64,000 nucleotides of DNA from Aphrocallistes beatrix. Lineage: Eukaryota; Porifera; Hexactinellida; Sceptrulophora; Aphrocallistidae. Both the position numbers and the translations under genes were made by a program. This document shows, in pieces, positions 1 through 64,000 of this stretch. A model generated the notes under the pieces. The model searched no databases and was not told the DNA's origin. It was given only the letters and a program-made list of their open reading frames with translations. The stretch lies in assembly GCA_963281255.1 (NCBI GenBank), contig OY725493.1, positions 3,193,857 to 3,257,856 of the forward strand. Reading direction: 5' to 3'. The first letter of the stretch is position 1. Every line of letters starts with the position of its first letter.

Positions 1-120
1 TCACAATTAATCAGAAAATACTTCAGGCGCCCAAAGGGCGACTCAGGCCGAAACTTTGTGTCCGCCAGTTGCGCAGCGCAAGTAAGCGAAGTGCGCTTGT
101 AGTTTGACTCAAAAATACAT
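1..120 (-). repeat. MITE-D fragment (GC-rich block), reverse orientation
   Basis: Contains the GC-rich block (aagcg/cttcgctt, tgcgctgcg, tttgtgtccgcc) found in many other copies in this window, here in reverse. The family is called MITE-D here. A complete copy lies at 33610-34210. Confidence 0.6.
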
Positions 121-785
121 ATATTAAAAATGACTATGTGTTAGCGCCTATCCGTTTTGTCATTCAATTTTTCTATCTCCCACATTTTTTAGGACGAATA
201 GATGATTTCATTATAATATAGTTTTGTCTGAAAATGGATATCTACTATAGTATTTTCCTATTATAGATAATGTGTAACGCGATGAAAAACGGACAGTAAT
301 ATTTCATAGCCTCGGTTGAGAGTCCTTTGCATTTTACAAACGACTTGAGAATTCATTTGACCATCATTTTTTGTCTCTTCGCTGGTCACTCTAGTTGTGA
401 CTACAAACTGATCAGAAGAGTTGATTAACTAGCTGCAAACATGTAAACTCGATTTAATTAATCAACACAATTCAACCTAGTTAGAAAATGGAGAAGTTAT
501 AAAATAATGTGCACTCATTACTGATCATAGCAATTTTTAGCCTAACAAAAGAATTCATATTGTGGTAAAATATGTTTTAAGTACAAGGCACAATGAATAT
601 TTTCCCATATTCAAAATTATAAAATCCTAAATTAAACACTCACATGCCGACCCGGGGCCCTAGCTACCCTGGGCCCCCCGGTTTTACTCCAACTATCCCC
701 TTTCTCGCCAGCCCTGCTGTTATGGGTTAACAAGAACACAACATAATTAATATATATACTTGTACTTGTATATATATACAAACAT

Positions 786-1136
786 TAATCGAGTTTCAAT
801 AGTAACAAGCGCACTTCGCTTGAATGCACTGCGAGGCTGGAGGAAACTTTGTATCCGTTAGAGGCGCTTTTGGTCGCCTAGGAACACATTGATCAATTTG
901 AAGGTGGATCATATCCCAAATACGTCGGTTTATAAACGATATCGCTCGAAAGATGACCAAATTTTTTAATTTTTAGTGGTGATGATGACGTCATAACAGA
1001 ATGATGAGCCATCATTTTTTTAGAGTTGTGTCATATCTGAGATATATTAATATATACATTATATTAAAATTTCAGCCTTCTATCACTTCAAATGGCTAAG
1101 TTATAGTCGAAAAACAGAAATTTATAATTATAAATA
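786..1136 (+). repeat. MITE-D copy, left part, interrupted
   Basis: Matches the body of MITE-D: GC-rich block, tgatgacgtcataac, the stretch ending in 'aaatttcagcc', and the 'gtcgaaaaacagaaattt' segment. The rest of the copy resumes at about 1977-2130 (ccatgatgagtcgacattct, then the cagtttcttcaatcaattcg segment), so the intervening DNA looks like a later insertion. Confidence 0.6.
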
Positions 1137-1976
1137 GCCCCTCACAGACGGGCCAGAAGTGTGCTTCCACATTCCTTGGATGATGACACAATACATGCCA
1201 TCCAAGGAATTTGGAAGCACACTTCTAGCCCGTCTGTGAGGGGCTTTTCTTACATCAATTAAAGTTTGCAGGATTAAAATTGTGGAAGTAAATTTTGGAT
1301 GTGTCATCATGATGACGTCATAATAATTAATTAGCATAGTTTTGTATAGTCATCTACACTGAACACTTTATACAATATATGTTTATTTCTATTTCCTATC
1401 ATTTTAACTCTATTAGCCATTTATAATTATTGCTGTGTCATCATGATGACGTGAGCATAATTAATTAAGATAATTTTGTTGAGACATCTATATTAAACAC
1501 TTTATTGAACAATTGTTTATCTCCAACTAATTAATAATTTGAGCTCTAAATAGGCATTAATCATTAAAATTAGGCGATGATGACGTGAAAATTTTAAACC
1601 GAAAATTGCTCAGAGGTCCTATGTCCGATGGATCTAGGAATGAAAAATGAAAAAGGTTTTAGAGGGCCTCATACTTCACCAGTGTTACCAATCTCAAGCT
1701 TCTATCTCTTCTAGTTTTTGTGCAATAAGCAAAATAATGAAATCACAAAATGCTACGTAATGATTATGATTTAGCATATATTAAAAATCGTATGAGTAGG
1801 TGCACATCTACATATTTGTCCACTTCTTCACAAAATATTTCAGGGCGATATCTTTTGGTCTGTGCACCACTTACGGCCGGCTGGCCATACACCAGCACTC
1901 ATTTTAGTACTGTGCTACTATATTATTTTATTGGATTATAGATCCAATATAATAATATAGGAAGCACACTAAAAAA
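1137..1976 (+). mobile_element. Hairpin-bearing element H, copy 1
   Basis: Begins with a 46-bp inverted repeat (1137-1182 against 1199-1244, two mismatches, 16-nt spacer) and ends after a short palindrome around 1921-1945 and 'ggaagcacactaaaaaa'. A shorter copy with the same two ends is at 53098-53400. The sequence gtgtgcttcc near the start is repeated inverted near the end. It splits a MITE-D copy. No reading frame in it looks coding. The superfamily is unknown. Confidence 0.55.
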
Positions 1977-2130
1977 GGTAACAATTGCTTCATAATTCCA
2001 TGATGAGTCGACATTCTCCAAGAGGTCAGAACTTAGTGGAGCCATTGCCAAAAGACAGACCAAAGATCAGCATTTTGTGCCTGGCAGTTTCTTCAATCAA
2101 TTCGTTACAGAGATATAGATATATACACAC
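1977..2130 (+). repeat. MITE-D copy, right part
   Basis: Continues the MITE-D copy broken off at 1136: gatgagtcgacatt, gccaaaagac, cagtttcttcaatcaattcg and the TA-rich end are in the family order. Confidence 0.55.
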
Positions 2131-2135
2131 TTAGA

Positions 2136-2520
2136 CATGGCCAAAAGTATTGGAACACCATATTCTTTGCATCATAAGTAATACTAAAATGGGTCTATAT
2201 GGGACGCCAAAAACCACCAAATCTAACATCAATTCCCAATAATACACACTCGAATAAATCAATCTAGAAAGCTCCTATAGATAATCTTTCCAAAGCGCAA
2301 TTACTACGTAGTATCTGTATCACTTTGTGCCACTTGCCACCATTATATATTATGGAAACAAGTGGATCAAGGTAGCACAAGCGATATTAATTTCTTTAGG
2401 TATAATTGATGAATAGAAAACTACTAACTGAGTAACTCGAGTGTGTAGATTTCGAATTTGATATCAGATTTTCAGTAGCTGTCGTAAGTTTAATGATTTG
2501 GCCTCAATGGAGAGACTCAT
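2136..2520. repeat. Tc1-like relic repeat (second copy 43330-43680)
   Basis: 'ggccaaaagtattgg' resembles Tc1-type termini. The body (actaaaatgggtctat, aataatacacactcgaa, gtgtgtagatttcgaa) is shared with 43330-43680. There is no coding remnant. Inference: non-autonomous or fully eroded Tc1-type element. Confidence 0.35.
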
Positions 2521-2629
2521 TTTAGTATTACAAGCGTGCTTCGCATGCTTGCGCTCCGCGGCTTGCGGACACTTTGCGTCCGCAGAGACGGCCTGCGGGC
2601 CCCTGGAGTTACTCAATCTAGCCTATTTT

Positions 2630-3140
2630 GGGAAGATCCGAAAGTATAATATTCTAGATCTGCACCCCTGATAATCCCGTGTCAACCGTTGGAAGCTAGC
2701 CTATAGTATATTTTTGTAATTTGTTTTCTTTAGGTATCTATTGTAAGCAAAAATAAACAAATAATTTATCACATCGACCCGAAAATACAATATTCGAAAT
2801 CTACACCCCTAAAACCCGATGTCGACCGTTGGAAGCAAGTCTCTAGCATAATTTTCAAAATTCGTCAAATCGTGTGAAAATATACACAAAAACAGTTTTA
2901 CTGCCAAACACTATATTATAATTAAGACATCTATATAAGTTATTGCTTGAAGTATTAACAATGACAACCAACAATAGTGTTGTACAATGATTTCTATTGT
3001 AATAGTGAAGCCATACATAGTATTGTACACAAAAGGTGTGAAAAATTGCTTCTTATTTTTTCGCAGAGGTGTTAAAATTTCGCATAGATTTTCGAACTTA
3101 ATCGTGGATTCATCATTTGACACCTACAGTATGGCCAGTA
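2630..3140. repeat. Dispersed repeat E (second copy around 29370-30560)
   Basis: 'ctacacccctaaaacccgatgtc' type segments, 'accgttggaagc' and the AT-rich body ending 'ttcatcatttgacacctaca' recur in the same order at 29370-29424 plus 30072-30560, where a pogo MITE splits the copy. A 70-codon minus-strand frame lies inside but is not open in the second copy, so I do not call it a gene. Confidence 0.5.
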
Positions 3141-5007
3141 ATTATTAGAATTTTCTCAACTTCCTTAGAGGTCATCACGCGCGAATCAACTTTTTTTAAT
3201 GCAACAAAATTGTACCGGTATGTACAGGGTGGTCCACGGATAATCTACTGATTATAAAATATAGTTATATTTCAGGAATTTCATCTCAGTTTTTTAAGAA
3301 TGACCACTCGTTTTATTGCCGATATTTACACTGAGTTTAGGAATTTAAAATTATCCAAATTGGAACCATAGCATTTATGCTATGGATCTACATTATACAT
3401 GATTTTGAACTGTTGAATAAATACTAGAACGCATTGCTCTAGATAATATTTAAGATTGGTAAAGATAGCTGATGAAATCCTGGACAACTAGTACCTAGTA
3501 CTGGTTCAAAACACCATTATTATAACTTTAAAACACTATAACTAGCAAAATGGTCACAAAGAACGATTCTAAGCACATGATGTGAATGCTGTGACCATTT
3601 GAGTCGATTGGTGTCAAAGAAAATCATAGCATCAAGGTTTATTAAGTTAGAGCGATACAAAGGTTTGGTAATTGAAAATTTTGCAAAAATATCCGTTACA
3701 AGTTATTGCCCCATGTGACGGTTTTGGTACTGTTAAGGTCTTGGTATAAATTAGTATATGAGGATATATAATAGAGAAATACCAAATAGTATGCGAACAG
3801 TTAAATAATCTCGTATGGGAATAATCTCAGATATATATATTACCCGCGCAGGCCTATAGCTTGATATCAACGAAGGAATTTCACTGCTAATCTCCAATCT
3901 AGCAATTATCCCGATGCATGAACTCTAATATCACCCAAAAAGCCCCCTTTGTAATTTTTAAAGCTTTTAGGTGGAGAATAGGAAAGTTTAACGAGGATTT
4001 TTAGAAAATTTCAAAATCGACACAACTGGCTGAACACTAGCCTTTCCATTAATGGATGTTTCTAGAAGCCATCGATCAAGGTTTATTTTTCCCCGCGACC
4101 ATATTTTCTTTAACGAATGCCTACTCTCAAACAACTCAAGTCGATTTAAAAGTAGGAAATTGTGAAAAAAGCACCCATTTGAAATAGGAAGAATGTTGAA
4201 ATTTGGTATTCTAGACTAAAAAGTATTCAAATGAGCTCCTTGCATTATTTCTCACCTAAAATACCACTTGGTCTTAAAATTTGAAGAGTAATCTTTCCAA
4301 AAAGTCCATCCTAAAATCATTGTCATTCAGTTTACTCCAAAGTAATGTGTTGTATTAAAAATCCTCTTAATAACTTTTTTTTAAACAAGTAGAAATAGTA
4401 ATTGTGCGAGGTTATTTTTTTGGGTCAGAAAGAGTGCAAGAATGTCGTCTAGGATGCTTTTAAGTATGGAATAATAAGGATACATAAAATTGTTCATTAG
4501 GGTATTAGCTTAGTACCGTTTTACTTCGATATCTAGAAGAGCTATTGTTTACTAACAACTATTATATAAGTATTCATCGAAAATTGTTTGTAAAGCTTTA
4601 TCCTAGTTTTAACAGTTACAAGTATACAAGGATTCGAATAAAAACGCAAAGCAACAGTCATATAATGAGATATTCAACAATCACTTACTATATAAATAAA
4701 TCAGGCCTATTCAAAATATATTCAGTGTTATTCATCATAGTAGTAAATCTCTTAATTATCGTGTATAACAACTTAAGCTCTCGTAAATAACGGTTAAGGA
4801 TACCGAACTAAAAAATGCTTCGATTTGACTTGCAGCCTATGTTAATGGCACAAATTGTGCTCAAAAACCTAAAATAAATAATCATGAGGTGATAATGACG
4901 TTATAATTTCGTCATGAAATTACATTTTTATGAGACTCCAACTTTACGTATGAGTCAATGACAAAATACTCCAGTGTACCAAAAATCTGCTTTATCCGCG
5001 GGTCTTC
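3141..5007. other. No recognisable gene; eroded repeat sequence
   Basis: AT-rich DNA with only short frames. 'tacagggtggtccacgg' near 3224 resembles a mariner-type terminus. A stretch near 3965 (ggtggagaataggaaagttt) is shared with about 7808. I see no coding or RNA gene. Confidence 0.4.
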
Positions 5008-5220
5008 AATCATAGCCCTCTGTATATAAGGCCTACCATCTAAATCTCAAAGAATGGACTAGGAATGCTGTCGAAGATGGCTGAACTAATTCATGATCTG
5101 CCTAAAATCATTAACCAGGAAGAATAGTGCTTATATTACCAGCATATATAAATATGGTACCAAAGTACTAATATATGTTGCTAAAATTTTGATTAGTCAT
5201 CATATGATTGCGCAATATGG
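5008..5220. repeat. PAL-A family fragment
   Basis: 'catagccctctgtatataagg', 'atgctgtcgaagatggctgaa' and 'accagcatatataaatatgg' match one arm of the complete PAL-A element at 19821-20842. The other arm is missing. Confidence 0.55.
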
Positions 5221-5611
5221 AGTCGAATCAATGTACTCAATGAGTGGATGAAATGTGTCAACTCCCTGAATGACCAAAATTGAACAATTAGGTTAGAGTG
5301 TGATTCTAACTTGTATATATCCAGTGAGTTACGAATAATCCTAATTAATCAATAAAATCAAAGCAAACTGTTAAATCCTTGTATTCTGATTGGCTAATAC
5401 ATTTTGACACCTTTTGTGGAAAGGAGTGGAAATTTTTCATAATGGACCCAAGTTCAAATCTGGTGCAAATTGACCTAATATAATTTCCAGGAGCGAGCAG
5501 ACGGACGGACGGACGTTGCACACAGATCATGACATAAGGCATCTCCTATACAAGAGCTAACAAAAATATATTCAATATTCTACAAAAATGATGCATTTAT
5601 TTGTTATTCTA

Positions 5612-6663
5612 GGGCATTCAAAAAGACTATGGAGACTAATGTTAGAGGTTTTATTATTCGAAGTAATCCCCTCCTACTGCCACACACTTTCCTAATCTTT
5701 CAACCCACTGAATAAACGCTTTTCTGTACTCTTCTTCCGGGATAGATTTGAAGTACTTGTATAAAGCAGTTCCGGGGCATGTCTCGTTTCAAATTCTTTA
5801 CTCTGAATATAGATTTTCAGCTTTGGAAAGAGCCAAAGATCACAAGGAGCAAGGTCTGGTGAGTATGGAGGGTGAAGAAGTAATTATATCCCCTAGGATT
5901 TTAAAAAAATTTGGTAAGCTTGGCTGAGGAACTAGCGTTATCAATCAATATTTTAATCCATCTCATTCCAGCTTTTAGACGTGCCTGATTTACATTTTTA
6001 ATCAAGTTTAGTAGGATTTTGTAAAATAGGTAGCATTGATAGATTTACCACTCTCAGAAGATAATTGCAAACAATACCGCCACTATTGAAGAACATTGTG
6101 TACATTACATTCGGGGTTCTTGTCGGGAACTTGTGCTGTTATTTTTATCCCCTTTCACCCACGATCCCATTCTATACTTGCAATATGGAGTGAAGAACGG
6201 AACCCAAGTCTCATCACCAGTTATAATTTCTGACAGGCGCCTAGAATCACACTTATATGTTTTCAAGAACTTATTGGCTGTATTCACTCGAGTGAGCCTA
6301 TGTTTGTCACTGATATTATGTGGGCCCCATTTACCACAAATCGATTGGTAGCCAAGACGAATGGCCAGAATTGAATGAATTGCTCCCGATGATGTCTAAA
6401 TACTATGCGCTACTGATTGACAGTTAAAAACTTGTATTCCATCACCATACTCTCAATTATTGCAACATTATCTGGAGTGATATCGGTCTTCCTGAGTGAG
6501 GTAAATCTGTCACACTAGTATCTCCAGATTAAATCGTGTAACCCATCGTTCAATGTTGGATCTGGAAGGACAATCCATGCCTAGCATTTCCTGTAACTCA
6601 TTGTGAATGAGTACGGACTGGATGCTCTCCATTTCAAATTGAAATTGTCATCCTTACAAGCCA
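5612..6663 (-). pseudogene. mariner-like transposase remnant
   Basis: Read on the minus strand from an ATG near 6663 there are pieces of a Tc1/mariner transposase: an N-terminal helix-turn-helix-like region broken by frameshifts, then IITGDETWV at about 6210-6240, where the family has its first catalytic aspartate, followed by a short remnant. The C-terminal end near 5650-5700 resembles the conserved mariner tail. Stops and frameshifts throughout make it non-functional. The left end 'agggcattcaaaaag' resembles the termini of the mariner at 25251-26570. A full transposase is about 340 aa; the longest open piece here is 60 aa. Confidence 0.7.
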
Positions 6664-6844
6664 TTTTCTACAGGTATGCTGAAGTAGGTATGATGCAAAA
6701 AGCTGAAAAATCTAAATTTTCATTCAATCAATCCAAAATTAGGAACATTTTAAAATAAATTTATGGTTATATTCTATATGAAGAACTTTACAGCGGTAGT
6801 AATTAAAATATAATTCAAACCGCAAAACTTATCGATTGACTAAG

Positions 6845-7360
6845 TATCACAAGCGCAATTCGCTTTTTTGCGCTGCGCGGCAGGCGGACATTTTGTGTCC
6901 TACAGAGACACCCTTTGGGCGCCAGGCTCACATGGAATAGCGATAAGGAGGTAGCACGTCTAAATTCCTCTGTCGTACTGTTATAATCGAATTCACAAAA
7001 TCACAAAATTGGTCAATTTTCAATTTTTTATGCATAATGATGAGTCATGATTTTTAATGATTATTGGATCATATGTGAAGACTATTAATCTGAACAGTCT
7101 ATTCAATTTCAGCCTTCTATCACCTAAAATGGCGGGGTCATAGTCGAAAAACTGAAATTTCTAATTATAAAAGGTGACAATGACGTCATGGGTCCATAAC
7201 GAGTTGATATTTTCGTCTGAGGTCAGAACTTGCCTTAACCAAAGGACTCCCACATGCCACAAATCAGCATTCCTGGGCCTCGCAGTTTCTTCAATCAATT
7301 CATTGCAGAGATATAAATATATAAATACATACACATCAATCGAGTTTTAATAGTAAGGAT
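6845..7360 (+). repeat. MITE-D copy
   Basis: GC-rich block at the left (aagcgcaattcgct, gcgctgcgcgg, attttgtgtcc), the body with atgacgtcatgg, and the family's right terminus 'atcgagttttaatagtaagg' ending at 7360. Confidence 0.7.
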
Positions 7361-7910
7361 TATCATTCTCAGTTCTTGATTTGCTGTTACGTTATATGTT
7401 GTAGCTGTATTAAGCAAATGGGCGCTTAACAAATTGAGCCTAGATCCTGGACGAAACACCAAATAAGTAATTATTAAGTATTATAATGCCCTAATATATG
7501 GTTAAAAGTATTATAGTAAATAGCGTATATATAATCGTATGTTGAACAGTTTGAAGTCAATGTAACAAAATAATCTAAAATTTTTAAAAAGTTTCCGATA
7601 GTATAAGTTAAATTTAATGCGCCCTACTGGAAAAAAATATTCAGATCAATTGCTGTACTTAGTGTTTTAATCAATTGAGGTCTTGCCTTAGATAAACGAC
7701 TATAATCTAATAGGCGATTGAAGCAGTTTTCAATAGAACAAGTGGTTGCCTCATGTGACGATTTAGGTGTCCTCAAACCCCCGTTAGGTGACTTTGGGGC
7801 TCTGAGGTGGAGAATAGGAAAGTTTAACAAACATTTTGTCGAAACCAAGGCTTCTTTGAAATCTCGAAATGAACACAATTGTAAGAACACAAGACTAAAG
7901 CAGACATTAA

Positions 7911-9127
7911 GGTTGGTGTTTCCTTCCAGAACTAACTTTGAAAGTTTTCATTATTTTCTCCTGAAATTTTTTGTGGAAACTATTCTCGATGAGTTATCTG
8001 CAAAAATACACTTTTCGGGAGCCCAAGAAGTAAGAGAAAAATTGTTTTTTTCCCAAATGACCTAATTTATAGAGGACATTCAAGGAAACTTCAATGCCTT
8101 ATGCCTCTTTTGCTCAATTATTCTTACACAAAATGGTTGAATAAAGAAAATAATAGGAATAGAATTTTCAATTGTAACCCAAATAACTTTTTCTTTCAAA
8201 TTTCGTTTATACAAAATTTAGAGGCAGATTTTCGTAAGGAAAAATATTTTAACTTTATTCTAAAGTAGAATATCAAAAATCTGTCTCTATCATTTTGTTC
8301 TACGTGACGAGATCTTTCTAAAACCGTCGAGTTTTTAACTCTACGACCTTTGTAACTAGAGATTCCTCCTTTGTAAAATTGATTTTTTAAGTGCTAAAAA
8401 CAGGCTACAAAGCAATTTTCTTCGGAAAGGCTTGATTTCCATTTGTTTTTACGGTATTCTGATAATATATAACATCAAAACATCCTCAATCAACAACTTG
8501 TAGTAGTACTTAACTTCAAAATATGACATATCAAATATTTTCACATCATGACACCTTCAAAAGTGTGAAAAAGTTGACAGTTATCACTGGGGGCCCAAAA
8601 ATGACCATGTCCGATAGTTTCCGCCGAAATCCCATACCTATAACTTTATTTGACTATGCCAGGTCGTTATTTTAATACTGAATTCGTACTTAGCACTAAA
8701 TTTCCAGCAATTTGATATATATATTGACCATATTTGGAAATATTTGTGGTTGCCTTTTCCTAGCAACGGTCAGGAATGTTAAAAAATTCCTGGCCGTTGC
8801 TAGGCACGGTCAAACAAAAATGTTTCCAAATATGGTCAATATATATATCAAATTGCTGGAAATCTAGTGCTGAGCATGAATTCAGCATTAAAAAGATGAT
8901 CTGGCACTGTTTAAAGAAGTTAGAGCTGTGGGACATTTCGCATTTAAAATGTGTCGTTTTTGAGCGACACCAGGTGATACAAGTGGCTCAAAGTGGCGAA
9001 ATATTGGGGCTGGACTTATAAAAATCGGGATTATTGTTTAGAACCCCTATAAGGATCTAAAAATGATAAAAAAGCAATTTGGGCACATTTTTAATAAAAA
9101 ACAAGTTTCGCATGGGAAACACCAACC
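7911..9127. mobile_element. TTAA-flanked element, family T2, copy A
   Basis: Starts TTAA|GGTTGGTGTTTCC and ends GGAAACACCAACC|TTAA. The same ends (GGTTGGCCTTTCC type) bound copies at 35393-36565 and 37442-39620. The centre holds a palindrome around a 'tcctggccgttgctagg' core, present in all three. No transposase is encoded. TTAA target sites are known for piggyBac and Kolobok elements; which one applies here cannot be told. Confidence 0.7.
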
Positions 9128-9499
9128 TTAACATATTTTAAAGGGTATCGGAGTAATTTCGACGATATACTACATATCCTTACTATTAAAACTCGATTAA
9201 TGTGCATATGTGTATACGATTGGCTGATACTACATCTAGATTATAAAGCAAAACCATAAAATTATATTCTGATAACATAAAAATACAAATATGAGTATGA
9301 ATTTAAGACTTCTTCATTGCATGCTATTTGGTTGTCTTACTAATCTATTGTTATCATGTGGGAACCATATCCATACCATTTCTATATAAGTGTCACCAAA
9401 TATAATTCTTCATCATATTTCAGTAATATGTCTTCTTCATTATTAATACCAGCAGATAATCTTTTGAATATTTAGGATGATTACCACGTGGATTCACTG
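9128..9499. other. No gene recognised
   Basis: AT-rich DNA with a detached MITE-D terminus (tccttactattaaaactcg) at about 9178-9205. Nothing else was recognised. Confidence 0.4.
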
Positions 9500-10109
9500 C
9501 ACAAAGTATGCCTTTTTGTTATATCCGCCTATTGCCAAAAGATTTGCCTAAGAAAAATTTGCGACAGCCTCCTACTAATCTGGTGATTGACAGAGCTTAT
9601 AAGTTTTACAACGTAGATCTTCGCGCTGAGATAATTGATCTCTTTAAGCCAAAGGTATTATGTTGTAGTTGTAGAGGTTATCAGACTTAGAAAGTGGCAA
9701 ACTTAACAGACACCAATGGCATTCCGATAGATCTAATATTGAATCCAACCTAAATGCCGAAATTCCATGTAACATTACTCGTAAAGTGATTCTTTGTGTC
9801 CCTACAGATCAATGTCATATATGCAAAATATACTCGTCCTCCATGAATAATCATCTGTCAAAACTCGAGACACATGTCCTAATCCTGGTAGGCCTTTAGA
9901 ACAATCTCCTGTCAGACTAATGTGCAGCAGGTGTGGAATGTCTAATGATGTCCATGATATCGACTTTGCAAACGAGTTATGAAACGCCCACAATCTTCTC
10001 GGCAGGCTGGAAAACTCTTCGCAGGAAGGGTAGAGTCTCGTGGATGCACTGAAAATCTCACTACTAACTTCGTGGTAAGTAGTCTCGAAGGTTCAGTTAG
10101 TGACAATAG
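9500..10109 (+). pseudogene. Decayed transposon gene, upstream part
   Basis: Short open pieces in shifting frames, for example CSRCGMSNDVHDID near 9930 and NAHNLLGRLENSSQEG near 9988. I associate these with an uncharacterised transposon protein family of cnidarian and insect genomes that has a Cys-containing segment upstream of a long catalytic-like region. The frame is broken many times. The P element at 10117-13595 separates it from 13603-15040. The family assignment rests on memory of conserved patterns and is uncertain. Confidence 0.4.
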
Positions 10110-10116
10110 CCTTATC
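10110..10116. repeat. Target-site duplication, left (P element)
   Basis: CCTTATC immediately before the left inverted repeat; repeated at 13596-13602. Confidence 0.85.
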
Positions 10117-10188
10117 CGTGACCTACGTTATAATAAGGCTTATTCACTGGACTTTGGATTTGTACCATGGATATTTTCGAAGGCCATT
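10117..10188 (+). repeat. Left terminal inverted repeat of P element
   Basis: The reverse complement matches 13524-13595 at 70 of 72 positions. Confidence 0.93.
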
Positions 10189-10421
10189 TTGTTAATTACC
10201 CATAATCTTGAAAATTTCCTTAAATGGTAATTAGCAATGCATTTCCTCATACAACAATAGCTATATTATATTATAAAATATTCTAAATTAGTTAAATGTT
10301 TCCATTGTGCTGGCGTATATGGCTAGAGAATATTATTATTCTCATTACGTATATTTTTCCCCCAGTCAATTGATTTAAAAAAATATTTTTTATATTTTAT
10401 GAGTTTAGATTATTAAACAAC

Positions 10422-13334
10422 TTGATCACTCAAGTATTTGATACCTATTTTGTTTTATTGGCTTATAACGTAATGCCCAACAAGTGTTCTGCAGCAGGAT
10501 GCCGAAGCAACTATGCAGGAGAATCTTATACTCCAGTTTTCAAACTCCCGACTTGTCCACCTGACTTGGTCAATCAGTGGTTGCGAGCACTCTCCAGAGA
10601 AGGTATTGAAGACCTGAAGAACATATATGTCTGTGCGAAACATTTTCTTCCCGAAGACATCGAGACCAATTTCTCAATACCTCAACTGGATGGATCCGTT
10701 TTGGAAATTCAGCGAACTATTCCCAAATTACGTAAAAACGCAATCCCCAGAGTCCTCCCTAACTGTCCCAGTTACTTATCTTCATCTTCACATTCTAAAC
10801 CACAGCGATTAGACCGTTCAGCCCGGGATGATAAGCTATTCTTTATAGCTGTAGAACAGAGTTTAGGAGAATTTCGGCTTGAAGAAGAACAATATAAAGT
10901 AACCACGCTACAAGAATTAGTGTCTAAACGAAAACCATTCGATTTGCCTAAACAGCGGACTAGTTGGTCCACCGATGCTACAAGTCTACATTTCATCAAG
11001 CCCTGTATCATGAACAACAGTATTTTTATTGCTCGTTCGTTAACAATAACTGATACACTACACACTATTGGATGTCGTGATGGTCAAAACATTTTGCTAT
11101 CCTTACCTACTATCAACGATATACGGCACATTGATATTTTATTGGAAGAACTTGATCAATCATCTACCACCGCCAAGTCTTCAGATATCTTTCTAGAACT
11201 CGCTAATGCTTCGTTCCAACACCATGTTAATGAAGCAACCAGACACATACGACGCGCTATTGAGTTGCTCATTGCTTCACCAGATAATGATTCGACTGAT
11301 CAGCTACATGAATATTTAGTACGTCTTCAATTCATCCTATGTCAATTGGAAAATTCATTAATATCCAAACATACACGTAAGTATGATATTGAAACTCTTA
11401 TTGTTGCACTTAAATGTCAACTTCCATCACCAATTGGTTATAAATTTCTACAATCCCTAGACTGTCTCTCTCTTCCACATCATTCCACACTTAATCGCCT
11501 GTACTCCAATTTTGGTTTGGATAATGAGTTTATCAACTATCTCAAACAATCTACTAAAGAATTCAACAATTGGGAACGTAATGTTATAATTCATGTTAAG
11601 TCAACTTTTACATATAAAGGTGGTCGGATATTGGGGTCTTCATTGAATCCTAATGACCCTGCTAAAACAGTTTTCGCTTTCATGGTCTCTAGTTTATCTA
11701 GAAAATGGTCAACGATTGTTCGCTTACTTCCTTGTACGAACTTCTCGGCTACCGAACTCCTCCCTACAATTAAATCTGTCATTGAAGATGTTGAGTCGTG
11801 TGGACTTTTCGTCCAAGTCCTGTGTACGGATAACTATCCAATGAATGTAAATATTTTTAAATTATTATCGCCAACGCATACCTTGCACCCTATTGTTCCC
11901 CATCCAAATGATGCCAACCGACCTCTGTTTTTATTATTTGATTTCGTCCATATTATCAAGTCTGTGCGTAACAACTGGCTAAACCAGAAGGACTACAATA
12001 AAACATTTATCTATCCTAACTTTGAGGACTTTTGTATTACAAACAGTGCAATCCTTGAAGATGTTCGACTTCTAAATAAAGACGACCAGCACTCGGTTGC
12101 CAAATTAGCCCCAAAATTGACTTCTAAATCTTGCTGGCCATCAACTTTTGAGCGACAAAATGTTAATTTAGCTCTAAGAATATTTGATGATTCTACAGCT
12201 GCTGCTTTAAACCTTGTGCATCTATCACGACAAATCTCAACCAACTCTCAAACAGCAGACTTTATCTCGACTATATGTAAAGTATGGAAAATTTTCAATA
12301 TCAATACTCCCAATAAAGGTATTCTATTAAAGGACGATTTTTCTAAGCCGTTATCTTCCAACGATCCTAGATTCAGTTTTCACAAACGTGTTATTAAATG
12401 GACCGAATGTTGGAAGGCTCTTCCTTCAAAAAATGGAAAACTAAGCTCCCAAACATTCACAAGTTTCCGCCATTCTTGTATTGCACTATCTTTGATTGTA
12501 AACCATCTTACCCAAAATTGCGGTTTTTCATATGTTCTTTCCTCATTTTTGCAAAACGACCCCCTTGAACATCACTTTGGAATCTACAGAATGATGTCAG
12601 GTGCTCAATACCATGTAAGCTTTTGTCAGATATTGGAAACCGAACGTAGATTGAAGTTACCGAGTATTCTTAAATTATTTTCAAGAAAAAGTGACAAGGA
12701 TAAAACATCGTTGAAGGAATTTTTAGACACATGTTCACCCTCTTGTTACACCGAGTCTATTTCTTCTTTAAATCTTGACAGCTATATGACAACTATCCAA
12801 GATTATTCAGAAATTGAATTACATCCGCCAATTCTTCAGGCATTATCTTTTATAGCAGGGTATGCCGTACACGTGTATTACAAGCATTCTAGAAAGTGCA
12901 CAACCTGTCTCTCCCTCCTCACAGAAATAAAAGATATGGAATTTGAGGAACCATCTGACTCGAAATATAAACTTATTCAAATTATCGATCGAGGTTCACT
13001 CAAATGGCCTAGCAACTCTGTCATCGAAGCTATTGTCACAGTGTGGAAAGTTATTTCGTCGATCGAGAACAACCTAACCTTAATGGATAATTTTATAACT
13101 GGACCTTCAAGGAGTATATTAGTGAGCTTGTCAACTACCATAATAGAAAACGAATATGCAGAGTTCTGGAGAGGAGTATGTAAAGATTGTGGTATACTCA
13201 GATGGAATATATTAGCCAAACTGCTAACTTCTACTTCTAACTGCATCCTTTCTAATAAAGTTAAAAACTTGAATGCCCTACAAGCAGATAAGACAGACAA
13301 TACTAGAAAGTTAAAGAAATTGAAACCTAACTAA
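10422..13334 (+). CDS. THAP-domain P-element transposase
   Basis: A 970-codon open frame; the true start is probably Met18 (10473), because the THAP zinc finger begins directly with MPNKCSAAGC. The C2CH finger uses the two Cys of CSAAGC and the Cys and His of YVCAKHF; it binds the element's DNA in this family. The middle and C-terminal regions follow P/THAP9-type transposases: a VLCTDNYPMN segment near residue 467, FDFVHIIKSVRNNWL near residue 505 (family Asp-Pro-His-like block) and DPLEHHFGIYRMMSG near residue 714. The catalytic DDE residues are inferred from family position. The length is close to THAP9 (about 900 aa). There is no intron, stop or frameshift, unlike Drosophila P, which needs splicing. 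aataaa at about 13493 could serve for polyadenylation. Confidence 0.93.
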   Translation: MITQVFDTYFVLLAYNVMPNKCSAAGCRSNYAGESYTPVFKLPTCPPDLVNQWLRALSREGIEDLKNIYVCAKHFLPEDIETNFSIPQLDGSVLEIQRTIPKLRKNAIPRVLPNCPSYLSSSSHSKPQRLDRSARDDKLFFIAVEQSLGEFRLEEEQYKVTTLQELVSKRKPFDLPKQRTSWSTDATSLHFIKPCIMNNSIFIARSLTITDTLHTIGCRDGQNILLSLPTINDIRHIDILLEELDQSSTTAKSSDIFLELANASFQHHVNEATRHIRRAIELLIASPDNDSTDQLHEYLVRLQFILCQLENSLISKHTRKYDIETLIVALKCQLPSPIGYKFLQSLDCLSLPHHSTLNRLYSNFGLDNEFINYLKQSTKEFNNWERNVIIHVKSTFTYKGGRILGSSLNPNDPAKTVFAFMVSSLSRKWSTIVRLLPCTNFSATELLPTIKSVIEDVESCGLFVQVLCTDNYPMNVNIFKLLSPTHTLHPIVPHPNDANRPLFLLFDFVHIIKSVRNNWLNQKDYNKTFIYPNFEDFCITNSAILEDVRLLNKDDQHSVAKLAPKLTSKSCWPSTFERQNVNLALRIFDDSTAAALNLVHLSRQISTNSQTADFISTICKVWKIFNINTPNKGILLKDDFSKPLSSNDPRFSFHKRVIKWTECWKALPSKNGKLSSQTFTSFRHSCIALSLIVNHLTQNCGFSYVLSSFLQNDPLEHHFGIYRMMSGAQYHVSFCQILETERRLKLPSILKLFSRKSDKDKTSLKEFLDTCSPSCYTESISSLNLDSYMTTIQDYSEIELHPPILQALSFIAGYAVHVYYKHSRKCTTCLSLLTEIKDMEFEEPSDSKYKLIQIIDRGSLKWPSNSVIEAIVTVWKVISSIENNLTLMDNFITGPSRSILVSLSTTIIENEYAEFWRGVCKDCGILRWNILAKLLTSTSNCILSNKVKNLNALQADKTDNTRKLKKLKPN

Positions 13335-13523
13335 GTCTTGTCTTCATCCACCTTTCTACATATATTACATTCCAGAATTACATAGTATCTATTTTAGCAA
13401 ATGCAATTTCACTCATTAAAATGCATTTATTTTATTGCTAATGATATAACTACACATTGATTCGTCTATTTTTATTAATATTAGCAATATTATAAATAAA
13501 CTATTCTACTATATTGAAATATC

Positions 13524-13595
13524 AATGGCCTTCGGAAATATCCATGGTACAAATCCAAAGTCCAGTGAATAGGCCTTATTATAACGTAGGTCACG
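13524..13595 (-). repeat. Right terminal inverted repeat of P element
   Basis: Inverted copy of 10117-10188 with two differences, followed directly by CCTTATC (13596-13602). Confidence 0.93.
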
Positions 13596-13602
13596 CCTTA
13601 TC

Positions 13603-15040
13603 ATTCCATTTAACGCCCTATCATTACATCATCCATTCGATTCGAATAATCAATTACCTGTGGCTACAATTCCGTATAAGAGTGCAAAACAGAATATTGG
13701 TAATCACGTTTTAAGCAGAGAGGCAGTTCGAGATATGCAAGTTAGGTCATCTTAGTTTGGAGAAAAAGTCGTATTTCGAGCATGGTAGAATTCTTCGCAA
13801 ATGAATCCATTTTCCCACGGGGGGAATAAAAGGAGCATGGGATGAATAATGGTCAATATTTGGAGAAATATTTACTTCAGCATCCATCAAAATGATCTGT
13901 TCAGAAACACAAAACTTTGAACTAGTTCCAATTGGAATTTGTGCAAATGTTGAAAGATTATTGAATATAATCACATAGTATAAACAATCGAATAGAATCT
14001 CGAGACTTAAAGTACAACTGGATGGGGTAAACAATTCCTCAAGCTGTCTATCAATATACTTAGTTTCAATGCTTCCGAATAGTCTGTATACAGCAAATCC
14101 TAATAGCATTCTTTCAAACTTAATCGCGATGGGTCACGCATCCGAAAATTATATTCGAAACATCTTTAACTTGGTTATTCCGATCCAAATTACATGCGAT
14201 TTTAAAGTGGCTGCATGCTTGGAATTCAGCAGGCATCTAGCAAGCATCCTTGCCCATTTTGTATATGGCGGAAGAATACAAAATGTACGGGAACACCTCT
14301 TCGTGCAATAAGGTATAAGGAATTAATTAAGGATTTTCATTCAAAAATACTAATAGCGCATCCCATGAACTAATTATCAAGTGGTCAGATTCACCAATGG
14401 AAATACTTGCTCTTGCTCCTCTACATATACTTTTTGGTCTCGCCAATCGGTTGTACGGTGTAGCTAGACCATCTCAGAATGCGACTAACCGATATGATCG
14501 TTTACTGTATAAACGACACTGTCAAGCTTTACAAATATGCAAAGTATATCGATCTTAGTACTGGGATGGCGCTCTAGAAGGTAACTTTTGCTCTCGACTT
14601 TTGGATAATTTAGATATTATACCATTCCCTAGCCATTATACCTCCTTGTTAAACGCCCTAAAATCATTAAAGATGGTAAAAGACAGGTGTTTAGGTCTTT
14701 CAAGAAAGCTTGGTTGGGAAGAGTGTATTTATCTATTCAGAGAATCATGGGATGCAACCGGCTTACCTTAGTCATTAAAATCGCATATACTTTCCGACAA
14801 TTATATGGAATACTTCCTCCATTATGAACTTCTATTAACAGCAGGGGCAGCAATAAGTTCAGAGCAGAGCGGAGAGATGCTACATTCCAGAATACAAAAT
14901 CTTCGGGATCCTAGATTTAAGACCAAGTTAGAGCACGAGTTATACCCACAGAGATTGGTTGATTGTATGGAGACCTATAATTATAATTACGGTGGGATAA
15001 TGCAAAAGGCTTTCTAAAGAACAGGGGAATATATTTGCTG
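13603..15040 (+). pseudogene. Decayed transposon gene, downstream part
   Basis: Continuation of the gene interrupted by the P element. Pieces in different frames include IPIQITCDFKVA near 14185, LAPLHILFGLANRLYG near 14415, YWDGALEGNFCSRLLDN near 14560 and a terminal open stretch 14805-15017. The order (CDxK, then PxHxxLGxxN, then GxxLEGNxxxxLL) matches an uncharacterised transposon protein family of cnidarians, aphids and sponges as I remember it. Several stops and frameshifts show it is dead. It predates the P element that split it. Confidence 0.45.
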
Positions 15041-16150
15041 ATACTTGCAGCTATTGTCAAGATGAGAAAAGTGATATAGAAAGGGTAGAATTTCATAATT
15101 GGGACACAGATGAAGAATTTTCTGATATTGATTAACAAACTACTTAATTATACAAGTAATAGTGATATAGAAACAGTAGTATGTACAGTAGGTACAAGCT
15201 AACACATTAGGCGTTACCTCACAATAAGCTCGACTCCATTAATAGGCACCAGCTCTTACTTATATAGCTATCACTAGGCCCACTTTTGTAGCAGACAGGT
15301 CTCAATACGTATTTCTCTACGATTATATTTATTCCAGTTTATACAATACGCTTACAGCTTATTAATAATTATCCTGACTATCTGTATTCTCATAACAATA
15401 GTATAGATGGCTAAACTTAATGAAGTGACTTGGATATTTAACTGAAATAAGGTAACTTCAGGTTTGGTTATATCTACTATATCATTAAATAGAATGCTAT
15501 TTGTCTGTTTCTCTGTGTTGCTTGTCTGTTTTGGAAATTGGTATATTAACTACTGTAAATATACAAGATTAATAAAAACTTTCTAGCAATTAATTCTTTA
15601 ACTAGTATAATTACAAAAGTAAAGAATTTAACATTATATTTCTCATTTGAAGGACCTATTATGATAAATACTAATTTAATAAAGCATACTAAAAATAGTT
15701 AAATTAATTTGTTGTGGAGCGAAAGAACTAAATCTCATATTTTTCATATGTAAATATTACGGGGAATAAATTCGGCATTATCCAATAAACAGGCATTTTT
15801 AGTTTAAAATTTTTGCCAATATATAATCAAACAAAGAAGATATTTGCACCAAAATAGTGTATTATAAATCTGTGAATGGTAATATTTGACAAGTACAGCT
15901 AAAATATTTTTTTAAAAATTTTTTTCCGGACAGGCGGACTATTTTTGCGAAAAAGTTTTTTGACTTCACAGAGGTTACAGATTTACGAATTCCTATTCCA
16001 TATTGTCCAAAATAGCGATCTTCCAAATATTATACCCGTGATGAGACCAGTCATTTTTTGGATATATATATATCTCTTTGCCCATATTTGTGAAGTGTCT
16101 AATTACATCACAACGATAATATTTCGTATCCCTATACGTTGAAAAACACA
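15041..16150. other. No gene recognised
   Basis: AT-rich DNA with scattered short frames and no clear repeat terminus or RNA gene. Confidence 0.45.
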
Positions 16151-16500
16151 TCTCTTTCAGAATTTACCAAATTTAAAATATACAAGCGCGCTCCGCTTGT
16201 TCTCCAAATGTGTCCAATGTATATCAAATTGCTGGAAATTTAGTGCTGAGCACGAATTGAAATGATGATCTGACATGGTTCAAAGAAGTTATGGATATGA
16301 GACATTTCGGTTCAAAAATGTGTCCTTTTTTGGGCGACACCAGTTGGTACACGTGGCTCTAAGTTGCGAAATATTACCGTTGAAATTCTAAAAATCGAAA
16401 TTAATGTTTAGAACCCCTTTAGGGATCTAAAAATGGAAAAAAGGACTTTTGGCAAATTTTTGATAAAAAACAAAATGCCCATAGGACAGGCCAACCGTAA
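16151..16500. repeat. TTAA family T2, half copy
   Basis: From 'caaattgctggaaatttagt' to 'aggacaggccaaccgtaa' it matches one half of copies 35393-36565 and 37442-39620. The other half is missing. Confidence 0.6.
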
Positions 16501-16881
16501 AAAAATCAAGATTGAACAACTTTAAACAATCAAATAATAGGCTCAAAATAGTTGTGTTCAAATTCACGTTTCTGGCAACCTTCAACATTGTTTTGGCCCC
16601 TTTGAAATTTAAATAACACAAAGATTTAGAAAAATGCCAATAAATCCAATCAAATAGCTCTATATGGGAGTTCATTTCTATAATGCTCGGGAAATGGCTG
16701 GTTTGATATTAAGGTTCTTCAAACATTTCATTGTCAAAAAAAAAACATTTCTCAAATTATCATTGACTTTATTGCAAAAAAGATTCTGTGGAGAACTTTG
16801 AAAATATTAGAAATTGTCTAATCTAATAATGCAAAATGTATCCAAATGTGGCTACTATGCTAAACAATTAATACAATCGTC

Positions 16882-18417
16882 CATAGCCTACTCAATATAA
16901 GGCCTGGTATCAACCTCAAAGTTTTGGACTAGGGTAAAGTATAAGCTCCACAAACTTTCTACGAACCTTTTGATTAAAATTTGATTATTTACTTCATAAA
17001 TATTTTACCAAAGTCCAATAAAAAGCAGTTCTCTACACCATTTTGACTTATACTTATATCTTTTAATTTAGTATTAGCTGCTTTACCATCTATTTCCACG
17101 ATATCCACTGTTCTCTTTCCGGATGTAGAGTAACTATTCCCCAGATCGTGTGAATTGTGAACCAGTTCCAGTAGTCAGACGAGAGTTTAGAAAGCCTTCC
17201 TCCAGTGACGACGAATAAAACCTTCAAACATACCTTGGAAACGAATGCCAGTCAACTCATACCACTGTCAATTCGTACAACATGCCAACTCGCACCAAGT
17301 AAACAGAAAATCCTGCCTTCCGCTGTTTTCTTACAGATATCTCTCATGGAGTTGCCTTAGTGCTTTTGGTAGTGTTGGTATTTTGGATGAGTTGACTGGT
17401 TCCCTTGGAAACCACTGAAAGAATTTACTTCCCGAAGATTGCACCTGGTGAAGTAATAGCAATTGATGATATACTTTATGAGAATATGACTACGATATCT
17501 TGTATATTTCGATTGTCTACAAGCAATCAGGCTGATAAGAAGGGAAAAGATCATAGTAAAACAAGTGGCAAGGTCTCTAATACTTGGAATATAGTTAAAG
17601 GACTCATTAACCGTTTCATAAATCATTCTACTGAAATCATATTGAAAACTCGGGATTTTCAATTAAGCTCTTGATGAAAAGTTGGTAAGACTTCCTCTAC
17701 TGTAGAAACAGTTCTGTCTAGTAGGATGTGGGAAGAGTGAAGACATCGCAGCAACACGCTAGTCTCTGGAGAAAAAGTCCACACAGCTTGGCGCGAAAAG
17801 TACGATGTGTTGAAAAAGATCAATGCTGGAGAGGAGGTATTATCCGACTACTTATTAAGTCGATTTTGTACCCGAAAGTAACGTTTTGAACATAAGCTAC
17901 TCACTCATCGAAAATTTAGCATCTTGTCGACTGATCGAATCCACAGTTCTGATCTCAAATTAAAAAGAAGGTCAGAGTGGATTCATTCTAGTTATAGGAA
18001 ATTGTTGTGATATTATGGTCATTAATTCAGGTTTCCTCAAAATTGTTTGAGGTCGCCATATCCGCGAAAGAGTTGGAAACAGAATATTGACGAAGACTAA
18101 GAGATCGAGAGCAGAATACGAGCTAAAGTGTCTAGAGAGATGAGAGCGAGCTATCATGAACATATATTTTACAGTTATTTTAGCATAGTTTGTTACAAAT
18201 GAAAGCAAATATTTGTATAATTGTTCTGAATGATATTGAAACTTAATAAAGTTGAATACAATTATATTGTTAGATTTATAAGTAGATAATATCAGGAAAT
18301 GGAAGTCTTAAGGACATAGCTTGTAAGCTAATGAGATAGATTTTAATAATTTAAATACCCAACCTCTACTTCATCCATGGTACATTTGATATCAGGCCTT
18401 ATATTGAGTAGGCTATG
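16882..18417. mobile_element. PAL-A family element, 1,536 bp, with unknown cargo
   Basis: Termini CATAGCCTACTCAATATAAGG and its inverse, flanked by an exact 7-bp duplication AATCGTC (16875-16881, 18418-18424). Unlike other PAL-A copies the inside is not palindromic. About 1.4 kb of unrelated sequence contains an open 89-codon plus-strand frame (17405-17674) and a broken downstream stretch (WREKYDVLKKINAGEEVLSD near 17790). I do not recognise either. It may be captured host or transposon sequence. Confidence 0.75.
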
Positions 18418-19813
18418 AATCGTCGTTAATAATGTGTACATAAAAATTGGAGCACTTTTCATTATTATTTTGGTTTCGGTGAAAATCCCCCATTTAGGGT
18501 TCAAAAGGAGATCTCTCTATCTCTGCAAATATAAGCTTAAATTCTTAGCTCTCAAATACTGATATAGTTTTTATATATGATTCATTGATAATAATCGTAC
18601 TACATCCTATGGAATGGATGTTTTAGATCTTTATCATGTGATGATGTAGCATTTTTCGAAACACCTAACTTGGAAACTAATAGTCGTAGACTCTCGTTGT
18701 AACTTTCTAATATACATTCTAGAAGCTCTTTAATAATTCTAAACTGATGGATTGTACTTTGTAGTGCTAGGAATATGAATTATATTTCACAATTATCTAA
18801 AATATTCAGAATTAAGGGCTTCAAGGAAATTTGTGGGTTTTCAGTGTACTCAGACTATTATCCACAAAATTTGATTGGAACACGTATATAAATCATCAGT
18901 ATAAATGCGAATAAATGCCTGTGAATGATTGTATTTATCCTTAATAACTCATTTTAAATTGTTCCTGACATTTAAACTTAAAATCCCTAAACTCGGGACT
19001 TTCAAAATTGATCGTCTTTGAAATAAAAAAAGGTCAAAATTGATTAGAGATAGAGGGTTTAAAATTTCAGGAGTTGTTCCCTATCATTATGCGATAATCA
19101 TAGGACCACTCGATTTTCGATATCTTATAACTTAGTGATATTATTGCTGATTTAGCAAAAAATCGGGGGGTTTTGGTACTTTTTCAGACTCATATAAAAT
19201 TTAATTTTTTTCAGTTAACTTTCTTTTGGTCCTATGAGGTGGTAAATATGATAGAATATCTATGATTCGATTTCGGAAGCATTTGCTTATTTGGCATGTC
19301 CTAAAATATTTTGAGTGGCCGGGGGTCTACAATTAGGATATGTTAGCGAAAAACGAATACTACTCTCTTTGAGACACTGTATCTCAAAGTGAGTAGTATT
19401 CGTTTTGAAATAGTACAAAAAAACACCGAAAATGCCTATTTTTTGGTAAATGAGGAATAATATCACTAAGTTATAAGATATCGAAAATCGAGTGGTCCTA
19501 CGGTTATCGCATAATGATATGGAACAACTATTGAAATTTAAAATCCCCCATCTCAACCCAATTTTGACTTTTTATATTTTAAAGACGGTCATATTTGAAA
19601 TTTGAAATTCTCGAGATATAGGGATCTTATGTTTAAATGTTAAGAACAATGCAAAATGAGTTATTAAGGATAAATAAAATCATTCGCTGGCATTTATTCG
19701 CATTTATACTGATGATTTAGATATATTACTACCAAACCTTTGGGAAAATAGCAAAAGTACACTTAAAATCCAGAAATTAACTTGAAGCCCTTGACCCGAA
19801 TATTTTGAGATAA
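18418..19813. repeat. Left arm, centre and right arm of PAL-B copy 1
   Basis: The centre lies at about 19350-19405 (gagtagtattcgtttt mirrors gaaaaacgaatactactc). Neither strand has a convincing frame. Confidence 0.6.
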
Positions 19814-19820
19814 TCGTGAA

Positions 19821-20842
19821 CATAGCCTACTGTATATAGGGCCTCACAGTAACTTGCGGATTTGGGACTGCCTTAAATCATTAACAAAGCACAATAGAGC
19901 TTAGGGATGTATTACCAGCATATATAAATATGGTGTCAAAGTACCCATATCCGTTGTTAAAATTTAGATTAGTCATGGCTGCGCAATAGGTTATATTGGT
20001 GACAAATTTGGTGATTTTCAGAGGCCGTTTAGGGGCACTTCTAAGTGTTTTTATTATAATTTTTTTCACATAGAACTGAGATGTGAATGGATTAATACGA
20101 AAAATGGAATGTTGCTAAATTCCAGTGTTGCTATGGAAACGTATTTTGGTCAGTTGTGGTTATATCTTGAAAACTGCAATAGCTAGACATTCAAATGTAA
20201 TTCAATTTACTAGCAAATATACTACTTCCTATTAAGCGATAAAATAATTTCGACGTTTAAATTCAATGGTTTACGAGATATTCGATAATTTATCATATTG
20301 GTCACATTTGGTAATTTGTCGAATATCTCGTAAACCATTGAATTTAGACATCGAGATTATATTATCGCTTGATAGGAAGTAGTATATTCGCTATCAAATG
20401 GAATTATTTTTTTTGAATGTCTAGCTATTGCAGTTTTCAAGATATAACCACAACTGATCAAAACACGTTTCCATAGCAACACTGGAATGTAGCAACATTC
20501 CATGAAAAAAATTCAAATTTTTCGTATTAACCCATTCACATCTCAGTTATATGCAGAAAACTTTCTAATTAAAACACTTAGAAGTGCCCTTAAACGACCT
20601 CTGAAAATCACCAAATTTGTCACAAATATAACCTATTGCGCAACCATATGGTGACTAAACTAAATTTTAACAACGGATATGGGTACTTTGACACCATATT
20701 TATATATGCTGGTAATACATTCCTAAGCTATAATGTGCTTGGTTAATGATTTAAGGCAGCTCATGTATTAGTTCAACCATCTACCGCATCCCTAGTCCCA
20801 AATCCGCAAGTTACTGTGAGGCCTTATATATAGTAGGCTATG
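19821..20842. mobile_element. PAL-A palindromic element, 1,022 bp
   Basis: A near-complete palindrome: each arm is about 500 bp and the centre is near 20310 (ttacgagatattcgataat mirrored). Ends are CATAGCCTAC and GTAGGCTATG. An exact 7-bp duplication TCGTGAA flanks it (19814-19820, 20843-20849). It has no coding capacity, so it would need a transposase in trans. Confidence 0.9.
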
Positions 20843-21960
20843 TCGTGAATAATAAATAATTCATTATTCCTAGCACTACAAAATACAATCCATTAGTTTA
20901 GAATTAATAATGAGCTTCAAAAGTATATTAGGTAGTTAGAACGAGAGTCTACGACTTTTAGTTCCAAGTTAGGATTTTCAAAAAAATGATACATCATCAC
21001 ATGAAAAGATCTAAAGCTTAAGGATACCGCCCTCGAAAAACTTGGCCTGACGTAAATAAAAATTTTTAAATTGTTAATTCCATTGTATTACTGAGTGATT
21101 TACCATCTAATCATACTAGTTGGATGGTATTTATTTTGATTTTAAGTTAACCACCCTAAAGTTTAGCGCCATAAAAATTTGAATTCTTTTTGAGGTTTAT
21201 CGACGAATTCATCAATTAGTTTATTACTTATTTGATATTTTTTAAATGATATGGACCTCAAAATTGTTTTGGCCCCTTTGGAAATTATATAACATAAAAA
21301 TTTAGAAAGAAAAGCAGATAAAATCCAATCAAAATAGCTCTATAAGGGATTCATTTCTAAAATGCTCGGGAAAAGGCAAGTGTGATATCAGCTATTTAGC
21401 GACAATTGTGACAGAAATAAAATTCTGATCATTTTTTTAAAAAAATGATCAGATCCGACCATTTGTTCGTAAGTTATCGCTTATTATAGGTAAAGTTCGG
21501 GCATCATTCCTCTCTATGGTCCCGAAAGAGGCCGATGTTATATCTTAAAAACAATTCAAAGTATAAAATCTATTATAACCTTAAATGATATACATGATCA
21601 TATATAGGTTCCTCAAACATCTCTTTGTCAAAAAAATAAATATTCCTCAACTTATCATTGATTTTATTGTAAAACAAATTTTACGGAGAACTTTGAATAT
21701 ACAAGAAAATGGCAAATCTTAACGATGGAATATATGTCTAAATGAAGCTATTAGGCTAAACAATCAATACAATTGTCGTTAATAATGTATACAGAAAAAT
21801 TGGAGCACTTTTCAGAATTATTTTGAAAGTTCTCGACTTGGGCCTCCCAGATTAGGTCAAAAGCCTCCATTAATTGTCCAAAAAGAGATTGCTCTCTATC
21901 CCTGGAAATATATGCCCAAATTCTTAGGTCTCAATTCCTAATATAATTTTTATAACGGTA

Positions 21961-22515
21961 CAAGGGTGGGCTGAAAAGTTTTGAGAACTAATACTATTTT
22001 TGTAAGCTAGTCAACTTTTAACAGCATTAAATCAACGACCCATATATGTTTAGTGATTATAAAACATCACAAGTATCCTAAAGTACTCTTAACAAGTGAA
22101 ATTTGGCTTTTCTCTGTCTGGTGGTCAACTAAAATGGATTTTTGAAAATTGAGCATCGCGCTGTGATCCTGTACACACATCTCGTGTTTCATAATCGGCA
22201 ATTAAACATTGCAGTCTCGAAGAACTCAACCATTCCTCACACAGTCCTGATTTGGCTCTTAGTGACTTTACTTGTTTGGAAAATTGAAATACCGCTGGAA
22301 ACCGATTTGAGGACGATGAGTCCTTGTGAACGGAGGTTGACATATAGTTAAAGCCCCATTCAGAAAAGGTTTATTATTCTTGAACCCACGTGTTAAAATC
22401 TAGATAGACTTAATGTATCAAAGAATGGGGGCATTATATAGAAAATTAATGTTGCTGTATGTGTTCTATTATTGATAAAAGTATTTTGTTCTCAAAACTT
22501 TTCAGCCCACCCTTG
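21961..22515 (+). mobile_element. Deleted mariner-type element with transposase scrap
   Basis: Perfect 28-bp terminal inverted repeats (21961-21988, 22488-22515; caagggtgggctgaaaag...) between TA dinucleotides. Inside, plus strand near 22220-22300, the text LEELNHSSHSPDLALSDF is a damaged form of the conserved HPPYSPDLxPxD block that carries the third catalytic aspartate of mariner transposases. The remainder of the gene is deleted. Confidence 0.85.
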
Positions 22516-23371
22516 TATATATATGATTCATTGATAATAATTGTACTACGTCCTATGGAATGCTAATTCTTTTCATGAGATGACGTAGCGTTTTTCGAAA
22601 ATCCTGACTTGGAAACTAAAAGTAAGAGACTCTCGTTCTAACTTCCTAATATACTTTTTAGAAGCTCTTTATTCATTCTAAGCCAATACATTATACTCTG
22701 TAGTGCTAGGAATATGAATTATTATTCACAATCATCTTTTGCATTTTCATGCATTTTCAGTATACTTTCCTATTTCCACCAAAATTTGTTTGGAATATAT
22801 CTAATTCATCAGTATAAATGCGATTAAATGCCCATGAATGCTTTTATTTATCCTTAATAGCAAATTTCAAAATTGACCGTTTTTAAAATAAAAAAAGTCA
22901 AAATTGGTTTGAGTTAGAGGGTTAAAATTTCAAGAATTGTTCCATATCAATAGGAGATGAACGTAGGATTTTCGATCTCTTATAGCTTAGTAATATTATT
23001 ACTGATTTACCAAAAAGAAACAGACGTTATGGGGGGTTTCATGGTGCTTTTTCTCAGGCCCCATATAAACTTTACAATATTTGTCATTTTAACTTTTATT
23101 TGGTCCTATGAGGTGGCAAATATGATAAACTATCTATGATTCGATTTTGGAAGCATTTGTTTATTTGGGATGTCCTAAAAAATATTTGGAGTCCCCGGGG
23201 CTCTATCATTAGGATGTGCTAGCGAAAAACGAAAAAAAAAACAGACTTTGAGACAATGTATCTCAAAAACTAGAAATAAGAATCAAAAGCGGTTTGGAAG
23301 CTTAGGTATTTCTAGAAGGAGATACGTGCACACGCTTAACATGTCTTATCAATCGAGTTTTAATAGCAAGG

Positions 23372-23766
23372 CATAGCCCACTGTACATAAGGCCTCACAG
23401 AAACTTGACTAGGGATGCGGTAGAAGATGGTTGAACTAATACATGAGCTGCATTAAATCATTAACCAAGCACAATATAGCTTAGGAATGTATTACCAGCA
23501 TATATAAATATGGTGTCAAAGTACCCATATCCGTTGTTAAAATTTAGTTTAGTCACCATATGGTTGCGCAATAGGTTATATTTGTGACAAATTTGGTGAT
23601 TTTCAGAGGTCGTTTAAGGGCACTTCTAAGTGTTTTAATTAGAAAGTTTTCTGCATAGAACTGAGATGTGAATGGGTTAAGGCAGCTCATGTATTAGTTC
23701 ACCCATCTTCTACCGCATCCCAAGTCCCAAATACTGTGAGGCATTATACGTATACAGTAGGCTATG
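23372..23766. mobile_element. PAL-A family element, short copy
   Basis: CATAGCCCACTGTAC... to ...GTAGGCTATG, flanked by AGCAAGG and AGTAAGG, a 7-bp duplication with one mismatch. It is inserted in a MITE-D terminus inside PAL-B copy 2. Confidence 0.75.
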
Positions 23767-24000
23767 AGTAAGGATATTAGGAATTGAGTACTAATAATTT
23801 GCCATTATTTTACACAGATAGAGAGATATCTCTTTTTGGACCTCAATGGGGAGTTTTGACCTAATCTGGGAGATCCAAGGCCAGATTTTTCAAAATAATT
23901 ATTAAATCTGCACCAATTTTCTGTACACATTATTAACGACAATTGTACTGATTGTTTCGTATAATAGCCACATTTGGGCACATACTTCATGATTAGATTC

Positions 24001-24512
24001 CAGGGTTGGCAGGTTTTGTCCATGTGGTAAAAACCGTCCTGTCCAAAACCTCCTGACTGGACAAAACCGGTCAAAACTGGAAAAACCTAATTATTGTATG
24101 TTCAAAGAAAAAATTTCCACACTGAATCAATGGGTCTTCCTCCTTGTGCCATTTCAAATTGGTCAATTCAAATAAGATAAACAATATGCATGATAGTATT
24201 CAATTTAAATAATATCACAAATGCTTTCGATAATTACAAGTATACTCCTGTAGAAGGAACATATATGCGTATACTTATTATAATTTAATTGTTTGAAAAC
24301 ACACATTTTATCACTTTACTGTTTCATTGTAAACGAGTGTCAATAGCATATTACCAACTCAAAATAAGATATCTTAACAATATTACACGTTTTCAGTTAC
24401 ATATTATCCAAGGATATAGTATTGACCAGTTTTGAGCAGTTTTGACCGGTAAAACCGGGTTTTTCCCACTGTCCGTCCAAAACCATTTTTGGACAGGACA
24501 AAACCCAACCCT
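24001..24512. mobile_element. hAT-like MITE
   Basis: Inverted ends CAGGGTTGG...CCAACCCTG with further inverted similarity (ttttgtcc / ggacaaaa) and an exact 8-bp duplication TTAGATTC (23993-24000, 24513-24520). 8-bp duplications and CAGGG ends are typical of hAT elements. Internal repeats of the 'gtccaaaacc' and 'gaccggt' type. Non-coding. Confidence 0.85.
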
Positions 24513-24639
24513 GTTAGATTCGCCATAATTTGTATTCCAATGAAGTCAATGTTAAGCGAGAAATGTTTATTTTTTGACAAAGAGATGTTTGGGGAACCTA
24601 TATATTATCCTATATATCATTTCATTTAAGATTATTATA

Positions 24640-25129
24640 TACAAGCGCGCTTCGCTTGCTTGCGCTGCGAGGCTGGCGGACACTTTGTGTCCGCCGGAGG
24701 CTCCCTTCGGTCGCCTGGAGTCACATTGGTTAATTATAAGGGAGATAACATCTCTAAATATGTCTGTTCTACTGTGCTAATCGATATCACTCGAAAAATC
24801 ACTAAATTTGTCAATTTTAAAATTTTGATGCGTAATGATGACGTCATAACAAAGTGATGAGTCATCATTTTTTGATGAAAGTCGCATCATATGTGAGGTA
24901 TGTTAGTATACAGATTCTATTAAAATTTCAGCCTTCTATCTCCTATAATGGCTGAGTTATGCCCGAATAACTGTGTTGCTTAACTTTTAAAAATGTGACA
25001 ATGACGTCATAATTCCATGATGAGTCGACATTTTGCTCTGAACTCAGAACTTACTGGAGCCATAGCCAAAAGACTCCCACATGCCAAAAATCAGCCTTCT
25101 GCGCCCGGCAGTTTCTTCAATCAATTCGT

Positions 25130-25173
<44 letters not shown>

Positions 25174-25245
25174 CATCGAGTTTTAATAGTAAGGATATAC
25201 ACCATACACACATATACACATTAATCGAGTTTTAATAGTAAGGAT
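24640..25245 (+). repeat. MITE-D copy with TA microsatellite
   Basis: Has the GC-rich block (aagcgcgcttcgcttgc, gcggacactttgtgtccgcc), two TGACGTCA octamers, a TA run of about 36 bp at 25130-25169 and the family's right terminus twice (ending 25195 and 25245). Confidence 0.8.
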
Positions 25246-25250
25246 TAATA

Positions 25251-26570
25251 AGGGCGTTCAATTAGTTCCAGGAATGAGTCTATATCTCCTTTCCAATACA
25301 ACCTTACTATATGATTCTCTGTTACTAAAATCCTCGAAGTGTATACTATCGATTGTATACCGAGTGATTTATATACTGCAAATATTTTTTCTACTTTACC
25401 TTTGTTTTTTTTGCGACACTGCTGACACTTGTTGCCAAAATATGGCTTCAAAGTTGGATGGTTTGCATTACGATCAACGAGTGTACATCAAATATTGAAC
25501 ATTATTTGGAAGTGTGCCAAAGGACATCCATTCTGACCTGGTTACGATACATATGGATGATGCTCTTTCATCTTCACGGGTCTACGCATGGGCGGAGCGA
25601 TTTTGTGAGGGAGGTGACTCATGTGGAGATGACTCATGATGTGGGCCTCCGATGACGCCCGTCAATGACAGTAACATTGCCCACATTGCTCAAATAATAG
25701 AAGATGATCCCCATTCAACTGTGGAGGCTGTAGGTATGGAGGTTGGCATATCAACGGGAAGTGCTCAGACAATTCTGACTCAATCTCTAGAGATGAAAAA
25801 GATTTCAGCTCGATGGGTGCCTCATAGCCAATCAAAATAGAACATGCAGGACCGGTTAAGAATCGCGTAGGATAGACTCAAAAATACGAATCCGCACACT
25901 CTCGACGCTTGATGGAGATAGTAACTGGTGATGAAACTTGGATTCACTATGATGAACCACTTCGTAAAGCTCAATCTAGGAGTTGGACTGGAAAATGTCC
26001 GGATGGGGTCCGGTTTCCCCCATTGAAAAAACCGAGGCCCGATAGGTTCGGAAAGAAGATAATGTACCCTATTTTCCTTGACGGGATGGGAAACGTAACT
26101 CAAATAATTGTTCCACGTGGGCAGACAATAACTGGAAACTTTAACGCGACTGAATATTTATCTGCTTTGGAAAAAACGTACAAGAGCATACGGCATTCAC
26201 GTGCTTGTGAGGGGATGCAATTATTCCATGATAATGCCAAGCCTCACAAGACTCGTCAAGTCAAAGAGAAAATATAGAATATGGGGCTAATCGAGTTAGA
26301 ACATCCACCCTATAGCCCTGACTTCTCTCCTTGCGGTTTTTGGCTATTTGATATCCTCAAAAGTCACTGGCTGGGAGACATTTCGATAACAATGTCCATG
26401 AACGGCGATTTATAAGTGCCTCCACGATATCCCCAAAGATGAATACAGAAAGACCTTTTACAAGTGACTTGAAAGACTCCGTATTTGCATAATTAATAAG
26501 GGTGACTACTTCGAATAATTAATGCTTAAATATATCTATTTTGAAGCTTTCTTTGGTAATTGAATGTCCT
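25251..26570 (+). pseudogene. mariner-like transposase pseudogene
   Basis: Ends agggcgttcaattag and its inverse (taattgaatgtcct) bound a plus-strand mariner gene. Recognisable in order: N-terminal helix-turn-helix region (25652-25840, ISTGSAQTILT), GDETWIHYDEP at about 25930 with the first catalytic Asp, HDNAKPH near 26228 with the second, and HPPYSPDFSPCGFWLF near 26305 with the third. Stops and frameshifts at about 25496, 25840-25905, 26275 and beyond separate the pieces. The longest intact piece is 122 codons. All three catalytic blocks are still visible, so decay is moderate. Confidence 0.88.
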
Positions 26571-26608
26571 AAGTATATATCTTTGGTAATTGAATGTCCT
26601 AAGTATAT
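26571..26608 (+). repeat. 28-bp duplication at mariner end
   Basis: ctttggtaattgaatgtcc followed by taagtatat occurs twice in direct succession (from 26551 and from about 26580), so the mariner's right end is locally duplicated. Confidence 0.7.
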
Positions 26609-27122
26609 AAGTTTTTAAGATATGTCATCGGCTTCTTTCGGGACCATAGAGAGGTATTATGGCCATACTTTACCAATAATAAGCGATAATTCACGAACAA
26701 ATGGTTGGATCTGAACAAATATTTTTTTGAAATGATTAGAATTTTATTTCTGATACAAATGTCGTTAAATTTCTGATATCTAACCGGCCATTACCCGAGC
26801 ATTATAGAATGAACTCTCTTATAGAGCTATTTTGATTGGCCTTTCTTCTAAATCTTTGTGTTATATAATTTCTAAAGAGGCCAAAACAATGCTGTCTATA
26901 TAAAAAAAATATAAAATAAATAAAATAATTGATGAATGCGTGGAAAAAGTCCAATAATTTTCAATTTTTAGTAACGCTTAACTTTAAGGGAATAACTCAT
27001 AAAAATAAAAATCTTCCAACTACTATGATTTAATGGTAGACCACTCAATATTACAATGGAATTGACAATAAATTTTTTTGCTATTTTTTCACGTCAGGCG
27101 TTTTTGCGGGCGGTGTCCTTAA

Positions 27123-27496
27123 AAAGCACCTTTGCTAGAATCGTCATTTTTTGTCAATTTTTTTTGAAAATCAGCAGATATTCTTTTAGTATTTGTTCAA
27201 ACCATTCAGCAAGATATATACTAGTAGGCTTTGAAGCCAGAATAAGGTGAATAATTGACTTCAGCATAAAATGACAATGTAAAAATTGGATTTGGCTATT
27301 AAAATTCACAATTTTATAATCGCCTTGTTTAAAGTAATAGTTTAACTAATAATTAGGAATAATCTAAAGTACAATTATATTATATTGAAAATAATTGTTT
27401 TCCTTTATAAATCAGATTATTTTCTCAGGGACCTAAATCTTGCTGAATCCTTTAACAAATACTTAAAAAATTACGACTAAAATATATAGACATACT
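27123..27496. other. No gene recognised
   Basis: AT-rich DNA between two mobile elements. Nothing identifiable. Confidence 0.45.
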
Positions 27497-27784
27497 TACA
27501 GTCTAAACTGGGTTTTTTCTTACTATCTCTATTCAGATCAATATAGTAAGAATAACCCGATAGTATGGATAAACTGAAGCAATTTTAAACCAAGTAGGAA
27601 TAAACGGGTGTCGAAAGTAATATACGTAGGTATTGAATGCAATGTAAGTACGTGTATGTTTGTATAACGAAAGGTTTCATACACTGATGAGGAAAACAAT
27701 ACGAGTACTTAGTACTATATCAGATAAATAATAAGCTAAATCCTTCGCCATATAACTATAAAAAAATCAATTGACTAAAGTAAA

Positions 27785-28690
27785 AAATCACTGAGTTTAC
27801 TTTGTTATTGAGGAAGGGACAGGAGTGCTTGTTCCACTTCAGTGACAGTATTGGGCACTTTTCCAGTACTTGCAATAAAGCGTTTAGCAATATTTCTGAT
27901 AGCCTGGATACATTCATTAATTGTGGGAGGAGACTCACCATCAACAGGATTGTCTCCTATTTCCACATCGCTATCTTCTGTCCTCGTTGCTTCAACCAAG
28001 TTTCCATTATTATATCCCATCAATTTCAGGATACTCGCCGGTATTCTCAAGTTCTTCTAAATCAGCAGCGTCTATAAAATCAGTAACAGTCTTTCACTGC
28101 ATCTACTGCCTCATCTTGTATAGAATCATCCTTAGAAGTCGATTTTTTATCCTTTTGGCGAATAATGTAACTGAAGTTTTTGAAATGCCGAATATTCTCA
28201 CCAACTCAACTTTGGATTTACTTTGACCTGGAGTCCCATCAAACCGCATTATCAGGGCTCTCAACCTGCGAGGGCTCGAAATAGTGAGATTTCATAAATC
28301 TCACGATCCTGTCGTGAGACACTAAAATAATCTCACGATCCCGTCATGAGACACTAAAATAATCTCACGATCCAGTCGTGAGGCACTAAAATAATCTCAC
28401 GATCCTGTCGTGAGACGAAAATAAATCCCACGATTCTGTCGTGAGACATTATATGATTCTTTGTCAAAGACACATTTCGTATCTGCAGGGCTCTCAACCT
28501 GAGAGAGTTCGCAAATGGTGAGATTTAATAGAAGCGTCGTGATATTTTGAGACAAATCGTGAGATCGTGACATCTTACCCGAAATCGTGTAACACACGAC
28601 GAGATCGTGAGTTGAGAGGCCTGCATTATGAGGCGATACTTTTCCTTGATTGACAGTTGTGAATTCTTCTCTGCCATAATGTACTGGTAG
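27785..28690 (-). pseudogene. pogo/Tigger (CENP-B-like) transposase remnant
   Basis: Minus strand. The N-terminus MAEKNSQLSIKEKYRLIM (about 28625-28678) and, after the inserted element, a helix-turn-helix segment SKVELVRIFGISKTSV (near 28190) match the CENP-B type DNA-binding start of pogo proteins. The C-terminal acidic end is open from 28050 to 27805 (DSDVEIGDNPVDGES, then TVTEVEQALLSLPQ). The catalytic DDE core is absent, so the gene is internally deleted as well as frameshifted. Confidence 0.7.
28253..28623. mobile_element. Small element with hairpin tandem repeats
   Basis: Ends CAGGGCTCTCAAC and its inverse GTTGAGAGGCCTG, flanked by CATTAT on both sides (28247-28252, 28624-28629). It interrupts the pogo gene precisely. 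Inside, a 32-bp unit (tctcacgatcctgtcgtgag plus a short A-rich linker) occurs about four to five times from 28303; each unit is itself a hairpin (ctcacga...tcgtgag). Non-coding. Confidence 0.75.
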
Positions 28691-29424
28691 TATATAGTAT
28701 GTACGTGCACGTGCTTAGTAGAAACCAAATAAAAAAATATCGCCAGTAAGAATAAACCAATGTAAGGATAAACCGAAATGAGAATAAACCGATGTAAGTA
28801 TAGAGCGATAGTGAGAATAAACCGTTATGACTAAACAGCGAGTAATAAAAAAACGATGGAATGTACTAGTAAACCTGGAATTTCATATATTATAAAGAGT
28901 AAGAATAAACCGATTAGTAAGGATAACCCTCTGTAAGAAAAAACCCGATGAAAATTAGTTCTTAAAACGAATTAATTAATATCTGCAGGGGAAATTAGTA
29001 AGAATAAACTGATAGTAAGGATAGCCCGGAGTAAGAAAAAATCAGTTTCGACTGTATTTGCATAACTAAATTCAGCAGGATAAAGAATACGTGCTATACT
29101 GTGGTAGACAGTTACTGGGATTTTCAAAAAGATCTACAAAAAGTGAGTTTGCATTCCAGAAAAGGTGCTGGTTAACCGCATGGTATGATAGTGTCACTTA
29201 AAATAGTGTAAATATAGGATGAAAACTCAGAAATGAAGTGATCTAGAAATTATAATGGATTCAATTAAAACAAAAATATCTGGTCGCATCATCAATATAA
29301 AGCGAGACGAGCATGTGACTATAGTATGCAGACAACATTGAACCTACATAACATAGTAATTGGTGATTATGGTTGGCAAAATATAATATTCAAAATCTAT
29401 ACCACTGAAAACCCCATGCCAATA

Positions 29425-30071
29425 CAGTAGACCCTCGATTATCCGAACCTCGATTATCCGACACCTCGATTATCCGAACAGTGTGTTCGAGTACCACTCA
29501 TTTTATCAAATACTTTTCAATCGAATTTGTGAAAATAATGTGTTCGGATAACTGAAATAATGTGTTCGGATAACTGAAATAATGTGTTCGGATAACTGAA
29601 ATAATGTGTTCGGATAACTGAAATAATGTGTTCGGATAACTGAAATAATGTGTTCGGATAACTGAAATAATGTGTTCGGATAACTGAAATAATATGTTCG
29701 GATAACTGAAATGCTGTGTTCGGATAACTGAAATAATGTGTTCGGATAACTGAAATAATGTGTTCGGATAACTGAAATAATGTGTTCGGATAACTGAAAT
29801 AATGTGTTCGGATAACTGAAATAATGTGTTCGGATAACTGAAATAATGTGTTCGGATAACTGAAATAATGTGTTCGGATAACTGAAATAATGTGTTCGGA
29901 TAACTGAAATAATATGTTCGGATAACTGAAATAATGTGTTCGGATAACTGAAATAATGTGTTCGGATAACTGAAATAATGTGTTCGGATAACTGAAATAA
30001 TGTGTTCGGATAACTGAAATAATATGTTCGGATAACTGAAATGCTGTGTTCGGATAACCGAGGGTGTACTG
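29425..30071. mobile_element. pogo-type MITE with internal minisatellite
   Basis: Ends CAGTAGACCCTCGATTATCC and its inverse (ataaccgagggtgtactg) between TA dinucleotides. It splits dispersed repeat E. Most of the element is the minisatellite described separately. Confidence 0.85.
29539..30052 (+). repeat. 22-bp minisatellite, about 23 copies
   Basis: Unit tgttcggataactgaaataa plus tg, nearly perfect, with a few variants (aatatg, atgctg). The gttcggataa part is the inverse of the inner end of the element's own terminal repeat (ttatccgaac), so the array looks amplified from the terminus. Confidence 0.92.
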
Positions 30072-30560
30072 TAGTTGGAAGCCAGTCTCTAGCCTATTTT
30101 TTTAAATTGCTTACTCTATGCATGCATCTATTGTAAACAAAAGTAAACAAATGATATATCACATATAATCAAAATACAATATTCGACCTCTACACCCCTA
30201 AAAACCCCATGTCAACCGTTAGAAACTAGTCTCTAGCGAATTTTTAAAATTCATCAAATGGTGTTAAAATATGTGTATAAAGGTTTGAAAATATATACAA
30301 AACCTTTTTTATTGCTATACACTATAATATGATTGAGACATCTATATAAACTATTGCCCTGAGGTGTTAAAAACAATGGCAGCCTACAATAGTATCGTAT
30401 AATGATTTCTATTGTGAGAGTGAAGCCGTACATACATAGTATTCTATAGAAAAGGTGTGAACAATTGTTCCAATTTTTTTGCAGAGGTGTGAAAATTTCG
30501 CTTATATCTTAATCGTGGATTCATCTTTTGACACCTACATGCCAATTTTCGTATCCCTAC
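30072..30560. repeat. Dispersed repeat E, right part
   Basis: Continuation of the copy interrupted at 29424; matches 2820-3140 (gttggaagc, ctctagc, acacctacat). Confidence 0.5.
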
Positions 30561-30629
30561 GACTTCCAAATTCTTCAATCAATTTGGATAAACAAACAAA
30601 AAGACAAAGAAAATCCTAGCGTTTTAATA

Positions 30630-31541
30630 CAGTGAAGATTGGATATAACGACGTACCATTGGGCAAGAGAAAAATGTCGTTATTTGCGACCTGTCACTAT
30701 ATCCGATCTTAGGTTCACACACACAATATACGCTTAGTGTACCCGCCAAAATGTAACAAACATAATAGTATATGATATGGTGATGCATATGATTTGAATA
30801 ATTATTTTACTGTACTTTATGTGGACTTGAAATAGCTGGTACTTGTTCTCTGTGCCAGGAGACTAAGCTGTGTATTCCTGAGCATTTAATACAGCTTGAC
30901 AGTGGACGTCGAGTTTTTGGTGGAACGCAGGTAAAAAAGAGCTGTTTCTAATCCTTCCATTGCCTCCCTGAACTTTGGTACACGTTGAACTACACATTCC
31001 TCATCACTACTCTCCTCGTCAGCTGCTTCATTAGAAGGCAGAACAGTATCTAGTAAATTATCTACAGTTTGACCTGCAGCTGCAGCACCGGTTAGGACTT
31101 TATCGTCTATTGCCTCAAAGTCGTCAAATGTGACGTCTGCACCAGCAATTTCTGTACGTTGAGCAATGCCCCATAGAAGAAAGTCAGCGGAGTCAGCAGA
31201 GGGCTTCTCTGTCTCAGTGGTGTTATCTGATGCTGCCTGTGGTGGACCGTCTCCAAAACTGACATGACGATAGCAGTTGCGAATTGTGTCTTGTTTGAGA
31301 ATCAAGAAAAAATTTGGAGCTAAAGCTCGTTCAACCCTCTGTGAGATCGTTATAGACGATCCATTTTAGGCCACCGGGCACAATGAATGTGTCGTTATTT
31401 TCGATTTGTCGTTATTCGGATTGTCGTTATTTTCGATGTTTTTTGTATGCAGTCAAATAGGATTTCGCTCTGGGCAAGGAAAAATGGTCGCTATTTGCGA
31501 TTTGTCGTTATATCCGATGTCGTTATATCCAATCTTCACTG
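30630..31541 (-). mobile_element. Deleted Tigger-type element
   Basis: 23-bp perfect inverted ends (cagtgaagattggatataac...) between TA dinucleotides (30628-30629, 31542-31543), with extra 'gtcgttat' iterons near both ends. It retains only the transposase 3' end. Confidence 0.88.
30886..31305 (-). pseudogene. Tigger transposase C-terminal fragment
   Basis: 139 codons open on the minus strand. NCYRHVSFGDGPPQAAS and the acidic TFDDFEAIDDKV stretch, then EESSDEECVVQRVPKFREAMEGLE, fit the tail of Tigger/pogo transposases (RNCFRHAGF-type segment followed by an acidic region and a helical end). The DDE catalytic core and the DNA-binding domain are deleted. It is open, but there is no sign it is a host gene, because it sits between matched transposon ends. 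Confidence 0.7.
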
Positions 31542-31543
31542 TA

Positions 31544-32606
31544 TATAGAGTATACGGGTCCAATCCAAAGGAATTGCTTCGAGAAATACTCGAACTTGGC
31601 TATCTGCAATGTTTCCAAATACCATAATTACACTACATATTTTTGTTAGTTTGCCTGCATCAGTGGCTTCAGGGAAACGCACCTTCAATGTTTGAAGCCA
31701 CTTCAAATTACCACCGTTCAACTATGCAGAGCGTTTAACTGTGCTTGCCATGCTTAATATCAATTATGATATTGCACGGAGATTAGATTTTACCTCATTA
31801 ATTGATGCATCAGCACAGAAAAAGGCTAGAAAAGTATCAATTAAAGCTCGTTTGTATTCACATAATTACACTTATATTATCGTATAATATTTATCACTTC
31901 TCATGTTTTAATTTATTTGAATCGTAGTCTAAATTCTTAGTTGTGGCCCGGGCCTCTCTGATTCTCTCAGATGCCCTGTGCAGTACTATAGTTGTACCCA
32001 AATGATCATAATAGGGTCGTTTTTCTTATCTTGTATTATATCCCCGAAATTACTACATATATTTTTAAGATCGTTTCATATCTGCTTAATTTACAGTATA
32101 CATACAATGGATGAATTAATACCCTTTATAAAAGTATATTGGGATCGAGTATATTTATGGAAAGATGTTTGGGAAGTATATTAATAAAAATTGGTCTCAG
32201 CTCGGATTACTTGTACTGATTGGAATTCCGATAGCAAAGTTACAACATCTATCCGGTATCCGGATGGTGACTAGTCGGATATCTGGATATTTAGGAAAGT
32301 TTATATATCTTGACTGGAATTGATAATTAGACAAGGATTCTTATATTCAGTGTCATTATATTATTTACAACTTCGCTGATATTGATGTGTTTGAATTGTC
32401 AGAGATAATTGTTTGTGTCACTTGCCTTAGAATCCATAATTTACGTAAAAAGCTCATTGTGGAAGCATCACTGTAGAGATATTCAATAAAAATTATTTCA
32501 GTTAGGATTCATTGAAAATATGACAAACAAGATTTAAAAGTCTGAAGTTTGGGATCATTTTTTTTGAGGAAGCGAAATAGCAAGATGCAACGCTTGCGAT
32601 ACTGAC
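31544..32606. other. No gene recognised
   Basis: AT-rich DNA with short frames. 'atccggtatccggatggtg' near 32250 and a similar 'cggatatccggatatccg' near 36880 are short imperfect palindromes. No repeat boundary or RNA gene was seen. Confidence 0.4.
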
Positions 32607-33170
32607 ATCCTTACTATTAAAACGCAATTAATATTTATTTATTTATATACAAGCGCACTTCGCTTGCTTGCGCTGCGCGGCTGGCGGACACTTTGTGTCC
32701 GCCAGAGGCTCCCTTCGGTCGCCTGGGATCACATTGATTGATTAAAATGGAAATAACATCTCTAAATACCTCTGTCCCAATGCTATAATCGATAGCGGAC
32801 GAAAAATCACCAAAATTGTCATTTTTAAAAAAATTGATGAGTAATGATGACGTCATAACAAAGTGATGAGTCATTATTTTTTGATGATAGTTGCATCATA
32901 AATGAGGCATGTTAGTATACAGATTCCATTAAAATTTCAGCCTTATATCTCCTATAATGGCTGAGTTATGCTCGAATTGCTATATTGCTTAACTTTTAAA
33001 AATGTGACAATGACGTCATAATTCCATGATGAGTCGACATTTTCGTCTGAGCTCAGAACTTACTGGAGCCATAGCCAAAATACTCCCACATGCCAAAAAT
33101 TAGCTTTCTATGACTGGCAGGCAGTTTCTTCAATCAATTCGTTACAGAGATATATATATATTTAAATATA
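32607..33170 (+). repeat. MITE-D copy
   Basis: Left terminus atccttactattaaaacgc, GC-rich block at 32650-32730, two TGACGTCA octamers, and a TA-rich end. Confidence 0.8.
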
Positions 33171-33174
33171 TATA

Positions 33175-33606
33175 CAGTCGAACCTGCTATAACGGCCACT
33201 CTATATAACGGCCACCTGCCTATAGCGGTCACTAATGAACAGTCCCGTCCGAAATTCCATAATATTGAACCTGTGTATTGCGGCCACCTGCTCAACGCGG
33301 CCAGCGGCCACCCGTTTGTAGTACCTTACTGACCCTGAAACTGTGTATAACGGCCATCACCTGTCTATAACGGCCACTACCTGTCTATAACGGCCATCAT
33401 CTTTTTCACCTTTTTATGTGTTTATTACAGGACCTGTTATGTTCGATAAACAAGTTTCATGTAATTACTTTAGGTAATGGAACTACATGTAGTAACTATG
33501 TTTCATTCTAGATAGGGTTAAGACAATCACCTATATAACGGTCACCTGTGTATAACGGCCAATTTTGTCCAGTCCCATGGGTGGCCGTTATATACAGGTT
33601 CCACTG
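33175..33606. mobile_element. pogo-type MITE (ataacggccac iterons)
   Basis: Ends CAGTCGAACCTGCTATAACGG and the inverse (ccgttatatacaggttccactg), flanked by TA. 'tataacggccac' is repeated at least eight times near both ends. A related copy is at 49940-50336. Confidence 0.85.
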
Positions 33607-33609
33607 TAT

Positions 33610-34210
33610 ATCCTTACTATTAAAACTCGATTAATGTATATTTATATTTATTTATACATATTCGCTTGCTTGCGCTGCGCGGCTGGCGGCAACTTCGTAT
33701 CCGCCGGAGGCTCCGTTCGGTCGCCTAGGGTCACATTGGTTAATTATAAGGGAGATAACATCTCTAAATAAGTCCATCTTAGTGTTAAAATCGATTTCAC
33801 TCGAAAAATCACAAAATTTGTCAATTTTAAAATTTTTGATGCGTAATGATGACGTCATAACAAAGTGATGAGTCATCATTTTTTGATGACAGTCGCATCA
33901 TATGTGAGGTATGTTAGTATACAGATTCTATTAAAATTTCAGCCTTTTATCTCTTATAATGGCTGAGTTATGCCCGAATAACTGTGTGGCTTAACTTTTT
34001 AAAATGTGACAATGACGTCATAATTCCATGATGTGTCACAATTTTGCTCTGAACTCAGAACTTACTGGAGCCATACCCAAAATACTCCCACATGTCAAAA
34101 ATCAGCCTTCTGCGCCTGGCAGTTTCTTCAATCAATTCATTACAGATATATATATATATAGTATATATATATATATAAAAATACAATAATCGAGTTTTAA
34201 TAGTAAGGAT
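33610..34210 (+). mobile_element. MITE-D, complete copy
   Basis: 601 bp with inverted ends atccttactattaaaactcg and cgagttttaatagtaaggat. Contains the GC-rich block and two TGACGTCA octamers. It lies 4 bp after a pogo MITE. Confidence 0.85.
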
Positions 34211-34214
34211 ATAT

Positions 34215-34799
34215 ATATATATATATATATATATATCTTTGTAACGAATTGATTGAAGAAACTGTAATGCCAGAAAGCTGATTTTTAGCATGCGGGAGTC
34301 TTTTGGCTATGGCTCCAGTAAGTTCTGAGCTCAGAGCAAAATGTCGACTCATCATGGAATTATGACGTCATTGTTACTTTTTCAAAAGTTAAGCAATACA
34401 GTTATTCGAGCATAACTCAGCCATTATAGGAGATAGAAGGCTGAAAATTTAATAGAATACAAGCGCGCTTCGCTTGCTTGCGCTGCGCGGCTGGCGGACA
34501 CTTTGTGTCCGCCATATACCTAACATTGATGCAACTATCATCAAAAAATGATGACTCATCACTCTGCTATGATGTCATCATTACGCATCAAAAATTTAAA
34601 AATTGACGAATTATCGATTTAACAGTAAGACAGACGTATTTGGATATGTTATCCCCCTTATTATTAATCAATGTGAGCTCAGGCGCCCAAAGTGCGCCTC
34701 CGGCGGACACAAAGTGTCCGCCAGCCACGCAGCGCAAGCAAGCGAAGCGCGCTTGTACACATATATACACATTAATCGAGTTATAATACTTAGTAAGAA
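34215..34799 (-). repeat. MITE-D copy, inverted
   Basis: Same family on the opposite strand, tail to tail with 33610-34210, with an additional GC-rich block inserted near 34460-34515. Confidence 0.75.
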
Positions 34800-35225
34800 T
34801 ATATTTCTGTAACGAATTGATTGAAAAAACTGCCAGGCACAGAAAGCTGATTTTGGTCATGTGGGAGATTTTTGGCTATGGCTCCACTAAGTTCTGACCT
34901 CAGACGAAAATTTCTACTCATCATGGCATTATGACGTCATTGCCACCTTTTTTATAATTAGAAATTCCAGCTTTTCGACTAAAACTCAGCCATTTTAGAT
35001 GATGGAAGGCTGAAAATTTAATTGAATGTGTATATTAATATATCTCAAATAAGATATAACTATCAGCAAAATTTGAAAAATTGACAAATTTGGTGATTTA
35101 TCGAGTGATATCGATTATAACAGTAAGACAGACCTATTTAGAATGTTATCTACCTATAATTAATCCATGTGATCCCAGGCGCCCTAAGGGTGTTACCGGC
35201 GGACGCAAAGCGTGCTTGTTTCATG
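34800..35225 (-). repeat. MITE-D copy, inverted, diverged
   Basis: Third successive copy: ttctgtaacgaattgattga, atgacgtcattgcc and a shortened GC-rich end (ggcggacgcaaagcgtgctt). Confidence 0.7.
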
Positions 35226-35392
35226 TGAAGGTGGTTGTACAAGTGTAATGCAAAACCACTGCAGTTCAAAGCATAATAAATGTAACTAAAATAAGAAGTA
35301 GGTTGGGTGACAATACTTTAGATGGCATATGTTTTCTAAGATGTTACTTTAGCAAACTAAAGAATTAATTAATATACCTTAAGGTTGGCCTT

Positions 35393-36565
35393 TCCTTTGG
35401 GAATTTTGTTTTTTATCTTAAATTTGCCAAAAGTCCTTTTTAATCATTTTTAGATCCCTAAAGGAGTTCTAAACATTAATTTCGATTTTTAGAATTTCAA
35501 TAGTAATATTTCGCAGCTTAGAGCCACTTGTACCACCAAAAAACGACACATTTTTGAACCGAAATGTCTCATATCCATAACTTATTTAAACCATGTCAGA
35601 TCATATGTAAGATTCGTGCTCAGCACTAAATTTCCAGCAATTTGATATATATATTGGACACATTTGGAGAAATTCTTCGGCTGCGGGTTCCTAGCAACGG
35701 CCAGGAATGTGAAAAAATTCCTGGTCGTTGCTATGCACGGACATTCAAAAAATTATCCAAAAATGGTCAATATATATATCGAATTGTTGGAAATTTAGTG
35801 CTGATTACGAATTTAGCATTAAAATGATGATCTGACATGGTTCAAAGAAGTTATTGATCTGGGATTCCGGCGGATACTATCGAATGTGGTTATTTTGGGT
35901 GGCCAGTCATCAATGACCAGTTTTTCACACTTTCGATGGTGAAAATTTTTGATATACCATATTTTGAAGTAAAGTACTGCTATAAGTTGTCGAATAAGGA
36001 TATTTGCATGTTATTTAATATTCCAAAGCAGTTAAAACTAATGGAAATTGAGGGACATATATACATATTTTCTAAATCCTATTTTCTGAGACATTTTTTT
36101 CAGCAATTATAAAGGTGAGAACTTTTTGTAAATTCAACATATGGACGAAAACTCAACGGTTTTTGATAGATCTCGAAGAGTAGAACAAAATGAACAGACA
36201 TATTTTTGATAATACAAATAAAAAGATAATTATGAAAAAAATAGTGTCTAAATTATTAAAAATAAAATTCCTCAGGTTTTTTGGTGTGAATTTTAACAAT
36301 TTTCAAAATTTCAAAAATCTGTCTGTTCATTAGTTAGATCATCGATTTATGAATGAATTTCAAATGTTTCTAAAGGATTGTAAGCATATTGTATCCGATT
36401 TCTTCCTTGTATAATGACCAAATTTTTTCAAAAAAATTTTTGTCTGTTGAATTATTTCGATTATTAATGCAGTTTTGCAGATAACTGTCATTCAAATCTG
36501 CACTGAAAAAATTAAATGAATCGGTTTAAAAAATCAAAAGTTAGCTATTATAGGAAAGGCCAACC
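35393..36565. mobile_element. TTAA-flanked element, family T2, copy B
   Basis: TTAA|GGTTGGCCTTTCCTTTGGG to ATAGGAAAGGCCAACC|TTAA. A central palindrome with tagcaacggccaggaatg and its inverse lies at about 35690-35735. Non-coding. Confidence 0.85.
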
Positions 36566-36672
36566 TTAACTCGTTTAAATATCTATATTCAGATCCTCGA
36601 TAAACATGTTTATTAAATGATATATACTACATGCATAATTGGGTCAAATAACCTTTAGGCAAAATTCAAATA

Positions 36673-36860
36673 CAGTCGACTCCGCTTAATCGGGCCACTG
36701 TTTAATCGGGCCAACCGCTTAATCGGGCCACTTTTGGCAGGACCGGAGTAGCTCTCACACATAGATGCTATCACAGAATATTTTCGGTTAATAGGGTTCT
36801 CCGCTTAATCGGGGCAAAATGTCCTCTGACCGATGTGACCCTATTAAGCGGAGTCGACTG
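36673..36860. mobile_element. pogo-type MITE, 188 bp
   Basis: Ends CAGTCGACTCCGCTTAATCGG and the inverse (ttaagcggagtcgactg), flanked by TA. 'ccgcttaatcggg' is repeated internally. Confidence 0.88.
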
Positions 36861-37151
36861 TATATAGACTGTTTAACGGATATCCGGATATCCGAATACC
36901 TGGATTAAAAATTAACCAGTATTCGGAGATATGTGAATGACTAATACTTCCAAATACTAATTACTACTGGTATTTTGTTCAATAACGCTTTGCAGCATTG
37001 ATTATTTTTCTTAGGCCATTGTTAATTGAAAACATATTTCAGCTTTTCTGCCCCCATCAACGTTTTGCTTCCACATGTATTGTCATTCATTTCGTCATTT
37101 CAATGCGTTGAATACATGTTAGTAGCCAATTTTATATCAAATTATCATTTA

Positions 37152-37304
37152 CAGTCACTCCGCTTAATAGGATCACATCGGCCGGAGGATATTTTGCCCC
37201 GATTAAGCGGAGGATCCTATTAACCCAAAATATTTTATATTAGTTTCTATGTATGAGAGCTATTCCGGTCCTGCCAAAATGACCCTATTAAGCGGAGTTG
37301 ACTG
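37152..37304. mobile_element. pogo-type MITE, 153 bp
   Basis: Same family as 36673-36860: CAGTCACTCCGCTTAATAGG to ttaagcggagttgactg, flanked by TA. Confidence 0.85.
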
Positions 37305-37441
37305 TATTATCAAATACTGAGATCATAATAAATGAGAAACCGCCCTCACGCATTCCCACGGAAGGTCTCTTTGAGTTGAACAAGTTTACAATTAACAGTA
37401 ACCTTATATATTTCCATAGCAGTGTGCTTCCACATTCTTAA

Positions 37442-39620
37442 GGTTGGCCTTTTCTATAATAGCCAACTTTTGACTTATTCAACCGATTCATTTAATTTTT
37501 TCAGTGCAGATTTGAATCGCAGAGTTATCTGCAAAACTGCATTAATAATTGAATATTGGAACATATAAAAAAAATGTAAAAAAAATTGGTCATTTTACAA
37601 GAAAGAAATCGGACATAATATGCTTAAAATCAATTAGAAACTTTTCAAATTCATTCATAAATCGATGATCTAACTAATGAACACGCAGATTTTTGAAATT
37701 TTGAAAATTGTTAAAAATTCACACTAAACACCCGAGGAATTATATTTTTAGTAATTTTGACACTATTTTTTTCATAATTCTATTTTTATTCCTAATATCA
37801 AAATTCTGTCTGTTCATTATGTTCTACTCTACGAGATCTATCAAAACAGTGGAGTTTTCGCCCCTATGATGAATTTCCAAAAAGTTATCACCTTTATAAT
37901 TGCTGAAAAAAAAGTATCAGAAAATATTATTTTAAAAATATTTAAGTCTCTCAATTTTCATTAGTTTTAACTGCTTTGGAATATTAAATACATGCAAATA
38001 TCCTTATTCGACAACTTATAGCAGTACTTAACTTCAAAATATGGTACATCAAAATTTTTCACCATCAAAAGTGTGAAAAACTGGTTATTGTGATGACTGG
38101 CCACCCAAAAATAACCACATTCGATAGTATCCGCCGGAATCCCAGATCAATAACTTCTTTAAACCATGTCAGATCATCATTTTAATGCTAAATTCGTGCT
38201 CAGCACTAAATTTCCAGCAATTTGATATTTATATTGACCATATTTGGAGAATTGTTTGGATGTCCGTGCATAGCAATGGCCAGGACTTTTTTCACATTCC
38301 TGGGGCCTTATTCTCAGATCGACTTAAACTTAAACTTAACTTAAACTAAGTAAAAACTAAGTATTTACTTAGTTTTTTGTTTAAAACTAAGTAAAAACTA
38401 AGTAAAAACTAAGTTGGTATTCACAGAACAAAACTAAGTAAATACTTAGTTTTTACTTAGTTTTTACTTAGTTTTGATGAATACTTAGTTTTTACTTAGT
38501 ATTTACTTAGTTTATTACTTAGTTTTTAACTTAAATGAATATATTTTTAAGTCGACATCGAAGGTGACTTAACTCACAATTTTGTTAAGAAAACATTATT
38601 TTACATCCTTGCAAAGAGAAAGATGTGAAAATAAATGTAATATTATTATTGAGAAGAACAATACGATCCAATTTTATCGCAATTAGAACTCTATTTATTT
38701 GTTGTAGTCACCATTAGCTGTAGTATGCTTTTACGACATTGATTTGATTTACAGTAATTACCACAAAAATGTCTTCATCACTCAATATCTTACGTAAACG
38801 TGAAGCTGCTGAATAATCATTGCATGGTACGAGTAATATTATGATAATTATTATGAATTCAATATCGTTGAATGAGTCGATGGGATATGAATCATTTGAC
38901 CTATCTCTAGATACCCTTTGATTGGCAAAACTATTAAATACAGTGTACTTAGTTTCTATGTCAAAATGAAACACAAACTTAGTATGGGATTATTAAACTA
39001 AGTAAAGGAATAAGTAATAAATTAAGTTAAAATTAAATACTTATCCAAACTAAGTAAAAACTAAGTAGTTCTTAAGTTCGACGCATAAACTAAGTATTTA
39101 CTTAGTAATTACTTAGTTTCGAGCAAAAAACTAAGTATGGATTTAAGTATAAGTATAGCTAAGAAAACTTAATGAAAACTAAGTAATTACTTAGTTTAAG
39201 TTAAGTTTAAGTTAAGTTTAAGTTAAGTTTAAGTTAAGTTTAAGTTAAGTTTAAGTTAAGTCAATCTGAGAATAGGGCCCCAGGCCGTTGCTAGGAACCC
39301 GCAGCCAAAGAATTTCTCCAAATGTGTCCAATATATATATCAAATTGCTTGAAATTTAGTGCTGAGGACGAATTTAGCATTAAAATGATGATCTGACATG
39401 GTTCAAAGATATTATGGATATGAGACATTTTGGTTCAAAAATGTGTCCTTTTTTAGGCGACACCAGGTGATACAATTGGCTCTAAGTGGCGAAATATTAG
39501 CATTGATATTCTCAAAATCGAAATTAATGTTTAGAAGCCCTTTAGGGATCTAAAAATGATTTAAAATGTATTTTGGCAAATTTTTGATAAAAAACAAAAT
39601 GCCCATAAGAAAGGCCAACC
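37442..39620. mobile_element. TTAA-flanked element, family T2, copy C
   Basis: TTAA at 37438-37441 and 39621-39624; inverted relative to copy B. Its central palindrome (cattcctggccgttgctag) is broken by the element at 38303-39281. Its right end lies 110 bp before the SHIP start codon. Confidence 0.85.
38303..39281. mobile_element. MITE rich in 'ctaagta' iterons
   Basis: Ends ggggccttattctcagatcg and the inverse of tctgagaatagggcccc, followed inward by tandem 'taagttaaact' and 'aaaactaagta' repeats on both sides (38320-38540 and 38990-39265). The exact end is ambiguous because the target CCTGG and the element end share bases. The inner 38580-38980 has no clear gene. Confidence 0.8.
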
Positions 39621-39624
39621 TTAA

Positions 39625-39734
39625 GATGATTACTATACACAATTTAATTTTGAGTCTATTCTGAAAGTGGAAGCATCTCCCTTTCTGTCTGTGATTTTTT
39701 TAAATTACTTAGAATCCTTTTTTATTTATTTTCA
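39625..39734 (+). promoter_or_regulatory. Putative 5' leader of the SHIP gene
   Basis: Only 110 bp separate the T2 element from the ATG. It contains 'aattacttag' before a T-rich stretch leading to ttttcaATGGCA. No clear TATA box was found. The promoter therefore either lies within this short stretch or uses transposon DNA, or an upstream exon lies beyond the element. Confidence 0.3.
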
Positions 39735-42719
39735 ATGGCAATGACAGAAGAAAACGCTCCTTGGTATCATACAAATTTGAGTCGTAGTCGTGCTGAGGAG
39801 ATGCTTGTTCAAGCTGAAAAGAATGGAGCATTTATTGTGAGAGCAAGTGAAAGTATTAATGGTGCTTATGTTTTATCCGAATTTTATAATAATAGAGTTC
39901 ATCATTACCGAATTCTTCCTTCTGACGAAGGCTATTTTATTGAGTGTCCAGGTAGCACTTCATTGCAATACTTTGAGTGGTTGAGAGATTTAGTCGATTT
40001 TTATGGAAAGCCCAAGCGAGGATTGGTGTGTGAACTTACTTATGCAGTTGAACTTGATGATGATGATGATGATGATGATGATGCAGAATCTAGCACATTG
40101 GAATCAAATGTAAAATTTTTTAATGCATTGTCGAATAGAATCCATCAATCAAATCCTGATCAAGAGTTAGAGAAGCAATTTCGAGAATATTTTTCGCGGC
40201 ATTTATTGACTGATTCACGGAAGTTTATTTTCGATGAAAAACCCGAAATGTTCTACCGTTTATTTGAGAATGACATATCCAATGTATTTTCTTCTATTGA
40301 CATACTACAAAAACGCCTATTGTATGCGCATGAATTACTCTCTTTAGCTTTGGGAAGCAATGATGAGTCAAATTCTTTGAGCAAAATCTCTCTGATTTCT
40401 TCACAAAAAGATTTCTTGTTTACAAATTCTGTATTACTTAATACCACGGAACTGATATCTAAAACTGTATCAACAGCGGACAAAGTATTTAAACAGCTCA
40501 GTGCAGAATCGTTATCTCAAGATATCTATAAAATAAGTAAAAACGATCCCAGTAGTATTATTTCGGATCCCAATGTTGATTTAGGAATTGATGTATTTGA
40601 AGTGCTTTCAGGTATCAAATTATCCAAAACTACTATACAAGTGAATACATCGGAGGGTAATTTTGTAATTCAAAGGAGTTCAAATAAACAGAAATTATTA
40701 TGTGTTGATTTAATTCAGCTTATTAAGAACCAAAACCAACCCCTTTGCTTAACTATTGTCCATAAACAGGGAGAGAATATAAATCTGTCTTTTCAGACTT
40801 TGCATCTTCGTGAAAGATTTTGCGATGTCATAATGGTAATGATGAATAAGCACAACTTTAATCTTGCTAAGGAATCTATATCTCTTTTTACTGGAACGTG
40901 GAACATGGGTGAAGCAACGCTTCCAGATACGATAGAATCCTGGTTAATCGGAAAAGGTACAGGGATGAATCTCCAAGGTTACGAAAGAAAAAAATATGAT
41001 TTATATTTAATTGGAGTACAAGAGAATACATTGTTACTCAGAATCCAATCAACCGATTGGCCTTCCAAAATGCGAAATATTATATCAAGCATGAATAAAA
41101 TAGATTATAAAATAATTGCTTTTGAACACTTTTGGCACATTGGTTTAGTTGCAATAATTAAAGCTGATCTCCATAAGAGAGTTAGTAATATACAGCAGAC
41201 AAATGTGAAAACTGGACTTGGAAAAATTAACGTTGGTACAATTGTGGGAAATAAAGGAGCTGTGGGTATATCCTTTTGTATCGATAAAACATCTTTTCTT
41301 TTTATTAACTGCCATTTGACTTCAGGTCATGAACAGAAAAGGTTAGAAAAACGAAGGGCAAATTATCGCGATATAATGAAGAATCTAATATTTAAGTCGA
41401 CTTTCCCTCATTGCGATGTCACCAATCAATTTAATTATGTCTTTTTTATGGGTGATTTAAATTACCGCTTAGATTTGGATTTTGAGACCATTTTAGAGAG
41501 AATTTCTGAATCAGATTTTGATTATCTGAAACAATTTGATCAATTAAGAACCGAAATCTGTAAGAATAATGCATTTTATGCATTTGATGAGGCACCGATC
41601 CGTTTCGCCCCCACTTATCGTTATGCCCGTGGCAGCAGGACTAGTTATCATATTGTTAAAAAAAAACCTGGAAAGAATAGAATTAATGTGCCTTCATATT
41701 GTGATAGAATTCTGTTTAAATCTTATCCTAATAGCCCCCTCCTGGCAACATCATATGGATGTACAGATGATCTATTCACTAGTGATCACTCACCTGTATA
41801 TGCTACATTTTTATTAGCGATTCAGACCCCGTTAATTTCTAAATACTCTTCATCTACAGCAAATCTTAATCCCTCCATATCTATTCGTTTTGAAGAATTT
41901 GAGGCCTTTATTACCAGAACAAATCCTCATGAGATGTTTTATATTCAATGCTTTGGCAATTGTTTTGAGGGTATTCGAAGAAGTAAACAATGTTCGACTG
42001 TTAACGAGGTTAATCGTAAATCTAACGATGTTATCGCAAAATGGACTCCATCTGAACTTCAAGAACTCATTATTTCAGTTAATAATGATCAAGATTTCCT
42101 TATGCAACAATCAATTTTTATACAAGTAAAATGTTCTGGTGGAGATGATGACACTTTTGGCGAAGCTCTTATATCCTTAGGTGAATTTTTGGATATATCA
42201 ACTCAAAAGTTTAGTAAAACGCTGACGTATCAAACTTATCCAGTTGGTAGAATAACTGGTAAATTGATTATAGGCGATCCCACACAAAATTATAATAATA
42301 TCAATGAATCTAAACTTGAAACTTTTAGAAGGATAGATATTGTATATTCTTCTGGAAGGGAACACTTTAGTGAAGATTTAGATCATTCAAGATCGGTTAT
42401 ACGTCAGTCGAATAGTAATTTCAGTTCTTCTAAATCTTTTAAACAAACTTCAAATGCCCACAAAGTAGATTTGGCACATTCTTTGCCTATTGATGAGACG
42501 ATTGATTCATTACAAAACACAGATTTAATATCTTTTCTTAAAAAATATAATCTAGGAAATTATTCTGAAAAGCTCATCAAAGCAGGATTTCGAGATACCG
42601 TACAGCTTTACTTTCTTGATGAAAAATATCTTGATAGTATGGGCATAACTGGTGATGATGGAAAAAAATTATATCTACTTGCTCAATTTATAAGTAATTT
42701 TTTTACTCCAGTTAAATAA
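39735..42719 (+). CDS. INPPL1: SHIP-type phosphatidylinositol 5-phosphatase (SH2, IPP5c, C2, SAM)
   Basis: 994 aa. SH2 domain at residues 10-104, with FIVRASES at 33-40 (Arg36 for phosphotyrosine). A run of nine Asp follows at 108-116. A helical and PH-like middle region leads to the 5-phosphatase domain from about 385: FTGTWNMG, a LIGVQE motif, GNKGAVGISF, NCHLTSG, MGDLNYRLDL near 572 and TSDHSPVYATF near 682, which hold the catalytic and Mg-binding residues. A C2-like region spans about 715-855 and a C-terminal SAM domain about 920-988. SHIP enzymes remove the 5-phosphate of PI(3,4,5)P3 at the membrane downstream of receptor tyrosine kinases; the SAM domain is the SHIP2 (INPPL1) layout rather than SHIP1. 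The proline-rich tail of vertebrate SHIP is short or absent. The gene is uninterrupted by introns. Confidence 0.95.
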   Translation: MAMTEENAPWYHTNLSRSRAEEMLVQAEKNGAFIVRASESINGAYVLSEFYNNRVHHYRILPSDEGYFIECPGSTSLQYFEWLRDLVDFYGKPKRGLVCELTYAVELDDDDDDDDDAESSTLESNVKFFNALSNRIHQSNPDQELEKQFREYFSRHLLTDSRKFIFDEKPEMFYRLFENDISNVFSSIDILQKRLLYAHELLSLALGSNDESNSLSKISLISSQKDFLFTNSVLLNTTELISKTVSTADKVFKQLSAESLSQDIYKISKNDPSSIISDPNVDLGIDVFEVLSGIKLSKTTIQVNTSEGNFVIQRSSNKQKLLCVDLIQLIKNQNQPLCLTIVHKQGENINLSFQTLHLRERFCDVIMVMMNKHNFNLAKESISLFTGTWNMGEATLPDTIESWLIGKGTGMNLQGYERKKYDLYLIGVQENTLLLRIQSTDWPSKMRNIISSMNKIDYKIIAFEHFWHIGLVAIIKADLHKRVSNIQQTNVKTGLGKINVGTIVGNKGAVGISFCIDKTSFLFINCHLTSGHEQKRLEKRRANYRDIMKNLIFKSTFPHCDVTNQFNYVFFMGDLNYRLDLDFETILERISESDFDYLKQFDQLRTEICKNNAFYAFDEAPIRFAPTYRYARGSRTSYHIVKKKPGKNRINVPSYCDRILFKSYPNSPLLATSYGCTDDLFTSDHSPVYATFLLAIQTPLISKYSSSTANLNPSISIRFEEFEAFITRTNPHEMFYIQCFGNCFEGIRRSKQCSTVNEVNRKSNDVIAKWTPSELQELIISVNNDQDFLMQQSIFIQVKCSGGDDDTFGEALISLGEFLDISTQKFSKTLTYQTYPVGRITGKLIIGDPTQNYNNINESKLETFRRIDIVYSSGREHFSEDLDHSRSVIRQSNSNFSSSKSFKQTSNAHKVDLAHSLPIDETIDSLQNTDLISFLKKYNLGNYSEKLIKAGFRDTVQLYFLDEKYLDSMGITGDDGKKLYLLAQFISNFFTPVK

Positions 42720-42848
42720 TTTTTTGATTTTTATTCGTTTTATTTTAATGTAGTATATTGGGATGTTTATCTAGCTTGGGATGATTTATTTTTGTTTGTA
42801 AAATTATTGCGTCTTGTGTATCATTTCATGGGGATACTACCTCTACAC

Positions 42849-43261
42849 TAGGGCTTTCCAAAAAACACTTTTTTTGTGTTAGGAGTTTGCTCTCGTTGCT
42901 TCCTGTTTTTCTTTGATGATTTTGAATCACTCTCTAATATTCCTATATGATGGCCCTATTGTGATATTTAATATCCCATATTTCGAATAATATGACTTAG
43001 AATGATAAGAAATTTCGTTTGTTTAAGAGCAGCGTTTTATTTCACAAAATAAGTCTTGTAACAAATATTTGAGACTAAAACAGGACAGCCTTTAGGTTCT
43101 AGCATCACTACTAATATTAAATGCAATTGAGAAATGGAGAACCTTTGAGCAGTTATTTCCAGTAGCGATAAAACGCTGAAAATCTTTGAGGAATGCAATA
43201 TCATCAAGGATTTCAGAAAGCAAAGAGAGCTAACTCCTACTACGTTTTTTGAAATACCCTA
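42849..43261. repeat. MITE-like inverted repeat
   Basis: tagggctttccaaaaaacac at the left and gttttttgaaataccct a at the right are imperfect inverses; 'taggagtttgctctc' and 'gagagctaactccta' also mirror. Non-coding; it lies just after the SHIP gene. Confidence 0.55.
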
Positions 43262-44825
43262 CTCTACTAGACTTTATTCATTTCGTTTTCGCAATTTCAG
43301 GTATCTAATGCAAACAATCTAGAAACAACACAAATGAGACAAAAGTGTTTGAACTAAAATGGGTCTATTCCTGAAGAGAATTACTTCTAGAAGATATGGA
43401 ATACAGCTAATTGGATTCCGGATCGAATAATACACATTCGAATTAATCAGTGAATTCTTCTAATCATTCATTCATTACTAACTTTTTTGCAATTATTTTT
43501 CGGTGACACCTTTGCCACATACACCCATTTAAACCACTATACATGATTGCTCAGACTGATCAGATTATTCATTGAGTTCAGTAATTTATTAGTTATGTAG
43601 ACAATGACTAATTCGAATGTGTAGATTTCGAAACTGAAATCAGACTTTTGATATATCTTAGAATTTGAACGTATTACCCTAAGTTGACTAATTCATTGAA
43701 AGAGATGATGAAGAATTATGAATTATTCAATTAATGAATTATTCAAAATCTCAAACATTAGTGCAGATTCTATGCCCAAAAGTGGTTAAAAGGTTGCTCA
43801 AGTTATATACCTCTAACATTGCTCAGTCCCTAAGCGAAATATCAAATATTTTTTCATTATTTTAGTTACAAATTTTGAGTAATTCATTGATAATTCATGA
43901 ATTAGTCAACTTAGGTATTACCCTTCATGAAAAGATTCAATTTACACTATTTGTATGGGAAGAATCAAGTTTTGAAAAACATTTGTCCGGTTTGGCGCCC
44001 ATTTGTTATGGCCTTGAGCTGCATTATCCACAACAACTGTGAACTGTATCTGGACACTGTTTGGAGTGAAAATAAATCGATATTTTTGAGATATTTACAT
44101 TTTGAAATATTTATATGCTATTATGATGGTAACCAAAATTCAATTGGTCTATTGATCTAGTCAAAATAAAATATTATTAATATTAATGAATGTTGCAAAT
44201 TCGTTGATTCATTCCGGTTTGGAAAAATTAATATGATACAAACTTGTTGAATCACCTTTGATAGGTAGCCAAATATTTAAACCAAAAATTAAGTCTGCTG
44301 CAAAACATTGTGTAAAGATCTAATCTTGGGAATCGAGATGGTTAAGTACTGAATAAAGCTGAACAAATGCTAAATTCACTCCTTTAATTCATCCCTTGAT
44401 TATCCGTTATTGATCATATCCTGCATACGTATTTACATATTAGGAAATATAATAATATTTTTTTATTAGTTTGGTACTCTCCAATACGAATACGATGTAC
44501 TACCAATCCAACACTCTTCTATCGAATGATATATAAATCGTTCATTACGGGATGGGAGTGTGCTTCCACCTTCCTACTGGACAACATATGCTGTTTCATC
44601 ATCTCAGGAAAATATGAATAGAGCATTGGTAACGAGAAATATACCTTCCTAATGAATTTCAAATCTCAAGGAACAAAATCTCCAGATATTGTTATATATT
44701 ATATTCAGAAATTGGTCACTATATCAAGTGTTCAATAAGTTCAAGTAAAAGGAAATTTCCTTAATCAGGATCAAGTTCAAATTAAGTATAGTCTGTTTCA
44801 AAAGTATTGGCACTAAATGTAAATA
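43262..44825. other. No gene; repeat relics
   Basis: 43330-43680 repeats 2136-2520. The rest is AT-rich DNA in which I see no gene. Confidence 0.4.
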
Positions 44826-45157
44826 CAGTGCACCCTCGCTAATCCGAACCTCGCTAGTCCGAACCCTCGCTAATCCGAACACTTCATTCTTACAATCCGA
44901 ACACCCGAAATATAATCTTATTCGCCTCTATTCCTTAAATCAACGTTTATAATATTATATATTTCAATAAGATTGAGAAACCTCATTAAAGAAGCAATCA
45001 TAACAAATTATTATCCTTAATATTATAACAATTCAAATTTATTATAGTTAATACCCCATTGAAATAGTGTTATTTCACTAATCGGAACAAATTCACTAAT
45101 CCGAACGATTTTTTCGATCATTGGCACAGAGCTGTTCGGATTAGCGAGGGTGTACTG
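44826..45157. mobile_element. pogo-type MITE, 332 bp
   Basis: Ends CAGTGCACCCTCGCTAATCC and the inverse (ggattagcgagggtgtactg), flanked by TA. 'ctcgctaatccgaac' is repeated at the left end. Related to 29425-30071. Confidence 0.87.
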
Positions 45158-45211
45158 TACTTAGATTTTGAAGTTAGATTTATTAACGCACGATTTTCGA
45201 TTTTATTATTA

Positions 45212-45973
45212 TACATAGGGCATTCCAAAAGTTCTCGTCCCAAATCTGTATCTCAAATGAGAGTGAAAATAGGATATTTTCGATTTGTCCATTGTATTCC
45301 TTAAGGGATCAGCTTCCAATTTGTATATTGGTTTATTTTAAGAGGACAATTATTGTGGTTCCTATATTTGTGCATCGGTTTAGGGCACTGCCTTTGAACG
45401 TGATTTTTGGGTTCCCTTTGATATATTTCAGTTCTGAGCAGATTTAGATTAAAACTGATCCCACCATCCAATTCTACGCATCAACTAACATATAGATTGA
45501 ATTATCTGAAGTATTATAGTTTGAGGCTGAGGGAATAATTGTGTTTTGAAGTAGTTTACTACCATTTTTGTCCCACTTTTTGAGTGGCGAAAATTGACAA
45601 AAAATCCACTAAAAGTGGCATGATATTTTTTCAACACGAGCAATACTATTGAACACCTCCCGATTACTTTTTCACATTGGTTCTTAATTATTTCACCTTT
45701 TAATGACCTTATTCTACGATTTTCACAACTTTTATTCTCCAAATTTAGTTTTAAGCCATTTTCAATGGGAAGATTCCAACTTTTCGACACTACCCTATAC
45801 CGATGCATAAAAATCTAATATAGGAACCACAATAATTGTCCCTTTAAAATAAACCAATATATAAATTGGAAGCTGATCCCCTAAGGAATACAATGGACAA
45901 ATTGAAAATATCCTATTTTCACTCTCATTTGAAATACAGATTTTGGACGAGAACTTTTGAAATGCCCTATGTA
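45212..45973. mobile_element. Fold-back element with long inverted repeats
   Basis: Arms of roughly 170 bp (from tacatagggcattccaaaag, against the inverse ending at 45973) match closely, including 'aggaccacaataattgtcc'-like parts. The spacer is 45390-45790. No coding region; a 107-codon minus-strand frame crosses the spacer but resembles nothing known. Confidence 0.75.
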
Positions 45974-46048
45974 ATAAGGTTATGTAAATATTAGTTCCAG
46001 AATTCTACTAATTTATTTTCTCCCCTTTCGATTTTATGCACATATTGA

Positions 46049-46978
46049 TTAGTTTGGGCATATAAATACGAATTTTATAAAAATATGGGTGAAAGTCTCC
46101 CACTCGTGAAGGATAACAATTTCCAATTCTGTCAAGTCAGTGAATTCTTGAGTATACAGTCTGCTTGAGTATACACCCCCCAGATGTTTTCTATAGGGTT
46201 TAAGTCCAGTGAGTAAGCTGGCCATTCCAATAACAGATGTTGACTCTCTTTCCATGATTTACTCAACTTCTATTTATGAATCGGGGAATTATCCTCCTAC
46301 AGTGTCCATCCATCTGGATAGTACACATCTGCAATCTCAATTAAACACTCATTTAGGGTACAATGTACATCTTGGATGTGAATTTAAATGAAAAGACCTC
46401 CAATAAAGTATCCCCTCTACCCGAAATACTGCCCCACATGTGCAGCTTTGGTGTGTAACTTTTCTTCCTAAAACGGGATTTTATTTTGCCTTCGTCCACA
46501 TCCCCACGCTACCTCGATTTAGCAGGACGGAACATTCATCTGTGAAAAAGAAGCTTTTCCAGTTGTCCTTGGTGTTACTTTTCACCATTGAAATCTTTCC
46601 ACAGCTGTTTCATGTATAATAAATGGTCCCATGGTGGGGGATTTATAGTTAACCCCGCAACTTTAGGTAGCTCGATAGACTGTGGAAGTAGAGGGAGCAT
46701 TTGAAAAATTAGAGGCAAGAGTGACGTGAAGAGAACGTATATACATATTTAGGTAACAGTTTAGAGTTCTTATAATTGATTGTTTGTGCGAATAGCTAGT
46801 AACTCTAGGGCGTCTGCTAACTTTTTTGTGTATCAAGCTCTTTTATCTCGAATTAGTGATTTTATTCGAAAAAAGTCCTCATTGATCTTCCAGTTCTTCG
46901 CGAAATATTTCCTGCTGAAGCTGTCCCTGTATCAATTAACATTTTTATCGTCTTCCTTTGATCAAATTGAGTCATTCT
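46049..46978 (-). pseudogene. Tc1-like transposase pseudogene
   Basis: Minus strand. N-terminal GNISRRTGRSMRTFF near 46880 is part of the DNA-binding region; FFTDECSVLLNRGSVGMW near 46505-46540 carries the first catalytic Asp; a LHMWGSISGRG-like segment lies near 46440; and SLDLNPIENIWG near 46180-46215 carries the final DDE block. All are separated by stops and frameshifts. The order is correct for a full-length gene of about 340 aa. Confidence 0.82.
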
Positions 46979-47105
46979 AGAATCTAATACTTTAAAGAAG
47001 GCATTCAAAAACGAGAAATGTGAAACTAATCTGCTTTGACGAACTTGATTTTGAAATTTTAATTTTTGCTATAGCGAAGAGTTTTCCAAAGATACTTCAT
47101 AAATA

Positions 47106-49287
47106 GTCAGGTCAAAATAGGAAGCAAATAGTCCTAACCCAAAAAAAATTGCAAGAAATTGTTTTATTGCATTTTCCATAGTAGTATCATGTCTTAGGAG
47201 TAACATAATAAAAGTTTACCGAAATCGGAGGATCAGAAAGTGATTTGCCACGACCCCGTCGTTGACTCCGGACTATAAAAATCGCCGGTTTTTAAAACTG
47301 AGTTTGACCTTTCAAATGATTGCATATCAGTTTTTTATTGGCATATTCGTGCTCAGCATTAAATTTCCGGCAATTTGATATATATATTGACTATATTTTG
47401 AGCAAAGAATTTTGGGTCCTCCCTAGCAACAACCTGGAATGTAAAATTCCGATCTCCAAATTTAGTCTAAACCATATCGAGTGACCCCTTGTTTTTCTCG
47501 GCTATGCTTGCTGAGTACGAATTTCTTAATATAAATAGTCTAAACGTTAGATTAAATTGTTTTGGTTTGCGACTGGTGGTATTCATGTATTTTTAGCATA
47601 GATGGATTGATATGCTCACATTTCAATACCATCTTCGGTTTCATCATCCGATGCAATTCCTTTCATATTGCCAATGTTGTCATCTTGGCATCGTCCGCAT
47701 GCTTGAGATCAGTTGAGTCCTTGTTTTCTGCAGCTACATCTGAGACTACTATAGCCTGTGGAACAGTTACAGTGGATCATTTTCAGGAGTGCATGGGGTG
47801 CAAGGTTACTGTCCAACATGACTGGGGTTAGGCTGTTATCTTGGCAGTTCCATCTCCATTCGGTGACCTCCATACCATCAGCCGTGCCCATCCACATAAT
47901 CACCTGGATAGCATCCCAGAGAGTGAAATTCGTGGTGGAGGCTGTAGGTGGCAGTCTTTCGGGTGTAGCGAAGCTTTTGGCTGCACTCACTTTCTTGCAG
48001 AGGATAGTGTATCTCAAGTCGCGAAGACTGTCCCCAGGTTTTGCATTGAACAACGCGATCAATAGAAAAGACCCCAGGTAAAAGTGGCATTAAGATGGAA
48101 TCCTCTTTGAACTTGTACAGAGCAGACTTCTTTCCGAGCCCGAAAATACTGGAAGTGGTGTCACACCCGGTGAATGCATGCAGAAAAAGCAGGCTGTGGC
48201 AGATTTCGCCCCCAAACACCTGCTTTATCACCTTGATATCATACACTACGGTTGGTTTCCCTTTATCCGAGCGGAAGTATATCTTCTTTGTATTGTTGTT
48301 AGGAGTGTATTGCAGCAACAGAACCAATAATCCTTATCCTCACCTATGAGAGTTGTTGTCTTGGAGGAGGCCATTGATCCTGCTGCCTTCACAATGTCAA
48401 CATCGGCATCCTCTTCAGCCTGTATTGCATGGCACCCTCTTTCTCTCATACGTTCAGAAATGAGACGGATGAGGGCCCGTTTGTTGGCTTGATTGGAAAG
48501 GGATCCTCCTTATTACTACAGTCTCCGCCACGAAATTTCACTTTCTGAGGTGCTATTTCCAGATGATGATGTGGATGGGCATGGCTGATGGTATGGAGGT
48601 CACCCTGCACTCCTGAAAATGATCCACTGTAACTGTTCCACAGGCTATAGTAGTCTCAGATGTAGCTGCAGAAAACAAGGACTCAACTGATCTCAAGCAT
48701 GCGGACGATGCCAAGATGACAACATTGGCAATATGAAATAAAGGAATTGCATCGGATGATGAAACCGAAGATGGTATTGAAATGTGAACATATCAATCCA
48801 TCTATGCTAAAAATACATGAATACCACCAGTCGCAAACCAAAACAATTTAAAACTAACGTTTAGACTATTTATATTAAGAAATTCGTACTCAGCAAGCAT
48901 AGCCGAGAAAAACAAGGGGTCACTCGATATGGTTTAGACTAAATTTGGAGATCGGAATTTTTACATTCCAGGTTGTTGCTAGGGAGGGCCCAAAATTTTT
49001 TGCTCAAAATATAGTCAATATATATATCAAATTGCGGGAAATTTGATGCTGAGCACGAATATGACAATCAAAAACTGATTTGCAATCATTTAAAAGGTCA
49101 AACTCAGTTTTCAAAACAGGCGATTTTTATAGTCCGGGGTCAACGACGGGGTCGTGGTAAATCACTTTCTTGTCCTCCGATTTCGGTAAACTTTTAGTAT
49201 GTTACTCCTAAGACATGATACTACGGAAAAATGCAATAAAACAATTTCTTGCAATTTTTTTGGGGTCATGCATCATATTGACCTGAC
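47106..49287. mobile_element. 2.2-kb inverted repeat carrying a gene fragment
   Basis: Arms of about 700 bp (47106-47818 and 48598-49287) are highly similar inverted copies, ending GTCAGGTCAA...TTGACCTGAC next to TA. The arms contain sequence like the T2 core (ttgatatatatattga and tagcaacaacctggaatg). The 780-bp spacer and part of the arms encode the pseudogene below. Confidence 0.85.
47640..48480 (-). pseudogene. Fragment of transposon-associated protein (GCDTTS motif, Cys-rich end)
   Basis: Minus strand. An open stretch (48327-47878) holds LLFLHAFTGCDTTSSIFGLG followed by KKSALYKFKED; in another frame, near 47660-47760, is HCNCSTGYSSLRCSCRKQGL followed by NCSHACGQC. This pair, a GCDTTS/GxGKKSA segment then a CxCxxxC...CxCRKxGLxC end, recurs in uncharacterised proteins of transposon-rich invertebrate genomes. 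The first part resembles the helix-hairpin-helix of FEN/XPG-type nucleases, but that is only an impression. The C-terminal coding part lies in the left arm and is therefore duplicated inverted in the right arm. Confidence 0.55.
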
Positions 49288-49382
49288 TAAAAATGCAATT
49301 ATACAGACGGCTTTCGAATTCAAATTTGTTTTGTGGATATAATATGCAAAAAGATTGGGTAATATGATGATAATAATAATGA

Positions 49383-49926
49383 TAACAAGCGCGCTTCGCT
49401 TGCTTGCGCTGCGCGGCTTGCGGACACAAAGTGTCCGCCGGAGGCTCCCTTCGGTCGCCTGGAAGTGAAATTGGTTAATTATAAGGGAGAAATATTCTCT
49501 AAATATGTCAATCTTTTAAAATCGATATCACTCGAAAAATCACCAAATTTGTCGATTTGTAAAATTTTGATGAGTAATGATGACGTCATAACAAAGTGAT
49601 GAGTCATCATTTTTTGATGATATTTGTGTCATATGTGAGATATATTAATATACACATTCTATTAAAATTTCAGCCTGCTATTTCCTATAATGGCTGAGTT
49701 ATGCGAGAATAACTTTGTTGCTTAACTTTTAAAAATGTGACAATGACGTAATAATTCCATGATGAGTCGACATTTTCGTCTGAGCTCAGAACTTACTGGA
49801 GCCATAGCCAAAAGACTCCCACATACCAAAAATCAACTTTCTGCGCCCGGCAGTTTCTTCAATCAATTCGTTACAGATACTATATATATATATATATACA
49901 CATTAATCGAGTTTTAATAGCAAGGA
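49383..49926 (+). repeat. MITE-D copy
   Basis: GC-rich block at 49385-49460, TGACGTCA at about 49580 and its diverged partner at 49745, and terminus cgagttttaatagcaaggat ending at 49926. Confidence 0.8.
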
Positions 49927-49939
49927 TAATAATTATATA

Positions 49940-50336
49940 CAGTGGAACCTGTATATAACGGCCACCCAAGGGACTGGACAAAATTGGCCGTTATACACAG
50001 GTGACCGTTAAATACAGGTGATTGTCTTAATCCCCAAAAGGTATCAACATAGTGCAATAAATATCAGTTTTTAGAAATCCATTACTTGAAGTAATTACAT
50101 CAAACTTGTTTATCGTTCGTAACAGGTCCTGTAATAAACACATAAAAAGGTGATGGCCGTTATACACAGTTTTAGGGTCAGCAAGGGACTACAAACGGGT
50201 GGCCGCTGGCCGCGTTGAGCAGGTGACCGCTATACACAGGTTCAATATTATGGAATTTCGGACGGGACTGTTCATTGGTGACCGCTATAGACAGGTGACC
50301 GTTATATAGAGTGGCCGTTATAGCAGGTTCGATTGT
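49940..50336. mobile_element. pogo-type MITE (ataacggccac iterons), second copy
   Basis: Ends CAGTGGAACCTGTATATAACG and the inverse of the other family end (ataGcaggttcgattg), flanked by TA. Inverted relative to 33175-33606. Confidence 0.83.
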
Positions 50337-50337
50337 A

Positions 50338-50487
50338 CATTTATATAGCGCAGATTCCATAATAATATGTTCAAGTGCGCTTTACAATTCAATAAAAGTA
50401 AGTGTATGTTATGCATGTACGTATTATGTGTATGTATGTTTGTAAGGTATGTATATGCGCTGAAATTAATTTAATGAGTATTTAATT
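50338..50487. repeat. LINE 3' region and GT-rich simple sequence
   Basis: Contains 'aattcaataaaagtaag' and a degenerate tgtatgtatgt repeat; probably the 3' tail of the LINE on the minus strand. Confidence 0.4.
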
Positions 50488-52917
50488 AAGTGGCTGTGTC
50501 GTGTGTGATACGGAAAATAAGTTTTCAAGAGAGAAGTAGTGAGGGGGCATTCAGAATGCTCGGAGGGAGAAGATTCCACTCAACAGGCGCAGCTAAAGTG
50601 AAAGCACGATCACCCAGGGTTTTGAAGGATTTGATAATAGGATGCTCAAGGAGGATGGCGTTGGATGATTGTAGAATGCGATCGGATGTCTTAACCTGTA
50701 TGAGTTGTATGATATAGTCCGGAGCAAGAGAATGGATGGCTATGTAAGTTATGAGGAGGATTTTGAAGAGGATGCGATGTTTAACAGGGAGCCAGTGGAG
50801 GTTGATAAGAAGAGGAGATAACGAGAAGGTACGGAGACATTGCAGATAAGCCTGGCTGCACTGTTCTGGACTCGCTAGAGTCGAGCTAAGAGGGATGAGG
50901 GGAAACCATACAAGAGGCTGTTCCAGTAATCAAGACAAGTTATGATAAAAGAATTTGACGAAAGTTTCTCACACTTCCCTGAGAGATACTTTCTAATACG
51001 CCGGTTGTTTTAGATGTAGTAGAAGCAGGAGGAAGCAACTTTGCTGACCTGAGTAGACATTGAGAGGGTGTTGTCGAGCCAAGTTCCAAGATTCCGTACT
51101 TCTTTGGATGAAGAGATGCTCGACTCACCAACAGAGATGCTATCAGTTTGAACCTTAGATAGTTGTTGACGAGTCCCTATTATAAGGAACTCAGTTTTGG
51201 TGTCACTGATGACCAACTTGTTGGTGAGGAGCCAGGATCGGATCGCAGAGATGCAAGATTGGGTGGCGGAGAAAGCAGATTTTTCAGAATTGATGGAACC
51301 GGGTTTAAAAGAAAGATAGATCTGAGTATCGTCGGCATAGCAGTGCATGTCGGGGAGGTGGGACTTAATAAGGTCGAAAAGAGGACTGGTATAGAGATTA
51401 AAGAGAAGCGGACCAAGACAAGAACCCTGAGGAACTCCGTGTTCAACCGGGATATTAGAGGAATCAGAACCCTTTATTGAGACGAATTGAGTCCTACCAG
51501 AGAGGTAAGATTTAAACCAAGACAGAGAAGAGTCACAGATGCCGAAATGAGACTGGAGTCGATTGAGTAAGATGGTTTGGTCGACAGTGTCAAAGGCGGC
51601 TGAACTAAGATCAAGAAAAACCAGAAGGGATACGTGTTGGCGATTCATGCTGAGGATAATGTCGTTTGTGATTTCAGGAGCGCTCTCTGTACTGTGATGC
51701 TAACGATAGGCAGACTGCGTCCCAGGGAAGAGATGATGTAATGTAGGAGGATTCACGACCTGGATGGAAGCGGCTCTCTCAGTTATCTTAGAAATGAAAA
51801 AAAGATTGCTAAATGGACGATAGTTAGAGGAGATGGGATCGAGATTTGGTCTTTTAAGTAAAAAAAAAGGGTAAGATGATAGCGCGCTTCCAGGGAGTAG
51901 GAAAATGACCAGTGGAGAGGGAACCATTTACGATTTTCGTAATGATGTGTTCTAGGATGGGTAGAGATGATTTGACGAAGGATGTTGGGATAGGATCGAT
52001 GATGCTAGATTTATTAGGAGCGAAAGAAACAAGGGAAAAACTTCTCAGATAATTCTTTGAATTGGTGGAAAGGATGTTGGGATTCAATGTTTGAATTTCT
52101 TACGGGGCAACGGAAGACGACGATGCATTTGAATCGATGGTGGAACGGATGCTGTCTACCTTAAGAACAAAGATGTTGGCGAGTTCCTGAGAAGGAGCAG
52201 CCTTATCTGCATGCGGTAGTAGAACCTGTTGCTGGCGTAAGCCGAGAAGTGAGTGAGCCTTACGGAAGAGTGAGCGCTGGTCATGACAGGACTGATTGAT
52301 CCAATCAGAATAGAAACTGCGACGTTTCCTGTTCATCAGATCAGTCACAAGATTCCTCATGCTTGAATTCAGCCAAATGCTCAGGGTCAATAGACTGGCG
52401 CCACTTCCGTTCAGCCTGCCTACTCGCAAGCTTGGCTTGCTTGATGGTACTGGTGAACCAAGGGACACGGGGACGGGTGACTATGGTTTTGGTTCGCGGT
52501 GGAGCATGCTGATCATAGATGGAAGATAGAGTACTGCTATATGATGCTATAAGTTCCTCAAGATGCTCAGGTGGGTTAGCTACAGAGATCAGAGGAAGCG
52601 AGATCAGCAAGAAAGATTGAGAGGTTGATGGATTTGGAACGATAGGTAACCTCCTGAGAGAAAAGAGAAGGTTTTGGGAAGCGAGAGACTACAAGAGATG
52701 GAGAAATGGTCAGAACATAGATGGACAGAGAAGGATCAGAGAGGATGATGCTGTCAGCAGAACGGGATTTTACCAGATCGAGAATGTGACTCTTCTCATG
52801 AGTTGGCTGATTCACATGCTGTATTAAAGATAAAGAACGCAGGAGCTCGGAGAACTGTCTCAGACTCAGACGGGATGTCAACATGGATATTGAAGTCTCC
52901 AGTCATTATTAGGAGTT
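50488..52917 (-). pseudogene. CR1/Jockey-like LINE, 5'-truncated ORF2
   Basis: Minus strand. The upstream end keeps the last part of the AP-type endonuclease (a GDFNIHV-like start at about 52900, then LIQHVNQPTHEKSHILDLV). A linker follows, then reverse transcriptase: DPIPTSFVKSSLP near 52000, LDPISSNYRPFSNLFFISKI near 51830, FLDLSSAAFDTVD near 51600, GVPQGSCLGPLLFNLY near 51440 and the catalytic YADDTQIY near 51330. The C-terminal LGDRAFTLAAPVEWNLLP end is near 50600. Several frameshifts break it; the longest open piece is 212 codons (51010-51648). Truncation at about 52917 is the usual result of incomplete reverse transcription. Confidence 0.9.
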
Positions 52918-53097
52918 AATTCGAAAAAAACCCACCATTAATCCTAATGATAAAAAGTTTCCTAAATCCGCAATTCGAACTATTTCCTTTTCGAAAAGTC
53001 GAACCATTTCCGCATTACTAATTTTTTATTGGTGAATATTTGGAGATCAAGGTAAAGCATTTGAAGAGTGTGCACTAAAGATTCAAACTTAAAAAAA

Positions 53098-53400
53098 CCC
53101 CTCACAGACGGGCTAGAAGTGTGCTTCCGCATTCCTTGGATGATGACACAATACATGTCATCCAAGGAATTTGGAAGCACACCTCTAGCCTGTCTGTGAG
53201 GGGCTTTTCTTACATCAATTAAATTTTGTAGGATTAAAATTGTGGATGTAAATGTTGACTGTGTCATCATGATGACGTCAGCATAATTAATTTGCATAAT
53301 TTTGTAAAGTCATCTATTCTGAACACTATACAATATATGTTTATTTCTATTATTATATTGGATCATAGATCCAATATAATAATATAGGAAGCACACTAAA
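53098..53400 (+). mobile_element. Hairpin-bearing element H, copy 2 (short)
   Basis: Same hairpin (53098-53203) and same right end (tattggatcatagatccaat, ggaagcacactaaaaaa) as 1137-1976, but about 530 bp shorter inside. Confidence 0.7.
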
Positions 53401-53433
53401 AAATTTTTTTGGAGCACCCTAATATACTATATA

Positions 53434-53623
53434 CAGTCGACTCCACTTAATAGGGTCACATCGGTCAGAGGACATTTTGACTCGATTAAGCGGATAACCC
53501 TATTAACCGAAAATATTTTGTATTAGCTTCTATGTTTGAGAGCTATTCCGCTCCTGCCAAAAGTGGCCCGATTAAGCGGTTGACCCCCGATTAAACAGTG
53601 ACCCTATTAAGTGGAGTCGACTG
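53434..53623. mobile_element. pogo-type MITE, 190 bp
   Basis: CAGTCGACTCCACTTAATAGG and the inverse (ttaagtggagtcgactg), flanked by TA. Same family as 36673-36860 and 37152-37304. Confidence 0.88.
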
Positions 53624-53760
53624 TATATATACGTATATATATACATTGCGTTCGGAAATTACTTGCAGTGAATTAAATTAGGTGTAATTCAACATAGTAT
53701 ATGTTAAGATTGATCATCTTTTTGAAGATAACTATTAATTCGGGACTCTCTCTACAAAAT

Positions 53761-54139
53761 CTAATGGAGAAACTGATGTATTGTTAATAATTTATTTTTT
53801 GCCATTTCCTTTGACACATAACCGAATTCTTTTGTCCATGCTTTACCGAAATACCACCCTAAATATGGAGCTTCGATGGATGTTTGAATGTTGGCAGATT
53901 GATGGACTGTCCTTTCTTTGTCCACACAAAGATCTTGCCAGTATTCATCTATATAGAGCATTCATCAGTAAAGAACACTTTAGACCAGTCCTGACCCCTC
54001 ATTTTCCTACACCATTCCATTCGCTTTGCAATATGGAGAGGTGACAAGGCGGAAATTCTGACTGCCTTGCGATATTGTATGCCTCTCTTCTTTATTTCTT
54101 CCGATAGTGTACTTTTGGCAACTGGAGTACTCAATTTTG
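53761..54139 (-). pseudogene. Tc1-like transposase, downstream part (split by MULE)
   Basis: Minus strand. TPVAKSTLSEEIKKRGIQYR, MEWCRKMRGQDWSKVFFTDE (first catalytic Asp) and a further degenerate 65-codon stretch. It continues the gene whose N-terminal part is at 56634-56880, with the MULE exactly between. The second and third catalytic blocks are not seen, so the 3' part is lost. Confidence 0.8.
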
Positions 54140-54147
54140 CTCGGCAC
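54140..54147. repeat. Target-site duplication, left (MULE)
   Basis: CTCGGCAC, repeated exactly at 56626-56633. Confidence 0.8.
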
Positions 54148-54155
54148 GGGACGCA

Positions 54156-54512
54156 TGCATTAGCTCGAATTGTTATGTGTCGATAGCTCGAATTTAGCAT
54201 GTTGTCGATAGCTCGACTCTGTTTTTAAGTATGTTGTCGATAGCTCGACTCTGTTTTTAAGTATGTTGTCGATAGCTCGACTCCGTTTTGTGTATGTTGT
54301 CGATAGCTCGACTCCGTTTTTAAGTATGTTGTCGATAGCTCGACTCTGTTTTTAAGTATGTTGTCGATAGCTCGACTCTGTTTTTAAGTATGTTGTCGAT
54401 AGCTCGACTCCGTTTTGTGTATGTTGTCGATAGCTCGACTCCGTTTTGTGTATGTTGTCGATAGCTCGACTCCGTTTTGTGTATGTTGTCGATAGCTCGA
54501 CTCCGTTTTACA
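54156..54512. repeat. Left MULE terminal array, about 11 iterons
   Basis: Units alternate between two types: gtcgatagctcgactctg followed by tttttaagtatg, and the same core followed by ttttgtgtatg. The outermost unit is diverged (agctcgaattgttatg). Confidence 0.9.
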
Positions 54513-54880
54513 TAAGTTCGGCACACCGGACAAGTCTGATTCAATTCCTCTATTCTCTCGCTGCATTCTGCACAACAATTAGCGTGCTTACAAGGTAGAA
54601 ATACCCAAGTTGTTGTCCGTGGCCTCAGACATACAACACAAATATTCTCCACTACTTGAATCTCGCTTTCATTGTCTGAAGTCTCTGACTCATCAGTATC
54701 AGATAATTCGATTCCTGCTTCTGAAGTAAAGGTACTATCAATAGTGTTGGTCATTGCATTTAGATACTGCCAAGGAGTGAACTCGCCATGTCTGAACTTT
54801 TCCTTAGTAACTTCGCGTTGTTGAGCCTTTAGAACGTACTTAGATTTCCTCGCCCTAGAAATGCTATGGCCTTGTCTCAA
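54320..54880 (-). pseudogene. RING-finger C-terminal segment of the MULE protein
   Basis: 186 open codons. A C3HC4 RING is clear: CVVCLRPR, then CKHANCCAEC, then CPVC, with spacing normal for E3-ligase-type RING domains. Downstream of the RING the frame runs into the terminal iterons and encodes a repetitive tail (KRSRAIDNIHKTESSYRQHT type); because units are 31-32 bp the frame rotates through them. It is in the same frame as the transposase segment 54905-55666, separated by one stop codon. Confidence 0.8.
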
Positions 54881-54904
54881 TCTTCCTAATTCGTTATCTA
54901 TGTC

Positions 54905-55666
54905 TTATATTATATTGTTCAGAGCTGTTAGAAAATTCCATACTCTTGGATGAGGAGTTTTAATGATGGATTTGAGCTTTGCATGGTAGCTTTCCGCAGC
55001 ATTATTGGTAGTAATTTCAGCTTCATAGATAGATAGTTCCTCTGGATCTATTTGAGTAATCCACCTCTTCTTGAAGTATTTCTGAAGTTGCTCGAATTTG
55101 CCTGATTCTAGATTTGCAAGATCCGGTACTTGGAGGAATGCATAGGTTGGACGAATTAAACTTGCTGGGAGAAATGGTATTGCCATGAGATTTCTTATGA
55201 ATTTGGCAGTTTCAGGATTAGCATGAAAATTCTGAACAAGGCCGAGCTTCTGAGTTTTGGCCCAGATACGTTGGGTAAAGTGAAACCAACATCCCTGATT
55301 TTTAATGGCGGGATAAATTTCTTTCATAGAATTTCGCGGCGCTGGTTCCCAGTCAGAAATAGAGATTTTCGGTATGAAATCTGGAATTAGAGAATGGATC
55401 TTAGCTATTATTGCAGTATAGAGTTCTTGTTCCTTAGAGGTCATTAAACAATGTATTGCTGGGAGTGCATGTCTATCAATTACCACGAATATTGTCCATA
55501 ATTGGGAGAATTGGGCTGGCACTGTATAAAATGTCCCATCATATTGAATTTTGGAAATTTCTGATAAGTAATTCTTCATGTGTTGAGAATAAAAGACAAC
55601 AGCAGTATGGTTATCAGTCGTGACGGTAAATTTGTGGTGCTTTGCAAAAGTAGATTCTGGCAACAT
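54905..55666 (-). pseudogene. MULE transposase segment
   Basis: 253 open codons. YDGTFYTVP near residue 41 has the first catalytic Asp position, ISDWEPAPRNSM then GCWFHFTQRIW near residues 103-135 the second Asp and the conserved CxxHxxQ-like block, and TTNNAAESYHAKL near residue 227 the glutamate region. This is the MULE DDE domain layout. It is the middle of a longer protein: the FLYWCH part lies upstream in a different frame, and the RING part follows after one in-frame stop. Confidence 0.9.
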
Positions 55667-55677
55667 AACTGAGAATT

Positions 55678-56058
55678 CTATAGCTGTAAGGGGATCTTAG
55701 GTTGCAATCTTCTCCTAGAACGGTACATAGAAGACTCGCACTCATTGAAAGAAATTTCAGTTGCAAACAGACTAGTTCTTGTTTCGTCATCGAAAATCTT
55801 CCTTAAATTATCTTGAGTACTTTCCGCCATTTTCTTGCATTTAGTTTTCAATTCATACACTCCTGATTTGTACTCCTCAATGCCATGGTTATGATTTGAA
55901 TTGGGATATATCAAATTAGTTTCTAACTTTAGTTTAGCTGTCCCTTTACACCCATTTTTTGATAAAACACATCTGAGGTATGTTGTATTTTCTTTCACTT
56001 TATATTTAGAATACTTAAACCCATCGGTTGTTGTAAGAATTTTCCCATTACTACGCAT
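55678..56058 (-). pseudogene. FLYWCH-type zinc-finger N-terminal segment
   Basis: 126 open codons beginning MRSNGKILTTTDGFKYSKY. LRCVLSKNGCKGTAKL and the later HNHG give the Cys-Cys-His-His pattern of FLYWCH/WRKY-like fingers that bind MULE ends. A frameshift near 55680 separates it from the transposase frame. Confidence 0.78.
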
Positions 56059-56235
56059 ATAGCTGTCTTATATGTATTCCATTGTTGAAGAGGTAAATAT
56101 ATAACAATAATAATAATGGCAAAAAGCTATTTATACCAGTGTAGCAAGTTGTTTGGAATTCACATAAAATGTGATTTTTCAAAACAAACCTATTCAGCAA
56201 TTATTTCCCATTGACAACAGCCATACTAATGAAGG

Positions 56236-56617
56236 AGTCGAACTATCGACAACATACACAAAAACGGAGTCGAGCTATCGACAACATACACAAAAACGAA
56301 GTCGAGCTATCGACTACATACACAAAAACGGAGTCGAGCTATCGACAACATACACAAAAACGAAGTCGAGCTATCGACAACATACACAAAAACGAAGTCG
56401 AGCTATCGACTACATGCACAAAAACGGAGTCGAGCTATCGACAACATACACAAAACAGAGTCGAGCTATCGACAACATACTTAAAAACGGAGTCGAGCTA
56501 TCGACAACATACACAAAACGGAGTCGAACTATCGACAACATACTTAAAAACAGAGTCGAGCTATCGACAACATGCTAAATTCGAGCTATCGAAAACATAA
56601 CAATTCGAGCTAATGCA
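56236..56617. repeat. Right MULE terminal array, about 12 iterons
   Basis: Inverse of the left array: cgagctatcgacaacatac followed by acaaaaacggagt or ttaaaaacggagt. The outermost unit ends attcgagctaatgca. Confidence 0.9.
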
Positions 56618-56633
56618 GCTCCCCCCTCGGCAC

Positions 56634-56880
56634 TCATTCAGGGTGATCCTTGGTTTGTGTTGAACGAGTGCCATTATCCGGTTCCTATCGGCTTTGCACA
56701 ATTTACGAGGTCGACCTGCTCCTTTCTTATGAGTCAAGCTCAGCAAACACGATAGACTGTCCGCTCGGGTATAGCGAGGCATCTCGATATTTCAGTCGCC
56801 TTGTTATCCCAACTTCAAAAAGTCCCTTTATCTTGATGCTATTCTTTTCTTGAGCCTTCATACTAAAGTTGTGGAAAAAT
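56634..56880 (-). pseudogene. Tc1-like transposase, N-terminal part (split by MULE)
   Basis: Minus strand. KIKGLFEVGIT near 56825 and KKGAGRPRKLCKADRNRIM then HKPRITLNEC near 56640-56720 are the paired helix-turn-helix regions of Tc1 transposases, in two frames. It joins 54139 if the MULE and one target copy are removed. Confidence 0.8.
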
Positions 56881-57043
56881 ACAGGCATTTGAAGCTGGAA
56901 AAGATGGGTCAAAAAGTGTGAACAAAAATAATACATTTAAAATTTGAAGTCAGAATTTTTTTAGAATAAGTTCAGCAGAAAATTAGGCTATGTCTATGGT
57001 TTATTAAAAAGTGGGGTGTATACTTTAAGTTTATTTGACTGAT

Positions 57044-57606
57044 CATGGCCTACTTAATATACGGCTATATATGTCACCGAGAAGGCTACAAAACGAAGAG
57101 GCCAGTTTTAACAAAGTCAAATTTCAATTAGACTGATAAATCAAAAACCGCTTCCGATAGACATTTGAAATGTATTATTACCATATACAAACATTATATC
57201 AGAGTATCCAATTCCGCTGTCAAAAATTTGATATGTCATCATGTGATTCCGCAATAGGCTCTTTTTAGAGCGGAAAATGTTGCTGTTCTAGCTCATAATA
57301 AACATCATTATCTGCATTTCTAATGCTTGATTTTTTGATGGAGCAACAATAGGTAGACCTCAAGTCAAAAAATCTGAAAATTTTAGTTGGAATGTCTATG
57401 CATTCCTCAGTTGCTATGGAAACAAAAAATTACATGTTTAAGCCATAACTCGAAAAGTATAGATCGTAGACACTAAAAAATTATACTATTTAATCCGCAA
57501 ACTATTACTTCCTATATGAGAATAATACTATTCACATGTCTATTTTCAATAAGTTGTTATCTAGGATTTTGTCGCATCACATTACTTCTCTATAGATCGT
57601 GATAAA
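57044..57606. repeat. PAL-A-like half element adjoining the array
   Basis: Starts CATGGCCTACTTAATATACGG. It then follows one arm of PAL-A loosely (atcaaaaaccgc, accatatacaaacatt, gttgctatggaaac, cttcctatatgag against cttcctattaagcg). The other arm is not in the window; the 1,054-bp array begins where the centre would be expected. Confidence 0.55.
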
Positions 57607-57656
57607 AACGTTTCGTCGAGAATGGAATGTATATTTTAAACTGATTCTAAAAATAA

Positions 57657-58379
57657 CTCGACGGAAGATGCACGGGGGCTGAAAAGATCCTTCCGCGGGC
57701 TCATTGGGAAAAGCGCAGAGGGACCCCTAAAGAAGCCGCTACTTACTGCAAGAAGGACGGACACTGGCGAGAAAGAGGACTCATGTCCGAAGAACGAGTC
57801 TCTAAGAAGCGCGCTCGAGATACCGCCTTTGAAGAGGCAAAGACGCATGGAGACATCAAACGATTTTGCATGGATAACATCGCGGATATCCAATGGGCAC
57901 AGAAGGCCGCAGCCTACCTGCCATCTTATGAGGGACGCCGCGAAGTTATCTGGCTGTACGGAGCTAGTGGAGTTGGAAAGTCCACCACCCCCTGGAAGTA
58001 CCTCAAGAAGCTTGGACACGGGGTGTTCATCAAGAAGCCCCACACCAAGTTTCACGAGGGATACCTCGGAGAACCAGTCGTCATCTGGGATGAGTACAGC
58101 TCTGACATGCCCCTCGGTGACTTCCTCCACCTCACTTCAACCATCCCAACGAAAGTTGAAGTCAAAGGGGCCGCGATGCCCTGGGACTGCCGGCTGCTCG
58201 TCATTACAAGCAATGAGTCACCTTTTGAGAACTATTGCCAGGCTCGTGAAAAGAACGCTGATAAAGACACCGCTTTTAGAAGAAGATTTAAGAAGTATTA
58301 TCTCGATGAAGAAACTTCTTACGAAGATATTGAAAAAATATTAGATAGCCATATTAGTGTACTGAATGATAAGATATAA
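57657..58379 (+). CDS. rep: CRESS-DNA virus Rep-like protein, helicase part (copy 1)
   Basis: The open frame runs from 57657; the first ATG is 57783, giving 198 aa. The in-frame stretch before the ATG holds TYCKKDG with the Tyr codon at 57744, matching endonuclease motif III of CRESS Rep proteins. From the ATG: Walker A GASGVGKST (60-68), Walker B VVIWDEYS (99-106), a PTKVEVKG motif B-prime (122-129), motif C LLVITSNESP (138-147) and an Arg-finger-like RRRF (166-169). This is a superfamily 3 helicase that unwinds DNA during rolling-circle replication. The N-terminal motifs I and II (metal-binding HUH) are not found in any plus frame between origin and motif III. Copy 1 has no origin upstream in the window. 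Probably a defective or endogenised Rep. Confidence 0.88.
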   Translation, partial: LDGRCTGAEKILPRAHWEKRRGTPKEAATYCKKDGHWRERGLMSEERVSKKRARDTAFEEAKTHGDIKRFCMDNIADIQWAQKAAAYLPSYEGRREVIWLYGASGVGKSTTPWKYLKKLGHGVFIKKPHTKFHEGYLGEPVVIWDEYSSDMPLGDFLHLTSTIPTKVEVKGAAMPWDCRLLVITSNESPFENYCQAREKNADKDTAFRRRFKKYYLDEETSYEDIEKILDSHISVLNDKI

Positions 58380-58439
58380 ATTAAATAGTTAGAAGGCAAT
58401 CTTCCCTATATTTCCGATTAAAAGCGAAGGTTGGGGGGT

Positions 58440-58464
58440 CCGGGGGGGCTTGCCTACCCCCCGG
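58440..58464 (+). other. GC-rich hairpin after rep (repeated in every unit)
   Basis: An 8-bp stem CCGGGGGG / CCCCCCGG with a 9-nt loop, about 60 bp after the rep stop. It recurs at 59494, 60548, 61602, 62656 and 63710. Function unknown; it could be a terminator-like or second structural element. Confidence 0.7.
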
Positions 58465-58525
58465 CATGGCTACTGCTTGCAGTTGCCTTAAGTTACAAGA
58501 CAGAGCGGCGCCCCGCCGGCCAACG

Positions 58526-58558
58526 ACAGATGTCAGTGTAGTATTACCTGACATCTGT
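58526..58558 (+). promoter_or_regulatory. CRESS-type replication origin stem-loop (unit 1)
   Basis: A perfect 11-bp stem, ACAGATGTCAG and CTGACATCTGT, around an 11-nt loop holding TAGTATTAC (58539-58547). In circoviruses and nanoviruses Rep nicks this nonanucleotide between TAGTATT and AC. It lies between one rep copy and the next. Confidence 0.9.
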
Positions 58559-58710
58559 GGAGCTATTTTCTGTGGAACTATTTTATTTAACACAGGAGAT
58601 GACGTTGACCATATATGGACAGAACATGCGTCGATCACGCTGTATATTGGTAACTATGGCAACGTTTCGTCGAGAATGGAATGTATATTTTAAACTGATT
58701 CTAAAAATAA

Positions 58711-59433
58711 CTCGACGGAAGATGCACGGGGGCTGAAAAGATCCTTCCGCGGGCTCATTGGGAAAAGCGCAGAGGGACCCCTAAAGAAGCCGCTACTTAC
58801 TGCAAGAAGGACGGACACTGGCGAGAAAGAGGACTCATGTCCGAAGAACGAGTCTCTAAGAAGCGCGCTCGAGATACCGCCTTTGAAGAGGCAAAGACGC
58901 ATGGAGACATCAAACGATTTTGCATGGATAACATCGCGGATATCCAATGGGCACAGAAGGCCGCAGCCTACCTGCCATCTTATGAGGGACGCCGCGAAGT
59001 TATCTGGCTGTACGGAGCTAGTGGAGTTGGAAAGTCCACCACCCCCTGGAAGTACCTCAAGAAGCTTGGACACGGGGTGTTCATCAAGAAGCCCCACACC
59101 AAGTTTCACGAGGGATACCTCGGAGAACCAGTCGTCATCTGGGATGAGTACAGCTCTGACATGCCCCTCGGTGACTTCCTCCACCTCACTTCAACCATCC
59201 CAACGAAAGTTGAAGTCAAAGGGGCCGCGATGCCCTGGGACTGCCGGCTGCTCGTCATTACAAGCAATGAGTCACCTTTTGAGAACTATTGCCAGGCTCG
59301 TGAAAAGAACGCTGATAAAGACACCGCTTTTAGAAGAAGATTTAAGAAGTATTATCTCGATGAAGAAACTTCTTACGAAGATATTGAAAAAATATTAGAT
59401 AGCCATATTAGTGTACTGAATGATAAGATATAA
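58711..59433 (+). CDS. rep: Rep-like helicase, copy 2
   Basis: Same as the copy at 57657-58379; ATG at 58837. This copy does have an origin upstream (58526-58558). About 245 bp separate the origin from the motif III Tyr, roughly the space a full endonuclease domain needs, but all three plus frames there contain stops or lack HUH motifs. Confidence 0.88.
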   Translation, partial: LDGRCTGAEKILPRAHWEKRRGTPKEAATYCKKDGHWRERGLMSEERVSKKRARDTAFEEAKTHGDIKRFCMDNIADIQWAQKAAAYLPSYEGRREVIWLYGASGVGKSTTPWKYLKKLGHGVFIKKPHTKFHEGYLGEPVVIWDEYSSDMPLGDFLHLTSTIPTKVEVKGAAMPWDCRLLVITSNESPFENYCQAREKNADKDTAFRRRFKKYYLDEETSYEDIEKILDSHISVLNDKI

Positions 59434-59579
59434 ATTAAATAGTTAGAAGGCAATCTTCCCTATATTTCCGATTAAAAGCGAAGGTTGGGGGGTCCGGGGG
59501 GGCTTGCCTACCCCCCGGCATGGCTACTGCTTGCAGTTGCCTTAAGTTACAAGACAGAGCGGCGCCCCGCCGGCCAACG

Positions 59580-59612
59580 ACAGATGTCAGTGTAGTATTA
59601 CCTGACATCTGT
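59580..59612 (+). promoter_or_regulatory. CRESS-type origin stem-loop (unit 2)
   Basis: Identical stem and TAGTATTAC loop to 58526-58558. Confidence 0.9.
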
Positions 59613-59764
59613 GGAGCTATTTTCTGTGGAACTATTTTATTTAACACAGGAGATGACGTTGACCATATATGGACAGAACATGCGTCGATCACGCTGTATA
59701 TTGGTAACTATGGCAACGTTTCGTCGAGAATGGAATGTATATTTTAAACTGATTCTAAAAATAA

Positions 59765-60487
59765 CTCGACGGAAGATGCACGGGGGCTGAAAAGATCCTT
59801 CCGCGGGCTCATTGGGAAAAGCGCAGAGGGACCCCTAAAGAAGCCGCTACTTACTGCAAGAAGGACGGACACTGGCGAGAAAGAGGACTCATGTCCGAAG
59901 AACGAGTCTCTAAGAAGCGCGCTCGAGATACCGCCTTTGAAGAGGCAAAGACGCATGGAGACATCAAACGATTTTGCATGGATAACATCGCGGATATCCA
60001 ATGGGCACAGAAGGCCGCAGCCTACCTGCCATCTTATGAGGGACGCCGCGAAGTTATCTGGCTGTACGGAGCTAGTGGAGTTGGAAAGTCCACCACCCCC
60101 TGGAAGTACCTCAAGAAGCTTGGACACGGGGTGTTCATCAAGAAGCCCCACACCAAGTTTCACGAGGGATACCTCGGAGAACCAGTCGTCATCTGGGATG
60201 AGTACAGCTCTGACATGCCCCTCGGTGACTTCCTCCACCTCACTTCAACCATCCCAACGAAAGTTGAAGTCAAAGGGGCCGCGATGCCCTGGGACTGCCG
60301 GCTGCTCGTCATTACAAGCAATGAGTCACCTTTTGAGAACTATTGCCAGGCTCGTGAAAAGAACGCTGATAAAGACACCGCTTTTAGAAGAAGATTTAAG
60401 AAGTATTATCTCGATGAAGAAACTTCTTACGAAGATATTGAAAAAATATTAGATAGCCATATTAGTGTACTGAATGATAAGATATAA
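59765..60487 (+). CDS. rep: Rep-like helicase, copy 3
   Basis: ATG at 59891. Translation identical to copy 1, including Walker A, Walker B and motif C. Confidence 0.88.
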   Translation, partial: LDGRCTGAEKILPRAHWEKRRGTPKEAATYCKKDGHWRERGLMSEERVSKKRARDTAFEEAKTHGDIKRFCMDNIADIQWAQKAAAYLPSYEGRREVIWLYGASGVGKSTTPWKYLKKLGHGVFIKKPHTKFHEGYLGEPVVIWDEYSSDMPLGDFLHLTSTIPTKVEVKGAAMPWDCRLLVITSNESPFENYCQAREKNADKDTAFRRRFKKYYLDEETSYEDIEKILDSHISVLNDKI

Positions 60488-60633
60488 ATTAAATAGTTAG
60501 AAGGCAATCTTCCCTATATTTCCGATTAAAAGCGAAGGTTGGGGGGTCCGGGGGGGCTTGCCTACCCCCCGGCATGGCTACTGCTTGCAGTTGCCTTAAG
60601 TTACAAGACAGAGCGGCGCCCCGCCGGCCAACG

Positions 60634-60666
60634 ACAGATGTCAGTGTAGTATTACCTGACATCTGT
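60634..60666 (+). promoter_or_regulatory. CRESS-type origin stem-loop (unit 3)
   Basis: Identical to 58526-58558. Confidence 0.9.
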
Positions 60667-60818
60667 GGAGCTATTTTCTGTGGAACTATTTTATTTAACA
60701 CAGGAGATGACGTTGACCATATATGGACAGAACATGCGTCGATCACGCTGTATATTGGTAACTATGGCAACGTTTCGTCGAGAATGGAATGTATATTTTA
60801 AACTGATTCTAAAAATAA

Positions 60819-61541
60819 CTCGACGGAAGATGCACGGGGGCTGAAAAGATCCTTCCGCGGGCTCATTGGGAAAAGCGCAGAGGGACCCCTAAAGAAGCCG
60901 CTACTTACTGCAAGAAGGACGGACACTGGCGAGAAAGAGGACTCATGTCCGAAGAACGAGTCTCTAAGAAGCGCGCTCGAGATACCGCCTTTGAAGAGGC
61001 AAAGACGCATGGAGACATCAAACGATTTTGCATGGATAACATCGCGGATATCCAATGGGCACAGAAGGCCGCAGCCTACCTGCCATCTTATGAGGGACGC
61101 CGCGAAGTTATCTGGCTGTACGGAGCTAGTGGAGTTGGAAAGTCCACCACCCCCTGGAAGTACCTCAAGAAGCTTGGACACGGGGTGTTCATCAAGAAGC
61201 CCCACACCAAGTTTCACGAGGGATACCTCGGAGAACCAGTCGTCATCTGGGATGAGTACAGCTCTGACATGCCCCTCGGTGACTTCCTCCACCTCACTTC
61301 AACCATCCCAACGAAAGTTGAAGTCAAAGGGGCCGCGATGCCCTGGGACTGCCGGCTGCTCGTCATTACAAGCAATGAGTCACCTTTTGAGAACTATTGC
61401 CAGGCTCGTGAAAAGAACGCTGATAAAGACACCGCTTTTAGAAGAAGATTTAAGAAGTATTATCTCGATGAAGAAACTTCTTACGAAGATATTGAAAAAA
61501 TATTAGATAGCCATATTAGTGTACTGAATGATAAGATATAA
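60819..61541 (+). CDS. rep: Rep-like helicase, copy 4
   Basis: ATG at 60945. Translation identical to copy 1. Confidence 0.88.
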   Translation, partial: LDGRCTGAEKILPRAHWEKRRGTPKEAATYCKKDGHWRERGLMSEERVSKKRARDTAFEEAKTHGDIKRFCMDNIADIQWAQKAAAYLPSYEGRREVIWLYGASGVGKSTTPWKYLKKLGHGVFIKKPHTKFHEGYLGEPVVIWDEYSSDMPLGDFLHLTSTIPTKVEVKGAAMPWDCRLLVITSNESPFENYCQAREKNADKDTAFRRRFKKYYLDEETSYEDIEKILDSHISVLNDKI

Positions 61542-61687
61542 ATTAAATAGTTAGAAGGCAATCTTCCCTATATTTCCGATTAAAAGCGAAGGTTGGGGGG
61601 TCCGGGGGGGCTTGCCTACCCCCCGGCATGGCTACTGCTTGCAGTTGCCTTAAGTTACAAGACAGAGCGGCGCCCCGCCGGCCAACG

Positions 61688-61720
61688 ACAGATGTCAGTG
61701 TAGTATTACCTGACATCTGT
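61688..61720 (+). promoter_or_regulatory. CRESS-type origin stem-loop (unit 4)
   Basis: Identical to 58526-58558. Confidence 0.9.
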
Positions 61721-61872
61721 GGAGCTATTTTCTGTGGAACTATTTTATTTAACACAGGAGATGACGTTGACCATATATGGACAGAACATGCGTCGATCAC
61801 GCTGTATATTGGTAACTATGGCAACGTTTCGTCGAGAATGGAATGTATATTTTAAACTGATTCTAAAAATAA

Positions 61873-62595
61873 CTCGACGGAAGATGCACGGGGGCTGAAA
61901 AGATCCTTCCGCGGGCTCATTGGGAAAAGCGCAGAGGGACCCCTAAAGAAGCCGCTACTTACTGCAAGAAGGACGGACACTGGCGAGAAAGAGGACTCAT
62001 GTCCGAAGAACGAGTCTCTAAGAAGCGCGCTCGAGATACCGCCTTTGAAGAGGCAAAGACGCATGGAGACATCAAACGATTTTGCATGGATAACATCGCG
62101 GATATCCAATGGGCACAGAAGGCCGCAGCCTACCTGCCATCTTATGAGGGACGCCGCGAAGTTATCTGGCTGTACGGAGCTAGTGGAGTTGGAAAGTCCA
62201 CCACCCCCTGGAAGTACCTCAAGAAGCTTGGACACGGGGTGTTCATCAAGAAGCCCCACACCAAGTTTCACGAGGGATACCTCGGAGAACCAGTCGTCAT
62301 CTGGGATGAGTACAGCTCTGACATGCCCCTCGGTGACTTCCTCCACCTCACTTCAACCATCCCAACGAAAGTTGAAGTCAAAGGGGCCGCGATGCCCTGG
62401 GACTGCCGGCTGCTCGTCATTACAAGCAATGAGTCACCTTTTGAGAACTATTGCCAGGCTCGTGAAAAGAACGCTGATAAAGACACCGCTTTTAGAAGAA
62501 GATTTAAGAAGTATTATCTCGATGAAGAAACTTCTTACGAAGATATTGAAAAAATATTAGATAGCCATATTAGTGTACTGAATGATAAGATATAA
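61873..62595 (+). CDS. rep: Rep-like helicase, copy 5
   Basis: ATG at 61999. Translation identical to copy 1. Confidence 0.88.
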   Translation, partial: LDGRCTGAEKILPRAHWEKRRGTPKEAATYCKKDGHWRERGLMSEERVSKKRARDTAFEEAKTHGDIKRFCMDNIADIQWAQKAAAYLPSYEGRREVIWLYGASGVGKSTTPWKYLKKLGHGVFIKKPHTKFHEGYLGEPVVIWDEYSSDMPLGDFLHLTSTIPTKVEVKGAAMPWDCRLLVITSNESPFENYCQAREKNADKDTAFRRRFKKYYLDEETSYEDIEKILDSHISVLNDKI

Positions 62596-62741
62596 ATTAA
62601 ATAGTTAGAAGGCAATCTTCCCTATATTTCCGATTAAAAGCGAAGGTTGGGGGGTCCGGGGGGGCTTGCCTACCCCCCGGCATGGCTACTGCTTGCAGTT
62701 GCCTTAAGTTACAAGACAGAGCGGCGCCCCGCCGGCCAACG

Positions 62742-62774
62742 ACAGATGTCAGTGTAGTATTACCTGACATCTGT
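62742..62774 (+). promoter_or_regulatory. CRESS-type origin stem-loop (unit 5)
   Basis: Identical to 58526-58558. Confidence 0.9.
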
Positions 62775-62926
62775 GGAGCTATTTTCTGTGGAACTATTTT
62801 ATTTAACACAGGAGATGACGTTGACCATATATGGACAGAACATGCGTCGATCACGCTGTATATTGGTAACTATGGCAACGTTTCGTCGAGAATGGAATGT
62901 ATATTTTAAACTGATTCTAAAAATAA

Positions 62927-63649
62927 CTCGACGGAAGATGCACGGGGGCTGAAAAGATCCTTCCGCGGGCTCATTGGGAAAAGCGCAGAGGGACCCCTAA
63001 AGAAGCCGCTACTTACTGCAAGAAGGACGGACACTGGCGAGAAAGAGGACTCATGTCCGAAGAACGAGTCTCTAAGAAGCGCGCTCGAGATACCGCCTTT
63101 GAAGAGGCAAAGACGCATGGAGACATCAAACGATTTTGCATGGATAACATCGCGGATATCCAATGGGCACAGAAGGCCGCAGCCTACCTGCCATCTTATG
63201 AGGGACGCCGCGAAGTTATCTGGCTGTACGGAGCTAGTGGAGTTGGAAAGTCCACCACCCCCTGGAAGTACCTCAAGAAGCTTGGACACGGGGTGTTCAT
63301 CAAGAAGCCCCACACCAAGTTTCACGAGGGATACCTCGGAGAACCAGTCGTCATCTGGGATGAGTACAGCTCTGACATGCCCCTCGGTGACTTCCTCCAC
63401 CTCACTTCAACCATCCCAACGAAAGTTGAAGTCAAAGGGGCCGCGATGCCCTGGGACTGCCGGCTGCTCGTCATTACAAGCAATGAGTCACCTTTTGAGA
63501 ACTATTGCCAGGCTCGTGAAAAGAACGCTGATAAAGACACCGCTTTTAGAAGAAGATTTAAGAAGTATTATCTCGATGAAGAAACTTCTTACGAAGATAT
63601 TGAAAAAATATTAGATAGCCATATTAGTGTACTGAATGATAAGATATAA
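62927..63649 (+). CDS. rep: Rep-like helicase, copy 6
   Basis: ATG at 63053. Translation identical to copy 1. It is the last complete gene before the window ends. Confidence 0.88.
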   Translation, partial: LDGRCTGAEKILPRAHWEKRRGTPKEAATYCKKDGHWRERGLMSEERVSKKRARDTAFEEAKTHGDIKRFCMDNIADIQWAQKAAAYLPSYEGRREVIWLYGASGVGKSTTPWKYLKKLGHGVFIKKPHTKFHEGYLGEPVVIWDEYSSDMPLGDFLHLTSTIPTKVEVKGAAMPWDCRLLVITSNESPFENYCQAREKNADKDTAFRRRFKKYYLDEETSYEDIEKILDSHISVLNDKI

Positions 63650-63795
63650 ATTAAATAGTTAGAAGGCAATCTTCCCTATATTTCCGATTAAAAGCGAAGG
63701 TTGGGGGGTCCGGGGGGGCTTGCCTACCCCCCGGCATGGCTACTGCTTGCAGTTGCCTTAAGTTACAAGACAGAGCGGCGCCCCGCCGGCCAACG

Positions 63796-63828
63796 ACAGA
63801 TGTCAGTGTAGTATTACCTGACATCTGT
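63796..63828 (+). promoter_or_regulatory. CRESS-type origin stem-loop (unit 6)
   Basis: Identical to 58526-58558. The next unit starts at 63931 and runs out of the window. Confidence 0.9.
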
Positions 63829-64000
63829 GGAGCTATTTTCTGTGGAACTATTTTATTTAACACAGGAGATGACGTTGACCATATATGGACAGAACATGCG
63901 TCGATCACGCTGTATATTGGTAACTATGGCAACGTTTCGTCGAGAATGGAATGTATATTTTAAACTGATTCTAAAAATAACTCGACGGAAGATGCACGGG

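What the first reader, a model, noticed from the sequence alone, without database searches (positions are those of the whole stretch)
57607..64000. Tandem array of complete ssDNA-virus-like replicon units in animal-type chromosomal DNA
Seen: a 1,054-bp unit repeated head to tail six times and more, each with one Rep helicase gene and one origin stem-loop, and no capsid gene. Known: endogenous circovirus-like Rep genes are usually single, decayed copies, while rolling-circle replication makes head-to-tail concatemers. Inference: either a concatemer integrated recently, or the unit became a satellite repeat that still carries an open helicase gene. A capsid-less Rep-plus-origin unit of about 1 kb has the size of nanovirus or alphasatellite components.
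Basis: partly seen in the sequence, partly recalled or inferred. Interest (0 to 1): 0.92.

Follow-up and report, generated by a model that had tools for sequence, protein, structure and literature searches.

The report
Viral repeat array inside sponge transposon
A chromosome, most likely of a glass sponge, carries a long run of near-identical copies of a small virus-derived unit (a cut-short replication gene plus a replication origin), lodged in the middle of a short mobile element, which gives a clean look at how such viral DNA gets into animal chromosomes and multiplies there.

Summary
From 57607 to the window end a 1,054-bp unit repeats without mismatch, with a Rep-type helicase frame and a TAGTATTAC stem-loop. 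The genome, most likely a glass sponge's, shows more. About 18 units are assembled: 8.2 forward, a 200-N gap, 9.9 reversed. 563-bp inverted repeats (562/563 alike) and a 7-bp target duplication flank them. Those repeats are arms of a palindromic ~1.09-kb element common in this genome (8 of 8 two-armed solo copies with perfect 7-bp duplications). Six paralogous empty sites were read. The array starts where that element's second arm should. The units are not complete replicons: HUH motifs I and II were not found. Best reading: a concatemer of a defective CRESS replicon was captured in the palindromic centre of a transposon, then mirrored by strand exchange between the arms. Tandem endogenous CRESS DNA is known (plants, Giardia, carp); the transposon nesting and mirrored layout are the new part. 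The palindrome is unproven, because the turn lies in the gap.

The parts
57037..57043 (.). 7-bp target site duplication GACTGAT, left copy (right copy at C7:3271263-3271269)
   Evidence: one ACTGAT at 6 of 6 paralogous empty sites read (one of them, L055, has an extra GAT behind it)
57044..57573 (+). Left arm (about 530 bp) of a palindromic MITE-like element, 5'-CATGGCC end
   Evidence: inverted partner within C7:3270700-3271262
57574..57606 (+). Central spacer of the solo element with about the first 6 bases of its second arm; array begins right after
   Evidence: 8 of 8 solo copies shown run on into the second arm at this point
57607..58660 (+). Unit 1 (1,054 bp)
58661..59714 (+). Unit 2
59715..60768 (+). 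Unit 3
60769..61822 (+). Unit 4
61823..62876 (+). Unit 5
62877..63930 (+). Unit 6
63931..64000 (+). Start of unit 7; array goes on outside the window to C7:3260076 (+), 200 N, then C7:3260277-3270699 (-)
57657..58379 (+). Truncated Rep frame of unit 1 (240 aa open, first ATG 57783; repeats every 1,054 bp): HUH motif III YCKK, Walker A GASGVGKS, Walker B VVIWDE, motif C TSN; HUH motifs I and II not found (motif names recalled)
58526..58558 (+). Origin-like stem-loop, 11-bp perfect stem, TAGTATTAC at 58539-58547; by periodicity also at 59580, 60634, 61688, 62742, 63796

Best explanation
A defective, capsid-less CRESS-type replicon (origin plus a Rep lacking the first part of its nicking domain) existed as head-to-tail concatemers, the usual product of rolling-circle or recombination-dependent replication. 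One concatemer was joined into the palindromic centre of a ~1.09-kb terminal-inverted-repeat element in a chromosome of what is most likely a glass sponge, most simply at a break where the palindrome extruded. Strand exchange between the inverted arms then copied everything inside (inner arm, spacer, junction, array) to the other side, giving the mirrored layout and nearly identical arms. The block now sits as a homogeneous, satellite-like array that should be unable to nick its own origin, because HUH motifs I and II are missing. SHOWN at assembly level: array, both chromosomal junctions, arms, target duplication, empty sites, truncation. INFERRED: concatemer origin, break at the palindrome centre, arm-to-arm copying, inertness.
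For: Exact 1,054-bp periodicity and ~18 assembled units with 1 substitution in 19,037 bases. Both junctions at the same unit phase and the same arm base. Arms 562/563 identical, against 92.7-98.1% in 8 solo elements. Each composite arm is as far from the majority of 16 solo arms as those are themselves (3.05 and 3.25%; solo 1.82-4.87%), yet the pair shares 15 non-majority bases (3 of them in no solo arm) and differs at 1; solo pairs share 2-12 and differ at 9-36. The single difference lies 67 bases from the outer end, as expected if exchange began near that end and ran inward. 7-bp target duplication, as in 8 of 8 two-armed solo copies. Empty sites. Entry point at the start of the second arm. 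GC 0.48 against 0.35 in window 1-56000. PF02407 matched only at positions 54-81 of 82.
Against: The orientation change lies in a 200-N gap, so the palindrome is not seen in continuous sequence, and a crossover between arms (first rival) explains the arm pattern as well. No free relative was found: 6 of 6 scans of viral contigs gave no locus (with the unit, 71 with the other Rep locus), so the replicon is inferred. The array edges are not at the nonanucleotide, so Rep-directed integration is not indicated. PF02407 is 23.6 bits, under its 26-bit cut-off, and PF00910 is unspecific (rings in 14 of 14 control genomes). Near-perfect identity could partly be assembly consensus.
Confidence: 0.55

Rival explanations
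1. No palindrome exists. The array has one orientation, but recombination between the inverted arms has flipped the interior on one of two haplotypes; the assembly shows the left side of one haplotype and the right side of the other, joined over the gap.
For: The turn lies in a 200-N gap. Both halves stop inside the array at arbitrary phases. A crossover near the outer end of the arms also predicts identity inward and difference only outward.
Against: Needs a heterozygous inversion and a discordant choice by the assembler. The predicted other junction (array next to the second arm) was not met: the 18 unit hits found all lie in this block.
Confidence: 0.27
2. The whole mirrored block, over 20 kb with arms, moved here as one transposon, so the viral array is cargo of a host TIR element. 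(Not exclusive of the best explanation: it concerns the order of events.)
For: Intact arms on both ends, perfect 7-bp duplication, six empty sites read.
Against: The same picture arises if a short element inserted first and the array entered later. No second copy and no donor with near-identical arms was listed: the next best arm match is 96% (best 40 of 532 candidates scored). Cut-and-paste would leave no donor, so this is weak evidence.
Confidence: 0.2
3. Helper-dependent satellite replicon: origins flank whole units, so circles could be released when a complete Rep is present, making the array a reservoir.
For: Perfect stem-loop in the units; open helicase frame in 17 of 18 copies (one has CAA to TAA); unit identity.
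Against: No free circle known here; the only other clear Rep locus found (C10, L043) is distant and broken. Identity is explained equally by recent origin.
Confidence: 0.1
4. Assembly or amplification chimera between a free circular contaminant and a solo element.
For: Near-perfect unit identity; gap in the middle; no reads seen.
Against: The array is reached without gap from the correct left and right halves of one empty site with a matching 7-bp duplication.
Confidence: 0.06
5. The Rep array is the autonomous member of the MITE family and its Rep mobilises it.
For: Same arms and same duplication length.
Against: 7-bp duplications and TIRs point to a DDE-type transposase (general knowledge); HUH motifs I and II were not found; Rep DNA was detected only in this block.
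Confidence: 0.02

Closest known systems
GRD elements of Nicotiana (geminivirus-related DNA; PMC5014472, section 3 and passages read)
   Same: Multiple direct repeats of a truncated rep plus an origin-bearing intergenic fragment in a nuclear genome
   Different: Plant, begomoviral, degenerate; no transposon arms or target duplication mentioned in what I read
EGV1 of Dioscorea (PMC5014472, passages read)
   Same: Tandem repeats of an endogenous CRESS unit with stem-loop; authors suggest arrays over 23 kb
   Different: 2.6-kb unit, genetically distinct copies, plant
Tandem CVe of cypriniform fish (PMC6372831, passages read)
   Same: Tandem endogenous circovirus-type DNA in animals
   Different: Described there as full-length tandem genomes, not truncated Rep units inside a TIR element
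10-kb tandemly repeated endogenous CRESS element in a long-read protist assembly, Giardia as I read the passage (PMC7493932, passages read)
   Same: Long-read-resolved tandem integrated CRESS DNA
   Different: Protist; some endogenous elements there carry both Rep and Cap
Rep-bearing TIR element of Tuber melanosporum (PMC3198968, section 8 read)
   Same: Rep-like gene within terminal inverted repeats
   Different: 37-bp TIRs, transposase ORFs, no obvious target duplication, dispersed copies, not an array
LINE-associated carnivore CVe (PMC6372831, passages read)
   Same: Circovirus-derived DNA tied to a host transposon
   Different: Retrotransposon, duplicated copies, no TIR element

Membership tests
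Endogenous CRESS-DNA viral element | CRESS Rep domains (HUH + SF3) recognisable | tested here: met
   PF00910 42.8 bits; PF02407 positions 54-81, 23.6 bits, under its 26 cut-off; PDB 2hwt/6h8o residues 54-83, E 0.0016, and 9pqq Rep residues 94-216, E 0.0031. The C-terminal piece alone had no Pfam hit
Endogenous CRESS-DNA viral element | Joined to host chromosomal DNA | tested here: met
   Gap-free joins to left and right flank in the assembly; reads not seen
Nanovirus component or alphasatellite | Full-length Rep with HUH motifs I, II, III | tested here: not met
   Motifs I and II not found by strict patterns in six frames; look-alikes of a looser scan lie outside the Rep frame
Nanovirus component or alphasatellite | About 1-kb circle with TAGTATTAC stem-loop | tested here: inconclusive
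   Unit 1,054 bp and loop present; a free circle was not testable
Palindromic MITE family of this genome (outer element) | About 530-bp arms, CATGGCC ends, 7-bp target duplication | tested here: met
Helitron | No TIRs and no target duplication; helicase of another superfamily (recalled) | tested here: not met
   Long TIRs and 7-bp duplication; PF00910-type helicase with Walker A, B and motif C as in Rep
GRD-like tandem endogenous unit | Tandem truncated rep plus origin, nuclear | tested here: met
   geminiviral ancestry not tested

The most novel reading that the evidence does not exclude
A host DNA transposon has taken up a tandem viral Rep-origin array as cargo and become a giant (over 20 kb) palindromic element that moved as one piece, so that viral concatemers and terminal-inverted-repeat transposition together create a new satellite block in an animal genome.
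Probability: 0.2. Interest if true: 0.78.

Novelty: new variant of a known kind. Interest (0 to 1): 0.62.

Why it matters
It gives base-level junctions, empty sites and an internal clock for how CRESS DNA enters an animal chromosome: at the centre of a palindromic transposon, as a concatemer, with later mirroring. Endogenous Rep sequences are mostly truncated and degraded (PMC3198968, passage); this array is nearly free of mutation, so steps that are normally erased can be read. It also ties what is most likely a glass sponge to CRESS replicons, and a second, decayed Rep locus suggests repeated contact.

Tried and rejected
Relatives in viral contigs: 6 scans, 0 loci, so no Rep tree could be built and no family below CRESS is claimed. 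Structure prediction was not run. An upstream exon carrying HUH motifs I and II was looked for by pattern in six frames and by Pfam, PHROGs and PDB searches of the 45-aa ORF at 58599-58733 (no Rep match; one weak Pfam match to OpgC_C, E 0.051); not found. A host origin of the 58590-58740 stretch was rejected: 19 of 19 matches lie in the array. The 9 of 27 PF00910 matches outside the array (at most 23.2 bits) and the weak PF02407 match on C18 (17.2 bits) were not followed. Paper searches: searches gave nothing useful (80 and 81 listed 10 of 146 and 10 of 22); 53, 55, 56, 74 led to the papers cited (55 listed 20 of 210). Candidates for longer family members (5 loci) were compared with the arm only: L050 has about 2.8 kb inside one arm, read as another insertion; the other four showed no large interior between two full arms. 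Rows left out of counts: solo copies L031 and L037 (truncated second arm); L065 is the same locus as L059.
Full report
What is there. The window is C7:3193857-3257856 of a 100.5-Mb genome in 28 contigs. From 57607 the sequence repeats every 1,054 bases with no mismatch to the window end; lags between 100 and 4,999 that are not multiples of 1,054 reach at most 0.297 identity. Beyond the window the array runs forward to C7:3260076 (8.17 units), meets 200 N, and resumes reversed at C7:3260277-3270699 (9.89 units) with one substitution, at C7:3265145. That change turns CAA into TAA in one unit. In total 19,037 bases of array are assembled, with 18 helicase copies: 18 of 18 DNA hits and 18 of 18 protein hits lie in this block. 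Within the 91,144 bases examined the 200-N run is the only gap.

Host. Contig C28 (17,996 bp) is mitochondrial. It has an ORF that I read as atp9 (the label is from recall) and a 523-codon cox1 with AGA codons, of which for instance residues 33 and 100 stand where the best PDB match (8ugh) has serine, while some others stand at other residues. Hexactinellid mtDNAs keep atp9 and read AGR as serine, a change not seen in demosponges, and cox1 of Aphrocallistes vastus is 1,569 bp (PMC2267718, passages read); the frame here is 1,569 bp without its stop. The host is therefore most likely a glass sponge; the species is not known.

The unit. The helicase frame gives PF00910 at 42.8 bits, a family that also rings in 14 of 14 control genomes (over the cut-off in 6), so it is not specific by itself. 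Walker A GASGVGKS, Walker B VVIWDE and motif C TSN are present. Upstream the same frame, open from 57657, carries the motif-III stretch around YCKK, which matches only positions 54-81 of the 82-position Viral_Rep model, at 23.6 bits, under the 26-bit cut-off; Viral_Rep rings in none of the 14 controls. The same stretch matches residues 54-83 of PDB 2hwt/6h8o (E 0.0016), named replication-associated protein there and a nanovirus Rep nuclease domain by my recall, and the longer piece matches another Rep, 9pqq (E 0.0031). Strict motif I and II patterns were not found in six frames; a looser scan gave three look-alikes of each, none in the Rep frame. Stops close the Rep frame at 58696-58708 and the other two forward frames at 58691 and 58734. 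So the Rep lacks roughly its first 53 residues, where the metal-binding HUH motif belongs. The origin is a perfect 11-bp stem with TAGTATTAC in the loop; a GC-rich hairpin lies about 60 bases before it. The unit has 48% GC against 35% in window 1-56000; PMC7493932 (passages read) reports that the free CRESS viruses studied there exceed their hosts' GC and that integrated copies have less.

The setting. The 563 bases left of the array (57044-57606) recur inverted to its right at C7:3270700-3271262 with one mismatch, and both array edges are at the same unit phase. Outside them stands GACTGAT on both sides. The 563-bp sequence is one half of a repeat with 78 matches listed, 2 of them at this locus, after scoring 40 of 532 candidates. 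Ten other loci were read: 8 have both ends, are 1,090-1,100 bp long, begin CATGG, and 8 of 8 have perfect 7-bp duplications; 2 (L031, L037) have a truncated arm and were not scored. In 8 of 8 solo copies shown, the spacer is followed by the second arm; at this locus it is followed by the array. The left flank is itself a repeat. By coordinates 9 of its 18 other match rows (16 places) are followed directly by right-flank sequence (one search scored 40 of 915 candidates, so 9 is a lower bound). Six of these were read: each holds one ACTGAT and no element; in five ACAAC follows at once, in L055 an extra GAT stands between. So the whole of arm-array-arm is an insertion relative to its paralogues, with a 7-bp target duplication.

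Order of events. Each composite arm is 3.05 or 3.25% from the majority of 16 solo arms, within the solo range 1.82-4.87% (the solo arms made the majority, which favours them slightly), but the two share 15 non-majority bases, 3 of them seen in no solo arm, and differ at one; in the 8 solo elements the arms share 2-12 and differ at 9-36. The arms were thus made alike well after the family spread, and the single difference is 67 bases from the outer end. Either one side was copied from the other (break-induced copying or conversion starting in the arm), or a crossover between arms inverted the interior on one haplotype and the assembly shows one side of each. The middle gap prevents a choice. 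With the 1e-9 per site per year quoted for neutral drift in PMC5014472 (section 3), one change in 19,037 bases would be some 50,000 years and one in a 563-bp arm pair under a million years; the sponge rate is unknown, and homogenisation or assembly consensus can hide changes, so these are only orders of size.

How it works. Head-to-tail exact units are what rolling-circle or recombination-dependent replication of a small circle makes (established knowledge of CRESS replicons). I infer that such a concatemer was joined at the centre of the palindromic element, a place prone to breakage when long inverted repeats extrude (general knowledge). The array edge lies about 120 bases from the nonanucleotide, so Rep-directed nicking is not indicated for the integration. 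The present units should not be able to start replication on their own, since the missing HUH motifs are needed to nick the origin; any activity would depend on a protein from elsewhere. The only other clear Rep locus detected, C10:4841339 (PF02407 54.5 bits; 2hwt match E 4e-10), is 24% identical to the unit's helicase piece, has HC where YC is expected, no intact Walker A, and switches frame, so I read it as an older, separate fossil rather than a helper.

Known and new. Tandem endogenous CRESS DNA is on record: GRD and EGV1 in plants (PMC5014472; see also passages of PMC7758297), a 10-kb repeat in a protist (PMC7493932), tandem circovirus genomes in cypriniform fish (PMC6372831). A truncated rep plus origin in direct repeats is the GRD pattern. 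A Rep gene within TIRs is known from Tuber (PMC3198968, section 8). I found no described case of a tandem Rep-origin array in the centre of a TIR element with target duplication and empty sites, nor one in a sponge, in searches of one open-access library, several with capped lists; that is a limited search. A find in the A. vastus genome paper (PMC10282587, passages) gave 0 occurrences of 'virus'.

Limits. No reads were available; copy number, the palindrome and any free circle are untested. The viral collection gave no relative in 6 of 6 scans, so the CRESS family stays open.

Noticed in passing
L043 (G000:C10:4841339-4841566 and downstream): A second, decayed endogenous Rep: nearly full HUH nuclease domain (54.5 bits), broken frame, helicase remnant without intact Walker A; distant from the array's Rep.
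   Followed up: partly
L030, L032-L036, L038, L039 and others: Abundant palindromic MITE family, ~1.09 kb, CATGGCC ends, 7-bp target duplications; transposase source unknown.
   Followed up: partly
L050 (G000:C14:2975900-2985800): A copy of the MITE whose second arm is interrupted by about 2.8 kb of other DNA.
   Followed up: no
54320-56058 (-): Three adjacent ORFs with FLYWCH, MULE transposase and RING-finger domains, about 1 kb left of the insertion; looks like a Mutator-like transposon.
   Followed up: no
10422-13334 (+): 970-aa ORF with THAP and TNP-like RNase H domains, as in P-element-like transposases (recalled).
   Followed up: no
39735-42719 (+): 994-aa uninterrupted ORF with SH2, inositol-phosphatase-type and SHIP C2 domains.
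   Followed up: no
58440-58464 in each unit: GC-rich hairpin (CCGGGGGG/CCCCCCGG) upstream of the origin; role unknown.
   Followed up: no
57636-58130 (-) in each unit: 164-aa antisense ORF (GTG start) over the Rep frame; two pieces had no Pfam hit.
   Followed up: partly
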